Assembly (NCBI GenBank): GCA_021776235.1
Contig: JAJFGG010000016.1
Span: 1 to 64,000 of the forward strand
Length of the DNA stretch: 64,000 bases
Origin: Alphaproteobacteria bacterium
GTDB taxonomy: Bacteria; Pseudomonadota; Alphaproteobacteria; GCA-2731375
Direction: 5' to 3'
The notes under the pieces were generated by a model. The model did not search any database, was not told the DNA's origin, and worked only from the letters and a program-made list of their open reading frames with translations. The number at the start of each line of letters is the position of its first letter. Within the stretch, counting starts at the first letter, position 1. The position numbers and the translations under genes were made by a program. Positions 1 through 64,000 of the stretch are shown piece by piece.

Positions 1-1081
1 CCGCCATGACCCGGTCCGGGGCGATCGCCGCCAGGGCGCCCAGCACCGCGTCCACCACCCGGTAACCGGTCAGGGCGCGGGCCGCCACCGCCGCCGGCAT
101 GCGGGGGTTCAGGATCGAACCTTCCGCCGCCGTAACGGTAATACAGCGATAGACGCCGGCATTGTTCGGCACCTCGCGCCCCAGGGCGCAGCGGATACCC
201 AGATAGGTCGAGGATTTGGTATAGGACAGGGTGCAATTGATGGCGCCCTTGACCTGGGGCGAGGAGCCTTCGAAATCCACCTCCAGATGATCATCCTGCA
301 CTTCGATGGCGCAGACGATGGGGATCGGGCCCTGCGCGAAGCCGTCATCGTCGATATAATCCGTGAAAACGTAGCGGCCATTGGGCCAGGCGCGAATGGC
401 CTGCCGGGTCAAGCGTTCGCCATAGTCCAGCAAGGCATCGAAATAGCCATGCAGAGTCTCAGCGCCGTGCTTCTTGAGCAAATTTACAAAGGCCCGTTCG
501 CCGACATTGCAGGTCGCCAATTGGGCCTGTAGATCACCGATCAGCATGTCCGGCAGGCGTACGTTGGTTCTCAGCAAGGCAAACAGGGAACGGTCGGCCT
601 GGCCGGCGGCGTACAGCTTCAAGGGCGGGATGCGCAGGCCTTCCTGGAAGATCTCGGTTGAATCCGAGGCATTCGATCCCGGCACCCGGCCCCCCACATC
701 GGAATGATGGGCGATGACCACGGCAAAGCCCTGCAATGCATCGGCGTGAAAGATCGGCTTGAACATAAAGATGTCCGGCAAGTGCATGCCGCCGGCATAG
801 GGATCGTTCAGGATGATGACATCACCGGGCGCCAGATCGTCGCCATATTCAGCCAGCACCACGGCCATGGCGTCGGGCACCGCGCCCAGATGCAACGCAA
901 CGGTCTTGGCCTGGGCCAGAATGCGCCCGCGGGCATCGCAAATGGTGGCGGAATAGTCCAACACGTCACGCACGATGGGCGAACGCGCCGTGCGCATCAC
1001 CGTGTAGGCCATATCGTCGACCATGGTATCCAGGCCATTCTTGATCACGGCAAAAGTGATCGGATCAATCTCAATGGCCAT
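1..1081 (-). CDS. hyuB: Hydantoinase B / oxoprolinase family subunit, partial (3' end outside window)
   Basis: About 360 codons from the N-terminus are visible; the C-terminus runs off the left edge. The protein opens MAIEIDPITFAVIKNG, the usual start of the HyuB/oxoprolinase-B family, and carries LNDPYAGGMHLPDI, the family's NDP-G-H motif. In known pairs, HyuA and HyuB together carry out ATP-dependent opening of a five-membered cyclic amide such as 5-oxoproline, an N-methylhydantoin or a related ring in the cytoplasm; the ring opened here cannot be read from sequence. The ATG overlaps the hyuA stop codon (TAATG), so the two are translationally coupled with hyuA upstream. Family assignment is firm, substrate unknown. 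Confidence 0.9.
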   Translation of the reverse strand, partial: MAIEIDPITFAVIKNGLDTMVDDMAYTVMRTARSPIVRDVLDYSATICDARGRILAQAKTVALHLGAVPDAMAVVLAEYGDDLAPGDVIILNDPYAGGMHLPDIFMFKPIFHADALQGFAVVIAHHSDVGGRVPGSNASDSTEIFQEGLRIPPLKLYAAGQADRSLFALLRTNVRLPDMLIGDLQAQLATCNVGERAFVNLLKKHGAETLHGYFDALLDYGERLTRQAIRAWPNGRYVFTDYIDDDGFAQGPIPIVCAIEVQDDHLEVDFEGSSPQVKGAINCTLSYTKSSTYLGIRCALGREVPNNAGVYRCITVTAAEGSILNPRMPAAVAARALTGYRVVDAVLGALAAIAPDRVMA

Positions 1082-3183
1082 TATCCCGTTTCCTCCGTCA
1101 GCTCGATCAGCAGATTTCCCAAACTGTCGCCCCTTACCCGGCCCTCGGGCGGCACCACCACCGTGCTGTCCGTGCTTTCAAGGATCATCGGGCCGGCCGC
1201 CGCACCGCTAAAGTTCCGCCGATCGAGAACCGCCGTTTGCAGCCAGCCATGCTGCCGCCCAAAATAGACCTTGCGCTCAGCCGCCTGTCTTGGCGCCTCG
1301 TCCGGTTCGGCAACCTTCAAGTCACAAAAATCCAGCTTTCCCGGACGCACGCCCCGGGACAGCAGGCGCAAGTTCACCACCTCGACCGCGTCGTCCGCGG
1401 CATACTGGTAGATGGCCTCGTAGGCGGACAGAAATTGCCGGCGCAACCAGGCTACATCCGCCTGCGCCACGTCATCGGGCAACAATACGGGCAGTTCGGA
1501 ATCCTGACCCTCGAAGCGCAGTTCAAGGCTGAAAGCGAACAGCATCTGTTCAGCGGTGAAGTTCTCCCCGCGCAGGGCCGCTTCCGCCTGTCCCCGCAGC
1601 GCCGTCACGGCAGCCTCCAGCGCGGCCAAATCCAGATCCTTTAGCAAACCCGGCATGGCAGTCAGGAAATGCCGCTCCACATCACCTGTCAGCATGCCCA
1701 GCGCGGTGAAAACCCCCGGCATCATGGGCAGCATCACATTGGTGATATCCAGGCTGCGGGCCAGATCGCAGGCGTGCACCGGGCCGCTGCCGCCAAATGC
1801 GGCCAGGGAAAAATCCCGGGGATCGATGCCGCGCTCCACACTGACGGCGCGGATCGCCCGGGCCATGTTGGCGTTGGCGACCTCGCGAACCCCGAACGCC
1901 GCCGCTTCCAGCGACAGGTTCAAGGGCCGCGCCAGATCCCGTTCGATCACCATGCGCGCCTGGTCTATGTCCAGCTGCAGACCACCGCCAGCCAAAGCGC
2001 CCGGCAAATAGCCCAGAACGACGTTGGCATCGCTGACCGTGGGCCGTTCGCCGCCGCGGCCATAGCAGGCCGGCCCCGGATCGGCTCCGGCAGAAACCGG
2101 GCCGACATGCAGCAGACCGCCATCGTCGATCCAGGCAATGGAACCGCCGCCGCTGCCGACCTCCGCGACATCCACGGTGGGCACCCGCATCATGTAACCA
2201 CCCGCCTTGATAAAACGGGCCGGGGTGGAAATACCGGCCCGGAATTCGTACTCGTTGGCGCGGGAGATCTCGCCGCCCTGCACCAGCGAGGCCGAAGCCG
2301 TGGTCCCGCCCATGTCGAACACCACGATATCCTCCTCTCCCGCCGCCCGGCCCAGGCGGGCCGCGCCCACGACACCGGCTGAACGGCCCGATGAGACAAA
2401 GAAAACCGGCTTCTCCTGGGCTGTACGGGCGGCCGCCAGGCCGCCATTGGAATCGCTGACCAGCAGGGGTGCCCGCACTCCAATGGCCAACAGACCCTCG
2501 CCCAGGCGCCGCAAATAGGATTGCAGGACCGGCAATACATAGGCGTTTACCACCGCCGTGGAAGTACGTTCGTATTCGCGCATTTCCGCGAGCACCGAGA
2601 CCGACGCCGTAATAGCCAGGCCGGGGAGACTTTGCCGCAGCACCGCGTCTGCGCGGCGTTCGTGGTCAGGATTGCGGAAGCTGTTGATAAAGCAGATGGC
2701 TATAGATTCGACGCCCGCCGCCGCCAGATCTGCGCCGACGCCGCGCAATTCCTCTTCATCCATCGGCGTCACGACGGTGCCGTCGGCGGCGATCCGTTCC
2801 GTCACTTCCCGGCGCAGGCGGCGGGGCACCAGGGGAGCCGGTTTGTCCCATTGCAAATCGAACATATCCGGCGTGCGCACGCGGCCAATCTCCAGCACAT
2901 CGCGGAAACCCCTGGTGGTGATCAACCCGGTACGAGCGCCGCTTTGCTGCAACAAGGTATTGGAGCCCACCGTGGTGCCGTGCAAGACCTCGAGCAGATC
3001 GCCGGGCTGCAGACCAGCCCGCCGCAACATGTCAACGACGCCGGTCAGGACCGCCTGCTCGGGCTGGGCCGGGGTGGAGGCGCATTTATGGAACCAGGTC
3101 CGCCCCTGGCCATCGCTCAATACCAGGTCCGTGAAGGTCCCGCCGATATCGACGCCAATCCGCGCGCCATTACCCATCGTCAT
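1081..3183 (-). CDS. hyuA: Hydantoinase A / oxoprolinase family subunit
   Basis: ATP-binding partner of the downstream HyuB. The N-terminus has GVDIGGTFTDLVL, the phosphate-binding motif of the hydantoinase/oxoprolinase N-terminal domain. A second nucleotide-fold segment, VFDMGGTTASASLV, opens the hydantoinase_A domain about 280 residues in. Length (about 700 residues) is typical. I chose the ATG at 3183 because GGAG lies six bases upstream; ATGs at 3198 and 3195 are in frame, and the GGAG falls inside that extension. It phosphorylates or activates the cyclic amide so that HyuB can hydrolyse it, by analogy with N-methylhydantoinase and 5-oxoprolinase. Substrate is not deducible. No transporter or regulator is visible beside the pair on this side. 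Confidence 0.9.
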   Translation of the reverse strand: MTMGNGARIGVDIGGTFTDLVLSDGQGRTWFHKCASTPAQPEQAVLTGVVDMLRRAGLQPGDLLEVLHGTTVGSNTLLQQSGARTGLITTRGFRDVLEIGRVRTPDMFDLQWDKPAPLVPRRLRREVTERIAADGTVVTPMDEEELRGVGADLAAAGVESIAICFINSFRNPDHERRADAVLRQSLPGLAITASVSVLAEMREYERTSTAVVNAYVLPVLQSYLRRLGEGLLAIGVRAPLLVSDSNGGLAAARTAQEKPVFFVSSGRSAGVVGAARLGRAAGEEDIVVFDMGGTTASASLVQGGEISRANEYEFRAGISTPARFIKAGGYMMRVPTVDVAEVGSGGGSIAWIDDGGLLHVGPVSAGADPGPACYGRGGERPTVSDANVVLGYLPGALAGGGLQLDIDQARMVIERDLARPLNLSLEAAAFGVREVANANMARAIRAVSVERGIDPRDFSLAAFGGSGPVHACDLARSLDITNVMLPMMPGVFTALGMLTGDVERHFLTAMPGLLKDLDLAALEAAVTALRGQAEAALRGENFTAEQMLFAFSLELRFEGQDSELPVLLPDDVAQADVAWLRRQFLSAYEAIYQYAADDAVEVVNLRLLSRGVRPGKLDFCDLKVAEPDEAPRQAAERKVYFGRQHGWLQTAVLDRRNFSGAAAGPMILESTDSTVVVPPEGRVRGDSLGNLLIELTEETG

Positions 3184-3198
3184 GCACAACTCCATCAT

Positions 3199-3567
3199 TC
3201 GGTGATTTCGACCCGGGTCAGGTTAGCAGGAATCTCTATCCCGGTTTTGAAATAGGCCGGCGGACAACATCTTTCATGACCGGAAAGCCCTGTCGGCTCT
3301 GCTGCGGGTGATGGGGATGGCCCAGCTTCATGGTGTCTGTATCACCCGCACCGATGCCATGCCGTTGCCGCCCGCCTGCATTAGCAGATGACGGGTGATC
3401 AAATTCGAGAATGTTCTGTCGCCATCGCAGTGCAAATTACGCCCGGCGCTCCATTATTTAGACTGTTTAAATAAACTTGTTAGACTGTCCAGACAATATT
3501 AACTACCCATTTTCTGCCATATACGGCTTTACATCACGAAGAATACTACCAAAGTCTTAATAAGCAT
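3199..3567. other. Intergenic region upstream of the cyclase module, no gene seen
   Basis: No supported gene. The stretch separates the minus-strand hyu pair from the plus-strand cyclase and turns AT-rich from about 3450. It contains a 9-bp direct repeat TTAGACTGT at 3458-3466 and 3480-3488 (22 bp apart, two helical turns), a GTTTA-N2-TAAAC inverted repeat at 3465-3476 and TGTC-N2-GACA at 3486-3495. These lie upstream of the promoter at 3568 and could be regulator sites; that is inference. Confidence 0.5.
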
Positions 3568-3596
3568 TTGACAGTATCCACAACATAAATTATACA
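3568..3596 (+). promoter_or_regulatory. Sigma-70 type promoter of the cyclase gene
   Basis: TTGACA at 3568-3573 and TATACA at 3591-3596 are separated by exactly 17 bases. This is a near-perfect housekeeping promoter in an AT-rich stretch, 45 bases upstream of the GTG start of the cyclase gene. The spacing is that of an ordinary promoter, not the 19-20 base spacer typical of MerR-activated promoters. Confidence 0.75.
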
Positions 3597-3626
3597 GTCC
3601 AATTGTAATCAGCGACTGAATTGGAC
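3597..3626. promoter_or_regulatory. Inverted repeat overlapping the transcription start, candidate operator
   Basis: GTCCAATT at 3597-3604 and AATTGGAC at 3619-3626 form a perfect 8+8 inverted repeat with a 14-base spacer. It begins directly after the -10 hexamer and ends 14 bases before the GTG start. A dimeric protein bound here would block initiation. The helix-turn-helix protein encoded immediately downstream is the obvious candidate (autorepression); this is inference from position. Confidence 0.55.
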
Positions 3627-3640
3627 ACCATAGGTAGACA

Positions 3641-5176
3641 GTGGTTAGCAGCAAGGAATTGATGGCGCTGGGTGCGATATCGAGAGCGACACTGAACAAC
3701 TACATCGCTCTTGGAATTTTGCCTAAGCCCATAGTGAAGACGCCTCCAGCCGGTCAGGAGCGTGCGCGCAAGATCGGCTATTTCCCGGACGAGGCGGTGC
3801 AGCGCATCAAGGCCGTCCAGCGGTACAAGGATGAGGGGTTGAGCATGTTGGAAATCGCCGAAAAATTCTCGCCGGATGAAGAATTCTCACCGCGTGAAGA
3901 AACGACCCCTCCCCTCCCAATCGCGGCCGAAGCCAAGCCAGCGCGGCCGGTCGAGATACCAGCGTTGACCGAAATGCGTGTGACACTCGATAGGCTCGAA
4001 AACGCGGCCTACATGGTCAACTATAACTTCGAGATTGAATGGGCCAACGCAGAAGCAACCAGCGGGTTCTTTGGACTGTCCGAAGGCTTTGAGCCCGAGA
4101 TCGAGGCGCGCAGCTTCTTCAAGCTGTTTTTCAATTCGGACATAGCAACGCCGTCAGAAGACCGGGAAGAGCTACTGCGCTTCCATCTCGCCATCGCGAA
4201 GATCAGATTGCCCAAAAGGTCCCTCGCCAAACTTGGTCTATATATAAGCGACGAAGATTTGCAGCTGGTGCAGAATCTCTATGACGAGACCGAAGAGATG
4301 CACCTCAGCCCCGTTGCCACCACCCGGGTAAATCTGGCGGCAGCGGCAAGCGAGCCGAACTGGCAGGATGTCTATGCCACCGTGTTTCGCGAAGGGGTGC
4401 TCTTTGTACATCAGTCGGCGGAGGCGCCGGCGGAAAGCGTGCTGGCCCTGCTGTCCCGGCGCGAGCAGCTGATCCGCAACCTGGTTCGAAGCCGCCAGCC
4501 GGTACTCACCCCCCTTTGTGTCATGGTCGCGGATCTGCAGGATTCGGTGAAGATATGCGCCGAATTGCCGCCGGAGGAATATTTCGAGCTGATCAACCAG
4601 ATCTGGAAAATCTCCGAACCCCTGCTGCGGAAATACCATGCAACCCAAGGCAAGCATGTTGGTGACGGTATGGTTTCGTATTTTTTCCCCCAGCCGGACC
4701 GCAACTACCTGTTAAACGGCTTCCAATCGGCCCGGGAATTGAAGCAAAGAATGCGGGAACTGAGCAAGGAATGGCAGCTGCGCAAGAACTGGACAAACGA
4801 GCTCTATCTGAACATAGGACTGAACGAAGGGGAGGAATGGTTCGGCACCTATCATTCCGATACAAACCTCGAATTCACCGTGCTTGGCGATACCATCAAT
4901 CATGCCGGGCGGTTAAGTGACTACGCCCATTTTGGCTCTATTTGGGCAACTAAGAACCTGATGGGTAAATTGAGTGCCGACGAGCGCGAGAAAATCAGCT
5001 TTGGCATTCGCCGGACCGATCGGGACGGCCAGGAAATTCGGATTCCCGCCAGCTATTCACGGCTGGCCAATCTGATCGATCTGAACGAAGGAAAATTCGA
5101 GAAATTCCGCGATATTGGGACCCTTCCCGTTACCGAGGTATGGGACCTGAATTTCGACAGGCATTCGGGAGACTGA
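3641..5176 (+). CDS. MerR-type HTH / PAS-like / class III adenylate cyclase fusion
   Basis: 511 residues. Residues 1-75 form a MerR-like winged helix (SSKELMALGAISRATLNNY...GYFPDEAVQRIKAVQRYKDEG). Residues about 110-240 begin like a PAS domain (AAYMVNYNFEIEWANAEA). Residues about 290-490 are a class III cyclase catalytic domain. Catalytic residues are complete: metal Asp298 (VADLQDS) and Asp342 (KHVGDG) exactly 44 apart, purine-selecting Lys338 with Thr413, and transition-state Asn420 and Arg424 (TINHAGR). The Lys/Thr pair marks class IIIb and predicts ATP as substrate. The GTG start at 3641 is needed to include the whole HTH. No membrane segment is present, so it is a soluble DNA-binding cyclase. 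The downstream gene binds cyclic nucleotide, 41 bases away. The PAS ligand is unknown. Confidence 0.85.
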   Translation: MVSSKELMALGAISRATLNNYIALGILPKPIVKTPPAGQERARKIGYFPDEAVQRIKAVQRYKDEGLSMLEIAEKFSPDEEFSPREETTPPLPIAAEAKPARPVEIPALTEMRVTLDRLENAAYMVNYNFEIEWANAEATSGFFGLSEGFEPEIEARSFFKLFFNSDIATPSEDREELLRFHLAIAKIRLPKRSLAKLGLYISDEDLQLVQNLYDETEEMHLSPVATTRVNLAAAASEPNWQDVYATVFREGVLFVHQSAEAPAESVLALLSRREQLIRNLVRSRQPVLTPLCVMVADLQDSVKICAELPPEEYFELINQIWKISEPLLRKYHATQGKHVGDGMVSYFFPQPDRNYLLNGFQSARELKQRMRELSKEWQLRKNWTNELYLNIGLNEGEEWFGTYHSDTNLEFTVLGDTINHAGRLSDYAHFGSIWATKNLMGKLSADEREKISFGIRRTDRDGQEIRIPASYSRLANLIDLNEGKFEKFRDIGTLPVTEVWDLNFDRHSGD

Positions 5177-5217
5177 TCGTGGCAGGCGCCGCGCTTCAAC
5201 CAGGGAGGAATACGAAA

Positions 5218-6456
5218 ATGGCTTCTTTGCAAATGATGGAAAGAAAAAATGAGAGGGCCTTTTCAAGGCGCTTCACTGCCGGAGAGGAAATCTTCCGGAT
5301 GGGCGATCGGGGGCAAAGCGCCTACATCATCGAGCGTGGAAAGGTCGAGGTTTCGACCATGCGGGTTGGCGAGAAAATGATTATCGCCGAACTTGGCAAC
5401 GGCGAGATATTCGGTGAAATGTCCATGATGGATGACGCGCCGCGGTCGGCGACAGTGACGGCGACAGAGGATACTGAAGTCATCGTCATAGACCGGGCCC
5501 GTTTTCACCGGCCCTGCGGTAACCGCGACCCGTTGATGAACATGCTGCTGCGGGTTTTGCTGACCCGCTTGCGCGATACTCAGCAAAAGCTTTGCGGCAC
5601 GGCGGCGGGGACGAGCAAGTCCGATCGATCGACGAAGGAAATTCAACAATCCGCAATCCGCCAGATAAAAATTGAAGACGATATGCACCGCGCCTTCGAG
5701 GCCAGGGAGTTCGAGCTGCATTACCAGCCGATCGTGGCGCTTGATAGCGGCCATCTCGCCGGATTTGAGGCCTTGATGCGTTGGCATAGGCAGGACGGCA
5801 CATTTGTTTCGCCCATGGAATTCATTCCATTGGCCGAAGAATCCGGTCTGATCGTGGAACTCGGCCGCTGGGCGTTGGAGCGCGCAATAAGGGATCAAAT
5901 CCAGTTTGCGAAACATGTCGGCAGGGTGTTTCCCTACCTGACACCGGGCTTTATGAGCGTCAACGTATCTGGTTTGCAATTGTCCGAGCTGAATGAAATC
6001 GATCTGATGGCGGACATCATCCATCAAAGCGGTGTTGATCCCTCCACCATCAAACTGGAGTTGACCGAAACTTTGTTGGTCGAAGATCCCGAACATGCCG
6101 CGGAGGCGTTGAAAAAAGTCAAGGAATTGGGCGTATCGATTGCGATCGATGATTTCGGCACGGGCTATTCAAGCCTGAGCTATCTGCATCAATTTCCGCT
6201 GGATACCCTCAAGATCGACCGTGCCTTCATAAGTAATATGGACAAGTCCGAAAACAGCCGGCGAATTGTCAATAGCATCACGCAACTCGCCAGCGCCCTG
6301 GAACTGGACATGGTGGCAGAGGGCATAGAGGAGAAGGCGCAAATGGACGCCTTGCGGGAATTGGGCTGCGAGTCGGGTCAGGGATATTACATGGCGAAAC
6401 CGGCGTCGGCGGAGATGACCATGAAATTGATTAAACGCCGGCCCAGTTGGCAATAG
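5218..6456 (+). CDS. Cyclic-nucleotide-binding / EAL c-di-GMP phosphodiesterase
   Basis: 412 residues. The ATG at 5218 is chosen because GGGAGG lies nine bases upstream; an upstream in-frame ATG at 5140 would overlap the previous gene and lacks a site. Residues about 12-115 are a CRP-type cNMP-binding domain with the phosphate cassette FGEMSMMDDAPRSATV (Glu67, Arg76). Residues about 155-405 are an EAL domain with EALMRW (Glu184), NVSGLQL, LELTET, DDFGTGYSSL, LKIDRAFI and VAEGIEE; all metal- and base-forming residues are retained, so it should hydrolyse c-di-GMP to pGpG. There is no GGDEF domain and no membrane segment. Together with the cyclase just upstream it suggests cAMP-gated c-di-GMP breakdown (inference). 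Confidence 0.9.
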   Translation: MASLQMMERKNERAFSRRFTAGEEIFRMGDRGQSAYIIERGKVEVSTMRVGEKMIIAELGNGEIFGEMSMMDDAPRSATVTATEDTEVIVIDRARFHRPCGNRDPLMNMLLRVLLTRLRDTQQKLCGTAAGTSKSDRSTKEIQQSAIRQIKIEDDMHRAFEAREFELHYQPIVALDSGHLAGFEALMRWHRQDGTFVSPMEFIPLAEESGLIVELGRWALERAIRDQIQFAKHVGRVFPYLTPGFMSVNVSGLQLSELNEIDLMADIIHQSGVDPSTIKLELTETLLVEDPEHAAEALKKVKELGVSIAIDDFGTGYSSLSYLHQFPLDTLKIDRAFISNMDKSENSRRIVNSITQLASALELDMVAEGIEEKAQMDALRELGCESGQGYYMAKPASAEMTMKLIKRRPSWQ

Positions 6457-6524
6457 CCGCATCCCGGCCCACTGCACAACGCCATCATCCGCTAATTTTG
6501 GCCCGGATGCGGCCCGGATGCGGC
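6456..6524. repeat. Tandem 11-bp repeat with near-complementary upstream arm
   Basis: GGCCCGGATGC occurs twice in tandem at 6500-6510 and 6511-6521. GCCGCATCCCGGCC at 6456-6469, starting at the stop codon of the EAL gene, is nearly complementary to either copy, so two alternative hairpins are possible. No T-tract follows, so an intrinsic terminator is not supported. Confidence 0.4.
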
Positions 6525-6600
6525 TCGTATGATCTCCAAGCATGGTTACGAATTATGCTATGATTTGACCGGTGTGTGAAAATCCAGGGGAACCGGCAAT

Positions 6601-8913
6601 ATGCAAATCGTGACCGATAAACAAGCTGTGGGCCAATCGGTCTCGCGCTCGGAAGATCCGCGCCTGTTGCGGGGCGATGGGCGCTATACCGATGATATCA
6701 ATCTACCTGGCCAGGCCCACGCTTTTGTCCTGCGTTCGGCCCACGCCCACGGCATTATCCGGGCCATTCATTTGGACGCCGCCCTGGCCATGCCCGGGGT
6801 GGCGGCGATCTATACCGGGGTCGATTTGCAGGCTGCCGGTTATGGCCCCCTGCCCTGTCTTTTGCCGCTGAAAAGCCATGATGGCAGCCCTTTGATGGTG
6901 CCCGAGAACCCGGCCCTGGCGATCGACCGGGTACGCTACCTGGGTCATCCGGTCGCCGCCGTGATCGCCGATACAATCGCCGAGGCTAAGGATGCGGCCG
7001 AGGCGATCCGCCTGGATATTGAAGAACTGCCGGCGGTGGCCGATGTGGAGGCCGCCGCGGCCGCCGATGCACCGCAGATCTGGCCGGATATCCCGGGCAA
7101 CATCTGCCTGGATTTTCACGCGGGCGATTTCGCTGCGGTGGATGCGGCTTTCGCAAAAGCAGCCCATGTCAGCCGTTTGAAAATTCTCAACAACCGCCAG
7201 GTCGTCGCGGCCATGGAGCCACGCGCCGCGGTCGCTGAATATGGTACCCAGGACGGCCGTTTTACGTTGCATGTGGGCTGCCAGAGTACTTTCGGCATGA
7301 AGGGCAGCCTGGCCAACAAAATTCTGAACGTAGCGCCGGAACAGGTCCGGGTGCGGACCTATGACGTGGGCGGCTCGTTCGGGATGAAATCGCCGGTCTA
7401 TCCGGAATATGTCGCCATTCTGCATGCCGCGCGCTGCCTGGAACGGCCGGTGAAATGGTGTGACGAGCGCAGCGGCAGCTTCACCTCTGATCAGCACGGC
7501 CGGGATTCCGTTGTCGAAGCCGCGCTGGCCCTGGATGAAAATGGCAATTTCCTCGCCGCCCGGGTCGACGGCCTGGCCAACATGGGGGCGTTTCTCTCGA
7601 CCGTCGGCCCCAACGTACAATCCGGCAATATCTTCAAGAATTTGCCCGGTGTGTACAAAACTCCGGCCATTGCGGTCACCACAAAATGCCTGTTTACCAA
7701 CACGACGCCCATCAGCGCCTATCGTGGCGCCGGCCGGCCCGAGGCCAATTATTATATGGAACGACTGGTTGATCTGGCGGCCCGGGAAACCGGACGTGAT
7801 CCACTTGCCCTGCGCCGGATCAATATGATCCCCCGGCAGGCCATGCCCTTTACCTCCGCCTCGGGCCAACCTTATGACAGCGGTGATTTTCCGACCCTGC
7901 TGTCGCGCTGCGTGGAGCTGGCGGATTGGCATGGCTACGATGCCCGCGAGGCCGCCAGCCGGGCCAAGGGAAAGCTGCGTGGCCGGGGCCTGGCCTGCTA
8001 TCTGGAGGTCACGGCGCCCGCCGGCAAGGAAATGGGTGGTGTCCATTTCGAGGAAGATGGAACCGTCAGTCTGATTACCGGCACACAGAATTACGGCCAG
8101 GGCCATGCCTCGGCCTTTGCCCAGGTGCTGGCCGATCAACTGGGCCTGCCGTTTGACAGCATCCGCCTGATGCAGGGCGACAGTGATCGTTTGTTGGTGG
8201 GGGGGGGCACCGGGGGCTCGCGCTCGATCATGGCAAGCGGGGCCGCCATTGTCGCGGTCAGCGCACAGGTGATCGAAAAGGCCCGCCATCTGGCAGCCCA
8301 AAAATTGGAGACGGCGGTCGAGGATATACAGTTCGAAGGCGGCAAACTTGGCGTCGTGGGGACGGACAGAAGCATCGATTTGCTGGAACTGGCCCGGTCG
8401 CCCGAGGGGCTGGCCGGTGATCTGAATAGCGCCCTGGCAATCGACACGCCACCATCGACCTATCCCAACGGGGTCCATATCTGTGAGGTCGAGATCGACC
8501 CGGAAACCGGTACAGCCCGGCTGGACCGCTATATTCTGGTTGACGATTTCGGCACCTTGGTGAACCCCCTGCTGGTCGCCGGTCAGGTCCATGGCGGCAT
8601 TGTGCAGGGTATCGGCCAAGCCCTGATGGAGCATGCCATATTCGACGGCCAGGGCCAATTACTCTCGGGTTCGTTCATGGACTATGCTCTGCCCAGGGCC
8701 GATCAGGTGCCCGACATCCAGTTCGAAGATCATCCCGTACCTGCCACCACCAACCCCCTCGGGGTCAAAGGTTGCGGCGAGGCCGGCACCACCGGGGCCC
8801 TGCCGGCTGTCATGAACGCCGTCGTGGACGCCCTGGCCGAATTCGGTATCCGGCATATTGATATGCCCGCCACGCCGGAAAAAATCTGGAAAGTCATAAA
8901 CGCCGCAGCCTGA
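6601..8913 (+). CDS. Xanthine dehydrogenase/CoxL-family molybdopterin-binding subunit (form II-like), orphan
   Basis: 770 residues, the normal length of an aerobic CO dehydrogenase/xanthine dehydrogenase large chain. An N-terminal a/b hammerhead domain (residues about 20-130) is followed by the molybdopterin domain with GGSFGMK, the active-site loop [13 protein letters not shown] and the C-terminal [12 protein letters not shown] carrying the catalytic Glu. True form I CO dehydrogenases have AYRCSFR; the AYRGAGR loop marks the form II/general hydroxylase group, so CO is probably not the substrate. AGGGGA lies nine bases before the ATG. The FAD (CoxM) and 2Fe-2S (CoxS) subunits that normally sit beside it are absent here, so they must be encoded elsewhere. 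The reaction would be hydroxylation of an unknown heterocycle or aldehyde. Confidence 0.85.
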
Positions 8914-8963
8914 ACAGCAATATCTTAAGGCATGGAGTTGGAGCACACCGAGTTGGGAGCGCC

Positions 8964-9737
8964 TTACTCGGCAGAAATCTGGCTGGGCACTTTCTCCTGA
9001 CGCCGCCGGATGCCGGGCAGTTTCGCGATTTCAGCCTCCGCCTCGGGCGCGATAACGCCGACGGAGATGATAAATTTGGCCGCATCCTCCACCGGCATAT
9101 CAAGAAAGATCAGATCGCGCCGGGGCACCATCAGCAGGAAACCCGAAGTTGGGTTTGGCGTGGTGGGGACATAAATGTTGACCATGTCGTCTTCCAGGCG
9201 TCCGGCCACTTCGCCCTCCGTATCGGACGTCACAAAAGCCACGGTCCAGATACCGCGGCGGGGGTATTCCACCAGCACGGCCTGACGAAAGGAATTGGAT
9301 GACTGGTTCAGGACCGTTTCCAGAACCTGCTTCAAGGCGCCGTAAATCGTACGCACAACGGGCATGCGGTTGACCAGGCGCTCGCCGGTTTTCAACAGGG
9401 TGCGGCCAAAGATGTTGGCCGTGAGAAATCCGACGAAGGTGAGAACGATGACCATCATCACCAGGCCAAGTCCCGGTAACGAGAAGGGCAGATAATTCTC
9501 CGGATTATATTTTTCCGGCAACAGGGGAATGGCCTGGCTATCCACCCAGTCGATGAACTGCCAGGTTAAATAAATCGTCAGGGCGATGGGTGCGGTAACG
9601 ATAACCCCGGTCAGAAAATAGTTACGCAGCCGGGTCAGCATGCCCGGTCTCTGACGCGGCGCGATCAGGACAGGTTTTTCCTCGCCAGCATCATCAGATG
9701 CGGCGGGCTGGTCAGAAATTGGCGGCGTGTCAGGCAT
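8964..9737 (-). CDS. DUF502 family membrane protein
   Basis: 257 residues with two hydrophobic segments, at about 40-60 (YFLTGVIVTAPIALTIYLTW) and 90-112 (LGLVMMVIVLTFVGFLTANI). These are followed by the family's conserved stretch ending in RMPVVRTIYGALKQ and a soluble C-terminal domain with YPRRGIWTVAFVT. This matches DUF502 inner-membrane proteins, whose function is not established. The N-terminus is an acidic, disordered tail. It is convergent with the CoxL-like gene and divergent from the Sel1 gene, so probably monocistronic. No strong ribosome binding site is seen before the ATG. Confidence 0.85.
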   Translation of the reverse strand: MPDTPPISDQPAASDDAGEEKPVLIAPRQRPGMLTRLRNYFLTGVIVTAPIALTIYLTWQFIDWVDSQAIPLLPEKYNPENYLPFSLPGLGLVMMVIVLTFVGFLTANIFGRTLLKTGERLVNRMPVVRTIYGALKQVLETVLNQSSNSFRQAVLVEYPRRGIWTVAFVTSDTEGEVAGRLEDDMVNIYVPTTPNPTSGFLLMVPRRDLIFLDMPVEDAAKFIISVGVIAPEAEAEIAKLPGIRRRQEKVPSQISAE

Positions 9738-9877
9738 ACAGCTGAAAATTCCCGAAAGTTAACGATCGCACGTCTGACTTAATGCCGAATGCCTAAACTG
9801 TCCATCTTATTCGCCTTTCGGATCCTGCTGCTGTATATTGACCGCTACATCATAGAATACAGACTGAACGAACAATC

Positions 9878-10393
9878 ATGCGGCGTCCTTTTTTCACAAA
9901 GTTGATAATTGGCCTGTGCCTCTGGCCCGTATATCTGTGGCCATTGCCTGCGCGCGCGGATTTTACCAACGCCGTCGTCGCCTATGACCAGGGTAGCTTT
10001 AATCCAGCACGACGCGAGTTTCTGGACCTGGCACAGCATGGCCATGCAGGTGCGGAATTCATGCTGGGGGCGATGTATTTTTATGGCAAAGGTGTGCAAA
10101 GAAACGACGCCATCGCCGCCATCTGGTTTCACAAGGCAGCGATCAAGGGCAACCCTTCGGGACAACTGGCCTTTGGTTCACTGCATATTCGAGGTCTGGG
10201 AGTGCGGCAGGATCTGGTCAAAGCCTATGGCTGGCTAACCGTGGCCGCCAATCACGCTATACCGGGCCTGCAACAACAGGCCATATCGCTGCGGGATGAA
10301 GCTGCCCGCTTGATGGAGCCTAGCGAAATTTCGGATGCACAGCGCTGGGCCAGCGGTTTCAAGGCCCGGGCGTCCGGTCTGACTTTGGAATAA
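9878..10393 (+). CDS. Secreted Sel1-repeat (TPR-like) protein
   Basis: 171 residues. A signal peptide is visible (hydrophobic core IIGLCLWPVYLWPL, cleavage after ARA at about 27). Two or three Sel1-type repeats follow, with the signature GAEFMLGAMYFYGKGVQRND and GQLAFGSLHIRGLGVRQD. Sel1 repeats form helical solenoids that mediate protein contacts; this one should act in the periplasm. No catalytic domain is present. It is transcribed divergently from the DUF502 gene across a 140-base spacer. Confidence 0.8.
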   Translation: MRRPFFTKLIIGLCLWPVYLWPLPARADFTNAVVAYDQGSFNPARREFLDLAQHGHAGAEFMLGAMYFYGKGVQRNDAIAAIWFHKAAIKGNPSGQLAFGSLHIRGLGVRQDLVKAYGWLTVAANHAIPGLQQQAISLRDEAARLMEPSEISDAQRWASGFKARASGLTLE

Positions 10394-10535
10394 CAGCAAC
10401 AATCACTGGCCATTCAGCGATTTTGCCAAACTCGCCTGCCATACTGCCAAAGCGGCACAAATGGGGCAATTCATAACGCGCCCAACCCTCTGTTTAACTT
10501 TAGACTAGGGGAACTTTCAGCAATGGAGACTAAAG

Positions 10536-11294
10536 ATGCGGTTACGGGACAAGGTTGCCATCGTTACGGGCGCGGGCGCTGGCTTTGGCAGCGGTATTGC
10601 CCGGCGCTTCGCCGAAGAAGGCGCAATGGTGATCGTGAATGATATCAATGCCGAAAACGGTGAAAGCGTGGTCGCCGAAATTCGGGATGCGGACGGCGTC
10701 GCGGACTATGTCGCCGCGGATGTCGCATCCAGCGCCGATGTCGCGACCCTGGTCGCGCGCGCTGTGTCCCTGCATGGCGGCCTGGACATCATGGTCAATA
10801 ACGCCGGCGTGCCGCAGCGCAATATGCCCATGACCGAGGTCGGGGAAGCCGCCTTTGATCTGATTTTCGCGGTCAACGTCAAAAGTATCTACTGGTCTGC
10901 CCTCCACGCCATCCCGGAAATGCGCAAGCGCGGCGGCGGTTGCTTCATAAATACGTCGTCCACAGCCGCGCTTAGTCCACGGCCCGGACTGGTCTGGTAC
11001 AATGGCTCCAAAGGCGCCGTGAACACGATTACCAAGGGTATGGCAATCGAACTGGCGCCCGATCAGATTCGCGTCAATGCAATCTGCCCGGTAGCGGGCG
11101 AGACGCAGATGTTGGCCGAGTTCGCCGGTGGCGAGGTCACGCCCGAGAAGCGGGAGATGTTCCTGAAATCAATACCTCTGGGCCGCTTCAGCCAGCCCCT
11201 GGACATTGCCAATGCCGCGCTGTTTCTGGCCTCGGATGAAGCGTCAATGATTACCGGCGTTTGCATGGAAGTCGATGGCGGGCGTTGTATTTAG
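10536..11294 (+). CDS. SDR family NAD(P)-dependent oxidoreductase
   Basis: 252 residues, classical short-chain dehydrogenase length. It has the cofactor motif TGAGAGFGSGIA (residues about 11-22), NNAGV, an active-site Ser in NTSST, and YNGSK carrying the catalytic Tyr and Lys. GGAG lies seven bases before the ATG. An acidic residue (VNDI) at the end of the second strand favours NAD over NADP. The substrate is not deducible: closest in style to 3-oxoacyl-ACP reductase/glucose 1-dehydrogenase-type SDRs. It stands alone between the Sel1 gene and carB. Confidence 0.85.
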   Translation: MRLRDKVAIVTGAGAGFGSGIARRFAEEGAMVIVNDINAENGESVVAEIRDADGVADYVAADVASSADVATLVARAVSLHGGLDIMVNNAGVPQRNMPMTEVGEAAFDLIFAVNVKSIYWSALHAIPEMRKRGGGCFINTSSTAALSPRPGLVWYNGSKGAVNTITKGMAIELAPDQIRVNAICPVAGETQMLAEFAGGEVTPEKREMFLKSIPLGRFSQPLDIANAALFLASDEASMITGVCMEVDGGRCI

Positions 11295-11507
11295 GGCCTG
11301 GCATCCGCCGATAGGTTTATCCGGACCAAAATCTCTAAATCTCGTAGCCGGGTGCGGGACGAGCGGTTATATTACGCGCGCTTGGCGGCATGCCATGGGA
11401 TCGCTTCCCACGGTTGCCAGCCGCGCATTGATCAAACAGGCCCCCGGTTCAGGCCGCCCCATGCCGGGGTAGGCGCAGGTGGAGGCATGTCGTGAGGAAG
11501 CCACCAG

Positions 11508-14500
11508 GTGCCGAAACGGACAGACATCAAGAGTATTATGATCATCGGTGCCGGGCCCATTGTTATTGGTCAGGCCTGCGAGTTCGACTATTCCGGCACC
11601 CAGGCTTGCAGGGCCCTGCAGGCTGAAGGCTTCCGGGTCATTTTGGTTAATTCCAATCCAGCCACGATTATGACCGATCCGGAATTTGCCGACGCCACCT
11701 ATATCGAGCCCATCACGCCGGACATCGTCCGCAAAATCATCGCCAACGAGCGGCCCGACGCCATCCTGCCAACCATGGGAGGCCAGACCGCGCTGAACGC
11801 CGCCATGGCGCTGTATGAAAACGGCACCCTGGACGAATTTGGCGTTGAACTGATTGGGGCCAAGCCTGACGCCATCAATATGGCGGAAGACCGCAGCCTT
11901 TTTCGTGAGGCCATGGGGCGCATCGGCCTGGCGACGCCAAAAGCCGGGATCGCCCATAATGTTGCCGAGGCCTGGGAAGCGTTGGAGCAGGTCGGCCTGC
12001 CGGCGATCATCCGGCCGTCCTTTACCATGGGTGGCACGGGCGGCGGCATCGCCTATAACCGCGAAGAATTTCTAACCATTATCACCGCCGGCCTGGACGC
12101 CTCGCCCACCAACGAAGTGTTAATCGAAGAATCAGTACTGGGCTGGAAAGAATACGAAATGGAGGTGGTGCGCGATCACGCCGATAACTGCATCATCGTC
12201 TGTTCCATCGAAAACGTCGACCCCATGGGCATCCATACCGGTGATAGTGTCACCGTGGCGCCGGCTCTGACCCTGACTGACAAGGAGTATCAGATCCTGC
12301 GCAATGCCTCGATCGCATGCCTGCGCGAAATCGGCGTTGATACCGGGGGCTCCAATGTGCAATTCGCCCTCAATCCCGAGGATGGCCGCCTGGTGGTGAT
12401 CGAGATGAACCCACGGGTCTCGCGCTCCTCGGCTCTGGCGTCGAAAGCCACGGGTTTTCCCATCGCCAAGGTCGCGGCGCAACTGGCCGTGGGCTATACC
12501 CTGGACGAATTGGACAATGACATCACGGGCGGCGTAATCCCCGCCTCTTTCGAGCCAACTATCGACTACGTGGTAACCAAAATACCGCGCTTCACGTTTG
12601 AGAAATTTCCCAATACCGAAGCCCTCCTGACAACCTCGATGAAATCCGTGGGCGAGGCCATGTCCGTGGGCCGCACCTTCGGCGAAAGCCTGCAAAAGGC
12701 CCTGCGTTCCATGGAAACCGGTCTGTCGGGACTGGACGAAGTCGTCATTCCCGGTGCCGAAGAGGATCCGATGGATGCATTGCGTGCGGCCTTGGCCCGG
12801 CCAGCCCCGGACCGGCTTTTGGTCGTTGCCCAGGCGTTACGGCACGGCATGGCCGCGGATGAGATCGGGCGTATCACCCGCATCGACCCCTGGTTCATCG
12901 CCCAGGTCGCCGACCTTGTCTCGACGGAAGCGGAACTGCGCGCCCAGGGTCTGCCCGGCGGCGCCACGAACGGTGATGCGGCGGGGGCGCGGCAAATGCG
13001 GGCCTTGAAGGCGCAAGGATTCTCCGATCAAAGATTGGCGCAAATTACGGGACAAAGCGCGGCGGCGGTTGCCGCCCGGCGGCGGACATTGGGCGTGCAC
13101 CCTGTGTACAAGCGTATCGATACCTGTGCCGCTGAATTCGAGAGTCATACGCCCTATATGTACTCCACCTACGAAGGCTTGAATGAACCGGTTGAATGCG
13201 AAGCGCGGCCCAGCGATCGGGAGAAAGTCATCATCCTGGGCGGGGGACCAAACCGCATCGGCCAGGGAATAGAATTTGATTATTGCTGTGTCCATGCGGT
13301 TTTTGCCCTGCGCGAAGCGGGCTATGAAGCGATCATGGTGAACTGCAACCCTGAAACCGTATCCACCGACTATGACACGTCGGACCGCCTGTATTTCGAA
13401 CCCTTGACCGCCGAGGACGTGCTGGAAATTGTTCGCCTTGAACAGAGTGCCGGCGTCCTGAAAGGCGTCATCGTACAGTTCGGCGGCCAGACACCGTTAA
13501 AGCTGGCCGCTGAACTGGAGGCCGCTGGCGTGCCCATCCTTGGCACCAGTCCCGACGCCATTGACCTGGCCGAGGACCGCCACCGCTTTCAGGAATTGCT
13601 GCAAAGACTGAACCTGAGACAGCCACCCAACGGCATTGCGACATCGTCCGAAGAGGCGCAGGCGGTGGCCGCTCGCATAGGATTTCCAGTGGTGGTGCGG
13701 CCCTCCTACGTCCTGGGCGGCCGGGCCATGGAAATTGTTCACGATGCAGACCGGTTAGAACGCTATATGCGCGAGGCGGTCAAGGCCTCGGGTGATGCGC
13801 CGGTGCTGGTTGATGGTTATCTGCAGGACGCCATAGAGGTTGATCTGGATGCCCTGGCCGATGGCCACGACGTGGTCGTGGCCGGGATCATGGAACATAT
13901 CGAGGAAGCCGGCATTCATTCCGGTGATTCGGCCTGCTCCCTCCCCCCTTACTCCCTGAGTGACGATATTGTCGATGAAATCGGACGCCAGGCCGATGCC
14001 CTGGCCCGGGGCCTATCGGTAGTTGGCCTGATGAACGTGCAGTTCGCCGTGCGCCAGAACGAGATTTTTATTCTCGAGGTCAATCCAAGAGCCTCGCGCA
14101 CCGTGCCCTTTGTCGCGAAAGCCATTGGCCACCCAATCGCCAAGCTGGCGGCGCGCATCATGGCTGGCGAAAAGCTGGCTGATTTCGGTCTGGAATTCGG
14201 TCAGCAAAGGCATATCGCAGTGAAGGAAGCGGTCTTTCCGTTCGCCCGCTTCCCCGGCGTTGATGTGCTTTTGGGGCCGGAAATGAAGTCGACCGGGGAA
14301 GTCATGGGCCTGGATACTTCGTTTGCGGCTGCCTTTGCAAAATCGCAGATTGCCGCGGGTACAGAGCTGCCCAGCGAAGGCAGGGTATTCATCTCCGTCA
14401 AGGACCGGGACAAACCGGCAGCCGCTGAACTGGCCCGGGCATTATCGCGGCTTGGCTTTACCATCGTCGCCACGACCGGCACGGCGGCCTATTTGCAGAC

Positions 14501-14768
14501 GCAGGATATCGCGGTCCTTCAGGTCAACAAAGCGCTCGAAGGCCGGCCTCATATTGTCGATGACATCACCAACCGCGCCATTGCACTGATCTTCAATACC
14601 ACCGAGGGCGCGCAGGCGATTGCCGATAGTTACACCCTGCGCCGGGCCGCGCTAACCCACCGCATCCCTTACTACACGACGATTTCGGGAGCCAAATCGG
14701 CCATGCTGGCGATCGAACTTTTAAAGCAGCGCGGCCTTGATGTTGCCCCGCTGCAATCTTACTTCTAA
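11508..14768 (+). CDS. carB: Carbamoyl-phosphate synthase large subunit
   Basis: 1086 residues (E. coli 1073). It uses ammonia delivered by CarA, bicarbonate and two ATP to make carbamoyl phosphate for pyrimidine and arginine synthesis. Two homologous ATP-grasp halves are visible: the N-half starts [20 protein letters not shown] and includes [16 protein letters not shown]; the C-half starts [19 protein letters not shown] and includes [16 protein letters not shown]-terminal MGS-like allosteric domain begins around residue 950. The start is GTG, with GAGGA about nine bases upstream, and matches the conserved family N-terminus. carA is not adjacent. greA follows 71 bases downstream on the same strand, a common alphaproteobacterial order. 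Confidence 0.97.
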
Positions 14769-14839
14769 TCTTCTCAATTGGATCGGTGCCAGCGCGCCGG
14801 CTTCCAGGATACTGATTAAATAAGGCGGACGACCAGGCG

Positions 14840-15313
14840 ATGGAAAAGGTGCCAATGACCCAGACGGGGTTTACCCGGATGGAAGAGGAATTAAAGCGGT
14901 TGAAGGGCGTGGAACGTCCGTCAATTATCCAGGCGCTGGAAGAGGCGCGGGCGCATGGGGATCTCTCTGAAAACGCGGAATATCACGCCGCCAAGGAACG
15001 CCAGGCGTTTATCGAAAGCCGGGTCGCAGAGCTGGAAAGCAAGGTCAGCCGGGCGCAGATCATTGATACCTCCTCCCTGGCGGGAAAGACCGTCAAATTC
15101 GGCGCCACGGTGACGGTCGTGGACGAGGACGATGACGCGAAGTTGAAATTCCAGATCGTCGGCGAGGACGAAGCGGATATCAAGGCGCAACGCCTGTCGG
15201 TACAATCCCCACTGGCCCGCGCCCTGATCGGCAAGCAGGTCGGCGACGAGGTGGAGGTCACGACCCCCTCGGGCGGCAAGTTTTACGAACTGCTGAAGGT
15301 GCAGTTCCTGTAA
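14840..15313 (+). CDS. greA: Transcription elongation factor GreA
   Basis: 157 residues, full length. It begins [20 protein letters not shown], the conserved opening of the N-terminal coiled-coil domain. The acidic tip [15 protein letters not shown] (residues about 39-53), which coordinates the catalytic metal in the RNA polymerase secondary channel, is intact. The C-terminal FKBP-like domain runs from about residue 80 and ends with GGKFYELL. GreA rescues backtracked polymerase by stimulating transcript cleavage. It lies directly behind carB. Confidence 0.97.
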
Positions 15314-15605
15314 TCAAGAATTGCCTCGGAGTGGCGCGGCCGGACTAAATGTCGACACCCCCGGGGAGCGGCAGTTTTCGAAAAAACTGGCGGCCATAGA
15401 TCAGCGCCCGCTATCCATCCCGACCAATCCAAGGGTACCTTCGGGGTGGCGGGGTGTAGCTGGCATTCGCACTTGATATCAGGCCGCGCCCGTCAGCCCC
15501 AGTGCTGTGCGAAACTGGCGCTTGGAAATGTGCGATTGCCATTGCTGCATTGGCCACGGCGAAATGCAGTTTGGCCTTGTTCCTTCGAATGACCGATAAT
15601 GCATC
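15314..15605. other. Intergenic region after greA, no gene seen
   Basis: About 290 bases with no supported ORF, terminator or RNA structure. It precedes the broken rubredoxin gene and may include decayed sequence from the same event. Confidence 0.4.
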
Positions 15606-15750
15606 ATGACCCAGGCGGCGATAACTTCATGGGATTGTCAATCCTGCGGCTATGCCTATGACCTAGACCACGTTCGAGGACTTGCCCGATGCCTGGACTT
15701 GTCCAGAATGCGGCGTCCATAAGGGTAACTTCGCCCCCCGAGAGAAGTGA
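15606..15750 (+). pseudogene. Rubredoxin remnant with internal deletion and frameshift
   Basis: An ATG at 15606 opens a frame with TSWDCQSCGYAYDLDH, the first CxxCGYxYD knuckle of a rubredoxin. One frame over, from 15673, comes FEDLPDAWTCPECGVHKGNF, the second knuckle, ending at a TGA at 15748-15750. In intact rubredoxins about 16 residues (the DP..GI.PGT loop) lie between YD and FEDLP; here they are gone and the frame is shifted by one. All four metal-binding cysteines remain but cannot be translated as one chain. The TGA overlaps an in-frame GTG of the next gene (GTGA), the junction of a coupled rubredoxin-P450 pair. Rubredoxins donate electrons to oxygenases, which fits the neighbour. Confidence 0.75.
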
Positions 15751-15779
15751 ACCGAGATCGCCTTACCGGAGCAACGCTG

Positions 15780-17009
15780 ATGGCCGCAAAGTTTGACCTG
15801 AAAACGCCGCAGGCTATTCGGGATCCTGCGCCTATCTTTGCCGCCATGCTGAAAGAACAGCCGGTTCACTATAGCCCTTCATTGAAAGGCTGGGTGGTCG
15901 CCGGTTATGACGATGTCAAGCTGGCCCTGTCCGATCCGCGCTTTTCGGTGGAAAAGCTGTCGCCCTTTGCCGAACACATGGCGGCCGGAGCCGAGGCCCG
16001 AAAAATCCGGGAGTTGTCCAGAATATTGGGCGGTTGGATGGTTTTCAAGGATCCGCCCGCTCATACCCGGCTGCGCCATGTATTGCAGCAACCGTTTAAG
16101 CCCCGGGAAATGGAAAAACTGCGCACTACCATCATTCAAATCGCCGAGGATGTCGCGGCCGATATGGCCCCCAAGGCCGGCGGAGTGGTGGATTTTATTG
16201 CTGTCTTTGCCAATCCCCTGCCCGCCCGCGTGATTGCCACCCTGATCGGGGTGGACCTTTCAATGGTCGGTCAATTGACCGTCTGGTCTAGCCATATTGC
16301 CAAGTTCATCTTTTCGGCCCGTGCCACGCCGGATAAATACGACCGTGCCTATACGGCTCTGATGGAAATTGAAGCGTTTTATCGCCAGTTAATCGCAGAC
16401 CATCGGCGCCATCCACGCGACGATATGTTGAGCCGGATGATCGCCTATGACAGCACCGGCGAACCGCTGAACGACGACGAAATTATCTCCATGCTGGTCT
16501 TGTTCCTGTTTGCCGGCCACGAGACAACCACAAACCTGATTGCCAATGGCATGCTGGCCCTGCTGCAAAATCCGCGACAGATGTCGCGTCTTCGGGCAGA
16601 TTTCAGCCTGTTGCCGAGCGCCATCGAGGAGTTTCTACGTTTTCAAGGCCCGGTGCAGACGGTGGTGCGCCTTGCCAAGGAAGATATCGAACTGGGCGGC
16701 GCGAAAATCCTGGCCGGCGAACGGGTGTTTGCCCTGGTCGCGGCCTCGCACCGGGACCAAAGGATATTCGGCGATGCCCATAGCGTCGATATCTCCCGGC
16801 AGCAAAACCCGCACGTTGCCTTCGGTTTCGGCATCCATATGTGCATCGGCGCGCCGCTGGCCCGGATTGAGGGGCAGGAAGCATTCCGAACCCTGTTGAC
16901 CCATTTCGATAATTTCAAACTCGAGACTGCCGATCTATCCTGGCGCGACGATTTTGTGGCCCGTGGACTGGAAACCCTGCCAATTTCATTCAATCGGCGG
17001 CCGGCATGA
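15780..17009 (+). CDS. Cytochrome P450
   Basis: 409 residues, soluble bacterial P450 without a membrane anchor. I-helix oxygen-activation motif AGHETT (residues 245-250), K-helix ExxR in EEFLRF (about residue 284), and heme-binding loop FGFGIHMCIG with the axial ligand Cys355. The ATG at 15780 has GGAG eight bases upstream; a GTG at 15747 that overlaps the rubredoxin stop is in frame and could be a coupled alternative start. It needs an electron donor; the adjacent rubredoxin is broken, so a distant ferredoxin or rubredoxin must serve. An SDR follows 68 bases downstream, suggesting hydroxylation followed by alcohol oxidation of one hydrophobic substrate (inference). Subfamily is not assigned. 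Confidence 0.93.
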   Translation: MAAKFDLKTPQAIRDPAPIFAAMLKEQPVHYSPSLKGWVVAGYDDVKLALSDPRFSVEKLSPFAEHMAAGAEARKIRELSRILGGWMVFKDPPAHTRLRHVLQQPFKPREMEKLRTTIIQIAEDVAADMAPKAGGVVDFIAVFANPLPARVIATLIGVDLSMVGQLTVWSSHIAKFIFSARATPDKYDRAYTALMEIEAFYRQLIADHRRHPRDDMLSRMIAYDSTGEPLNDDEIISMLVLFLFAGHETTTNLIANGMLALLQNPRQMSRLRADFSLLPSAIEEFLRFQGPVQTVVRLAKEDIELGGAKILAGERVFALVAASHRDQRIFGDAHSVDISRQQNPHVAFGFGIHMCIGAPLARIEGQEAFRTLLTHFDNFKLETADLSWRDDFVARGLETLPISFNRRPA

Positions 17010-17077
17010 GACGGGGCAAGTTTCGGCGTAAATTTCGGGGCTGGATGTGCTGGCTGTAACACTTGAAGAGAGACGCA

Positions 17078-17782
17078 ATGGCATTTGAAAATCAGACGAT
17101 CGTTGTCACCGGCGCGGCGGGAAATTTGGGGCGCGCGGTGGCCGGAAAATTTCACGCGGCCGGCGCCAGGGTCGCCCTGGTAGACGTCACGCAAGATATT
17201 CTCGACAGTCACTTTCCTGGCGAGGACCCACAATTTACCAAGGTTGCGGTCGATTTATTGGATCCTGCGGCCGTTGCGGCGGCGTTTGGGCAAATCCGGG
17301 CGGCATGCGGCGGGATTGACGCGCTTTGCGCCATCGCCGGCGGCTTTCACATGGGCGAGCCGGTACATGATACGCCCACGGCCAATTGGGATCTGATGCA
17401 TGACCTCAATGTTCGCACCCTTTTGCATTCCGTCCAGGCGGCAGTCCCCCACATGATCGAAAGCGGTTCGGGAAAAATCGTGACCATCGGCGCCAATGCG
17501 GGCCTGAAAGGGGTGCCGGGGATGGGTGCGTATTGCGCCTCGAAAAGCACGGTCATGCGCCTTACGGAAGCCATGGCCGGAGAACTGCGCGAGGACGCCA
17601 TAAATGTCAATTGCGTGCTGCCCAGCATTATCGATACGCCGGACAACCGCGCCAACATGCCCGATGCGGATCCCGCGCTGTGGGTCGCACCGTCAGATTT
17701 GGCGTCGGCCATCCTGTTCTTGTGTTCGCCCCAGGCCAGGGCCATTCACGGCGCCCTGATCCCCGTCGTTGGCTTGTCCTGA
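17078..17782 (+). CDS. SDR family oxidoreductase, downstream of P450
   Basis: 234 residues from ATG 17078 (an in-frame TTG at 17063 is less likely). Cofactor motif TGAAGNLGRAVA near residue 10, active-site YCASK with catalytic Tyr and Lys, and a conserved Asn-rich core. The usual NNAG becomes AIAGG, a common variant. In place of the usual catalytic Ser, TIGANAG has no Ser in the normal position, which may alter catalysis. Same strand and close behind the P450, so possibly co-transcribed. Substrate unknown. Confidence 0.8.
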   Translation: MAFENQTIVVTGAAGNLGRAVAGKFHAAGARVALVDVTQDILDSHFPGEDPQFTKVAVDLLDPAAVAAAFGQIRAACGGIDALCAIAGGFHMGEPVHDTPTANWDLMHDLNVRTLLHSVQAAVPHMIESGSGKIVTIGANAGLKGVPGMGAYCASKSTVMRLTEAMAGELREDAINVNCVLPSIIDTPDNRANMPDADPALWVAPSDLASAILFLCSPQARAIHGALIPVVGLS

Positions 17783-17846
17783 AATTACGTGCAGAAAATT
17801 ACCCACACAATTTTCAGGATTGGCCGGCCACGGTAACAATCAACAG

Positions 17847-18332
17847 TCAAGAGCCGCCGACGCCATCCAGCGGCACGCCGAATTCGACTTTGGATCGTCT
17901 GAGAACCGGCGCGGTTTTTACCGAGGCAACGTTGGGAGCGGCAATTAACTCCGCCGTGAGAAAATTTTGCCAACCGTCCCAATCCTTGGCCACGACTTTG
18001 AGGATGAAATCCGCCTCGCCCGTCAGCATGTGGCATTCCCGGATCATGGGGAGTTTCGCCATGCGGCGCTCAAAAGCGGACAGGTCATCCTCGTTCTGAC
18101 TGTCCAGGCCGATCCAGACGAACACCGATAGGCCGTAACCCAGTTCCTCGCCATTCAGGTCGGCATGATAGCCGCGGATCAAACCGGCCTGTTCCAGGGC
18201 CCGGACCCGGCGCAAACAGGGTGGGGCCGAGATCCCGACACGGCGGGCTAGTTCCACATTGGTGATCCGGCCGTCGTCGCGCAACTCTTCCAATATGTGG
18301 CGGTCGATGGCATCCAGCTTTACCTTTGACAC
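17847..18332 (-). CDS. Lrp/AsnC family transcriptional regulator
   Basis: 161 residues from a GTG at 18332, preceded by GGAGGA nine bases upstream; the longer in-frame start at 18371 would add an atypical tail. The N-terminal winged helix reads LDAIDRHILEELRDDGRITN with the recognition helix in ELARRVGISAPPCLRRV. The C-terminal RAM domain (residues about 75-150) contains HMLTGEADFILKVVAKD, the ligand-binding signature. Such proteins form octamers that respond to amino acids. It is convergent with the P450-linked SDR and divergent from the ELM1-like gene across about 110 bases. Its target is not evident. Confidence 0.92.
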   Translation of the reverse strand: MSKVKLDAIDRHILEELRDDGRITNVELARRVGISAPPCLRRVRALEQAGLIRGYHADLNGEELGYGLSVFVWIGLDSQNEDDLSAFERRMAKLPMIRECHMLTGEADFILKVVAKDWDGWQNFLTAELIAAPNVASVKTAPVLRRSKVEFGVPLDGVGGS

Positions 18333-18443
18333 GGGGGAAATTCCTCCATCAAGGCCATAAGTCGTTTCCAAATGGCCAACGCAATCATATTACCCACGCA
18401 ACAATATTTCACAACTGCTTCCAAGCTGTCATAAAATGAACCC

Positions 18444-19424
18444 ATGGCAACGAAAGCGACAAGCATAGCCGAGGACCCGACTAAGAGTTGTTGGGTCCTG
18501 ACCCCGGGCCACGCTGGCATGGAGAATCAGGCCATTGCCCTGGCCGAAGCGATGGGTCTGGCGCATACGGTCAAACGCGTGCACCCGCGCGCACCCTGGA
18601 CCTGGCTGCCGCCTGGCATCTGGCCCTGGCCGCTGGCGGCCCTGGACAGCGATAGCGATCAGATTGCGGCACCGTGGCCGGATCTGCTGATTTCCTGCGG
18701 CCGCCGGGCCGTGCCGTACGCCTTGTTGGTAAAACGCCAAAGCGCCGGAGCGACGGCGATTGTCCATATTCAGGACCCGCAAACCAGCCTGTCCCGTTTT
18801 GACCTGGTCGTTCCGCCACGGCATGACCATTTAAAAGGCGCCAATGTGATCGAGACCGAAGCGTCGCTGCACGGCATCACTCCCGAACGCCTGAAGCAAG
18901 AGGCCGCGGCATTTGCACCGCAGTTGGCGCATCTGCCCCGACCCCTGGTGGCGGTGTTGGTTGGCGGCAGCAATGCCTGCTATCGCCTGACGCCCGAGAT
19001 CATTTCGTCCCTGGCCGCGCAACTCCGCGCGCTTTGTCTGGATCATGGCGTCGGTCTGGCGGTCACCCCTTCCCGGCGCACCGGCGCCGACAATATCAAG
19101 GTTCTTCGCCAGGCACTGGCGGAGCTGCCGGCAGTGGTCTGGGATTTCGCCGGAGACAATCCTTACTTCGGCTATCTTGGCTTGGCGGATGCCGTCATCG
19201 TTACCTGCGATTCGGTAAATATGGTCAGCGAAGCCTGTGCCACCGGCAAACCAGTGCACGTGGTGCATTTGCCAGGAGGCAACCGTAAATTCAATGAATT
19301 CCATGCCGGCATGCAGGCCGCCGGCTATACCCGGCCATTCCACGGCAAGCTGGAACAATGGAACTACCGGCCGTCAGACGACCTCGGAAAAGTGGCCGCG
19401 AGAGTATGGGAACTGCTGGCGTAG
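18444..19424 (+). CDS. ELM1/GtrOC1-family putative nucleoside-diphosphate-sugar epimerase-like protein
   Basis: 326 residues. It matches the family annotated as mitochondrial fission ELM1, common in alphaproteobacteria and plant mitochondria: N-terminal WVLTPGHAGMENQAIALAEA, middle LISCGRRAVPYAL and HIQDPQ, then VAVLVGGSNACYRL, TPSRRTGADN and the C-terminal VTCDSVNMVSEACATGKPV. The overall pattern resembles a two-domain GT-B glycosyltransferase fold with a nucleotide-sugar site in the C-terminal half. The bacterial biochemical role is not established; envelope glycan metabolism is one possibility. No partner genes beside it. Confidence 0.85.
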   Translation: MATKATSIAEDPTKSCWVLTPGHAGMENQAIALAEAMGLAHTVKRVHPRAPWTWLPPGIWPWPLAALDSDSDQIAAPWPDLLISCGRRAVPYALLVKRQSAGATAIVHIQDPQTSLSRFDLVVPPRHDHLKGANVIETEASLHGITPERLKQEAAAFAPQLAHLPRPLVAVLVGGSNACYRLTPEIISSLAAQLRALCLDHGVGLAVTPSRRTGADNIKVLRQALAELPAVVWDFAGDNPYFGYLGLADAVIVTCDSVNMVSEACATGKPVHVVHLPGGNRKFNEFHAGMQAAGYTRPFHGKLEQWNYRPSDDLGKVAARVWELLA

Positions 19425-19557
19425 AGGGTCCGCCTGGCAGAACAGCCGCCGACCCGACTTGAAGCCGGGAGGGAGGCACTATACATAGCGTGGAGGGCGT
19501 CCCACTGACAGGATAGTCCAAGCCGTCAAATCTGGTTGCCAGACAAAGGAGTGCGCG

Positions 19558-20526
19558 ATGACGCAGACCCATCATAGCCGCGTGATAATTCTTGGTTCCG
19601 GCCCGGCCGGTTGTACCGCCGCCATCTATGCCGCGCGCGCGGGCCTGGAACCGATGATGATCCACGGCTTGCAACCGGGTGGGCAAATGACCATTACAAC
19701 CGATGTGGAAAATTACCCGGGCTTTGCCGAAGTCGTGCAGGGCCCGTGGCTGATGCAACAGATGGAAGAACAGGCCAAGGCGGTCGGCACCAACATCATC
19801 AACGACATAATTGTCGATATTGACCTGACGGTCCGGCCGCTTCGTTGCAGCGGCGACAGCGGTGATACCTATACCGCCGATGCCCTGGTGATCGCCACCG
19901 GCGCTCAAGCCCGCTGGCTGGGCCTGGATACCGAGCTGCGTTTTCAAGGCTTTGGCGTATCAGCCTGTGCCACTTGTGATGGCTTTTTCTACCGAGGCCG
20001 GGAGGTCTGTGTGATTGGCGGCGGTAACACGGCAGTGGAAGAGGCGCTTTTTCTGACCAATTTCGCCAGCAAGGTCACCTTGATCCATCGCCGGGACAGC
20101 CTGCGGGCGGAGAAAATCCTACAGGAAAGGCTGCTGCGCCACGAAAAGATCGAGGTTTTGTGGGACCATGTTTTGGAGGAAGTCCTGGGTGACGACGACC
20201 CCCCCGGCGTTACGGGCGCGCGTGTGCGCAACGTGAAAACCGACGCCGTCACCGATCTGGTTCTGGACGGCGTTTTTGTGGCCATTGGCCACGTCCCCCA
20301 GACCGAATTGTTCAAGGGCAAACTGGCCATGGACGACGAGGGTTACCTGTCGACCGAACCCGACAGCACCGCAACCCAGGTACCCGGCGTATTCGCCGCC
20401 GGCGACGTGCAGGACAAAATTTATCGCCAGGCCGTGACCGCGGCGGGAACCGGCTGCATGGCGGCCCTGGAAGTTGAGCGTTATCTGGGCGCGCTGGACG
20501 ATAGAGCGGCCGAGGCGGCGGAATAA
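19558..20526 (+). CDS. trxB: Thioredoxin-disulfide reductase
   Basis: 322 residues, full length. FAD motif LGSGPAGCTAAIYAARAG at the N-terminus, redox-active pair in SACATCDGFF (residues about 139-147), NADPH-binding GGGNTAVEEA and HRRDSLRA, and the C-terminal FAD motif VFAAGDVQD. It transfers electrons from NADPH via FAD and the CATC disulfide to thioredoxin. AAGGAG lies six bases before the ATG. A LysR gene begins four bases after its stop, so the two are co-transcribed. Confidence 0.97.
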   Translation: MTQTHHSRVIILGSGPAGCTAAIYAARAGLEPMMIHGLQPGGQMTITTDVENYPGFAEVVQGPWLMQQMEEQAKAVGTNIINDIIVDIDLTVRPLRCSGDSGDTYTADALVIATGAQARWLGLDTELRFQGFGVSACATCDGFFYRGREVCVIGGGNTAVEEALFLTNFASKVTLIHRRDSLRAEKILQERLLRHEKIEVLWDHVLEEVLGDDDPPGVTGARVRNVKTDAVTDLVLDGVFVAIGHVPQTELFKGKLAMDDEGYLSTEPDSTATQVPGVFAAGDVQDKIYRQAVTAAGTGCMAALEVERYLGALDDRAAEAAE

Positions 20527-20529
20527 AAC

Positions 20530-21423
20530 ATGGATTGGGACAAGTTGCGGGTCTTTCACGCAGTCGCCCTGGCCGGCAGCTTTACTCATGCAGGCGAAGA
20601 CCTGAATCTTAGTCAATCGGCCGTGAGCCGGCAGATCGCAGCGCTGGAAGACGAGCTTGGCGTGCAATTGTTTCACCGCCACGCCCGCGGGCTGGAGCCG
20701 ACCGAACATGGCGATCTGCTCTATCGCACCGCCCACGAGGTCCTGGACAAGCTGGCGGCGGTACGGGCCAGCCTGACCGATAACAAGAACGTGCCGGCCG
20801 GCGACCTGCGGATCACCACAACCGTCGGTCTGGGCTCTACCTGGTTGACACCGCGAACCCATGATTTCCTGAAACTTTACCCTGATATTCGCCTTTCCAT
20901 CGTTTGTGACGACCGGGAGTTGGATCTGGGCATGCGGGAAGCCGATGTCGCCATCCGCATCACCGAACCGCGGCAGCCCAATCTAATAAAAAAGCGGCTG
21001 TTCACCGTGCATTCCCACCTCTACGCCTCGCCGGATTATCTCGAACGTCATGGTTCGCCGCAAAGTATCGATGATCTCGATGATTGCCCACTGATCGCCT
21101 ATGGCGATCATGCCCCAAATACCCTGCGTAACGTGAATTGGCCCTGCACTTTCGGCGTAAAACCCCATGGCCGACGGCGTAGCACCATTTTGCAGGTTAA
21201 TAATATCTATGGCCTGCTATTGGCGATCGAAAGCGGCCTTGGGATCGGATCCCTGCCCGACTACATGATAACGCCGGACAGACCACTGCAACGGGTCCTG
21301 CCAGAGGTCGATGGCCCGACAACGGATGCTTATTTCGTTTATCCGGAAGAATTGCGAAATGTAAAAAGAATCGGGGTGTTCCGAGATTTTCTTGAAGAGC
21401 AAGTTCGGGCATGGCAGTTCTAA
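20530..21423 (+). CDS. LysR family transcriptional regulator, trxB operon
   Basis: 297 residues. The N-terminal winged HTH (LRVFHAVALAGSFTHAGEDL, then SQSAVSRQIAALEDELG) is followed by a LysR substrate-binding domain from about residue 90 (GDLRITTTVGLGSTWL to GIGSLPDYMI). It begins three bases after trxB, an arrangement seen in related alphaproteobacteria. The effector is unknown. Location suggests redox-linked control, but most LysR proteins act on a divergent gene and none is present here. Confidence 0.92.
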   Translation: MDWDKLRVFHAVALAGSFTHAGEDLNLSQSAVSRQIAALEDELGVQLFHRHARGLEPTEHGDLLYRTAHEVLDKLAAVRASLTDNKNVPAGDLRITTTVGLGSTWLTPRTHDFLKLYPDIRLSIVCDDRELDLGMREADVAIRITEPRQPNLIKKRLFTVHSHLYASPDYLERHGSPQSIDDLDDCPLIAYGDHAPNTLRNVNWPCTFGVKPHGRRRSTILQVNNIYGLLLAIESGLGIGSLPDYMITPDRPLQRVLPEVDGPTTDAYFVYPEELRNVKRIGVFRDFLEEQVRAWQF

Positions 21424-21509
21424 TTGTAAATCAGCTATGCGTCTCACGCATATCTAACATGCATAATTTTCAATGGCAAAGATGCCATGCACTCCTTAAG
21501 TTTTATACC

Positions 21510-21532
21510 AGAATGTTGCGATGCAGCATTCT
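21510..21532 (+). other. 10-bp RNA hairpin upstream of the sRNA core
   Basis: AGAATGTTGC (21510-21519), loop GAT, GCAGCATTCT (21523-21532): ten pairs including one G-U. No T-tract follows. It may end the trxB-lysR transcript or form the 5' structure of the sRNA. Confidence 0.5.
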
Positions 21533-21550
21533 AGGGGAACCCTCTCACAC

Positions 21551-21646
21551 CCCCCGTGTTGAGCCGGTTCACCTAGCGTCTCCCAAGACGTGAAGCCTCC
21601 CTGTTAGACTGGCCCGGAAATCGTAGATTTCCGGGCCTTTTTTTTT
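21551..21646 (+). ncRNA. Structured small RNA, resembles suhB/MmgR-type alphaproteobacterial sRNA
   Basis: A non-coding stretch folds into a stem GGTTCAC (21567-21573)/GTGAAGCC with one bulge, an internal loop, a short stem GTCT/AGAC closed by a CCCA tetraloop, a single-stranded GCCTCCCTG segment, then a perfect terminator. The two CTCCC segments are complementary to a Shine-Dalgarno sequence and are the kind of anti-SD elements by which Hfq-type sRNAs block translation. The pattern (CGTCTCCCAAGACG, GTGAAGCCTCCCTGTT, terminator) matches my recollection of the alphaproteobacterial suhB/MmgR sRNA family; I could not check it. The 5' end is uncertain and could be anywhere from about 21510 to 21560. 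It lies between lysR and the convergent ABC operon. Confidence 0.65.
21611..21646 (+). terminator. Perfect rho-independent terminator
   Basis: Twelve-base perfect stem GGCCCGGAAATC (21611-21622) and GATTTCCGGGCC (21626-21637), loop GTA, followed by nine T residues (21638-21646). No equivalent T-tract exists on the other strand, so it acts on plus-strand transcripts. It is the strongest terminator in the window. Confidence 0.95.
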
Positions 21647-21927
21647 GCCCGGATTACGCCTTTGCAAAGGTTGGACAGCAACCATACGGCTATGCGACAG
21701 AGAGTCATGCCAGCAACGGGACACGCCAGCCGGATAAATCGATTCGCGCATTTCTGTTAATTTTGGTTGTTCCCCACCGCAAACTCGCACACAAATTTCT
21801 ATGACCCGCTTGTCACCACGTCCGAATTGGCGGGCCCGGCGATGACGCCGCGGTGTGGTTTTGCGCCTCATAGCAATGGCGTGGATCCGCCGCCGCATAG
21901 CCGCTGTCGAAAATTGCCCCGCTGGTC

Positions 21928-23037
21928 TTACGATAGATGTAGCCGCATTTCTCTCCTGGGCCAGGCCAGAGTTATCCCGGTACCAGCAGAAAATGCGTTC
22001 GATATTTCATCGCGGGAGATCTGCCGGGCGACGATGGTATCGCCGTTCGCCAGGCGCGACACATGCGAGGTCGCCAGGCCCAGATAAACCGCCTCGCCAT
22101 AGGTTGCCGGCATGGTCTGGAGCGCGTCAGCCGGTTCTTCGCCGGGGGACAGAATCCATACCAGCTCGGACCGGATTGACACAGCGGCCCGGTCGCCGAC
22201 CTTGGCGGCCTGGCCACGGGTATCCACGGCGAGTTTGGCGAAGTCCAGGTCGACCTCGGCCAACGGACCGTTCACCTCCACCACCCGGCCATGGAACATA
22301 TTGTTCTCGCCGATAAAGTCGGCCGTGAAGCGGCGTATGGGATTTTCATAGAGCGTCCGGGCATCCCCGGTTTCGACTAACTCTCCGTCCGCGATGATGG
22401 CCAGATTGTCGGCCACGGTCATCGCCTCTTCCTGATTATGGGTAACATGGACAAATGTAATCCCAACTTGTTCCTGCAAATGTTTCAATTCCAGGCACAT
22501 TTCCTTGCGCAACTTGGCGTCCAGCGCCGCCAAAGGTTCATCAAGAAGCAGAATGTCCGCCTCCAACACCAGGGACCGGCCCAATTGCACCCGTTGTTGC
22601 TGCCCACCGGAGAGAGCATGAGGCATACGCTCGGCCAGAGCGGCCAGGCCGATCTGTTCCAGCATGGCGTCAACCCGTTCGCTGATTTCTCTCTTCGGCA
22701 TTTTGCGCAGACGCAGACCATAGCCGACGTTCTGTGCAACGGTCATATGGGGAAACAGGGCAAAGCTTTGAAACACCATGGAGGTTGGCCGATGATTTGG
22801 CGGCTGTTCCGAAACGTCACGGCCGTGCAGAAGAATCTGACCGCCACTGGGTCGGATAAAGCCCCCCAACAGACGCAGCAAAGTGGTTTTGCCGCCGCCC
22901 GAGGGACCAAGGAGCACAAAATACTCGCCTGCTCCGATAGACAGATTGACACCGCGCAGAGCCTGTACTGAGCCATAGTTCTTTGATAGGCCGGTAACCT
23001 GGACCGCAGCTTCGTTACTTTGCTTCATGGTGCTCAT
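21928..23037 (-). CDS. Polyamine-type ABC transporter ATP-binding protein
   Basis: 369 residues, PotA-like. Walker A GPSGGGKTT, Q-loop MVFQSFALFPHMTV, signature LSGGQQQRV, Walker B ILLLDEPLAALD, H-loop VTHNQEEA, then a C-terminal TOBE domain (residues about 280-360). Walker A has Gly where most PotA proteins have Cys (GPSGCGKTT), which should not impair ATP binding. Last gene of a four-gene operon: binding protein, two permeases, ATPase, with spacers of 27, 5 and 5 bases. It energises import across the inner membrane. Confidence 0.93.
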   Translation of the reverse strand: MSTMKQSNEAAVQVTGLSKNYGSVQALRGVNLSIGAGEYFVLLGPSGGGKTTLLRLLGGFIRPSGGQILLHGRDVSEQPPNHRPTSMVFQSFALFPHMTVAQNVGYGLRLRKMPKREISERVDAMLEQIGLAALAERMPHALSGGQQQRVQLGRSLVLEADILLLDEPLAALDAKLRKEMCLELKHLQEQVGITFVHVTHNQEEAMTVADNLAIIADGELVETGDARTLYENPIRRFTADFIGENNMFHGRVVEVNGPLAEVDLDFAKLAVDTRGQAAKVGDRAAVSIRSELVWILSPGEEPADALQTMPATYGEAVYLGLATSHVSRLANGDTIVARQISRDEISNAFSAGTGITLAWPRREMRLHLS

Positions 23038-23042
23038 TTCAG

Positions 23043-23933
23043 TTAACTGGACATGACCGGCAACGCCTTGGCGCGGGCCTCCCTGCCCAACCCTTCCGAA
23101 CGTATCAGGGTGTAAAGAATAGTGCCGCCAATGACGGCGATGGCGATGAAGCTGACGAGACTGCTCATGGCATAAGATTGTTCGGACATGCCTTCGTTCA
23201 ACATCTGCGATATCAGGACAGAGGTGACGGTGTCATAGCCGCCTTTCAGCAGCGAGGTACGGGTATATTCGTTGAAAGTCAGGATCACCGTGAAAGCACA
23301 GGCCGAAAACACGCCGGCCCGAATTTGCGGAAATTCCACCTGCCGAAAAGCCTGCCAGGCGGTCGCGCCACAACTGCGCGCCGCCTCGCTCTGTTGTTCG
23401 TGATAGCGGCCCATGGTGATCAGGATGACCACAAAGATGTACGGCAGGGTATAAATTATGAGGCCGATCAGAGCGGAAAAATACCCCAACACGAACCAGT
23501 CATCGAACCAGCCAACGCCCAGCCAATCGCCGATACTCACACAGGCGATGTTCAGGTTCTTGAAGAACACCAGCAGGGCCGACCCCAAAATATCGGAAGG
23601 CACGAACAGAGGCGACAGCAGAAGGGAAACCGTGAACAGTTTTGCCCGCGTCGTCTTGTAGAACTTGGCCGCGACCAGGCCCATGGGCACTGCCACCACG
23701 GTAGTAATCGCTGCCAGGATCAAGGTATTGCCAAGGGCGTTCAGCAACAGCAGATCGGAAAAAATGTCGCCGTACCAATCAAGGGTAAAAACATAGTCCC
23801 GGGCGCCGAAACCGTTTTGATTGAACGAGATATAAATTACGTAAAACACTGGCAACATCAAGGTGAACACCACCAACAACGTGTATAGCCAGGTCAGGCG
23901 GTAGCTCCAAATGTTCGAGTAGCTGTCGCCCAT
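23043..23933 (-). CDS. ABC transporter permease, PotC-like
   Basis: 296 residues with six hydrophobic segments, beginning YRLTWLYTLLVVFTLMLPVF. The EAA loop, which docks on the ATPase, is EAARSCGATAWQAFRQVEFP. It belongs to the spermidine/putrescine-type permease family. It starts five bases after the upstream permease stop and ends five bases before the ATPase start, so the three form a transporter complex. Confidence 0.92.
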   Translation of the reverse strand: MGDSYSNIWSYRLTWLYTLLVVFTLMLPVFYVIYISFNQNGFGARDYVFTLDWYGDIFSDLLLLNALGNTLILAAITTVVAVPMGLVAAKFYKTTRAKLFTVSLLLSPLFVPSDILGSALLVFFKNLNIACVSIGDWLGVGWFDDWFVLGYFSALIGLIIYTLPYIFVVILITMGRYHEQQSEAARSCGATAWQAFRQVEFPQIRAGVFSACAFTVILTFNEYTRTSLLKGGYDTVTSVLISQMLNEGMSEQSYAMSSLVSFIAIAVIGGTILYTLIRSEGLGREARAKALPVMSS

Positions 23934-23938
23934 GGACT

Positions 23939-24874
23939 TCAGTTGATCGGCGTGAGAATGCGGGTGAGGTCAAACAGGCGGTGGCCGAGGTAAAGCAAAC
24001 CCAGTAGCGTCCCCATCATGATCGCGCTAATTGCCATTGCCAGCGGAAAATCCAGGGCCGTGATCGCCTGTGTAGCAATCAGCCCCGCGTTCACCGCGCC
24101 GGGCCCGCCAAGGATATTGGGTAACAGAGCGACACCCAGGCCGTTGACGAAGATGAAAACACCGCCGGCGAAAATACCCGGCGCCGCCAGTGGCAGGATG
24201 ATATCGATAAAGACCCGGTGGCGAGGCGCGCCCAGGTCGTCGCAAATCTCAAAGACGAATTTAGGAACCGCTTCCATGGCCAGGAAGCCCGCGAATACAA
24301 TAAAGGGCAGAAACGACAGCACTTCACCAATGATGACGCCAAGGGGGGTATACAATATGGCCGTAATCGGCTCGGTTATAACACCCATTTCCAGCAGCAC
24401 ATTATTGATCAGGCCGGTCCGCTGCAACACCGGGCGCAGGGCGAAAATGCGAATAATCTCCGAAACCATGAATGGCAGGATGAACAACAGAATGACCCGA
24501 TGCCTGGCCACCTGGGGGACGCGCCGGCGCACGAACACCGCTATCGGAAAGCCGAAGACGAACGAAACCAAAACCGAAATCGATGAATGCAGCATCGATG
24601 ATAAGAAGTTGTTCAGGCGGGCAGAAAAGAAGAAATTCTCGTAGGCGAACAGGGTAAAGCCCGGTTCCATCCAGAACATGGTTCGCTCGAACACGCTCCA
24701 AACAACGGTCAGGGCCAGGGGCAGGGCAAAAAACAACACCATAAAAACGATGGGGATCAGGAACAAAAGCCGCGACAAAAGCCGCTGTAATCGCAGGCGC
24801 GGCAACGGGACGGGAGACCTCAGCGTGTCCCCGCCCCGTTTCGACAGATCCACGCGATTGCCGACGCGGGTCAT
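23939..24874 (-). CDS. ABC transporter permease, PotB-like
   Basis: 311 residues. A cytoplasmic basic N-terminus precedes the first membrane segment (LLFLIPIVFMVLFFALPLAL), followed by five more. The EAA-type loop is FEICDDLGAPRHRVFIDIIL, with the conserved DLGA and a following I-LPLAAPGI. First permease of the heterodimer with the next gene. The binding-protein gene ends 27 bases upstream. Confidence 0.92.
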   Translation of the reverse strand: MTRVGNRVDLSKRGGDTLRSPVPLPRLRLQRLLSRLLFLIPIVFMVLFFALPLALTVVWSVFERTMFWMEPGFTLFAYENFFFSARLNNFLSSMLHSSISVLVSFVFGFPIAVFVRRRVPQVARHRVILLFILPFMVSEIIRIFALRPVLQRTGLINNVLLEMGVITEPITAILYTPLGVIIGEVLSFLPFIVFAGFLAMEAVPKFVFEICDDLGAPRHRVFIDIILPLAAPGIFAGGVFIFVNGLGVALLPNILGGPGAVNAGLIATQAITALDFPLAMAISAIMMGTLLGLLYLGHRLFDLTRILTPIN

Positions 24875-24901
24875 CCAGATACCCTGTCCCAGAAATCCGG
24901 C

Positions 24902-26077
24902 TCAGGCCGCCTGCACCCGAGCCCACCAATCCTGATAATCGCGAATATGTTTCGGAAACACATTCTGCCAGGAGTTACCCTTTACCTTGTATCGATCCGC
25001 CTTGCCCGCCAGGCGGGCCGCGATGGTTGCCTTGGCGGTATCGTCAAAATCTTTCGGATTGGCCGCGACATATTCATTGACGCCCTGCATCTGCGGTCCA
25101 AAGCCGAATGTCGCCAGCGTGCGGGCGCCAAACCAGGTCGAAAGATAGACGTTCATCAATTTGTAGAACGCATCAGACTGGCCCCGAGCCATCCCGCCCT
25201 TGGTCAGCATGAAGACGTTGTTCCAGGTCTGGTGGCCTTCTTTCATGGTGCCGTACCGGATGTCCATTTTGCTTTTCTTGGCGGCAACGATCTGCACCGG
25301 TTCCCAACAGGACGAGACCAGTACTTCCTCTGAAGCCAACAGGCTGACTCCATTCTGGAAGCCATCCCAGAAGGTACGGAACTGGCCCTTCTTTTTTTGT
25401 TCAATCAGGAACTGGCAGACCCCCTTGACCTCCGAAGGGGTCATGTTTGAAGGGTCGACGATATCCTGCTTGCCGCTTTCCTTCAGGTAAATTGCCGTGT
25501 TGGTCAAGGTCGGTCCAAAATCATTCTGCATGGCTGCACGGCCCTTGAATTGGGCATCGAACATGGCTTCCCAACTGTGCAAATCAGCGCCGATCTTGTC
25601 GCGGTTGTAAGCCATGGAATCGGCATTGGAGATATAGGGCACGGCAACCACCTTGCCTTCGTGGCGAATGGAATCCGCCGCCGCGCCGCCAGGGTTATAG
25701 ACAGGCAGAATGTTCCGCCAATTCGGAATTTTCGAGGTATCAAGGGGTACCACGGCGCCTTGCGAAGCCAAGGCATCTTCCATGCCGCCGCCGTTATCGG
25801 ACATGGCATCGTACAGTTTGGCGCCATCACCGACGACCATCTTCAGAATAGCCTCATCCGCCCGCGCGCTTTTTGCATTGTAGGCGATCTCGATGCCCGC
25901 CTGATTGGCCATGGCACTCCAATCCTTGGCGCCGACCTTGGCGATGCCAATGGTCCAAAGCTTTAACGCACCAGCGGCCTGCGCGCGCCCAAAGCCCAGC
26001 CCCCCTACGGCGCCAAAGGCGGCCATAGCCGTCGCACTTTGCAATAACATGCGGCGATTGAATTCAAACTGTTTCAC
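24902..26077 (-). CDS. ABC transporter periplasmic substrate-binding protein, PotD/F-like
   Basis: 391 residues. The N-terminus has a twin-arginine type signal (NRRMLLQSATAMAAFG... cleaved after AQA near residue 34), so the protein may be exported folded by Tat. The mature part has the extracellular solute-binding fold of the polyamine group (YNAKSARADEAILKMVVGD, then VPYISNADSMAYNRDKIG). The ligand is not assigned: the divergent hydrolase and hydantoinase suggest an amide or ureide rather than a polyamine (inference). First gene of the operon. Confidence 0.88.
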   Translation of the reverse strand: MKQFEFNRRMLLQSATAMAAFGAVGGLGFGRAQAAGALKLWTIGIAKVGAKDWSAMANQAGIEIAYNAKSARADEAILKMVVGDGAKLYDAMSDNGGGMEDALASQGAVVPLDTSKIPNWRNILPVYNPGGAAADSIRHEGKVVAVPYISNADSMAYNRDKIGADLHSWEAMFDAQFKGRAAMQNDFGPTLTNTAIYLKESGKQDIVDPSNMTPSEVKGVCQFLIEQKKKGQFRTFWDGFQNGVSLLASEEVLVSSCWEPVQIVAAKKSKMDIRYGTMKEGHQTWNNVFMLTKGGMARGQSDAFYKLMNVYLSTWFGARTLATFGFGPQMQGVNEYVAANPKDFDDTAKATIAARLAGKADRYKVKGNSWQNVFPKHIRDYQDWWARVQAA

Positions 26078-26338
26078 AATATCTCCCCCATTTTTCTAGT
26101 TGTTAAACGTGCACCCGTCGTGTTCCGCCCAACTCGAGCGGCTTCAATGTTACATAATTATTGGATATTTCCCAGATAACCGTGCCCGCCTCTATCGGGC
26201 CGCAGGCGCGCGTCGATCCGCGCCGCGAATATTCAGTCGATTTCTTCAGCATTTATTTTATCGTGCCGCTTGCCGACCCCGGCGAAATGGTTACCCTGTT
26301 TACCGTCCGCATGAAAATGATTGGAAGGAGGCGACCCG

Positions 26339-27025
26339 ATGGCGGTCAGCGATATCAACGACACGGACTATATCAAGGCTTTTATGGATGAGCGGCCGGT
26401 GGATTTCGCCCGCGCCGCGCTGATTGTTGTCGATATGCAATATGCCACCGGGCACCGCGATGGGGCATTGGGACGCCGAATGCGGGCGGAAGGCTCGAAC
26501 GTCGCCGCCTATCGTTTCGGTCGGATCGAGGAACTGGTGGTGCCCAACATCAAACGGCTACTGGATGGCTTTCGCAGTGGCGGCGGCGAGGTTATCTACC
26601 TGACCGTGGGCGCGGCCAAGGCCGATTGTTCCGACGCCCCGCCGCACATGAAAAAGATGTTCCAGGCCCTTGATAATTTCGAAGGCAGCCGCGACCACGA
26701 AATCATCAGTGATTTGGAACCGCAAGCGGGCGAACAGGTGCTCAATAAAACCTCAATCGGCGCCTTCGCCTCAACCGGTCTGGATCATCTGCTGCGTTCG
26801 CTTGGCAAGGATCAGCTTTATATGACCGGGGTATCGACCAATATGTGCGTCGAAACCACGGCCCGTGAGGCGGCCGACCGGGGTTATGGCGTCACCCTGC
26901 TGGAGGACGCCTGCGCAACCACCCATGAAGACCTGCATAACGCCACGATTACAAATTTCCAGCGGCTTTTCGGCCGGGTGATTTCCACCCGGGACGCCGT
27001 CGAGGAATTGCGGCTGACAAGGTAA
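26339..27025 (+). CDS. Cysteine hydrolase, isochorismatase-like family
   Basis: 228 residues from ATG 26339, preceded by AAGGAGG seven bases upstream; the in-frame TTG at 26321 is not favoured. The catalytic triad of the family is visible: Asp32 (IVVDMQYATG), Lys137 (LNKTSIGAF) and Cys170 (STNMCVETTARE). Family members hydrolyse amides such as N-carbamoylsarcosine, ureidoacrylate, nicotinamide or biuret. Followed 39 bases later by a hydantoinase, so a role in removing the carbamoyl group after ring opening is plausible, but that is inference. Shares a divergent 261-base promoter region with the ABC importer. Confidence 0.88.
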   Translation: MAVSDINDTDYIKAFMDERPVDFARAALIVVDMQYATGHRDGALGRRMRAEGSNVAAYRFGRIEELVVPNIKRLLDGFRSGGGEVIYLTVGAAKADCSDAPPHMKKMFQALDNFEGSRDHEIISDLEPQAGEQVLNKTSIGAFASTGLDHLLRSLGKDQLYMTGVSTNMCVETTAREAADRGYGVTLLEDACATTHEDLHNATITNFQRLFGRVISTRDAVEELRLTR

Positions 27026-27064
27026 ATATTGCAGAGGTTTTTCAATTAGAGAAGGAGGTACACC

Positions 27065-28498
27065 ATGTTCGACCTGATCATTCGCGGGGACCAGGTGGTC
27101 ACGCCCGATGGTGCCGGAAAGTGGGATATCTGCGTGTCGGGCGAAACCATCGCCGCCGTCGCGGCCCCCGGCACATTCGATGACAGCCAGGCGGCGCGGG
27201 TGATTGACGCCAGCGGTAAAGTTGTGATTCCGGGCGGTATAGACCCCCACATCCATTCCATGTGGTATATCCCGGCGATCGAGGAAGGCGGCGAGGTCAC
27301 CATGACCGACGGCCCCGATGTCGTCTCGCGCGCCGCCATTCACGGCGGCACAACGACGTTGCTCGACTTTGCAACATGGAACCATGGCCAGTCCATCGAA
27401 GAGGCGGTAAACGTCCGCAAACAGGACTGGACCGGCAAATGCTACACCGATTACGGCTACCACATCATGCTGCAAGGCGCTATTCCACCGGAATTGCTGC
27501 CGCAGATCGGCGAGGCGATCCAGGACGGCTATCCCTCGATCAAGATCTTTACCACCGACATCACCCCGTCCCGCCAGGGCCGAAAGATTACCCACGGGCA
27601 CATCTGGGAAATCTTCAAGGTCTTGAAAAAGGAAGGCGGCATCGGCGCCATCCACGCCGAGGACGACGAAATCGTCATGCACATGTACGATGTCCTGACC
27701 CGAGAGGGCCGCACCGGCTTCGAAAACCTCTCGGAAGTGCATAATTCGATGTCCGAGGATCTGTCGTTTCGACGCATCATCCGCCTGGCCGAACATGTCG
27801 AGGGCACACCGCTTTATATGATGCACGTCTCCGCCGCGACCGGTGTCGCGGCCATCGAGGCCGCCCGAGCCAAGGGATATCCGATTTACGGCGAAACCCT
27901 GCACCAGTATCTGATGTTCACCCACGACCACTATAAACGCCCGAATGGCCAGATTTATCACACCTATCCGAGTCTGAAGGAAAGCTCGGACCAGGATGCG
28001 CTTTGGGCCGGCCAGTTCAACGGTTCCATCAGCACCGTGGCCACCGACGAGATCTGCTGTACCCTGTCAACCAAGACCCAGGGGCACCGCATCGACGACA
28101 CCACCGGCGGCAACGCCGGCTGCGAACCTCGGGTTTCGGTGATGTATACAGAGATGGTCGGCAAACGCGGCTACAGCCTGCGCAAGTTCGCTGACATGGT
28201 TTCCACGAATGCCGCCAAGATCATGGGCATGTATCCGAAAAAGGGCGCGCTGGCCGCAGGCAGCGACGCCGACATCACCGTGCTCGACCCGGCCCAGCGC
28301 CGTACCGTCACCGCCGCCCGCCTGCACGAGGCCGACTACACGCCCTGGGAAGGCTACGAAGCCGAAGTCTGGCCCTCACTCACGGTCCTGCGTGGCAAGG
28401 TAATGCTGGAAGACGGCGAATTCCTGGGCGATGTAAAGGACGGCAGACTGCTGAAACGCAAGGTCGCAGAGGAAATCAGGAACCGGCCCGCGGTGTAG
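27065..28498 (+). CDS. hydA: Dihydropyrimidinase/D-hydantoinase family amidohydrolase
   Basis: 477 residues, typical length. Binuclear metal ligands are all present: His62 and His64 (DPHIHS), carboxylated Lys160 (PSIKIFTT), His197 (IHAEDD), His254 (MHVSAATG) and Asp328 (VATDEI). Most dihydropyrimidinases have GTDHC after the last Asp; here it is ATDEICC, so the substrate pocket differs. Reaction: hydrolytic opening of a six-membered dihydropyrimidine or five-membered hydantoin ring to an N-carbamoyl acid. GAAGGAGG lies upstream of the ATG. With the preceding cysteine hydrolase it forms a two-step degradation unit. Confidence 0.9.
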   Translation: MFDLIIRGDQVVTPDGAGKWDICVSGETIAAVAAPGTFDDSQAARVIDASGKVVIPGGIDPHIHSMWYIPAIEEGGEVTMTDGPDVVSRAAIHGGTTTLLDFATWNHGQSIEEAVNVRKQDWTGKCYTDYGYHIMLQGAIPPELLPQIGEAIQDGYPSIKIFTTDITPSRQGRKITHGHIWEIFKVLKKEGGIGAIHAEDDEIVMHMYDVLTREGRTGFENLSEVHNSMSEDLSFRRIIRLAEHVEGTPLYMMHVSAATGVAAIEAARAKGYPIYGETLHQYLMFTHDHYKRPNGQIYHTYPSLKESSDQDALWAGQFNGSISTVATDEICCTLSTKTQGHRIDDTTGGNAGCEPRVSVMYTEMVGKRGYSLRKFADMVSTNAAKIMGMYPKKGALAAGSDADITVLDPAQRRTVTAARLHEADYTPWEGYEAEVWPSLTVLRGKVMLEDGEFLGDVKDGRLLKRKVAEEIRNRPAV

Positions 28499-28618
28499 GA
28501 AGATTCACCGAAGATAGGTCGGTAATAACCACAGGCCGACGCGCAATGGCGCCAACCTCAATTCTGCGCATGCGGTTGGCAATATTGGCGTAAACTTCAC
28601 TATCAAGCCAAGCAAAGC

Positions 28619-29107
28619 CTAAGCCATGCGATAGATGAAATAGCGATCGGCTGGGACACCCTCGGGCAAGGGCACTTCCGAGCAGCCGGGAATGACCATC
28701 GCCTGACCCGACACCACCAGAGCGCCGTGTGCCAACAGGGGTGCCAGGGAAGGCCCGACAAAGGCGGCCAGCGTAGCCGTTTCGGTTTTGTCTCCGTTGC
28801 CTATGTCGCAATGTGCCAAAACAGCGGGCGTGCCGATAACGTCTGCGGCGTCGGAAATGATGTTACGGATATCGCCCAGGAAGAGATGGCGGTCATCGGG
28901 CACGCAGTCGGGATGGGCCGCGACCTGGCGCTCAAAGACGAAAATCTCGCGCCCGGCCAGGCGGTCGCGCAAATGATCATAGGTACGGCCATTGCCCAAA
29001 CCCAGTTCCAGTACCGGGCCCGGTTGCGCCGAGATCTGGGTGGCGGCCCAATCCAGGCAGATCTTTTGCGCCTGCAGGCGGCGGATAGCGCTTTCCAGGC
29101 GACTCAT
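28619..29107 (-). CDS. Small class I SAM-dependent methyltransferase
   Basis: 162 residues from ATG 29107 (an in-frame ATG at 29119 has no better site). The N-terminal helix SRLESAIRRLQAQKICLDW leads to the SAM-binding glycine loop VLELGLGNGRTYDHLR, then the acidic strand end FVFERQ and LAHCDIGNGD. The size matches the small stand-alone family Methyltransf_17. Substrate unknown. Convergent with the hydantoinase gene. Confidence 0.75.
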   Translation of the reverse strand: MSRLESAIRRLQAQKICLDWAATQISAQPGPVLELGLGNGRTYDHLRDRLAGREIFVFERQVAAHPDCVPDDRHLFLGDIRNIISDAADVIGTPAVLAHCDIGNGDKTETATLAAFVGPSLAPLLAHGALVVSGQAMVIPGCSEVPLPEGVPADRYFIYRMA

Positions 29108-29412
29108 GATTGGTCCCAAATCGATTTGCCGTCAAATCTTGACAGCTTCGGAAATTCTGCGGAAATCCACACGGTAATAGCGAGACTCATGATAGCGGCG
29201 CCAGACTTGATTGGGACTGGAATGGAAACAAACACCAAAACAATTCGAATGCAACAGAGCCGTCTTCAAAATTGCCAAACCGCGCCAATTTTTTCATCCA
29301 CGGCCTGTTTCAAAGCGCTGTATAGCCTCTTTTTCAGTGCCACCAGCAGGTCGGAATGGCAGCGAGTCCCGCCTCTTCGCTTGACGCGGCCAAGTCATAC
29401 CTATTGTTAATA
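29108..29412. other. Intergenic region between methyltransferase and SGNH gene, nothing recognised
   Basis: 305 bases without a supported ORF or clear terminator. It must hold the promoter of the minus-strand methyltransferase gene, but I cannot pick one out. Confidence 0.4.
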
Positions 29413-30660
29413 TTATTCTTGAACAAACAATTCGTTGAGCTCACGCATTTCGCGACGATGGGCTCGGCGATAGATCTCGCGTCCGTCGAGGATGGCTTTC
29501 AGATGTGCCTCGAGATTGCCGGTATTCAATGCCACGCCAAACGAGTCCGGCACCAGATATTCCTTTGGCAGACGATACATGCGCCGCCCGATCATGATGC
29601 CGACTTCGGATTTGTAGTGTGACGATTCCCAATACCAACGCATCTTGCTTTCAATATCGTCAGCCGGCGGCACGGTTTCCGTGGTGATCGGGCTATAGCC
29701 ACTGAAATCCCATAGCTCGAACTTGGGCCTGTCGGGATTGATCGTGGTATCGGCCGCCAGGACCGCCGTCAACTGCCGCTTCCATGTCTCAAAAGCCGGC
29801 CAAATGCCGGTTTCATGCATGATTTCCATCACCTGAGCATGATAGGGATGGATCATCAAATCCAGTTGAATATTGTTCCGGCGGCAAAATTCAACGATTT
29901 TCGAGAAATAGATCATAGAACCTTGCGGCCACTTCGCTGTAGGCGAAAAATTCATCGCGCGGCGGCGGAGACGTCTCACGTAGTTGCTGTTTTTACGTGC
30001 GAAACTGTCATGGTAGCCGGCCTTTTTGAGAAAATAGTCACCTTCGATCATCGGATTGAAACCGAGCGCGGTGCGCGTTGACACCCAGCCTTCCTCCTGA
30101 TCAGCAATCGTCGTCATGGATTTCATAACGGTCGGCAAGGCGACCAGGATATGGTGCAGGTCCCGGACACGCTCCAGATTCCAATTCGATGTCGGCGTGC
30201 CGTCGGCGCGCACGAGTAATCGGCCCTCGGTGAAAGAAGTAGTTGTCCGACCGGTGTTTGTGTTGAAGCTGAAGACATCAAGAGCGAGTAGCACGCGGTT
30301 CAGGGAGCCGGTCGCGTGGGTGTGCTGCAAATAGCGGTAGAGCTCATAGATCGAGGAGCCCGGCAGACCTGCATTGTAGATGTTGCGGTCAAAATACTGG
30401 GACGCCAGGTGCGGGTCGAACCCTTGATCGACACGTGAGTTTCCCAGGAAAATTCCGTCCGGCTGGACCTTTCTAATATTGTAGGCCTTGACCAGCCGAA
30501 GGTTTGTTTGGGCCTGCGGCTTCAGGCTGTTGAAGCCCGACAGTTCAACCAAGCGAAATATGCCATACGGATCGACCACGACGTTCGCGGCGGCGGCCAG
30601 TGCGGCCACCAGAACCACCATGGCGCACACGGTGGTGACATATCTCTTGTTTCCAGGCAT
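29413..30660 (-). CDS. SGNH/AlgX-like putative acyltransfer protein paired with MBOAT
   Basis: 415 residues with one N-terminal membrane segment (VCAMVVLVAALAAAANVVV). It then shows a diverged SGNH-hydrolase pattern: LGNSRVDQGFDP carries the nucleophile Ser, and WYWESSHYKSEVG carries the His, with Glu where the family usually has Asp. It follows an AlgI-type MBOAT gene with a nine-base spacer and GAGG seven bases before the ATG. In alginate, cellulose and teichoic acid systems such pairs move an acyl group across the membrane (MBOAT) and onto a polysaccharide (SGNH partner); the acceptor here is unknown. No polysaccharide synthase lies nearby. Confidence 0.7.
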   Translation of the reverse strand: MPGNKRYVTTVCAMVVLVAALAAAANVVVDPYGIFRLVELSGFNSLKPQAQTNLRLVKAYNIRKVQPDGIFLGNSRVDQGFDPHLASQYFDRNIYNAGLPGSSIYELYRYLQHTHATGSLNRVLLALDVFSFNTNTGRTTTSFTEGRLLVRADGTPTSNWNLERVRDLHHILVALPTVMKSMTTIADQEEGWVSTRTALGFNPMIEGDYFLKKAGYHDSFARKNSNYVRRLRRRAMNFSPTAKWPQGSMIYFSKIVEFCRRNNIQLDLMIHPYHAQVMEIMHETGIWPAFETWKRQLTAVLAADTTINPDRPKFELWDFSGYSPITTETVPPADDIESKMRWYWESSHYKSEVGIMIGRRMYRLPKEYLVPDSFGVALNTGNLEAHLKAILDGREIYRRAHRREMRELNELFVQE

Positions 30661-30669
30661 CGGCTTACC

Positions 30670-32235
30670 TCAGAACTGGTAGTATAGGAATTCGCTGACC
30701 TGGTTCAGGCTCAGCACCGCCAAGGCCAACATCAGTCCCACTACCGCGCCCCAGGCGATGCCCGGTTTCCAGAGCAGCCGTTCAGCCCGATCCCGGACGA
30801 AGGGGGTAGCGGTTTTTTTGAATCTTGTTTCGTCATAATTATGAGCCGGGCTGAAGCGGGCAAGTGCTTGCTGGGTATTCGGCAGGCACCATAGGACGGC
30901 GATCCAACCGGCCAGCCATAGCAACGATTCCAAGTTTGATTGGTTGACGGCGGGGCCTGAAAAATCAAACCCCAGGATACCCAGGCCCTCTCCCAACGGC
31001 CCCAAATGCCCGAGCCATGCCGCCGGCAGAGTTAGCATACCAGAATAGATCGCCAGGGCCCCGTCCATGGTTTGTGCGCGGAACGGCACCCAGGCCAGCA
31101 TGACGACAAACATCGTGAACAGCCGCGCAACGAAGCGTGCCGTCATACTCTCGTTTGGCGCTCCCATGATCGCGCGCCAGCCATGATTGATGATCAGGAA
31201 TAGGCCATGCAGACAACCCCACAGGATAAAACCCCAGCCCGCCCCATGCCACAGACCGCCAAGCAGCATCGTTGCGAACAGATTGATGAAACGGCGCGGT
31301 TTGCCTTTGCGATTGCCGCCCAAGGGAATATAGACATAATCGCCTAAGAAGCGGGACAACGTCATGTGCCAGCGGCGCCAGAAGTCGACGATGCCGGTCG
31401 CCTGATAGGGTGAATCAAAATTTATCGGCAAGCGGATTCCGAACATGCGGGCCGCGCCGATCGCCATGTCCGAATAACCGGAAAAATCAAAATAGAGCTG
31501 CAGTCCATAAGCGAAGGTCGCTTCCCAAGCGGCGAAAAAATGCTGCGCCTCGCCCGCCTCGGCCGCGGCAAATACCGGCGAAGCGACAAGCGCCAGATTA
31601 TCCGCAAGGACAACTTTCTTGAACAACCCAATGGCGAATATGGTCCCGCCGATGCTGATGTTGTCGAGGCTGGGTTTATAGGTATGGGCATTGGCGAATT
31701 GCGGCAACATCTCGCGGTGATGAACAATCGGCCCGGCGATCAACTGGGGGAAAAACAGAACAAACAGGCTATATTCCACAAAGTCGTATTGCCCAGCCTT
31801 GCCCTGTTTCGTATCGACCAGATAGGCAATTTGCTGGAAGGTAAAAAATGAAATGCCGACCGGAAGGACGATTTCCGCCATGGAAAAACCAGCACCACTT
31901 AGAAGGCTCAGGCTTTCGAGGAAAAAGTTGGCATATTTGAAATATCCCAGCAGCGAAAGATTAAACAGAACCCCCAGGAAGGTCAGGAATTTCGCCCGCC
32001 GATCATTCCCAATTGAATTGGCGCCGTAGATATATTGCGCGATGGTGTAGTTGAACGCCATCGACCCGCCAACCAAAGCCAGATAGGCCGGGTTCCACCA
32101 GCCGTAATAAAACAGCGAGGCAACGACGAGCCAAAGCAGCGAGGCCCGCTGCACGCCAATATGTCCAAGAATAAAAAATCCGATCAACGTGCCCGGCAGA
32201 AACAGAAAGATAAAAATATCCGTATTGAATAGCAT
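30670..32235 (-). CDS. MBOAT family O-acyltransferase (AlgI/DltB type)
   Basis: 521 residues and about eleven hydrophobic segments. The core MBOAT motif is complete: DFWRRWHMTLSRFLGDYVYI, then LGGNRKGK, and the catalytic His in LLGGLWHGAGWGFILWG. It transfers acyl groups across the inner membrane for polysaccharide modification in the AlgI family. Upstream member of a two-gene operon with the SGNH-like protein. Stand-alone relative to synthesis genes, so the acceptor is undetermined. Confidence 0.93.
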   Translation of the reverse strand: MLFNTDIFIFLFLPGTLIGFFILGHIGVQRASLLWLVVASLFYYGWWNPAYLALVGGSMAFNYTIAQYIYGANSIGNDRRAKFLTFLGVLFNLSLLGYFKYANFFLESLSLLSGAGFSMAEIVLPVGISFFTFQQIAYLVDTKQGKAGQYDFVEYSLFVLFFPQLIAGPIVHHREMLPQFANAHTYKPSLDNISIGGTIFAIGLFKKVVLADNLALVASPVFAAAEAGEAQHFFAAWEATFAYGLQLYFDFSGYSDMAIGAARMFGIRLPINFDSPYQATGIVDFWRRWHMTLSRFLGDYVYIPLGGNRKGKPRRFINLFATMLLGGLWHGAGWGFILWGCLHGLFLIINHGWRAIMGAPNESMTARFVARLFTMFVVMLAWVPFRAQTMDGALAIYSGMLTLPAAWLGHLGPLGEGLGILGFDFSGPAVNQSNLESLLWLAGWIAVLWCLPNTQQALARFSPAHNYDETRFKKTATPFVRDRAERLLWKPGIAWGAVVGLMLALAVLSLNQVSEFLYYQF

Positions 32236-32271
32236 AGCCTATTGCTAACCCGTTGATTCTAAATATATATA

Positions 32272-32288
32272 TCCCGGTCTATCCGGGA
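32272..32288 (-). terminator. Short hairpin between AsmA and MBOAT genes
   Basis: TCCCGG (32272-32277), loop TCTAT, CCGGGA (32283-32288). Read on the minus strand, an AT-rich run follows (ATATATATATTT), so it could end the AsmA transcript, although there is no pure T-tract. Confidence 0.35.
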
Positions 32289-32304
32289 CCCGGCGCAATG
32301 ATAC

Positions 32305-32331
32305 CCTCAAGCCTCAAGCCTCAAGCCTCAA
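32305..32331 (+). repeat. Heptamer tandem repeat (CCTCAAG, almost four copies)
   Basis: Three full copies and one six-base copy of CCTCAAG in the spacer before the MBOAT gene. The unit is seven bases, so slippage here would change spacer length, not a reading frame. Confidence 0.8.
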
Positions 32332-32397
32332 TGCTATCGGCAGACAATTTGCTTCACAACCTTCATGACTGCATTACGCACCTTTCGGTTGACGGCG

Positions 32398-35300
32398 TCA
32401 CTTCGAAGCAGCCCGCGGCAGGCAGGGGCTGTCCCCTTCTTCTTTAAGCATGCCCAACATGTAGCCGGCAGCCTGCCACGGCAAATAGACGAAGGGCAGG
32501 AGCACAATGCCGCCCGTGGCCACCGCCGCATTGCCGGCAATTCCGGTATAGTTGACGACGACGTCCGGGTTTCGGATTGGGCCATGGATCCGTACGGGGT
32601 TACTGAAGCTCGGAATGTTTCCACCGCGTTCGGGGCGCAGCACAATATCCATGGTTTCGGCCGGCAGATCAATTTTTGCCGTACCGCCAATATTGGTCTC
32701 GGGGGTCATGAGCAAAAGGCTATTATTTGTCGCGACTCCGGCTTCAACGTCGAAGCGCGCGAGCACACAACGCAACTCGGTTTCACCCTTATTCTGCGGC
32801 AGGGTCAGAAGCCAATTCCCGATGTTCGGCGCCATCAAGCTCAGGTCGTGGCCGGTTAACCGGCCATTCTCCAGCGCCAGGCCGACATGGCCGACCAGGC
32901 TGTGGGCGATCTCACGCACGCTGCGGCCCTTGCCGGCGAGCTCCAGATCGATGCTCAGATCGCCTTCCAGAATCTTGTCAGTACCAAATCTGTTTAACAG
33001 CAAATCAGTTGCCAGGTCGTTACTTTTCATACGCGCCGAAAAGGCCGGTGGATGCCGGGTGGCGTCGAACTCGACCGCAAGCTCGCTGCGCCCGCCGACG
33101 TACTCAAAGCTGTACGGATCGAGCTTGAGACTGCCGTTCTTCAGCAAAATCCCGACATCCAGGTTGCGCACCTCATGCTCAGCAGCAGTGATCTTACCGG
33201 CGCCATAACGCAGGTCAATATCAACCGCCCGGAGTAATGACAGTGCGATCGGTTGATCCGGGAAAAGTGAACCAGATGCCGAGGCCGTTGCGTTGACGGC
33301 TTCGCCGGATGCGTCCTGCGCGGCATCCGGGCTAACGCCATCGGCCTGGATCAGATCCAGTGTTACCGCGTCAAAGTTGATCTCACCAGTTACCAGGGGC
33401 CGAATATCACCGCCGGCAACTGCCACTTTCAGGCTAAACTTTTTCCCGCCAAGGCGCCCTGCCCCTTCAATTCGAAATCCGCCCGAATCCATATCCAGCG
33501 TACCCGCGACGCGGGCGGGACTGTCGTGTAGCCTTTGCAAACCAAACTCGCCCGCCAGGGCCGCGACGGCGCTGGTCTCGGCTGTCAACTCGAACCGGCC
33601 GGTCGTGCCCTCGCCGTCCAAAACGGCCGTGCCGGCGCCGCGCAGACGAACCGCAGAACCTTTGTGCCAAACCAAATCGATCTTTCGCGTGACCACCGCC
33701 TGAGGCTGAATCCGTAATTCAAGACTGCCTTCCAAACGGCCCAACCCCAGCGGCTCCACGGCGCCATAGGCAAGTTGAAGCAGCGTGTCGACAGAGGCCC
33801 CCAGCGACACCTTCAGTGCCGCATCGCCAAGGGCCAATGCATCGCCGATCTGACCCGTAACGGTCACTTGGTCGCCGGCCTCGGATTGCGCCGCCAGCTT
33901 TACGTCAGAGATCGCCAGGTCTGTGCCGTCGAGAGCCAGCCGCGCCGTCCCTGTCACGGGGCCGAATGCTGGGATTTGCCAGCCCACATGTGGGGAAAGG
34001 TGGGATGTATCTGTTGCGGTAATCTCGATCCGCAGGTCCCGGGCCCGGGTCGCGCTCCCTTCCGCCAGCCCCAAAGTTTCAATTGTCCCCTTCAATCCGA
34101 GACGCACCGGCCCGTCAATGCCGGTGACCATGTCAATATCACTCACCCTCAGCGCATTGCCATTGCCCAACAACCGCAGGCTGCCGCGTAGCGGACCCAG
34201 ATCCGGCAATCCGTGCCGTGCCAAATTGGGTAGGTCGTGCAGCGACGGCGCAGACAGTTGCACGGCGAGATCAACGCCGGTGAACATGGATTTGCCAGCG
34301 CGCGCAAAACGTTTGATGTGGCCCGCCACCTCTGCCTGCAGTGCGCCTTGCCGCCCCAACGACCCCTTTATGTCATTGAACCCCAGTTTGCCGTCGTCAG
34401 CGATATTCAGGCTCCAATCCGCGGTCATCGGGCCAAGGCTGGGAATTTGGCCGCCGACCAGGACGGCAAGTGAAGAGGTATCGTCGGCGCTCAGCCGAAT
34501 GCGAATATCGCTCGTTTCCGGCAGCCAGTTGCTGGTTTCGATCAGACCGGCAGCCTCGCCGGTGATGGTGAGTTCCAGTGGGCTCCCGGCGCCCAGCAGC
34601 AGACGAATGTTGCTGACGCGAAGGGTTTCACCCTTACTGTACAGCCGGGCAGCGCCGGATACCGGACCGATAGCCGGCAGCACCTCCGCCAGCGCCGTCG
34701 GCAAGACGCCGGCCGCCGGGGCGCTCAGCGCCACATCGGCCGCCACCGAATGGTAGGTCCAATTGCCGTTGTCGGAGACCAGCCGCATGCCACCCCGCAC
34801 GGAGAGCCTGGCGCCATCCACGGTATCGACTTGCAGATCGGACTTTGAGATCAGCAGATCATCAACGTTCCCCGAAAGCCGTGCCGTGCCGTTGATCTCG
34901 CGGGGCCGCAAAGCCGTCAGAGCGTCCGGCAGCGCCAGCGGCGGTTGCTGGGGCGTAACGGCAACGTCAATCTGCAGAACGAAATCGTCAAGGCCGCGCA
35001 AGTCGCCGATCCGTCCCTCCGCGGAAACACGGCCATTCGGCCCGGTCATGGAGAACCGCAGGTTTTCCAGATTGGGTGCCGACAATCTGCCGCCAATCCG
35101 GCCATTCAGCTTCACCACCGCGCTGGGCATGAACGGCAGGCCGGCGAAGATTGGCGCACTCGCGGGATCAGCAACATCGACGTCAAGCGCCAGATCCACC
35201 TGCTGCTGACCCAGTGCATCCAAAATGGTTCCGCGCAGAGTAGCCACCAGTCCCGCGGAGTGGACTTCGAGGTCCACCGGATAAGGTATCGGCGATGCCG

Positions 35301-35910
35301 CCATAGCCACTGAACCGGTCTGGCCTCTGATCTTCACGGCCTCGCCCTCGAATGTGCCGCGGCCATCGACTAGGATTGAACCTTGAGCCTCGTCCGAGTG
35401 CGCGGTCAAGGCCTCGATCACGACGCTTTCCTCGCTCCCGGTCCGCCCGTTGACGAGTCGAATATGGGCCTTCTCGATCTGCAGCTCTTCGAAAATGGGC
35501 ACCGTAAAAGGTTCCATTGCGCCGACCTTATCGGCCGGCCCGATTCTGATTTCGCCGTCCAGGTCTCGGGCGTAAAAGCGTTTGATGATCAGTTCGCGCC
35601 CGAACAGGCGGGCCTGATCGACGCTAAGTTCGAAATGCCCGATCTGCACGCGCCAGGCATTTGAACCGCCACCTGACAAGACGACATCGGTGGCAACGAC
35701 CCCGATGTCCGGCTCGAATCGCAACGCCAGTTCACCGCGGAACCGGGCATCGATGCCGGCCCAATCCCTAAGTCCGGCGGACACCATGCGGGCATGCATG
35801 CCGTCCTGCCAGGCCACAAACGTCGCCGCTGCCAGGGCCAACACGACCGCCGCGGTAGAGAGCCAGAACACCTGCCGGCGGCGTCTGACGGCGCGTCGAG
35901 AGCGTGCCAC
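32398..35910 (-). CDS. AsmA family protein, 1170 residues
   Basis: A cytoplasmic basic tail and one membrane segment (VFWLSTAAVVLALAAATFVAW) are followed by about 1100 periplasmic residues of repeating beta-rich blocks; LRLLGNGNALRVSDIDMVTG and similar GXLRVSDI segments recur at least four times. The C-terminal AsmA_2 signature is present: ITAAEHEVRNLDVGILLKNG, then LMAPNIGNWLLTLPQ. Recent work places large AsmA proteins in phospholipid transfer between membranes; this length fits that group. The start is GTG with GAGGGG upstream. Single gene, no operon partner. Confidence 0.88.
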   Translation of the reverse strand: MARSRRAVRRRRQVFWLSTAAVVLALAAATFVAWQDGMHARMVSAGLRDWAGIDARFRGELALRFEPDIGVVATDVVLSGGGSNAWRVQIGHFELSVDQARLFGRELIIKRFYARDLDGEIRIGPADKVGAMEPFTVPIFEELQIEKAHIRLVNGRTGSEESVVIEALTAHSDEAQGSILVDGRGTFEGEAVKIRGQTGSVAMAASPIPYPVDLEVHSAGLVATLRGTILDALGQQQVDLALDVDVADPASAPIFAGLPFMPSAVVKLNGRIGGRLSAPNLENLRFSMTGPNGRVSAEGRIGDLRGLDDFVLQIDVAVTPQQPPLALPDALTALRPREINGTARLSGNVDDLLISKSDLQVDTVDGARLSVRGGMRLVSDNGNWTYHSVAADVALSAPAAGVLPTALAEVLPAIGPVSGAARLYSKGETLRVSNIRLLLGAGSPLELTITGEAAGLIETSNWLPETSDIRIRLSADDTSSLAVLVGGQIPSLGPMTADWSLNIADDGKLGFNDIKGSLGRQGALQAEVAGHIKRFARAGKSMFTGVDLAVQLSAPSLHDLPNLARHGLPDLGPLRGSLRLLGNGNALRVSDIDMVTGIDGPVRLGLKGTIETLGLAEGSATRARDLRIEITATDTSHLSPHVGWQIPAFGPVTGTARLALDGTDLAISDVKLAAQSEAGDQVTVTGQIGDALALGDAALKVSLGASVDTLLQLAYGAVEPLGLGRLEGSLELRIQPQAVVTRKIDLVWHKGSAVRLRGAGTAVLDGEGTTGRFELTAETSAVAALAGEFGLQRLHDSPARVAGTLDMDSGGFRIEGAGRLGGKKFSLKVAVAGGDIRPLVTGEINFDAVTLDLIQADGVSPDAAQDASGEAVNATASASGSLFPDQPIALSLLRAVDIDLRYGAGKITAAEHEVRNLDVGILLKNGSLKLDPYSFEYVGGRSELAVEFDATRHPPAFSARMKSNDLATDLLLNRFGTDKILEGDLSIDLELAGKGRSVREIAHSLVGHVGLALENGRLTGHDLSLMAPNIGNWLLTLPQNKGETELRCVLARFDVEAGVATNNSLLLMTPETNIGGTAKIDLPAETMDIVLRPERGGNIPSFSNPVRIHGPIRNPDVVVNYTGIAGNAAVATGGIVLLPFVYLPWQAAGYMLGMLKEEGDSPCLPRAASK

Positions 35911-36394
35911 GACCGCCCCCCTCAGTGCCGAAAATGGATGGGGTTAAACATAATCGCTTCCTGACCCGCATTTTAACGCATAGCGCCCCATGCGATCGAA
36001 CCCGGCACACATTTCCCAGTAGGCAATCCGCGGCTCCACATTCCCATCTCCCACCCTGCTGATTATAACGCCCGGCATGGCTCGGCCGAACAGCGAGGGA
36101 ATTCTATCATACCAGCATGGCTCGTCGAGACGTAGTCGGCCGCGCAAATCCAGGCAGAGGAAGCGGCTGGATATCCCATCTGTAGCCTGTCGCGGCGTGT
36201 TTGTATGGGCCCGGGCATCGCTTGACTATTCGACCATCAACTCAGGCCAATGGTATAATCCCGCCTTGATAATATAAGTTGGATAACATTTCCTCGGCTT
36301 ATTCCGGCTAATTCAAGGCATCAGCCTCCTGTATTGAAATTGATAACCAACCGGGCGCCGCTGTTTGGAGATGAAAACTCATGACGGGGATAAA
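35911..36394. other. Intergenic region upstream of nhaA
   Basis: 484 bases without a supported gene. It holds the divergent promoters of the AsmA gene and nhaA. A perfect TATAAT sits at 36254-36259, but the nearest TTGACT (36222-36227) is 26 bases away, too far for a standard promoter, so I do not call one. Confidence 0.4.
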
Positions 36395-37780
36395 ATGAAA
36401 AAGGCAGCAAACCCTGATCCGAACCTAGAATCAGGCGAATATCACGCCCCGTGGGAGAAGAGTTTCGAGCGGATTCTCACACCTTTTGAAGAGTTTATTC
36501 ACCGCCAGACCACCAGCGGCATCCTGCTGATGGGCATGGCGGTTCTCGCATTGGTGCTGGCCAACGGGCCGCTGGCTTCCGCCTACCAACAGATCGCGCA
36601 TACCCAGATCAGCCTCAACATCGGCGGTTGGGCCCTGGAAATGACCCTGCACCATTGGATCAATGATGGCTTGATGGCGCTGTTCTTCTTTGTCGTCGGG
36701 CTGGAATTGAAGCGTGAATTACTGGTCGGGGAACTGGCGAACCCGCGTCATGCCGTCCTGCCCATAGCGGCGGCGATTGGCGGCATGGTGGTCCCTGCCT
36801 TGGTCTATTTTGCCGTCAACCCGCAAGGCGGTGCGGCATCCGGATGGGGCATACCCATGGCCACCGATATCGCATTCGCGGTTGGCGTCTTGGCCCTGCT
36901 GGCAAGCCGGGTGCCCAAGGCCCTGATCACATTCCTGGTGGCGCTGGCGATTGTCGACGACCTGGGTGCCGTGATGGTCATAGCAGTGTTCTATACCGAC
37001 AGCATTGCGCTTGGTCCCCTGGCTGCCAGCGGCGGTCTCTTTACCTTGCTGCTGGTTTTCAATCTGGGCGGCATTCGCAATCCCATTCCCTATTTTATTG
37101 TCGCTGTGTTGATGTGGTACGCCCTGCAGCATTCGGGTGTACACGCCACCCTGGCTGGTATTCTAGGGGCTTTATCGGTGCCGGCGAAACCGAAGTACGA
37201 TCCGGTACGTTTCAGTGAGCACGTCAAGAAGTTGATGAGCCGTTTTGACGCCAGCCACCAGCCTGGAAAAAGCATTATGACGAACACAGAGTTGCGCGCC
37301 GTGGTGCAGGCTCTGGAAAACGGTGTCCACAGCGTTGAAGCGCCGCTACAGCGCCTCGAACATATCTGGCATATGCCGGTGGCTTATCTGGTGATACCGA
37401 TTTTTGCCCTGGCCAACGCCGGAATCCCGCTGTCAGTTGATACATTGGCTGAAAATCTGAGCCATCCGGTGACGCTCGGTGTATTGCTGGGTTTGGTCGT
37501 GGGCAAGTTCCTTGGCATTACCGGGGCCAGCTGGCTGGTGTTGAAGCTGGGTGTGGCGCAATTGCCGAAAGATACACGGCTCACCCAGATCGCCGGTGTA
37601 TCGCTGCTGGCCGGGATTGGTTTCACCATGTCAATTTTTGTCGCCGAGCTCGCCTTTGGCGGGCGCGAGGATTTACTGCTGGTGGCCAAGACGGGCATTC
37701 TTGCCGCCTCTCTCGTGGCCGGTGTAGCGGGATTCATCTGGCTTTATTTGACCAGCCCGCCCCTGGAAACCGAATCGTAG
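36395..37780 (+). CDS. nhaA: Na+/H+ antiporter NhaA
   Basis: 461 residues from ATG 36395 (GGGGA close upstream); in-frame starts at 36371 (ATG) and 36365 (TTG) are also possible. Twelve hydrophobic segments follow a charged N-terminal tail of about 30 residues. The ion-binding aspartates are present: Asp158 (MATDIAFAVG), Asp188 and Asp189 (AIVDDLGAVM), in the 30-residue spacing of E. coli Asp133/163/164. It is longer than E. coli NhaA (388) because of the tail and a soluble loop at about 265-330. It exchanges external H+ for internal Na+ at high pH or salt. Confidence 0.95.
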   Translation: MKKAANPDPNLESGEYHAPWEKSFERILTPFEEFIHRQTTSGILLMGMAVLALVLANGPLASAYQQIAHTQISLNIGGWALEMTLHHWINDGLMALFFFVVGLELKRELLVGELANPRHAVLPIAAAIGGMVVPALVYFAVNPQGGAASGWGIPMATDIAFAVGVLALLASRVPKALITFLVALAIVDDLGAVMVIAVFYTDSIALGPLAASGGLFTLLLVFNLGGIRNPIPYFIVAVLMWYALQHSGVHATLAGILGALSVPAKPKYDPVRFSEHVKKLMSRFDASHQPGKSIMTNTELRAVVQALENGVHSVEAPLQRLEHIWHMPVAYLVIPIFALANAGIPLSVDTLAENLSHPVTLGVLLGLVVGKFLGITGASWLVLKLGVAQLPKDTRLTQIAGVSLLAGIGFTMSIFVAELAFGGREDLLLVAKTGILAASLVAGVAGFIWLYLTSPPLETES

Positions 37781-38114
37781 GCGCCAGTGCCAGCAGCAGA
37801 GACGCCAGTGTGGTTAGCGGAGCTGGCTCGATGATGATCGGCCAGGCATCGCCCTTGTTGCTGTCATTTGTGCCTATCGGCGACCACGGAATGAGCGATG
37901 AGAAATTGTTGGATTCATATCCAGGTCGACGGTAACTTCACCTTTCAAATAGGGAGCGGGCAATTTTCTCTCTTGGAAAGCCGCGACCCGGTTGTGCCTC
38001 GTGTCTGCTTCTTCATCACAACGAGCTCAATAAATTTTGGATTGGATGCAGTGCCAATGCGCTTACGGTCTTAGCTGGCGCAATTATTGGCGTTCCTGTG
38101 GGAAAGGATACCTG
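37781..38114. other. Intergenic region between nhaA and MipA-like gene, nothing recognised
   Basis: 334 bases with no supported ORF, terminator or RNA. Not obviously decayed coding sequence. Confidence 0.4.
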
Positions 38115-38942
38115 ATGCGGTTCTCTTTTGGCTTTTCGGTGGCATTGATAGCCGGGTTCCTGACAATCAATAGCGCTCGAGTGTCGGCCCAACAGGCCGG
38201 CGGCTTCGTTGTTGATTTGCCGGATGTAGACAACTTCTTTGCCTTGGGCATTGGAGTTTTACCCGACTACGAAGGATCTGACGATTTTACCATCGGCATT
38301 GGGCCTGCGGCGTTGTTGAAACCGTGGGACAACGAGAGGTCCATTCGATTGCTGGCAACGGAACTGACCCTGAATGTCCTTAATCACCGGAACTGGAGTT
38401 TCGGGCCGGTTGCCAACTATCGATTCAAACGCTCGGATGTCGATGATGATGTGGTCAAGCAGTTCGTGGATGTAAATGCGGCGCTGGAACTCGGTGCATC
38501 CCTGGGATGGTCATGGATCAGCGATGGGGACCCACGCAATCGGTTCACAACGTCAATGCAGCTATTGCAGGACGTCACCGGTAACCATGAAGGCTTTCTT
38601 GCGTCCGGTTCGGCCCGATACTTCCTGCCCGTCAGCTTGCCGGTAACGCTGTCGGCGGGCGCCGCTGTTACCTATGCCAGCAGCGATTACATGGATACCT
38701 ATTTTGGCGTCAGTGCGGTCGATTCAGCAAGGTCCGGTTTGACACAATTTAGTGCCGGCGGGGGTATTCGAGATATCCGATTTCCGCTCATGGCAATCTT
38801 TTCGTTAAGCCCGAAATGGCATATTTCAGCCGGGGGCATCGTGAAAATCCTGTTAGATGACGCCGCGGATAGTCCGATCGTCGATGATCGTGGCGACGCA
38901 ACACAAATTATTGCCGGTATCGGATTAGCCTATGCCTGGTAA
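38115..38942 (+). CDS. MipA/OmpV family outer membrane protein
   Basis: 275 residues from ATG 38115, with AAAGGA six bases upstream; a longer in-frame start at 38037 would bury the signal peptide. Signal peptide MRFSFGFSVALIAGFLTI... cleaved after VSA. The mature part is a predicted beta barrel with the family openers ALGIGVLPDYEGSDDFTIGI and the closing strand IIAGIGLAYAW, whose terminal Trp suits barrel insertion. MipA/OmpV proteins are outer-membrane scaffolds or channels; ligand unknown. Confidence 0.88.
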   Translation: MRFSFGFSVALIAGFLTINSARVSAQQAGGFVVDLPDVDNFFALGIGVLPDYEGSDDFTIGIGPAALLKPWDNERSIRLLATELTLNVLNHRNWSFGPVANYRFKRSDVDDDVVKQFVDVNAALELGASLGWSWISDGDPRNRFTTSMQLLQDVTGNHEGFLASGSARYFLPVSLPVTLSAGAAVTYASSDYMDTYFGVSAVDSARSGLTQFSAGGGIRDIRFPLMAIFSLSPKWHISAGGIVKILLDDAADSPIVDDRGDATQIIAGIGLAYAW

Positions 38943-38997
38943 ATGTTACCCCGCTTGTCTGTAAACGGCGCCCGCCAAGGCCCGTCCTTTGAGCGCG

Positions 38998-39501
38998 TCA
39001 GAAGCGGCGGACCACCGCCCTGCGGGAGCGCGCCGCATGGTTCTGGATATTCTGAAGACGCCGCATCTGACGCTCACGTTCCTTCTGATCCTCGATGGTC
39101 CGCGCACGCAGCATGTCCCCTTCTCCAAGGGCGTCCTCTTGCCGTTGAATAGATGCAACGATCTGTTCCATTCGCGCCCTGCGTTGCTGCCGCGTCACTT
39201 CGCCATTTTCAACCTTGTCGGTATAGGACTGGTGCTGAGTTATCAGGAACCGGTACATATCGGCGATTGGAGACTTCGGTATGATGGTGTCCTCAATGGC
39301 GTTGTAAACGCACTGCGACCAGTTCCGCTCGTGGGTGCCCAGTTGATGCGGGCCGAGATTCGCCGTTTCCGGTCGATACTCGAAACGATCCGAGCACGCC
39401 GCAAGGAACTCATCGAATTTTGCAAAAGCCTTCCCGGCCGGGGCCGCCTGAGAATATTGTTGGTTCAGCAACACAAATACCGCAATCAAAAATAGCCGCA
39501 T
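38998..39501 (-). CDS. Secreted protein of unknown function
   Basis: 167 residues with a signal peptide (MRLFLIAVFVLLNQQYSQA, cleavage near residue 20). The mature part has two Cys (AACSDRF, SQCVYNA) and a long charged helix in the C-terminal third (ENGEVTRQQRRARMEQIVAS... to RRAVVRRF) that may form a coiled coil. No domain recognised. Convergent with the MipA/OmpV gene. Composition and signal make it a likely real gene. Confidence 0.6.
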   Translation of the reverse strand: MRLFLIAVFVLLNQQYSQAAPAGKAFAKFDEFLAACSDRFEYRPETANLGPHQLGTHERNWSQCVYNAIEDTIIPKSPIADMYRFLITQHQSYTDKVENGEVTRQQRRARMEQIVASIQRQEDALGEGDMLRARTIEDQKERERQMRRLQNIQNHAARSRRAVVRRF

Positions 39502-39810
39502 GCCAACCTCATATGCCTTCCGTGCCTGCCTTCCACGTATAAAGCAAATTCTAACGCAGACCCGTGACGTTTTCAGCTATATACCGGATCTCACAATAGT
39601 TCATTTCAACCATTCACAGGAAATCCTCCTGGGTTTATGGCTAGGATGACGGTTTGCACCTGATACAGAGCAATATGGAATATTAACGATGGTTCACCAA
39701 ACAGCGGCCATTTTGGCTCTGTCCGCGAGGCTGGTCCCGCTATTCCCTTTCGGGCACGAATGCGGCTCAAATCTGTTGGCTCCAACAATAGCTGAAACGT
39801 CTGTGCGGAC
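39502..39810. other. Divergent intergenic region, nothing recognised
   Basis: 309 bases between the secreted protein (minus) and the membrane cyclase (plus). It must hold both promoters; none is clear by eye. Confidence 0.4.
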
Positions 39811-41652
39811 ATGAACCGGGTGGAGAACAAAAGCAGCAAAAGTTCGCGCCGCTGGGGCCTGGCCCCGACCATGGCGCTTATTATTGGTGGCCTTGTCCTG
39901 TCAGCGTCCATCGCCATCGCCGCATTGCAATGGCGTACCTCCAAGCAACTTCTATCCACCCTCGGAATGCGGGCGATCGACCTCAATCTGGACTACATGG
40001 AAAGTGCCATCGACGGATATTTGACGCCGGCGCGGCGGCAAATTGAACAGATAGCGGCCTTGATTGAAGCTGGACAGTACGGCTGGGAGGATCCAGCCAG
40101 ACTGAAAGACCTGATGGCTGGCGCGATCGCCGCCGTACCGCAAGTTGGCGGCATGATTTTGCTGGACGGCGAATCACGGATAATGCGAGCCTGGCGCAAT
40201 TCGGAAAATGCAAGAATCGCCGTCGACCAGCTCGAACCGGATTCTATTGCCAGGTTGATAAAAGAACTCGGAAAATCGTCCGGCAATCAGGGCACGTATT
40301 GGGGTGGCATCGTCCGGGGCGAGCAGACCAACGACGCCTTTGTCAATGTAAGGCGTTCTATTCAGACCGCCGGCGTTGACAGTGGGCTCATTGCCGCCGG
40401 CGTTACGGTCGGTAATCTGTCTTTACTGCTAGCCAATATCTCGGGAGAGGCGGATCGGGTCGTCTACATCAGATACGGCAGTGACCGAATACTGGCCCAC
40501 CCATTGCTGGCCTTGAGCGGGGCCATCGAAGAAGATGGAGAGGTGCTGCCGAGCTTGGACCTTTTGGGCGATCCGGTGCTGGCCAATCTCGACAAGGCAG
40601 AAGCGCCACCCCTGGATGATGCAACACTGACGGAAGGCACCAGTTTCCGCCAGATTTCCGTCCGGGGAACGCGCTATTTCATATTCGAACGAAACGTCCG
40701 TCGATTTGGCACCGAAGCCGTGACCATCGGTGTCCATGTGCCTGCCGCGAATGTCGACGCGCCAATCCGTCAGCTTTATTTATCCGGTGTCGTGGCGATC
40801 GGGATGGTGGTGTCCGCGCTGTTAATAGCGCTGATGGTCAGCGGCCTGGTTACACGGCCGATCCGCCGCATTTCCGAGGCAGCCATCGCCATTGGCCAGC
40901 TGCGTCTTGCCGACGCAGGCAATGTCAGGCCCAGCACGATCCGTGAAATCAATGACCTGTCGACTGCCTTCAACCGGATGCTGGTCGGACTGCGTGCCTT
41001 CGAAACCTATGTGCCCAGAAAGCTCGTCGGCCGTTTGATCGAATACGACAGGCCGGACGCCATTGCCTCGGAAAGCCGCGACCTGACCGTTATGTTTACT
41101 GATATTGTCGGCTTCACCACGATGAGCGAAGGGATGGATGCAAAGGAAGTCGCTGACTTCCTCAACAGCCATCTGACCCTGCTGTCCGAATGCATCGAAG
41201 CGGAAGGCGGCACGGTCGACAAATTCATCGGCGATGCCGTGATGGCATTCTGGGGTGCGCCGGAGCCGATCGAGAATGATGCTGATCGGGCCTGCGCCGC
41301 TGCCCTTGCCATGATTGCCGCGATCGCGGCGGACAATCAAAAGCGCAGCGAAGCGGGACGCCCGCCGGTTCGCATTCGCATCGGCATCCATAGCGGACCG
41401 CTGGTGGTTGGCAATATAGGCTCGCCCTCGCGGATGAATTACACGGTCGTCGGGGACACGGTGAACACGGCCCAGAGACTGGAAAACCTGGGCCGTGAGG
41501 TAGACCCGGATGCCGAAGTCATAGTTTTGGTCAGTGATGCGACACGGGCTGCTCTGCGCGGCGGCTTTGATCTGCGCGCCGCGGGTGGATTCCAAGTCAA
41601 GGGCAAACACAATCCTATTCAAGTATACCGGCTGTTTGGCGGAGACGCATGA
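39811..41652 (+). CDS. Membrane-bound sensor class IIIb adenylate cyclase (CACHE-like/HAMP/cyclase)
   Basis: 613 residues: membrane segment 1 at about 22-40, a periplasmic sensor of about 280 residues resembling dCACHE, membrane segment 2 at about 325-350, HAMP (TRPIRRISEAAIAIGQL), then a class III cyclase domain from about 410. Metal residues Asp431 (FTDIVGFT) and Asp475 (KFIGDAVMAF) are 44 apart; Lys471 and the Thr of YTVVGDTVN mark class IIIb and ATP specificity, and the catalytic Asn and Arg follow in VNTAQR. The enzyme should be active. It is an independent second cAMP source in this window, with no adjacent effector gene. Confidence 0.93.
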   Translation: MNRVENKSSKSSRRWGLAPTMALIIGGLVLSASIAIAALQWRTSKQLLSTLGMRAIDLNLDYMESAIDGYLTPARRQIEQIAALIEAGQYGWEDPARLKDLMAGAIAAVPQVGGMILLDGESRIMRAWRNSENARIAVDQLEPDSIARLIKELGKSSGNQGTYWGGIVRGEQTNDAFVNVRRSIQTAGVDSGLIAAGVTVGNLSLLLANISGEADRVVYIRYGSDRILAHPLLALSGAIEEDGEVLPSLDLLGDPVLANLDKAEAPPLDDATLTEGTSFRQISVRGTRYFIFERNVRRFGTEAVTIGVHVPAANVDAPIRQLYLSGVVAIGMVVSALLIALMVSGLVTRPIRRISEAAIAIGQLRLADAGNVRPSTIREINDLSTAFNRMLVGLRAFETYVPRKLVGRLIEYDRPDAIASESRDLTVMFTDIVGFTTMSEGMDAKEVADFLNSHLTLLSECIEAEGGTVDKFIGDAVMAFWGAPEPIENDADRACAAALAMIAAIAADNQKRSEAGRPPVRIRIGIHSGPLVVGNIGSPSRMNYTVVGDTVNTAQRLENLGREVDPDAEVIVLVSDATRAALRGGFDLRAAGGFQVKGKHNPIQVYRLFGGDA

Positions 41653-41756
41653 AGGGCCGTTGTATTCTCCATTGGCGGGGAGCGACCGCGCACCCTGTAC
41701 GCCTCCCCTGACAAGGGGCGGAAAGGCAAGCCCAAATGATTTGTCGGCGATCTGGG

Positions 41757-44700
41757 CTAATTCGGTGCCGCTTCGGTCCCTGATCCCAGGTCCCGTTCCG
41801 AACGCTGCGGAATTTTGACCCGAAAGAAAAGGGAGTAGAGCACCGGAACGACGCCAAGAGTGAAGATGGTCGCCACCCCAAGGCCAAAGGCAATGGCGAC
41901 CGCCATGCCGTAAAACAATGGATCAAACGACAGGATCAAGGACAGCAGACCGAGAATTGTCGTAACCGTTGTCATGAGAATGGGTAGCATACGTGCAAGA
42001 CAGGCGGCGACAATCGCATCGTACGGTTCGCGTCCCGCGTCAAGCTCGATGTCAATACGATCGATCAAGACGATGCCGTTATTGATAATGATGCCGGCAA
42101 GACTGAGCAGACCCAGAATGACCATGAAGCCGAACACAGAGTTCATAACGATCAGCCCGATCGTGGCACCGATGAAGGTAAGCGGAATGGTCAGCAAAAT
42201 GATTCCCGCGCGGCGGAATGAGTTGAATTGCCAAACCAGCAGGAAGACGATCCCCGCAGCCGCAAGTGGCATATTGGCGAACAGATAACCCTGTGCCTTG
42301 ACCGACTGCTCAAGCTCGCCGCCCATCTCCCAGTGATAGCCGGGTGCCAGATCAAGTTCATCTATGGCCGGCTTCAGAGCCTCGTAAATCTGCGCAGCCT
42401 TGAAGAACTGGTGCTTGGCACTGATCGTAATGGTACGCTCCTGACCGCGGCGCTTTATCCGGTACAAGTCCCAGACCACTTCGAAATCTGCGATCTGTTC
42501 AAGAGGTACGTTGGTACCGCGGGCAGAAGAATAGATATTCACGCCACCGATATTTGCGGCATTGGTCCTCTCGGCTTCCGTACCGCGGAGAACGATTGGA
42601 ATGACCTCGTCCCCTTCTCGGTATTCGGTGACAATAGCGCCGCTGACAAGCCCATTGAGTGAATTTGCGACATCACGCGAAGTCACTCCAGCTCTCCGGG
42701 CCCGGGCCTGATCCACCTTTACATTTACCTTGAGAACCCGGTTCTCCCAATCCTGCATGACGTCGACGATCCCGGGTATTCCGTGCAAGCCCTTTAGCAG
42801 ATGCACAGCCTTTTCACGAAGGACATTGAGCGCAGGGCCGCTAAGTCGCATTTCGAACAGACCGGTCTCGGTCGCGCCGAGCCACATTGCCTTAACACGC
42901 GCACGGGCCTCGGGCAGGTTATCGCGCGCGAAAATGCGGGTCCGTTCGACCATCGCCGGAACCTGCTCGGCGTTCTGGGTATTTACAACCAGAAAGCTAA
43001 GATGAGGATCCGCGTCTATCGGCGACAACGATAGGAAGAATCGCGGGCCGCCACCGCCAACATAGGCGATCGTACCGATTACTTCGGGATTGGCCGATTT
43101 ATCCTGCAACCAGTTACTCAACTTGAGTGTGACCTCGGCAGTCTTATCGCTGCGGCTGCCGGCAGGGAGGTCGAGATAGACCAGGTACTGATTTCGGTCG
43201 CCGGCCGGAAAGAACTCCTTAACAATTGTCTGTGACGCGAAGATCGCGGCGACGAACGCTCCCACGGTAATTGCGAGCACCAACAGAGGCATACGCAGCA
43301 TGGCTTCCAGCAACCGCCGGTAGACACGATAAATGATACTTCCATAGGGATCGGCCGCCTGGCCTTCCACGTCCGATTCCCTTGGCTTGACCTTCATGAA
43401 CCAGACACACATCATCGGGGTCATAAGCATCGACAGGAACCAACTCGACAACAGCGTAATAATGAGAACCTGGCCAATCGAGATGGTGTATTCCCCGGTT
43501 CCGCCTATGGCGAGCGGTATCGGGGCGAAGGCAAATATCGTGGTCAATGTCGAAATCAGCAGCGGTATGGCCAAAGTACGCCCGGAATTCAGGGCAGCAT
43601 CCCGTCTTTCCTCGCCGTTCTGCAGGCGGGTGCGGATATCCTCGGCAATGACGATGCCGTTATCGACCAGCATGCCAAGCGCAATGATAAGCGAGGCAAT
43701 CGACATCCGCTGCAGCTCAATATCCATCACGCGCATGATGGCCAGGCTCATGAGCATGGTCATGGGCACGAACGAGCCGACAATCAAGCCGGTACGGAGG
43801 CCGAGGAAAACCATCACAACCACAAGGACGATCACCAGCGTCTGCATAAGGTTGGTCACCGCACCGTCGATCGACGCCTGAATCAGCGGGGGCTGATAGG
43901 TTGCATAATCGAGGACATAGCCAATCGGCAGGGACTGTTCGAATGCTTTTATCTTTTCCGTCAAACGCGTGCCAAAGGTAACCGCGTTGACCCCTTCGCC
44001 TTCGAGAATGGAGACACTCAGGACGATTGCCTGACGGCCATTGTAGAAGACCGGCTGGTTCGATGGATCGACATAGCCGCGCGTTACTTTGGCGACATCG
44101 CGCAATGGCGTAACCCGTTGGGTGCCCGGGATTGTGATAATGACATCTTCAATTTCCGAAACATTGTCGAAGTCACCCGATGGTTCGACGACGATATTCT
44201 GGCCCTTCACATCGATCAGGCCGCCAGGCAGGATGATATTCTGCTGCTGCAGGGTCTGAACCAACACGCTGGGACTAATGCCGAATTCGGCGAGTTTGGC
44301 GTTCGACACCTCAAGGAAAACCTGCTGATCCTGAACTCCATAAAGCTCGACCCGCCGGATACCCTTGAGTGTATAAAGCTGGTCGCGCAGGTCACGTGCG
44401 GCAAGGCGCATCTCTGCCAGCGAAAATCCCTCGGACCATAGTGCGACCGTCGCCACCGCGGTCAGGCCGAATTCATCGTTGATGAAGGGGCCAATCGTCC
44501 CTTTGGGGAGATGTGGCGTGACATCGACCAGCTTGTCTCGCAAATCCCGCCAGACAGTCTTTAGCACTGGCACCTCGTCGCGGGGGATGACGTGCATGAA
44601 CGACATACCGCGCTTGGAGTCGGACTTTATGTAATCGACATCACCAAGCAGGCGGATTTGCTCTTCAAGCTTGCGCGTAATCAGATCCTCGACCCGCAAC

Positions 44701-44870
44701 GGCGCCATGCCCGGGAAATAGGCCCAGACCACCGCGTCGCGAATCTGGATCGAGGGATCTTCCTGCTTTGGATAGGTCAAATACGAGAAAACGCCGGCTA
44801 GGCCCATCAGCAGCAAAAACAGGATTGTCACCCGGCTACTGTCAAGCGCAAAGGCCGTAATATTTTTCAT
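41757..44870 (-). CDS. RND family efflux pump permease
   Basis: 1037 residues from ATG 44870 (AGGAC eight bases upstream); the in-frame extension to 44978 is not family-like. Twelve membrane segments and two large periplasmic loops, starting ITAFALDSSRVTILFLLL. In the proton-relay helix, AcrB's Asp-Asp pair is ALGMLVDNGIVIAEDI (second Asp is Asn), and the AcrB Lys940 position lies in IINNGIVLID, without Lys. The subfamily therefore differs from AcrB. Trimeric inner-membrane component that exports toxic compounds with the adaptor encoded 34 bases upstream. Confidence 0.93.
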   Translation of the reverse strand: MKNITAFALDSSRVTILFLLLMGLAGVFSYLTYPKQEDPSIQIRDAVVWAYFPGMAPLRVEDLITRKLEEQIRLLGDVDYIKSDSKRGMSFMHVIPRDEVPVLKTVWRDLRDKLVDVTPHLPKGTIGPFINDEFGLTAVATVALWSEGFSLAEMRLAARDLRDQLYTLKGIRRVELYGVQDQQVFLEVSNAKLAEFGISPSVLVQTLQQQNIILPGGLIDVKGQNIVVEPSGDFDNVSEIEDVIITIPGTQRVTPLRDVAKVTRGYVDPSNQPVFYNGRQAIVLSVSILEGEGVNAVTFGTRLTEKIKAFEQSLPIGYVLDYATYQPPLIQASIDGAVTNLMQTLVIVLVVVMVFLGLRTGLIVGSFVPMTMLMSLAIMRVMDIELQRMSIASLIIALGMLVDNGIVIAEDIRTRLQNGEERRDAALNSGRTLAIPLLISTLTTIFAFAPIPLAIGGTGEYTISIGQVLIITLLSSWFLSMLMTPMMCVWFMKVKPRESDVEGQAADPYGSIIYRVYRRLLEAMLRMPLLVLAITVGAFVAAIFASQTIVKEFFPAGDRNQYLVYLDLPAGSRSDKTAEVTLKLSNWLQDKSANPEVIGTIAYVGGGGPRFFLSLSPIDADPHLSFLVVNTQNAEQVPAMVERTRIFARDNLPEARARVKAMWLGATETGLFEMRLSGPALNVLREKAVHLLKGLHGIPGIVDVMQDWENRVLKVNVKVDQARARRAGVTSRDVANSLNGLVSGAIVTEYREGDEVIPIVLRGTEAERTNAANIGGVNIYSSARGTNVPLEQIADFEVVWDLYRIKRRGQERTITISAKHQFFKAAQIYEALKPAIDELDLAPGYHWEMGGELEQSVKAQGYLFANMPLAAAGIVFLLVWQFNSFRRAGIILLTIPLTFIGATIGLIVMNSVFGFMVILGLLSLAGIIINNGIVLIDRIDIELDAGREPYDAIVAACLARMLPILMTTVTTILGLLSLILSFDPLFYGMAVAIAFGLGVATIFTLGVVPVLYSLFFRVKIPQRSERDLGSGTEAAPN

Positions 44871-44904
44871 GTATCGGCGTCCTGTCTGATCATTGCACCG
44901 CTGT

Positions 44905-46032
44905 TCATTGTGCTGCCGCGGGTGCGTTAAGGACGTTGGATGTCTGCTGCGCCATCGGCTTGACCTTCTGCCCGTCAATCAGGAACGACACACCCGCCGC
45001 CGCTACGATGTCACCGGCCTTCACCCCTTCATAGATGTGAGCGAGGTTGTCGGTGGCGCCCCTGGCTTTAACCAGGACCCTGTTAACCGTCTGCGTCGTC
45101 GCATCGTAGATGAAGACGTGACCCTGGCCCGGTTTGTCCGCGGCAGAAATGGCTGCAAGCGGCACCAGATAGGCAGAATCCGCACCGTCCTGTTTGAGCA
45201 GAATAGTGGCTTGTGCCGTCATACCTGAACGAACCTGGGCCGGCGGATCGTCAAGTCCGGCCTTGACGGGAAAGGCATTCGCCCTGCCTGCGGACGAGCC
45301 GATTTCCGTTATACGCGCGCGCAGGACACTGCCAGCGGGCGCCGTCGGAAAGGTCACGGTGACCGGCATGCCAAGGGTGACGCGCGCGATCGTCGTTTCG
45401 GGGATATCGAAGCGTATTTCAAGTGCGCCGGAGGCCTCGATTTCATAGACCTTTTGGCCGGTTTTTACCTCGACAAAGGCATCGACATACTTGCGCGAGA
45501 TGACGCCGTCATAGGGTGCGACGAGATTACTCAGGTTGAGATCGCGTTTGGCGAGGTTGAGCTTCGATGTCGCATATTCGACCTGACTGGCCGCCGAATC
45601 GCGTGATTGTCGAACGCGGTCGAGTCGGGCTTCCGCAACCCAGCCTTTCTTGAAAAGGGTCTCTTGTCGTTTGAATTCCAGACTCGCCTGTTCCTGTTCA
45701 GCACGCGCTTTCTGAAGATCGGCCTGCGCGGATTGAACGTCGAGTTGGTAGGACTGTTTGTCGAGGACGGCGAGCACTTGTCCCTTTTTGACCCGGTCGC
45801 CCTGGTTAACCCGCATTTCCTTGATGTTGCCATCGACCTGAAAGGCCAGGGTGGAGGAATCCGTTGCATAAACCTGTCCGGAAAATTTGCGCGTCTGTCC
45901 GGAGGCAACCTCGGTCACAGTGAATGCCTTGATGGCACGGACACGTTCGACCGGCGCCGCTTGCTCCTCTTTGCAGGCGCTCAATGCCAACATGACCATG
46001 GTCAGGACCGCAAGTATTCTGTATCCCGTCAT
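44905..46032 (-). CDS. RND efflux periplasmic adaptor (membrane fusion) lipoprotein
   Basis: 375 residues. Lipoprotein signal with lipobox LSAC (Cys20). The barrel-sandwich hybrid domain begins at about residue 60 (VDGNIKEMRVNQGDRVKKGQ), an alpha-hairpin at about 95-165, and the beta-barrel at about 200-285 (RFDIPETTIARVTLGMPV). It links the downstream RND permease to an outer-membrane channel. No TolC-type gene lies beside it, so a shared channel is likely. Confidence 0.92.
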   Translation of the reverse strand: MTGYRILAVLTMVMLALSACKEEQAAPVERVRAIKAFTVTEVASGQTRKFSGQVYATDSSTLAFQVDGNIKEMRVNQGDRVKKGQVLAVLDKQSYQLDVQSAQADLQKARAEQEQASLEFKRQETLFKKGWVAEARLDRVRQSRDSAASQVEYATSKLNLAKRDLNLSNLVAPYDGVISRKYVDAFVEVKTGQKVYEIEASGALEIRFDIPETTIARVTLGMPVTVTFPTAPAGSVLRARITEIGSSAGRANAFPVKAGLDDPPAQVRSGMTAQATILLKQDGADSAYLVPLAAISAADKPGQGHVFIYDATTQTVNRVLVKARGATDNLAHIYEGVKAGDIVAAAGVSFLIDGQKVKPMAQQTSNVLNAPAAAQ

Positions 46033-46142
46033 CCTTCAAAAACCTTCGGTTATGTATCCGCCATTAAGTGTCTGAAGGACAGGCCCCACACGGAACGATC
46101 CCGGATTTTGCCTTAATGGGTATCCCCAATCATAGGAATAAG

Positions 46143-46164
46143 TTGCCCAAATACTATAGGGCAA
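46143..46164. promoter_or_regulatory. Inverted repeat upstream of the RND operon, candidate operator
   Basis: TTGCCC (46143-46148), ten bases, GGGCAA (46159-46164). It lies 110 bases upstream of the adaptor start. Operators of TetR-type efflux repressors often look like this, but no regulator gene is adjacent. Confidence 0.3.
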
Positions 46165-46199
46165 GTTAACTGCAAACAAAGATTAAACCGACTTGACGG

Positions 46200-46341
46200 T
46201 TGGCTGTTACAGGTATTCTACCTGCTACGGCCCTACTGGTTGGCGGTTGCGCGGAAAGCGGTAAGTTGACGCCGCCCCCAAGTTTCCAAGTTGGTCCAAA
46301 ATCCAAATGCTTTGGCGCGTTCCCGTCGACGAAAGCGGCAG
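46200..46341 (+). pseudogene. Decayed duplicate of the 5' end of the following lipoprotein hydrolase gene
   Basis: One frame reads TALLVGGCAESGKLTPPPSF, then QVGPKSKCFGAFPSTKA. This parallels the start of the intact downstream protein (AALLAVGCAETRVLMPTPNL, YVPPESKLFGDLPEAFTSTQ) over about 40 residues: same lipobox, same proline-rich linker, same SK-FG step. The similarity then stops, with no ATG or ribosome binding site at the expected place. It looks like a relic of a tandem duplication. Confidence 0.6.
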
Positions 46342-46605
46342 GCTACGGCGAAATTGCGCCAATTACGCTAGCCGCACGCGCCTGGTCAATTATTGAGGCG
46401 AATTTCGGCCAGTTGTACTTGGAATCGTGGCCGCGGGGCTGGTCAGCCTGGGCATTACCCCGGCCAAGAACAGTTGATTTCAATGGACAAGATGACGCCG
46501 GCCACGGACTATTGAATTTCTCGGTCGGGCGGGACTGTATTTACAATGACGCCGACGGCCGCAAAACGGCCCGTAATCGTGGTTGTGAAGAGGAAGGGTT
46601 TTGCG

Positions 46606-47895
46606 ATGAATTCATGGTTTGGCCTCAGGGCGATACTGATGGGTGCGGCGCTGCTCGCGGTCGGATGCGCCGAAACCCGCGTATTGATGCCGACGCCAAA
46701 TCTCTATGTTCCCCCGGAATCGAAACTTTTCGGCGATCTGCCAGAGGCCTTCACGTCGACCCAGGTCGAGTTGCTTTATATCACCGACCGCGCGCCGGAA
46801 ATGGATGCGAACGGTGACCTCCATTACGGCTATGGACGGTCCAATTCAGTGGCTGTCGGGACCACCGTCATCGATCTGGGCCGGAACACCAGTTGGGAAG
46901 ATTTGCTGACGGCAAGCCGTACCAACTCGCGCTTTGGCGAGTTCGCTTTGCGCAAGGTTTCTACGCACGAATTCCTGCGCCTCCCCCCTACGCCAATTCC
47001 CTATCAAGTGATTGATGACAAAGCTGTGGAAGACCCTGTGGTGGTCAAGAAAACCAGGGCAGGTATCGCACGGGTTAGGCAGGAGGTTGACCGGCGTCTG
47101 GCCCTCACGCCGCGGAAGGAAGTATTCCTGTACGTGCACGGCTACAACAATACATTCGAGGATGCCGCATTCGCCTTGGCCGAATTGTGGCATTTCTTCG
47201 GGCGCGAAGGCCTGCCAATAATTTACACATGGCCAGCCGGTCACCCCGGTATCTTTGGCTACACATATGACCGGGAATCCAGCGAGTTTACGGTTTTTCA
47301 TCTAAAGCAGACAATCAAGTGGCTGGCCGAACTGCCCGAAATTGAAAAAATTCATTTGATCGCCCACAGCCGGGGCACGGATGTGGCGGTTTCGGCCTTT
47401 CGGGAACTGGTTATCTGGGCCCGCGGCGCCGGTTTGAATCCAAGACGGCATTTCAAAATTGCCAATTTTGTTTTGGCCGCGCCGGATCTCGATGTGCAGG
47501 TCGTCAGTCAACGCATTGGGGCCGAACGGCTGGGGCTTGCACTTGATCAGGCGGTGTTGTACTCGTCGCCGGACGACAAGGCGATCGGCATAGCCGAAAC
47601 ACTGTTTGCATCGCCACAGGGGCGGCTCGGAACCCTGGATATGAGCGAGTTGAAAGAGGCCGATTTGGCCAGGGTAAAGGCCAATTCATCCCGCGTGACC
47701 GTGGTCAACTTCAGAGGCGAATCGACTGGCTATGGTCATAGCTATTTCCGCACCAACCCGTCGGTCAGTTCCGATCTTGTCCTGATGCTCAGATACGGCC
47801 TCAGACCCGGTGACCCCCGCCGACCGCTGGAACATATCGGTGCTAATTTCTGGAAGGTGCCGCCAGGTTACCCCGCAAGCCCAAGCAAGCCCTGA
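46606..47895 (+). CDS. Alpha/beta hydrolase lipoprotein (DUF900 family)
   Basis: 429 residues from ATG 46606 (AGGAAGG about eight bases upstream). Lipoprotein signal MNSWFGLRAILMGAALLAVGC with lipobox Cys21. The hydrolase core from about residue 150 has the oxyanion strand VFLYVHGYNNTFEDAA, the nucleophile elbow LIAHSRGTDV (Ser) and a C-terminal His in YGHSYF. DUF900 proteins are serine hydrolases of unknown substrate; as a lipoprotein it should act at the periplasmic face of a membrane. A partial copy of its 5' end lies just upstream. Confidence 0.85.
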   Translation: MNSWFGLRAILMGAALLAVGCAETRVLMPTPNLYVPPESKLFGDLPEAFTSTQVELLYITDRAPEMDANGDLHYGYGRSNSVAVGTTVIDLGRNTSWEDLLTASRTNSRFGEFALRKVSTHEFLRLPPTPIPYQVIDDKAVEDPVVVKKTRAGIARVRQEVDRRLALTPRKEVFLYVHGYNNTFEDAAFALAELWHFFGREGLPIIYTWPAGHPGIFGYTYDRESSEFTVFHLKQTIKWLAELPEIEKIHLIAHSRGTDVAVSAFRELVIWARGAGLNPRRHFKIANFVLAAPDLDVQVVSQRIGAERLGLALDQAVLYSSPDDKAIGIAETLFASPQGRLGTLDMSELKEADLARVKANSSRVTVVNFRGESTGYGHSYFRTNPSVSSDLVLMLRYGLRPGDPRRPLEHIGANFWKVPPGYPASPSKP

Positions 47896-47962
47896 CAGCG
47901 TACAGGTCCATCAATTTCGCGAAGGAGGGATACCAGGCGGCATCTATGGGATCTTTGAGCTA

Positions 47963-49171
47963 TCAAAACGCCATGAAACCCACGAAGAATTTTATAACCA
48001 AGGCATTCAAAATATCGATGAAGAAAGCGCCAACCAGCGGCACCACCAGGAAGGCCTTGGGCGATGGGCCAAAGCGCGAGGTTACGGCGTCCATATTGGC
48101 GATGGCGACCGGCGTGGCCCCCAGACCAAGACCGACGAAACCGGCCGAAATGACGCTGGCGTCATAGTCGCGCCCCATTACCCGGAAGACGATAAACACG
48201 ACCACGAATGTGACCACCAACATCTGCGCCATCAGTATCAAAAGTATGGGACCGACCGCGGTTGCCAAGGTCCAGAGCTTCATGCTCATAAGACTCATGG
48301 CGAGAAAAATGTTCAGCGCAACCTCGCCAAATTTCTCGATTGTCGCCGGCTGAATTTTGAAACGGAGTGGTTCCGACAGGTTGGTGATTATGATGCCGAC
48401 AAACATCGAAGTAAGAAAGCCAGGCAGCAACACACCCTTGGCAAAAAGAAACCGGTTGACCGAATCGCCCAACCCGACACAGACCGCCAGCACCAGGATC
48501 GCCGTAAGTATATTGAAAAGATCGCCGGCCCCGTCATGGTCAGCCTTTGCCCCGGCGCCTGCAGTCCGTGCCATCTCACTGGCACCGGATTCCAGAGCAT
48601 TGCTTTGGATCAACCAGCGGGCAACCGGCCCACCTAGCAGGCCGCCGGCGATGAGGCCAAATGTGGCAAAGGCGATGCCAATCTCGCTCGCCCCTGTCAG
48701 GCCCGCTTTTTCGGCTTCTCCCCCCCAGGCGATCGCGGTGCCGTGACCGCCCGCGAACGAGATGCTGCCCGCCATCAGGCCATAGCCCGGGTGGGCGCCG
48801 AACATTTTGGCAAGCAATACGCCGGTGGTGTTCTGAAAGACCAAAAATATGGCCGCTACGATAACCAGGATTATCAGTGCCTTGCCGCCGGCCTGTAGGG
48901 TGCGGAGCTTTGCACTCAGGCCCACGGTGCTGAAGAAAACCAAAAGCAGCAAATCGCGAATTTGCAAATCGAACGTGACTTCAAGATCAGCCGTGCCATA
49001 GATGACTGCAATAATCGCGCTGCAGATGATCCCGCCGGTCACCGCGGGCGGTATATAATACTCGCCAAGAAAGCGGATCTTGCGGTTGAGATAGAAACCA
49101 AAATAGAGCACCAAAATACTGAGCATTAACACGTGAAGCGGCTGCAACTGGTACTGCGTAAGCGTTTCCAT
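47963..49171 (-). CDS. gltS: Sodium/glutamate symporter GltS
   Basis: 402 residues from ATG 49171, about ten membrane segments in two inverted halves. Family signatures FSTVGLSAKLRTLQAGGKAL, then MAGSISFAGGHGTAIAWG, and in the second half GFVGLGLGATPVAIANMDAV match GltS reentrant loops (GGHG.A and GLGATP). It imports glutamate with Na+. Single gene, convergent with the DUF900 hydrolase. Confidence 0.95.
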   Translation of the reverse strand: METLTQYQLQPLHVLMLSILVLYFGFYLNRKIRFLGEYYIPPAVTGGIICSAIIAVIYGTADLEVTFDLQIRDLLLLVFFSTVGLSAKLRTLQAGGKALIILVIVAAIFLVFQNTTGVLLAKMFGAHPGYGLMAGSISFAGGHGTAIAWGGEAEKAGLTGASEIGIAFATFGLIAGGLLGGPVARWLIQSNALESGASEMARTAGAGAKADHDGAGDLFNILTAILVLAVCVGLGDSVNRFLFAKGVLLPGFLTSMFVGIIITNLSEPLRFKIQPATIEKFGEVALNIFLAMSLMSMKLWTLATAVGPILLILMAQMLVVTFVVVFIVFRVMGRDYDASVISAGFVGLGLGATPVAIANMDAVTSRFGPSPKAFLVVPLVGAFFIDILNALVIKFFVGFMAF

Positions 49172-49516
49172 GGACGATCTCAATCTATGCCACCTGGGGA
49201 AATCGGGATTTCAAGGATTGTTCGGTGGATGGTGGCTGCTTGTCAATGCATGTCAAAGCACTGACGTCTTCTAATGAAAATGTCGACTTTTCTATGTTCA
49301 GCTTGGCGCGAGATGGTTTCACCGGCCCACCCGAAGCCCTCCGGCTATCGTCGTGCTGCTCAAGCGGCGGCGTGACACTCAGTCCGGCGTAACCGACCAC
49401 CATAGAAATTGTACGGCGTTGACAGCCCCTAGATAGCCGTGTCATGCAATTGCAATGGCTGACGGCTGGGAAACCTGAATTCAATCAAGCTAATCAGATA
49501 TCCGGAGTACATCTAA
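49172..49516. other. Divergent intergenic region upstream of gltS, nothing recognised
   Basis: 345 bases between gltS (minus) and the Rap1a/Tai-like gene (plus); no ORF or RNA I can support. Confidence 0.4.
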
Positions 49517-49879
49517 ATGGGATTGAAAGTGCGGACCGCGGTTCTATTTGTAACAGCTTGCTGGGTTTTCAGCCTGGCCGGTAGTCATGTGGCACGTGCG
49601 GTAACGGGCCCGGAAATCGCGGAATGGTGCGCTGGCTACCCGGATGCCGTCCGGCGCAGCTTGTGCGAGCTTTACGTTGGCAGCGGTATCGAGCTGTTGC
49701 AGTCCAAGGATCGAATGAACAATGCGGGCCGGCGCATTTGTATTCCGCCGGGCACGCCCAGAGAGGCATTGATCAAAAAGGTGTCCGATTGGCTCGCGGC
49801 CAACCCGGGCTCTATTGGCAAAGCCAAAATGATATACCTCGTCGCCGATGCCCTGGAGCCGGAATACGGCTGCCGCTAA
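49517..49879 (+). CDS. Small secreted Rap1a/Tai-like protein
   Basis: 120 residues with a signal peptide (VLFVTACWVFSLAGSHVARA, cleavage near residue 28). Four Cys remain in the mature part, including EWCAGYPDAVRRSLCELYVG, RRICIPPGTPREAL and the terminal YGCR, with KVSDWLAANPG between. This Cys and CIPPG pattern matches the Rap1a/Tai family, first described as immunity proteins to type VI amidase effectors but widespread outside such systems. No effector lies beside it, so immunity is not implied. Confidence 0.65.
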   Translation: MGLKVRTAVLFVTACWVFSLAGSHVARAVTGPEIAEWCAGYPDAVRRSLCELYVGSGIELLQSKDRMNNAGRRICIPPGTPREALIKKVSDWLAANPGSIGKAKMIYLVADALEPEYGCR

Positions 49880-49977
49880 CCAGCCTCTACCAACCAAGAT
49901 ACCATTTATTTGCGTAGCCGCAGGCGTTCGCAGATGACGTTGCGCGACCATCTCGGGCGCGAAGTTCGCGGATAATG

Positions 49978-51411
49978 TTAACTTTCGTTGTCTTCCCAAC
50001 CCAGCGCTTCGACCAGATCGGCAACGGCATGGGTCTGCAGATGGTTCATCCGGTTGCCCGATTTCGGGTAACTGACAGCAATGACCGCGATAATGTCCTG
50101 GTTTCCGAGCTTGCCCCTACGCCACAACGCCTCAATACAGTCCATTATATGGTCGGCACTGTTCTTCGGAAACGCCATGTCGACATGCACACCCTCGACA
50201 CCGGGCAATAGATTGAAACTGCGGGCCGCGGCACTGTCATTGCTAACCGCCAGGATCGGCTGACGCGGGCGGTGCGACGCGATCATTCTTGCGGCGAAGC
50301 CGGATACGGTGATCGCAACGATTTTTGTGATTGGCAAGGTCCGGCAAAGCATGGCAACGGCGCGTTCCATGGCGCGTGGCGCTTCCAGCGCAATTTCCTC
50401 ATTTGGCTCAGCCAGATCGCTTTGGATATGCGTATCGGCCGCATCCGCAACCGCCCGCATGACTTCCACGGCGCGAACCGGATGGGCTCCCATTGCCGTT
50501 TCACCGGAAAGCATCGTGGCGCCACAACCATCAAGGATGGAATTCGTAATATCGCTGATTTCGGCCTTGGTCGGAAACGGATTATCGACCATCGTATGTA
50601 GCATTTCGGTCGCAATCACGACCGGCACACCGGCCATGTTGGCTTCCTTCAGAATCCGTTTTTGGAACAAAGACACCAATTCAAAACTGGTCTCGGCGGA
50701 CAAATCGCCACGGTCGATCATCAACGCGTCCGTCGCATGCACGATTTCCGAAAGATTATCCAGGCCGCCCTGGTTCTCGATTTTGGAAACGATCCGCGGC
50801 CAGTTGCCGCCCGTCAAGGCCCGGATCGCCTCGATTTGCTCGGCGGATTCAACGAAGCTGAGGCCGATGAAGTCAATACCGAAGTCGCGCGCGAAATCGA
50901 CCATTTTCCGGTCCCGCTCCGTGACCATCTCGGAAACGAGCCGAACATTTGGTACATTGATGCCCTTCCGGCTTTTGAGTTTCCCTTCGGTTTCCGCCCG
51001 GCAAACGATATCAGTGCCCGAAACCTTGATAACCGTGAATTGCAGCGTTCCGTCATCAGCCAGGATTGTTGCATTCGGCACCAATTGCTCGTGCAATGTC
51101 GGATGACCCACGGGTACTTTCTGCGTACCATCATGAGATTGGTCAGTGGTCAGTATAATCTCGTCGCCGACATCGAATTCCGGTTCATTGGCAAGTTGAA
51201 GGGTGCGGATCTTGCGCCCCGGTCTGTCCAGTAGAATAGGCACGTCCGGGAGAAATTCACGAATCCGCGCGACAGTTTTGGCATGCCAGTCAAGCGTGTT
51301 GTGCGAGCCGTTTAGACGCGCAACCGACAGGCCGGCCCGGCGCAAATCCTGCAATGCCTCGGGACTTTCCGATGTCGGGCCAATCGTACAGACAATTTTG
51401 GTTTGGCTCAA
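49978..51411 (-). CDS. pyk: Pyruvate kinase, divergent, in PAPS operon
   Basis: 477 residues, full length. Core motifs are recognisable: TKIVCTIGPTSES, ARLNGSHN (usually RLNFSHG), LLDRPGRKIRT (usually LDTKGPEIR), KGINVP, VSKIENQGGL with the catalytic Lys, IDRGDLSAE (usually ARGDLG) and VIATEML with the catalytic Thr. Metal and phosphoryl-transfer residues remain, but surrounding active-site positions differ. It begins inside the sat stop (ATGA overlap), so it is the last gene of the cysC-sat operon. It may regenerate ATP for PAPS synthesis or act on a different phospho-substrate; both are inference. Confidence 0.85.
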   Translation of the reverse strand: MSQTKIVCTIGPTSESPEALQDLRRAGLSVARLNGSHNTLDWHAKTVARIREFLPDVPILLDRPGRKIRTLQLANEPEFDVGDEIILTTDQSHDGTQKVPVGHPTLHEQLVPNATILADDGTLQFTVIKVSGTDIVCRAETEGKLKSRKGINVPNVRLVSEMVTERDRKMVDFARDFGIDFIGLSFVESAEQIEAIRALTGGNWPRIVSKIENQGGLDNLSEIVHATDALMIDRGDLSAETSFELVSLFQKRILKEANMAGVPVVIATEMLHTMVDNPFPTKAEISDITNSILDGCGATMLSGETAMGAHPVRAVEVMRAVADAADTHIQSDLAEPNEEIALEAPRAMERAVAMLCRTLPITKIVAITVSGFAARMIASHRPRQPILAVSNDSAAARSFNLLPGVEGVHVDMAFPKNSADHIMDCIEALWRRGKLGNQDIIAVIAVSYPKSGNRMNHLQTHAVADLVEALGWEDNES

Positions 51412-52490
51412 AGTTCGGTCTCCTCGATGAATAATTTCTCGCCGCGCAGGCTGTCGATGATTTCAGGGCGCATTATTTCAGGCTCCGGCGCACGGCCCTC
51501 GGTCAGCAGGGCGCGCATATCCGTGCCTGAAATTTCCCGTATCGCCGAGGGGTTGCTTTCGCCATGCGGGCAGCTTTTATCGGTGGCGATGCCGTCGCAT
51601 AAACGGCAGAAAAAAGGCCCGCTCAATCGGACAATTTCGATGCCGAGTTCGCCGTCAAATTCACGTGTCAGATCATGGGCCGCATACTTGCCGTAATAGG
51701 CGCCGACGCCCGCATGATCGCGGCCAACTATAAAACGGGTACAGCCGTAATTTCGCCGGATGATCGCATGAAACACCGCTTCCCTTGGCCCGGCGTAGCG
51801 CATGAAGGTCGACAAAACGCCAAACAGAACACGGTTTTCAGGGAAGAATCCGTGGATGAGTGCATCATACCCCTTGATGACAGCCTGCGCGGTGTAGTCT
51901 CCAACTTTCTTTCGCCCGACAAGGGGTTGTACGAAGAGGCCATCGGAGGTTTCCAATCCAACACGCTGCAGGTATTCATGGGCCCGATGGGGCACGTTGC
52001 GGGTTTGAAATCCAACAATGGATTTCCATCCTCTATCCGCGAAAATTCGCCTGGTTTCCGTTGGCGTAAGTTCATAGGGGGAGATATCCAGTTGTGCCCG
52101 CGTTAAGAACCGCACGGGACCGCCGGCAAAAAATTCACCCATTGAGAACAGATGCGCGACCCCTGGATGATTTGCGTCGTCCGTGCCGAAAATCTTCGTC
52201 GCAAGCGCGGCCTTGTTTGGGCGGAAAAAACATTCAGGAGATAGGCTGCCGACTTCCTGGTCTTCGAAGGTAAGCGCGACCCGGGCGCACCCTTTAAGTC
52301 TATGGGCATCCTGCGCCGACAGGTCGAGAACCACGGGAAGCGGGAATACCTGTCCGGATGGAAGCCGCATTGTATCGGCGACCGAGCCGACCTCGTCTTC
52401 GTTCATGAAGCCGTCCAAGGGGGCGAAGGCGCCAAAGCCGATTTTCTCCAGTTCCAGATACTGAAACTTGCTTAAGGCCAGTTCACTCAT
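51408..52490 (-). CDS. sat: Sulfate adenylyltransferase (ATP sulfurylase)
   Basis: 360 residues. It has an N-terminal PUA-like part, then FQTRNVPHRAHEYLQ (nucleotide HxxH; the common form is RNPxH, here Val-Pro), GRDHAGVGAYYGKYAAHDL and a Cys cluster CRLCDGIATDKSCPHG shared with bacterial Sat proteins. Reaction: sulfate + ATP to APS + PPi. ATGA overlaps join it to the frameshifted cysC upstream and pyk downstream. APS reductase (cysH) and CysDN are absent, so the likely product is PAPS. Confidence 0.95.
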   Translation of the reverse strand: MSELALSKFQYLELEKIGFGAFAPLDGFMNEDEVGSVADTMRLPSGQVFPLPVVLDLSAQDAHRLKGCARVALTFEDQEVGSLSPECFFRPNKAALATKIFGTDDANHPGVAHLFSMGEFFAGGPVRFLTRAQLDISPYELTPTETRRIFADRGWKSIVGFQTRNVPHRAHEYLQRVGLETSDGLFVQPLVGRKKVGDYTAQAVIKGYDALIHGFFPENRVLFGVLSTFMRYAGPREAVFHAIIRRNYGCTRFIVGRDHAGVGAYYGKYAAHDLTREFDGELGIEIVRLSGPFFCRLCDGIATDKSCPHGESNPSAIREISGTDMRALLTEGRAPEPEIMRPEIIDSLRGEKLFIEETEL

Positions 52491-53031
52491 GAGCCCGCTA
52501 TGCCCACGTGCTTCACGACGCCGTCATCAAACAAGCCCAGTTCCGCCGCGAGTTGACGGGCCATGTCGACTGGCGTGATCTCGGCATCCGCTGAAAATTG
52601 CAGATGAAAGTCCGTTGGCGCATGCCATGGGATATCAATGCCGACGACATTGGCGGCCTGCCCCTTAGATGCCCTTGAATAAAGGTTTTTCTGATCTCTT
52701 CGGCGCAACAAATCCATCGACGCCTTGAGATAAACCTCGGTGTAATTGTTTAGGTTTATTCTATTCCATTTCAGTAAGTCCGGGTGGGCATAGAGCGCGG
52801 CAACGATGACGATCAAACCCTGCTCATTCAGAAATTTCGCTAAACGTTGAATGCGGCCAATTTGAATGACTCGGTCGGCTTCAGCATAACCTAGACTTGG
52901 TCCAAAAACCTCACGTATAACATCACCATCAATCAATACTACGTTGGAATAGTTAGTTTTTATAGGTCGCGAAACGCGGCGGCGAGAGTCGTTTTCCCCG
53001 ACCCGGACAAGCCTGTGATCCAGATGACCAT
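52487..53031 (-). CDS. cysC: Adenylylsulfate (APS) kinase, frameshifted
   Basis: The gene is split into two frames. From ATG 53031 (AAGG upstream) it reads VIWITGLSGSGKTTLAAAF, the P-loop, then a TAA at 52960-52962. One base earlier in frame (a -1 shift) it continues IKTNYSNVVLIDGDVIREVF, with the family's DGD motif, to a normal C-terminus with NLYSRASKGQ and a stop that overlaps sat. Total length 545 bases is one short of a multiple of three, as expected if a single base is missing beside the A5 run at 52957-52961. If that is a sequencing error, the 181-residue enzyme makes PAPS from APS; if real, the P-loop is uncoupled and the gene is dead. Confidence 0.8.
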
Positions 53032-53339
53032 GAACCTTATCGCCGCTGTTTATTCACGAAATCGAAGCGGGGAAGTCTGCACGTGGGGGCGCCCGTGATC
53101 GGGACCATCGCCCGAGCAGCAAAAAATTCGACGGTAAGGCCGCGACGCATCAACCAAATCCTCCGTGCCAAGCGATGTCCTTCATCACAGTAAAACACGG
53201 GATGGTTAACCCGCCGCTAACACCCGGCGGTGACGCCCAGCATGCGTAAGGGCACCAAAGGCACCAGGAAGAACCATTTTGCGCCGAATATTGCCTGCGG
53301 CGGCCCAGCCCTCGCCCGCGATCGGGTCAAGGCAGCCGC
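53032..53339. other. Intergenic region upstream of cysC, mostly unassigned
   Basis: The promoter of the cysC-sat-pyk operon must lie here; I cannot pick it out. One frame on the minus strand (about 53210-53335) contains GEGWAAAGN, like the end of an FAD-oxidoreductase, and may belong to the remnant at 53340-53460. Confidence 0.35.
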
Positions 53340-53460
53340 TGCCCCCGTGCGACAAGCAATACATTGCGGCCCGACTGTGCCAACGCGATGGCGGCCGCCA
53401 GTCCCGCGGGACCGGCGGCCAGGATGTCCGTCAACGGATCATCGGAAATTGATCCTGGCT
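53340..53460 (-). pseudogene. Remnant of an FAD-dependent oxidoreductase N-terminus
   Basis: On the minus strand one frame reads DILAAGPAGLAAAIALAQSG followed by RNVLLVARGQ, then stops. This is the dinucleotide-binding beta-alpha-beta of a flavin monooxygenase or geranylgeranyl-reductase-type enzyme with the first Gly positions damaged. No start and no remaining domains are present, so it is a decayed fragment. Confidence 0.6.
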
Positions 53461-53720
53461 GGCGCAAGGCGACAACTGTACCCTCTTTCTTGACGTATCC
53501 ATGCTTCGGAATTATGCGTCTTTATCAACGCCAGGATAGGCCGATTTCGACCTCCATCACCAAGATTGAGCTATAGCCCGAAAGACAAACGAAACCGGGC
53601 GCTTGCATGGCCGGGAATTCGCCGCGTAAAATTGAAACCAGACGAGCCAAAAATTCCATTGGCTCAACCTGACAGGTGCTTTGGTCAATTGGACGGCGGA
53701 CGACAAGATAGGAGATACAG

Positions 53721-54020
53721 ATGACGGGAAAGTGGGAAACGACGTCCAGAATACGGAAAAATCTGGCAATTACGCTGCCCTTCGCAATGGGATTATTGGC
53801 AGGCACGATCTTTTCCGCTGTTGCGAAAGAGGAACGATCTATCGATGACTATGTGTTTGGGCGCGCGGAGGCTTTACTCGTTTCCATGCACAATATCGTT
53901 GTTTCGCTATCAGTCGATACCGAACGCGCGGCTATCAATATCGCCGCAATGAATAAGCGGGTGTCAAAGTTGGAAAAACGTCTCAAGACACTGGAAGACG
54001 GGCCCGCTGCGAAAAACTAG
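53721..54020 (+). CDS. Small single-pass membrane protein with coiled coil, unknown function
   Basis: 99 residues. AGGAG lies six bases before the ATG. One membrane segment (AITLPFAMGLLAGTIFSAVA, residues about 16-35) and a C-terminal heptad-patterned helix (AAMNKRVSKLEKRLKTLE, about 74-91). A basic N-terminus predicts the coiled coil faces the periplasm. No family recognised. The nearby hairpin at 54091-54115 may end its transcript. Confidence 0.6.
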   Translation: MTGKWETTSRIRKNLAITLPFAMGLLAGTIFSAVAKEERSIDDYVFGRAEALLVSMHNIVVSLSVDTERAAINIAAMNKRVSKLEKRLKTLEDGPAAKN

Positions 54021-54090
54021 GCCGTCATCGAAACTAATATGATCCGCTGAAGCCACGGCGGCCCGGCGATTGTACAACGTTCCCGGCAAG

Positions 54091-54115
54091 GCCGCTGGGG
54101 CGGCGTGCAGTTTTT
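54091..54115 (+). terminator. Weak candidate terminator
   Basis: GCCGC, loop TGGG, GCGGC at 54091-54104, then six bases and five T at 54111-54115. The gap between stem and T-tract is too long for a strong terminator. Confidence 0.3.
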
Positions 54116-54167
54116 CGTACAGAATTGACAAAAAAGCCGGTCAGTTTCGATGAATACTAAAAGCTCT

Positions 54168-55424
54168 CTAATCCGTTGCACGGGCTTTGCGCAAAGCGGC
54201 CGCAACCATCGGATCGCGGCCATCGAGTGTTTCCAGGTTTTTGATTATATTCCGCCGAACCCGCTCGGCGCCGGCAAACTTGAGCCTATGGGCCCAGAAG
54301 CGTTTGGACTTGCGAAAGTAGCCCGCCTCATCCAGGAATGAGACGCCAAAATAATAGGCATCCCCGACATTGTCGTAGGCGTCCGTATAGAAACGTCCCT
54401 GTCCGTCCATGGACAGGCGCAGTGAGCGGGCCAACATGATGGAAACTTCCGCCGACACCGCGGCTCTTTGAAAACTGTCGAGATAAGGCCAGCCAAACCG
54501 CAGCAGCTTCACGACGTCGTAACTATGATGATTGTTTTTCGTCCCGCGATCCTGCCAGCCATAGGGATAGGGTTGTTCCCGTAAGTTGAGTGTGGTTTCG
54601 ACGATTTTTTGAAGATGCGGAACTTTTCCACTTCGATAGGCGACAATGTGGAAGGTGATGCTCAAGTCGTCGCTTTTCACCATCTTGCCATCCGTCTCAT
54701 ACCAGGCGCCCCAGTAACCTGTATCGGGGTTCTGCCACTTCTCGTCGACAATTTTGGCAAGCTCAGCCGCCATTTGCGCCCGCGGATAATCGGTACCCGC
54801 CAATATTCCCGCCCATTCCGGCAGCCACAACAGCTGCCCAAGGGACGAGGTTACATTATTCAAATCACGCCGGTGACTGACTCCATCTTTTTCCAATCGC
54901 GAAACGATGATGTCGTCATAGAGTGCGTTTAGCTTTTCCGGTGTATCGACAGGTTCAAGAAATTTGAGTGGATATTTTGGCCGTTTGCCCGCGACATGAA
55001 GTTCCTTCAATGGATCAACGGAAGATTGCAGACGAAACATCCAGGTGTCGTAACAGGCGCCCCAGGAACCATCGCTTTCCGTTTGTTGCAGGGCCCAGGA
55101 CTGATCTTTTTCCCGCAGGCTTTCCTTCAGATCTGCCAGTCGTTTGAGAACCCGCTCATCGTATGATGTGTAATTGATAAGCCAATGGGTTTCCCTGGCA
55201 ATTTGAACGGAGCAGGTGACCGTCTCGCCCTGCCCTTGCCGTCGTGTTACTTCCTCAGTCAAAGGGCTTAGTAGATGCCGGTATTTCTTTTTCATTGCGC
55301 GCTTCATCTCGCGCTCCGGCAAATTGAACTTGACGGCGTAACTGTACCGCACCTCCGCGGCGTCAGCCGGCCAAAACGTAAACAGGATTAATGCGCCAAT
55401 CAACGCCCGCCCAATAGCCAACAT
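54168..55424 (-). CDS. Large secreted protein of unknown function, possible alpha-toroid fold
   Basis: 418 residues from ATG 55424 (GGAG eight bases upstream; the longer start at 55490 would precede the signal). Signal peptide LAIGRALIGALILFTFWPADAA, cleavage near residue 23. The mature part is helical and aromatic-rich, with segments ESDGSWGACYDTWMFRLQSS, then NPDTGYWGAWYETDGKMVKS and YPYGWQDRGTKNNHHSYDVV. The recurring GxWGxxYxT blocks resemble (alpha/alpha)6 toroid enzymes such as polysaccharide lyases or prenyltransferase-like domains, but I cannot assign a family or catalytic residues. Codon use looks normal. Confidence 0.7.
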   Translation of the reverse strand: MLAIGRALIGALILFTFWPADAAEVRYSYAVKFNLPEREMKRAMKKKYRHLLSPLTEEVTRRQGQGETVTCSVQIARETHWLINYTSYDERVLKRLADLKESLREKDQSWALQQTESDGSWGACYDTWMFRLQSSVDPLKELHVAGKRPKYPLKFLEPVDTPEKLNALYDDIIVSRLEKDGVSHRRDLNNVTSSLGQLLWLPEWAGILAGTDYPRAQMAAELAKIVDEKWQNPDTGYWGAWYETDGKMVKSDDLSITFHIVAYRSGKVPHLQKIVETTLNLREQPYPYGWQDRGTKNNHHSYDVVKLLRFGWPYLDSFQRAAVSAEVSIMLARSLRLSMDGQGRFYTDAYDNVGDAYYFGVSFLDEAGYFRKSKRFWAHRLKFAGAERVRRNIIKNLETLDGRDPMVAAALRKARATD

Positions 55425-56425
55425 CCAGTTTTCTCCATCTGAAATTCCGTCCGCAATGACGCGCGAATCCAGCCAAATCAATTTAAGCACAGGCAGAATT
55501 GCCGGTACAAGCGGTGATGTGGAACGATGACGGAACGGCTACGCCACGTGCTAAATCCCGCCATCATCCGGTGTAATTTCCTATATGGCATTGCCATCCG
55601 CATCGAGCCTGAAAGCGCTCAGCCTACCGCTTAATCCGGCCATAACAATCCCAAAAGCTCTCGTCCGGACTGTTGCCGAAGCGGGCCAGGCCAGTTGCCG
55701 GGTGCATTGCAACGCCATGGATCTGGTCCAGGCTAGACACTTTGGCATATATCTGTTTGTTGCGGTATGCCGTCCGATTGCCCCAATGATGCCCATCCCG
55801 CGTGACGGGATGACGGCGCAAAGCGGCCAATCGCATCAAGACATCAATGTCTCAAAGGATGTTCAGCCGCGCGCCACACCCCAGCGTGTTTGGGATGCGA
55901 TCAGAAATAGAACCCGCGGGCGCCTTCGGGCCGCGGCGCAAAAGCCCCGCCACCGGGTGCGCAAGCACCCTTAGCCTGAGCTGGGGCAACGGCCAGGATC
56001 CGGCATAACCAAGCTAAGTATATAGTCAAAAGTCTGACAATGATCTGCATAGAGCTTCCTACTCTTCTGTAGCGCGATACGCGTTCAGGCAAAACAGCAA
56101 GCAACTGTTCGAATGCGTGTCCAATATTTCCCAGATCACTCTGGCGCCTTTTCGGCAATTCCCGGACAACCTTCAAACTCACTTCGACCATAGCAAGATT
56201 GCACCGCCGTTGATAGATTTTCCTCCGCCGGCATTCGACCGCCTCGGGCCGGTCAACAAGGAGAGCCTCGATCCGTGGCGTTAGAGACAATGATCTCATC
56301 CGGCAGGCCGGCAACTTGCCCCCGGGGGAGGTTTCGAATTACCTTGAAGAGCTGCCATCTGCCGCGCCTGGCACCGTTGGCAGGGTGCCGCCTTATACCA
56401 GTGTGTGCCAAAAGGACCCTTCGCC
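55425..56425. other. Kilobase stretch with no recognised intact gene
   Basis: No convincing gene. A minus-strand frame at 55624-55839 (WGNRTAYRNKQIYAKVSSLD, then GVAMHPATGLARFGNSPDES) reads like coding sequence but has no good start or known relatives; it may be a relic. Another minus frame at 55901-56314 is Arg-rich and unlikely to be real. Confidence 0.35.
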
Positions 56426-57592
56426 ATGACAACCGAACACACCGAAGAAGAGCGGATGATCATCGACCTGGTCGAGAAATTCGTCGAGAACGAGTTGATG
56501 CCGCTGGAAAAAGCCGTCATGGCGCGCGAGGCGGCGGGTGAACCGCACGCACTGACGCCGGCGGAAGAGGCCCCGCTGCTGGCCCAATGCAAGGCCCTGG
56601 GCCTCTGGGCTCTCGATGCGCCCGAAGAGGTAGGCGGCGCAAATTTGCCGACGCCGGTCATGCTGGCTGTGCAGGAGCGGTTGAAAAGCACGGTGACGCC
56701 GTTCATCTTCCCGCCGGATTCGCCAAACCTGCACATGCTGATGGCCGTGGCGTCGCCCGAGCAGAAGGTGAAATACATGCAGCCCTACGCCCAGGGTGAG
56801 ATGAAATCCTGCATCGGTATTTCCGAACCCGGTGCGGGGGGCGATCCGGCGGACATGAAGACCAGCGCCGTCCGTGATGGCGACGAATGGGTGATCAACG
56901 GCCGCAAGATCTGGGTCTCCAACGTGCCGAAATCCGACTTTATCATCCTGATGGCGGTGACCGATCCCGGCAAGGGCGCGCGCGGCGGCATCACCGCCTT
57001 CATCGTCGATCAAGGTACGCCCGGCTTCATGATCGAGCGGGAAATCCCCATGCTGGGCGGGGCCCGCACCTACGAATTGGTGATGGACGACCTGCGCCTG
57101 AACGACAATCAGGTTCTGGGCGAAGTCGGCCAGGGTTTCGCGCCGATGCAAAAGCGCCTGACCGTGCGCCGTTTGGAAATGGGCGCCATGTGCGTCGGCA
57201 TGGCGGCCCGCGCGCTCAAGATGATGTGCGAACACACCCAGCAGCGCGTGACATTCGGCGCCAAGCTCAGCGACCGGCAGGCCATTCAATGGTGGATCGC
57301 CGATGCCGCCACCAAGATCCACGCGACCCGCCTGATGGTGATGGATGCCGCCCACAAACAGGACCGCGGCGAGGATGTCCGCACCGTCGCCTCGATGATC
57401 AAGGTCTTCGCCACCGAAATGGCGACGGAAGTCCTCGACAATGCCATGCAAAGCTTTGGCGCCATGGGAATGTCCCGCGAACTCCCCCTCGCCATCATGT
57501 CGCAGCGCTTGCGCCTGGCCCGGATTTACGAAGGCCCGACGGAAGTGCACCGTATGGTCATCGCCCGGCGGACGCTGAAGGAATACGCATAG
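56426..57592 (+). CDS. Acyl-CoA dehydrogenase family protein
   Basis: 388 residues from ATG 56426 with AAAGGA nine bases upstream. N-terminal helical domain, then the FAD/acyl-binding signature CIGISEPGAGGDPADMKTSA, KIWVSN, and the C-terminal domain ending RIYEGPTEVHRMVIARRTLK, which contains the catalytic base Glu (YEG). It removes two hydrogens alpha/beta to a thioester, passing electrons to ETF. Its chain-length class is not assigned. Thirteen bases later begins an iron-ADH-like gene, so the two are an operon. Confidence 0.92.
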   Translation: MTTEHTEEERMIIDLVEKFVENELMPLEKAVMAREAAGEPHALTPAEEAPLLAQCKALGLWALDAPEEVGGANLPTPVMLAVQERLKSTVTPFIFPPDSPNLHMLMAVASPEQKVKYMQPYAQGEMKSCIGISEPGAGGDPADMKTSAVRDGDEWVINGRKIWVSNVPKSDFIILMAVTDPGKGARGGITAFIVDQGTPGFMIEREIPMLGGARTYELVMDDLRLNDNQVLGEVGQGFAPMQKRLTVRRLEMGAMCVGMAARALKMMCEHTQQRVTFGAKLSDRQAIQWWIADAATKIHATRLMVMDAAHKQDRGEDVRTVASMIKVFATEMATEVLDNAMQSFGAMGMSRELPLAIMSQRLRLARIYEGPTEVHRMVIARRTLKEYA

Positions 57593-57605
57593 GACAGGGG
57601 CAACC

Positions 57606-58820
57606 ATGGCGCACAAGGCATTCAAGGCAGCAGGTTATCCATGGCGTTTGTTCAGTGGCCCACAGGTCATCGAGCAGCATCTGAAAGCCGCCCTGGACCG
57701 GGCCGGCGCGCAGCGGGCTTTTGTCCTCTGCTCCCCGTCCGTCAACCGCCGGACCGACACCGTGGGCCGCATTGAAACGGCGCTCGGCAGTCGTTGCGCC
57801 GGGGTATTTGACGGCATTGAAAAGGACTCGACCTACAATTCGGTCCGCGCTGCCACAGAGGCCGCGGCGGGCGCCCGGGCAGACCTGCTGATTGCCGTCG
57901 GGGGCGGCAGTGTCATTGTCGCAACCCGCGCGGTGGCGATTTTCATGGCCGAGGCGGGCGACCCGTTCGAGATCATGACCCAGTATCCGAAGGGGATGCC
58001 GGCGTACAGTCCCCGCCTCCTGGCGCCAAAGCCGCCGATCATCAATATTCCCACGACCCCCACCAGCGCCATGAATCGCGGCGGCACCGGCCTGAAAAAC
58101 CCCGATATCGACCACCGTATGGAGTATTTTGATCCCAAGACCCGTCCACAGGCCATTTTCCTGGATGACGAGGCGCTTCTCAGTGCCCCGCCGGCGCTTA
58201 TCCGCTCGACGGCGACCACGGTTTTCGCCGGCCTTGTCGGCGCGATCTCGCAGACCGGATTGAACCCCCTTGTGGCGGGCGAACAAAGCCAGGCCTTTCG
58301 CCTGGCCTATGGCGCCTATCCAAGGCTGAGGGACGAGCCCGACAATCCTGCCCTGCGCACAGACCTCTGCCTTGCGGCCTTCCTGCAGAATCGCGCCGAA
58401 GACGATGGCGCGCCACGCTTTCGCGGCGGCCCGTTCGCGGGCAACTATGCGGTATCAACGGCGCTGCACATCCGCTATCCGCGTGTCGGACAGGGTGAAG
58501 CGACCTCGACCGTGCAGGCGCCGGCCATACGGCTGGCCGGAACGGTCGACCTGACTTCGGCCCGTCAGGTCGCCGAGGCCATTGACGTCTGGCGCGATGG
58601 CATGGACGGCACAGCGGCGGCGGCGGCGGTGGCGGACGCTCTCGAAAGCATATACAACCGCGCCGGAATGCCCATACGGCTGCGCCAACTGGAGATCCCC
58701 AAGGACGATCTGCCGAATATCGCCAACGAAACGGTGAAGAATTTCAATGCCAACGCCGGTATGCGTTCGGCCCAGGCTCAGATAGAAGACGCCCTCCGCC
58801 TCCTCCAAAGCGCGTGGTAG
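57606..58820 (+). CDS. Iron-containing alcohol dehydrogenase-fold protein lacking the metal ligands
   Basis: 404 residues. The Rossmann half has LLIAVGGGSVIVATRAVA (family GGGSxxDxxK; here Asp is Val and Lys is Arg). IINIPTTPTSAMNRGGTG is the family nicotinamide loop. The C-terminal helical half aligns with FucO, but the metal ligands (Asp196, His200, His263 and His277 in FucO) correspond to Thr and Gly in STATTVFAGLVG, Ser in VSTALH, and Gln in VGQGEA. So the Fe/Zn site is gone. It may bind NAD(P) in another reaction or act as a partner of the acyl-CoA dehydrogenase 13 bases upstream. Not maleylacetate reductase by these residues. Confidence 0.75.
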   Translation: MAHKAFKAAGYPWRLFSGPQVIEQHLKAALDRAGAQRAFVLCSPSVNRRTDTVGRIETALGSRCAGVFDGIEKDSTYNSVRAATEAAAGARADLLIAVGGGSVIVATRAVAIFMAEAGDPFEIMTQYPKGMPAYSPRLLAPKPPIINIPTTPTSAMNRGGTGLKNPDIDHRMEYFDPKTRPQAIFLDDEALLSAPPALIRSTATTVFAGLVGAISQTGLNPLVAGEQSQAFRLAYGAYPRLRDEPDNPALRTDLCLAAFLQNRAEDDGAPRFRGGPFAGNYAVSTALHIRYPRVGQGEATSTVQAPAIRLAGTVDLTSARQVAEAIDVWRDGMDGTAAAAAVADALESIYNRAGMPIRLRQLEIPKDDLPNIANETVKNFNANAGMRSAQAQIEDALRLLQSAW

Positions 58821-58941
58821 GGGCGGACGCCTGGAGAATACTCTGGACGTTCGCGAGCCGAAGCATCGGCCCTCTATCTCTACGTTTTGCCGCTGTTCAT
58901 GGAAATAATGCTGTTCTCCCTGAACCTGAGTCGCTGGGGAG

Positions 58942-59785
58942 TCAGCTCGTCAGGAAGAATTGAAGGATCTCGTCATTGACCAGATCCGCTTGATCGTGGT
59001 GGACATTGTGCCCCGAATTCTCGACCTGGATTTGCTGAATATCGGCTCTGAGAGACTCGAAACGGGCTGATATTACCGGTTCGAAGAATACAGTATCGTC
59101 ACCGTAAAATAAGAGCGTCGGCGCTTGCAGCTGACGAACGTCATCTTCGGTAACCGAAAAGTTCAACAGCTGCCGCAAATGCGGCGCCAGGAGCGGCGTC
59201 AATGGCTTAAGGGCATTGATGATCCGGAGTTTCTTGGTTTCATCGAGCGAACGCCATTTGTCCCCGCCTGCATGTTCCATCATGCCTTGCCACGCCGCCA
59301 CTTCATCTGATGCTTCGCCGGCGGCAATTATGGGCGAGGTCTCTCGGCTGACCTGCTGATAGACCTCCGCCGGTAGCAGTTGGTGCAGTGTCGGTTCGAT
59401 TAGAACCATCCTATTCACTCGCTCTGGGCGGTCTCGAGCCAGAGCAAACGCAGTGGCACCTCCTGTCGAATGTGCGACCAGATGGGTTTGGGCGACGTTT
59501 TCGGCATCGAGTACTGCACACACATCTTCGATTTCAGTTGTAGAAAATGAGAAATCTGCTGGAAGAGTTACATTCGTCCCATCATGCCCCCGCGAAGTGA
59601 TCAACAATAGACGGAATTGCCGGCCCAGGGCCGAAAGCTGCCGCGCGAATGCACCTCGACCCACGAAACTACCATGCAACAACGTTATGGCCGGCCCCTT
59701 GTCCGGCCACCTGGTAGAAAATCTTCGCGCCATCCGGCGCGATCGCGGACCGTACAACCGCCGAAGCGGCCTGCGTTTCGGTCAT
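58942..59785 (-). CDS. Alpha/beta hydrolase, N-terminal frameshift
   Basis: From ATG 59785, with a strong GGGGAG site, one frame reads MTETQAASAVVRSAIAPDGA then KIFYQVAGQG and reaches the GGGG run at 59698-59695. The next frame continues PAITLLHGSFVGRGAFARQL to the end. Removing one G joins them smoothly into YQVAGQGPAITLLHG, the normal opening strand and oxyanion HG. The rest is intact: nucleophile LVAHSTGGATAF (Ser), acid in FYGDDTVF and His in NSGHNVHH. The intact product would be about 280 residues. Either a single-base insertion mutation or an assembly error in a homopolymer. Substrate unknown. Confidence 0.78.
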
Positions 59786-59976
59786 TCTGCTCCCCCCCAA
59801 AGCTGGATCAGTCTAGCACCAGGCAATCTCGGAAACCATGGATGCTGGAAAAAAGCGCGAATGTCCGCCTTTGATGTTGTGAACGGCTGCCCCCTCTCCG
59901 GCATGCCAGTAGGGTATTACGAAAACTGGCTGAACGGCCTATGCTTCCGAATGGACAATGGCTGGAGCAGCATTTG

Positions 59977-61701
59977 ATGAATGACAAACCGGATTTGATC
60001 ATCCGCGGCGGTACCGTCGCCGACGGCTCAGGCGGTCCCATGGTCGATGCGGATGTCGCCGTTTCCGACGGCCGGATCATCGCCGTGGGTCAGGTCAGGG
60101 AAAGTGGCGCCGAGGAGATCGACGCACGCGGCCGCCTGGTAATGCCCGGCTTCGTCGACCTGCATACCCACTATGACGCACAGGTTACATGGGCCAACCA
60201 GATTACGCCGTCGTCGTGCAATGGCGTAACGACGGTGCTGATGGGCAATTGCGGCGTCGGTTTTGCGCCGGTGCGGCGTGACCACCATGACATGCTGATC
60301 TCGCTAATGGAGGGCGTGGAAGACATCCCCGAAGTGGTGATGCAGGCAGGGCTGCCCTGGTCCTGGGGCAGTTTCCCGGAATATCTCGACACCCTCGCCG
60401 CCCGGCAATACGACGTGGATGTGGCCACCCAGGTGCCACATGCGGCTCTCAGGGTCTTCGTGATGGGAGAGCGCGGCGCCAACCGTGAAGCGGCCACGGC
60501 CGAGGATCGTGCGGCGATGGCGCGGCTCGCCGGGGATGGAATTCTGGCCGGGGCATTCGGGTTTTCGACTTCGCGGCTGCTGCAGCACCGCACGGCCGAG
60601 GGCGAAGCTGTCCCGTCCTACGGCGCGGCCGAGGTGGAACTGGCCGAAATCGCCGAGGCGGTGGCTCGGGCCGGACGCGGCTGGATCCAGGTTGTTGGAG
60701 ACTACGGCGACGCGATCGACCGGGAATTCGGCCTGCTCACCCGGCTGGCGAAACGGTCCGGACGCCCTTTGACGCTGACGCTTCTGCAGAAAGATTCCAA
60801 TCCCGGACAATGGCGCGATCTGCTCGGCCGGATAGCGGCGGCCAATGCCGAGGGCCTGCAGATCACCGGTCAAATCCGTGGCCGGCCAACCAGCGTGTTA
60901 CTCGGCTTTGAGCTGTCGTTGAACCCGTTTCTCGACTGCGCCGGCTGGCGGAAATTGGCGCCGCTGGACATCGACGCACGCGTCGCAATTCTGCGCGACC
61001 CTGATTTCCGGGCCCGCATGCTCGCCGAGCCCGTTGGAGATTCAGCTCAGGCTACGAGGTTAAGGGACTGGGACAGGATCTTCCCGTTCGGTGATCCGCC
61101 GCAGTACGAGCCCGATCCGGACACCAGCGTCGGGGCCGAAGCACGGCGGCGCGGCATGGATCCGGCGCAACTGGCTTACGAATTGATGCTGGAGAAGGAC
61201 GGCCGCGGGATCCTCTATCATCCCATGACAAACTATGCGGGTGGTGACATGGCGCCGGTCCACGAGATGCTGGGGCATCCCAACACGTTGATCGGTCTCG
61301 GCGATGGCGGGGCCCATGTGGGAATTATGTGCGACGCCACCGACATGGTGCACACGCTCACCCATTGGACCCGCGACCGCACCCGGGGACCAAGGCACGG
61401 TATCGAGGAGATGGTGCGGCGGTTGACCTCGGCGAACGCCGAGGCCATTGGCCTTGATGATCGCGGACGGATCGCCGTTGGCCTGCGGGCCGACATCAAT
61501 GTTGTGGATTATGAGGCACTGCAGCTTCAGCTGCCCGAGGTGAGCTACGACCTGCCCGCCGGGGGAAAGCGGCTTCTGCAACGCGCTACAGGATTCGACG
61601 CAACCATTGTCGCCGGCGTTTCCACATGGCGCCATGGCGAGGCGACCGGGGCTCTGCCCGGCCGCTTGCTGCGGAGCGGTCATTTAGCCTGCCGAGCGTA
61701 A
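59977..61701 (+). CDS. D-aminoacylase / N-acyl-D-amino-acid deacylase family amidohydrolase
   Basis: 574 residues from ATG 59977 (GGAG nine bases upstream). N-terminal LIIRGGTVADGSGGPMVDAD, metal motif DLHTHYDAQVTW (HxH), GNCGVGFAPVR with the family's bridging Cys and, in the second half, GDGGAHVGIMCDATD and ILYHPMTNY. It belongs to the amidohydrolase superfamily group that deacylates N-acyl-D-amino acids; substrate not tested. It is longer than classic D-aminoacylase (about 480) by a C-terminal extension. Divergent from the frameshifted hydrolase. Confidence 0.88.
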   Translation: MNDKPDLIIRGGTVADGSGGPMVDADVAVSDGRIIAVGQVRESGAEEIDARGRLVMPGFVDLHTHYDAQVTWANQITPSSCNGVTTVLMGNCGVGFAPVRRDHHDMLISLMEGVEDIPEVVMQAGLPWSWGSFPEYLDTLAARQYDVDVATQVPHAALRVFVMGERGANREAATAEDRAAMARLAGDGILAGAFGFSTSRLLQHRTAEGEAVPSYGAAEVELAEIAEAVARAGRGWIQVVGDYGDAIDREFGLLTRLAKRSGRPLTLTLLQKDSNPGQWRDLLGRIAAANAEGLQITGQIRGRPTSVLLGFELSLNPFLDCAGWRKLAPLDIDARVAILRDPDFRARMLAEPVGDSAQATRLRDWDRIFPFGDPPQYEPDPDTSVGAEARRRGMDPAQLAYELMLEKDGRGILYHPMTNYAGGDMAPVHEMLGHPNTLIGLGDGGAHVGIMCDATDMVHTLTHWTRDRTRGPRHGIEEMVRRLTSANAEAIGLDDRGRIAVGLRADINVVDYEALQLQLPEVSYDLPAGGKRLLQRATGFDATIVAGVSTWRHGEATGALPGRLLRSGHLACRA

Positions 61702-61750
61702 AAGTGGCGGTGCGCATGTCTGTAAAAAGTGGACAGCTGCTGTAACTACA

Positions 61751-62506
61751 CTAACCCTCCGGCATATTTCCGAAGCCCATCAGCCTCTGGCCGGCATCCA
61801 CCACAAGGGTATGGCCGGTAATCTGCGGCGCCGACACCAGATAGCGCACCGCCCGGACAACATCATCGGGGCCAAGACCAGGACCACGGGGTGTGAGGCT
61901 TTGGCGCCGCTGGTAATCCTCTTGGCTCTGATCACTTGGCAGGACGAGGCCGGGCGCAACGGCATTGACCGTCACGCCGCGCGGCGCCAGCTCGTAAGCC
62001 GCCAGACGTGTCGCGCCATCGAGTGCGAACTTGCTGCAGAAATAGCTGAAACGCGTTGGCGAGGCGGAGGTCATCTGCGTATCCAGCATGTTGATGATGG
62101 CGCCGGATGTGGGAAATGGATCCTGTTCGGCAAATGCCTGCATGAGAAACACGGGCGCTGCGACATTGATGTCCGTTAGGCGGCGCCAGCTTTCAATCGT
62201 GAGGGAACCCAGGTTGTCGGCCTCGAAAGCGGAAGCGGAATTGACCAACACCGAGACCGGGCCGCCCAGGGCCGCGGCCGCCCTGGCGATCAAGTCTTTC
62301 GACGTTTCGGGTTGGCTTAGGTCATGCTGCAAACACTCGGCCCTGCCGCCCTTTGCCGTAATCTCGGCGGCCAGTTCATTGGCGCCCCTCGACGATGTAT
62401 TGTAGTGCAGCGCCAGCGCGTAGCCGTCGTCAAAAAGGCCGGCCGCGATGGCGCGGCCGAGCCGTTTACCGGCCCCTGTCACCAAGGCAATTTTCTGGTC
62501 GTTCAT
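61751..62506 (-). CDS. FolM/PTR1-like SDR (dihydromonapterin or pteridine reductase)
   Basis: 251 residues. The cofactor motif is TGAGKRLGRAIA, i.e. TGxxxRxG, the variant typical of PTR1/FolM pteridine reductases rather than general SDRs. NSAS replaces NNAG; active site DTQMTSASPTRFSYFCSK carries Tyr and Lys. It lies 14 bases behind a DHPS-like gene and folK, which strongly supports a pterin role: NADPH-dependent reduction of dihydropterin or dihydrofolate. Last gene of the folate operon. Confidence 0.8.
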   Translation of the reverse strand: MNDQKIALVTGAGKRLGRAIAAGLFDDGYALALHYNTSSRGANELAAEITAKGGRAECLQHDLSQPETSKDLIARAAAALGGPVSVLVNSASAFEADNLGSLTIESWRRLTDINVAAPVFLMQAFAEQDPFPTSGAIINMLDTQMTSASPTRFSYFCSKFALDGATRLAAYELAPRGVTVNAVAPGLVLPSDQSQEDYQRRQSLTPRGPGLGPDDVVRAVRYLVSAPQITGHTLVVDAGQRLMGFGNMPEG

Positions 62507-62520
62507 TGCCGGCCCTTATC

Positions 62521-63405
62521 TCAGGCAAAATCCTGCAGATCCAGGACCGGCTGAACCCGTGGCACTTCATGGCTGCGCACCAGATTGACCTTGGATAGCA
62601 CCGCCAGGGTCGCGGCACTTGTTTGGGCAACGCGAACCTCATCGCGAAACAGATAAACTGCACCGGTGAGTTGCACCGTTACCGGCCAGCCAAGTTCCCG
62701 GAGGCGGAAGGATTGCAGGATGCTGTCGGTCTGATACCGGATGCGGTCCGGTCCATCCGGCAGATTGAGCGTGAAGCCAAATCCTGGATCGACCCACAGC
62801 CGTTCCACGCCGGCGCTTTCGGCAAGCGCAATCCGTTCCTTGAAAAACACCAACTGCCGGTCGAAAATCTCGCTGGCTGCCGGGAGAACGTCGGACGACC
62901 GGGCATTCTCACCGGGCGTATAACACAGGACAATGCCGGCCTCATGCTTCGCCACGGCCTGGTAAAAGGCTGTATCGTCGACACGCCCGGTTAAATTCAC
63001 CACGCCTGCGCCGGCTTGCAACAGCGCCACGGCAACTTCGGGATGATAGGTCTCGACCGAGACGAGGATTTGTTCCTCCGCAAGCGCGGCCACCACCGGT
63101 CGCATTCGATCGATCTGTTTTTCAATGGAAACAATATCTGCCGTGTCGCCCGTTGATTCACCGCCAATGTCCACCATGGCGGCGCCCTCCAGGGTCATCC
63201 GCCGCCCGCGATAAAGCGCGGCTTCAAAGGTATGGCAGATGGTTTCCCGATAGATGCTGTCCGGCGAAAGGTTCAACACACCCATCTGGTAGGTTCTGTC
63301 ATCAAACTGCTTGTTAAACCTGGGAAACTCGAATGTTCGGATCGGCGCTTCGAGGGCCTGGCGATAACGGCTCCATAGGGGGAAAATACGATCGGCTGAA
63401 ATCAT
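62521..63405 (-). CDS. Divergent dihydropteroate synthase-like (pterin-binding) protein
   Basis: 294 residues, a TIM-barrel pterin-binding protein. Signatures match DHPS in outline: MGVLNLSPDS (usually ILNVTPDSF), VDIGGESTGDTA (usually ESTRPGA), VSVETYHPEVA (usually ISVDTYK) and VDPGFGFTL (usually DPGFGFGK). The C-terminal LSRKSF loop is replaced by VQLTGAVYLF, and the final RvHDV is VRSHEV. Several residues that bind pterin and p-aminobenzoate in DHPS are therefore changed. It overlaps folK by four bases (ATGA). It may be an unusual DHPS or another pterin enzyme. Confidence 0.75.
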   Translation of the reverse strand: MISADRIFPLWSRYRQALEAPIRTFEFPRFNKQFDDRTYQMGVLNLSPDSIYRETICHTFEAALYRGRRMTLEGAAMVDIGGESTGDTADIVSIEKQIDRMRPVVAALAEEQILVSVETYHPEVAVALLQAGAGVVNLTGRVDDTAFYQAVAKHEAGIVLCYTPGENARSSDVLPAASEIFDRQLVFFKERIALAESAGVERLWVDPGFGFTLNLPDGPDRIRYQTDSILQSFRLRELGWPVTVQLTGAVYLFRDEVRVAQTSAATLAVLSKVNLVRSHEVPRVQPVLDLQDFA

Positions 63406-63953
63406 GCTGCGCCACTTTCTTCATGGGACAGTGGCAGATCATAGCCGGCTGTCCACTTGTCATCGAACAGGGTCAGATCGCCGGCTTCCGTGGGCAGACG
63501 GTTCAACAGGGTCAACATCGTGTCATGCAGTCTGGGATGTGCCAATCCGGCGGCAATGTCGCAAACCGGAACCATCACAAAGCGCCGCTCATGCATCCGG
63601 GGATGCGGCAGAACCAGTTCCGGGTCGTCTGAAATTTCCGCTTCATAAACAAGAATGTCGAGATCAAGGGTTCTTGGGCCCCAGCGGACCTTTCGCTCGC
63701 GATTTTGGCCTGCCTCAATGCGCTGCAGGGCAAGCAACAATTCCGGTGCTGATAACTCAGTCTCAAGGCGCGCCGCCCCATTGAGAAACGCGCCTTGTCT
63801 GTCCGGACCACCCACGGGTGCGGTCTCGTATAGACGGGACAATGCGACAAGCCGCGTTTCCGGTAGCCCCGACATGCCGGCAACGGCCGCGTTCAAATGC
63901 GCCAGCCGGTCGCCAAGATTTGATCCCAGTGCGATGAGGGCAACTGCCAACAC
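63402..63953 (-). CDS. folK: 2-amino-4-hydroxy-6-hydroxymethyldihydropteridine pyrophosphokinase
   Basis: 183 residues, full length. HPPK motifs: ALGSNLGDR, YETAPVGGPDRQGAFLNGA, RWGPRTLDLDIL (metal Asp pair) and LPHPRMHERRFV. It transfers pyrophosphate from ATP to 6-hydroxymethyl-dihydropterin, the step before DHPS. The called start is GTG 63953; TTG 63950 sits better behind the GGGAGG site (spacing five) and is possible. First gene of the folate operon. Confidence 0.95.
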   Translation of the reverse strand: MLAVALIALGSNLGDRLAHLNAAVAGMSGLPETRLVALSRLYETAPVGGPDRQGAFLNGAARLETELSAPELLLALQRIEAGQNRERKVRWGPRTLDLDILVYEAEISDDPELVLPHPRMHERRFVMVPVCDIAAGLAHPRLHDTMLTLLNRLPTEAGDLTLFDDKWTAGYDLPLSHEESGAA

Positions 63954-64000
63954 ATCCTCCCCAGCGGTTAACGGCGAGGCCTATCCCCAACCTCAAAATA

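Follow-up and report, generated by a model that had tools for sequence, protein, structure and literature searches.

The locus examined here raises the question of whether a cyclase and the neighbouring gene for a cyclic-nucleotide-binding c-di-GMP phosphodiesterase work as one signalling unit, in which the first protein would supply the messenger that the second reads and would also bind DNA. The two genes, referred to below as gene 1 and gene 2, lie in a 64,000-nucleotide stretch of an alphaproteobacterial genome, which is called the window throughout. Their domains, together with the regulatory elements found upstream, are collected in Table 1.

Table 1. Features of the gene 1/gene 2 locus, in window coordinates. 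PWM, position weight matrix built from betaproteobacterial relatives.
Feature	Position	Strand	Details and evidence
Operator O1, TTTAGACTGTTTAAA	3457..3471	.	PWM score 16.8
Operator O2, GTTAGACTGTCCAGA	3479..3493	.	22 bp after O1; PWM score 17.2
Candidate promoter, TTGACA-17-TATACA	3568..3596	+	Read from sequence
Operator O3, ATTATACAGTCCAAT	3589..3603	.	Overlaps candidate -10 box; PWM score 16.6
Gene 1, predicted MerR HTH - MmyB-like PAS - class IIIb nucleotidyl cyclase	3641..5176	+	511 aa, GTG start
MerR-type winged HTH, gene 1 residues 1-75	3641..3865	+	Near-invariant SRATLNNYI
PAS-like ligand-binding domain, gene 1 residues 113-262	3977..4426	+	AF2 pLDDT 90; 3pxp Z 10.0, 144 aligned
Class IIIb cyclase domain, gene 1 residues 285-505	4493..5155	+	3r5g (CyaB) Z 22.8, catalytic residues
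Ribosome-binding site of gene 2, AGGGAGGA	5202..5209	+	Sequence; good site
Gene 2, predicted cNMP-binding domain fused to EAL phosphodiesterase	5218..6456	+	412 aa, ATG start
cNMP-binding domain, gene 2 residues 11-119	5248..5574	+	FGEMSMMDDAPRSA cassette
EAL domain, gene 2 residues 150-400	5665..6417	+	Catalytic D311/D312

Domain structure of gene 1

Relatives of gene 1, most of them full length, were found at 62 loci in alpha-, beta- and deltaproteobacteria, and the family is carried by 5 of 398 genomes drawn from the phylum. The original prediction described gene 1 as a MerR-type HTH followed by a PAS domain and a class IIIb cyclase with intact catalytic residues. This description holds for all three parts, with the MerR domain recognised through the relatives, the PAS domain through its AlphaFold fold, and the cyclase through the presence of all six catalytic residues. 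The Pfam model MerR_1 matched gene 1 itself at E=0.0035, with 17.9 bits against a cut-off of 21.6. The assignment is secured by the relatives, of which 44 out of 46 match MerR_1 at E<=0.01. The recognition-helix region reads SRATLNNYI and is almost invariant in the family.

None of the Pfam PAS models matched gene 1, and the Pfam family MLTR_LBD was reached by sequence in just one of 46 family members (E=0.0058). AlphaFold, run on the family alignment, gave a model of the whole chain with a pLDDT of 87. As a structure search with this full model was filled by cyclases, the middle domain was folded alone, and its closest solved structure is then 3pxp, which aligns over 144 of 156 residues, compared to about 100 residues for other PAS domains. 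Judging by the model, the term PAS is correct as a description of the fold, and the nearest known kind is the ligand domain of MmyB/MltR. Regulators of the MltR/MmyB type share with gene 1 the fusion of a PAS-like ligand domain to a DNA-binding domain; to our knowledge, they carry a DNA-binding domain of another type than MerR, and no cyclase. The structure 3pxp is that of MltR from Chloroflexus, an MmyB-like regulator, with myristic acid (PMC3406030), and from this kinship we would guess at a lipid-like ligand for the domain in gene 1.

The C-terminal part of gene 1 matches the Pfam model Guanylate_cyc (E=1.5e-8), and the gene 1 model superposes on CyaB (3r5g) over 190 residues. The six catalytic positions are occupied by the metal ligands D298 and D342, the purine-binding pair K338 and T413, and the transition-state residues N420 and R424. 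Among 46 relatives, D298, D342, K338, N420 and R424 are each conserved in 44-45, and the position of T413 holds a Thr in 37. A Lys/Thr combination is the adenine-type purine pair of class IIIb cyclases, and from K338/T413 we infer that the product would be cAMP and not cGMP. One divergent relative (L013 1477-3021, in genome G012) lacks the equivalents of N420 and R424, and may be catalytically dead. The DNA-binding cyclases of Mycobacterium, such as Rv0386, are like gene 1 class III cyclases fused to an HTH, but this is a LuxR-type HTH with an ATPase region and not the MerR-PAS combination seen here. We know of no operator-cyclase-c-di-GMP arrangement for the mycobacterial proteins.

Gene 2 resembles the cAMP-activated phosphodiesterase Bd1971

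Gene 2 begins 41 bp after gene 1 on the same (+) strand. Its predicted composition, a cNMP-binding domain and an intact EAL domain preceded by a ribosome-binding site of its own, was confirmed by the coordinates, by Pfam (EAL, E=5.7e-71; cNMP_binding, E=1.4e-24) and by the catalytic pair D311/D312. The best solved match is Bd1971 (6hq5/6hq4), aligned to gene 2 residues 24-406 with an E value of ~2e-75. The order cNMP-linker-EAL is shared end to end, as are the phosphate cassette, the base-cap Arg/Leu and the Asp pair: the Bd1971 ligand residues E58, M59, R67, S68, R108 and L109 correspond to E67, M68, R76, S77, R117 and L118 in gene 2, and the catalytic D306/D307 of Bd1971 are kept as D311/D312. 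The two proteins differ at the domain-swap hinge, where Bd1971 has a small residue, Ala94, and gene 2 has Arg103 in place of any small residue (A, G, S or T), so the switch geometry of gene 2 may differ from that of Bd1971.

Bd1971 of Bdellovibrio bacteriovorus (PDB 6HQ4/6HQ5/6HQ7) is a cAMP-activated EAL phosphodiesterase (PMC6717892) that cleaves c-di-GMP only when cAMP or cGMP is bound (PMC8846402, PMC6717892). The sequence comparison places gene 2 as a new enzyme of the Bd1971 type, which was already known, and this close homology makes it plausible that gene 2 reads cAMP. Both genes are under strong purifying selection, with an equal dN/dS of ~0.08 against the nearest species; this fits a joint function, and is not proof of one.

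A conserved operator in the gene 1 promoter

The prediction that gene 1 binds DNA is now better supported than when first claimed, through an operator that is conserved in promoters of the family. The palindrome TRGACWGTCYA occurs at a match of >=10/11 upstream of 44 of 53 family members, with 107 sites in all, against an average of 0.013 in random regions of 232 bases from these loci, and it often lies in or beside a TTGACA-type promoter. As the motif was first seen in those same promoters, a held-out test was made using a PWM built from betaproteobacterial relatives only. This PWM picks out three sites in the window promoter (Table 1), at scores of 16.6-17.2 where the best of 300 shuffles reached 14.8, and it also finds sites in the other alpha- and deltaproteobacterial members, except in the distant L146.

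Across 21 whole genomes (~75 Mb), a scan for the double-operator pattern gave 16 entries in 8 genomes, all upstream of gene 1 homologues, compared to 2 for the reversed pattern that served as control. In the genome of the window, O1-O2 is the sole double-site match. This restriction to gene 1 promoters suggests that the DNA-binding half of the protein is most likely a dedicated autoregulator. Exact single operators number ten in four genomes (G000, G006, G001 and G096), and four of them are in gene 1 promoters, one per genome; going by contig coordinates, the one in G096 (contig C2) is 209 bases upstream of its gene 1. The exact sites away from gene 1 in these genomes appear chance-like, with G+C-rich, coding-like surroundings that differ between species, and were set aside. 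We also rejected as an operator the inverted repeat GTCCAATT-N14-AATTGGAC (3597-3626), which overlaps O3 only in part and was not seen in the promoters of relatives.

The candidate promoter has a spacer of 17 bp, and was not listed by a promoter scan because the scan rule needs a T as the last base of the second hexamer. MerR-type promoters have a long spacer of 19-20 bp that is untwisted by the activator. Because O3 overlaps the candidate -10 box, the sign of regulation would most naturally be negative, with gene 1 most likely repressing its own promoter.

Proposed mechanism

We propose that genes 1 and 2 form a two-gene operon read as one transcript. Gene 1 would be a one-component regulator that binds the palindromic operators in its own promoter, likely repressing it, and its PAS-like domain would sense a small, possibly hydrophobic, ligand. 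Such a ligand would alter DNA binding, cyclase activity or both, and the class IIIb cyclase in the same chain would make cAMP. Gene 2 would bind this cAMP via its cNMP domain and then cleave c-di-GMP via its EAL domain, in the manner of Bd1971. The net result of a signal would be more operon expression and more cAMP, and less c-di-GMP. The domains, catalytic residues, operator, co-orientation and selection that enter into this model are supported by sequence and comparison, and what the model predicts beyond them is the ligand, the choice of cAMP over cGMP, the sign of regulation, the activation of gene 2 and co-transcription. We consider the overall model, an operon of an autoregulating sensor-cyclase and a cAMP-gated c-di-GMP phosphodiesterase, to be somewhat probable.

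The dedicated operator would also suit a purely transcriptional link, in which gene 1 represses and derepresses the operon according to its ligand and so sets the dose of gene 2, with the cyclase acting as a regulatory or nucleotide-sensing domain and not as a source of messenger. Further points in its favour are that the partners of gene 1 relatives are often not cNMP proteins (PAS-GGDEF-EAL and PAS-HD-GYP proteins, for instance), and that the distant L013 relative has lost two catalytic positions. However, almost all of the 46 relatives retain the catalytic residues, which argues for catalysis by the family, and we regard a purely transcriptional role as improbable.

Enzymes of c-di-GMP turnover beside gene 1 relatives

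One check proposed with the original prediction was whether the adjacency of the two genes is conserved in other genomes. Within the window's genus it is so in part: gene 1 with a cNMP-EAL neighbour was found in three species, or 3 of 11 genus genomes, and nowhere else, and one of the three has a broken gene 1. The gene 1 orthologue of that species (L071 466-1799), which comes from a metagenome contig of low coverage, has lost part of its sensor domain through an internal deletion that is accompanied by a frame break; the operators, the cyclase part and gene 2 remain. The position of the pair also differs between species. In the window (1081-8913) it sits between hydantoinase- and xanthine-dehydrogenase-like genes, and in G006 (L143 2311-11631) it lies outside this junction, so either the two genes relocated together or the region underwent rearrangement.

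For the wider gene 1 family, EAL, GGDEF or HD-GYP domains are encoded by 19 of the 106 genes at positions +-1, compared to 4 of 446 genes farther out, an odds ratio of ~24. These loci are less independent than the raw Fisher p of 3e-11 implies, since counting clusters of relatives once gives p values from 1.4e-3 to 3e-6, depending on the identity threshold. On the family tree, the presence of a c-di-GMP neighbour changes at least 7 times, and most gene 1 relatives have no such neighbour. The nearest relative outside the window's genus, which is 65% identical to gene 1, is overlapped by 4 bp by a GAF-HD-GYP gene (L040 1408-2823). In the Gallionella homologues, a PAS-GGDEF-EAL gene lies 2 bp downstream of gene 1. 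The Polynucleobacter homologue has a MASE1-PAS-GGDEF-EAL gene upstream and a convergent GAF-HD-GYP gene, the Smithella homologue is convergent with a PAS-HD-GYP gene, and the relative at L093 is flanked by HD-GYP and GGDEF genes. Taken together, the pattern supports the view that the gene 1 family is functionally linked to c-di-GMP turnover. That link would not necessarily run through cAMP, as several of these partners contain no known cAMP sensor.

The GAF-HD-GYP partners at L040 and in Polynucleobacter have the same architecture as a known system of cAMP-gated c-di-GMP breakdown, which differs from gene 2 in both its sensor and its catalytic domains. At a further locus (L080 251-4272), a CHASE2-cyclase gene lies 125 bp downstream of a gene 1 relative, on the same strand.

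Is the cAMP channel private?

The genome that contains the window (G000, 6.36 Mb) has 49 class III cyclase domain matches, a very large set, which makes a private cAMP channel between the two genes doubtful. A second class III cyclase, in a frame of 618 aa, is found within the window itself (41071-41619). Solo relatives of gene 2 are found in G002, G011 and G001, and among about a dozen other cNMP-EAL contexts an adjacent cyclase occurs in one only, G093. There (L134 9033-12548), a cNMP-EAL gene is divergent from a CHASE2-cyclase gene, with ~85 bp between them, and forms an independent cyclase/cNMP-EAL neighbourhood. A cNMP-EAL profile scan of 398 phylum genomes returned mostly plain EAL proteins, with five hits of full length. 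For Bd1971, several annotated adenylate cyclases were considered as possible cAMP sources, and its description names no neighbouring cyclase partner (PMC6717892). The idea that gene 2 reads the cAMP of its neighbour is thus plausible in so far as it rests on homology to Bd1971; exclusive reading is not supported, given the 49 cyclase domains, the solo relatives of gene 2, and the occurrence of the pair in just 3 of 11 genomes.

These observations would fit a looser arrangement, in which gene 1 would be an autoregulated source for the general cAMP pool that serves CRP-like factors, and gene 2 a general cAMP-gated reader of the same pool, the two being neighbours by chance or through weak co-regulation. 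The size of the cyclase set, the solo gene 2 relatives with G093 as the one other context with an adjacent cyclase, and the unrelated neighbours of most gene 1 relatives are all as it would predict. A general pool sits less well with the ~24-fold enrichment (as an odds ratio) of c-di-GMP genes beside gene 1 relatives, or with L040, where a different c-di-GMP phosphodiesterase overlaps gene 1. We see this arrangement as possible but on balance unlikely, and retain the operon with a sensor-cyclase and its cAMP-gated neighbour as the preferred model.

The original prediction went too far in stating that no well-described system was known with this exact combination, as the cNMP-EAL enzyme has a counterpart in Bd1971 (PMC6717892) and a linked cyclase and cNMP-c-di-GMP enzyme are found in XC_0250/XC_0249 (PMC3770947). 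In this Xanthomonas campestris system, a class III cyclase gene is linked to that of a cNMP-c-di-GMP enzyme, and cGMP is made by one protein and read by the other (PMC3770947). What genes 1 and 2 share with it is a cyclase gene next to one that encodes a c-di-GMP enzyme with a fused cNMP domain. The effector domain of XC_0249 is however GGDEF, by which c-di-GMP rises, whereas the output domain of gene 2 is EAL and c-di-GMP would fall; the Xanthomonas product is cGMP and that of gene 1 is predicted to be cAMP; and XC_0250 has TPR and lacks a DNA-binding domain, whereas gene 1 has the MerR HTH. By analogy, the gene pair would work like XC_0250/XC_0249 but shift c-di-GMP in the other direction, and it does not belong to that system.

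With K338/T413 being the adenine-type pair of class IIIb enzymes, it is quite improbable that gene 1 makes cGMP instead of cAMP and that gene 2 reads it. What speaks for such a route is that XC_0250/XC_0249 use cGMP (PMC3770947), and that Bd1971 is activated by both cAMP and cGMP, with its Ser68 contacting guanine N2 (PMC6717892); the equivalent residue in gene 2 is Ser77.

An apparently undescribed regulator family

No NCBIfam model fits gene 1 or the two relatives that were compared, and no paper on a MerR-cyclase fusion was found in the searched literature, in which subscription papers were thinly covered. An ‘adenylate cyclase domain’ in a paper on LitR was rejected, as it is the two-hybrid reporter. 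By the libraries and literature searched, the gene 1 family, a MerR-PAS-cyclase with its own operator, is apparently undescribed, although such an absence is weak evidence. A broader and rather unlikely proposal is that gene 1 belongs to a hitherto undescribed family of one-component regulators in which a single chain, held at its own promoter, senses a ligand, autoregulates through an operator and synthesises cAMP, and that this family has repeatedly recruited neighbouring c-di-GMP enzymes (cNMP-EAL, GAF-HD-GYP and PAS-GGDEF-EAL) to read the locally made cAMP.

The gene 1 family, with an operator conserved across three proteobacterial classes, offers a handle on a type of regulator for which we found no description. 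In the window, the predicted messenger source, transcription switch and reader would be brought together in a single small operon whose operator is defined. The question of whether one bacterial cyclase can feed a chosen effector amid many other cyclases would thereby become testable with two proteins and one promoter.
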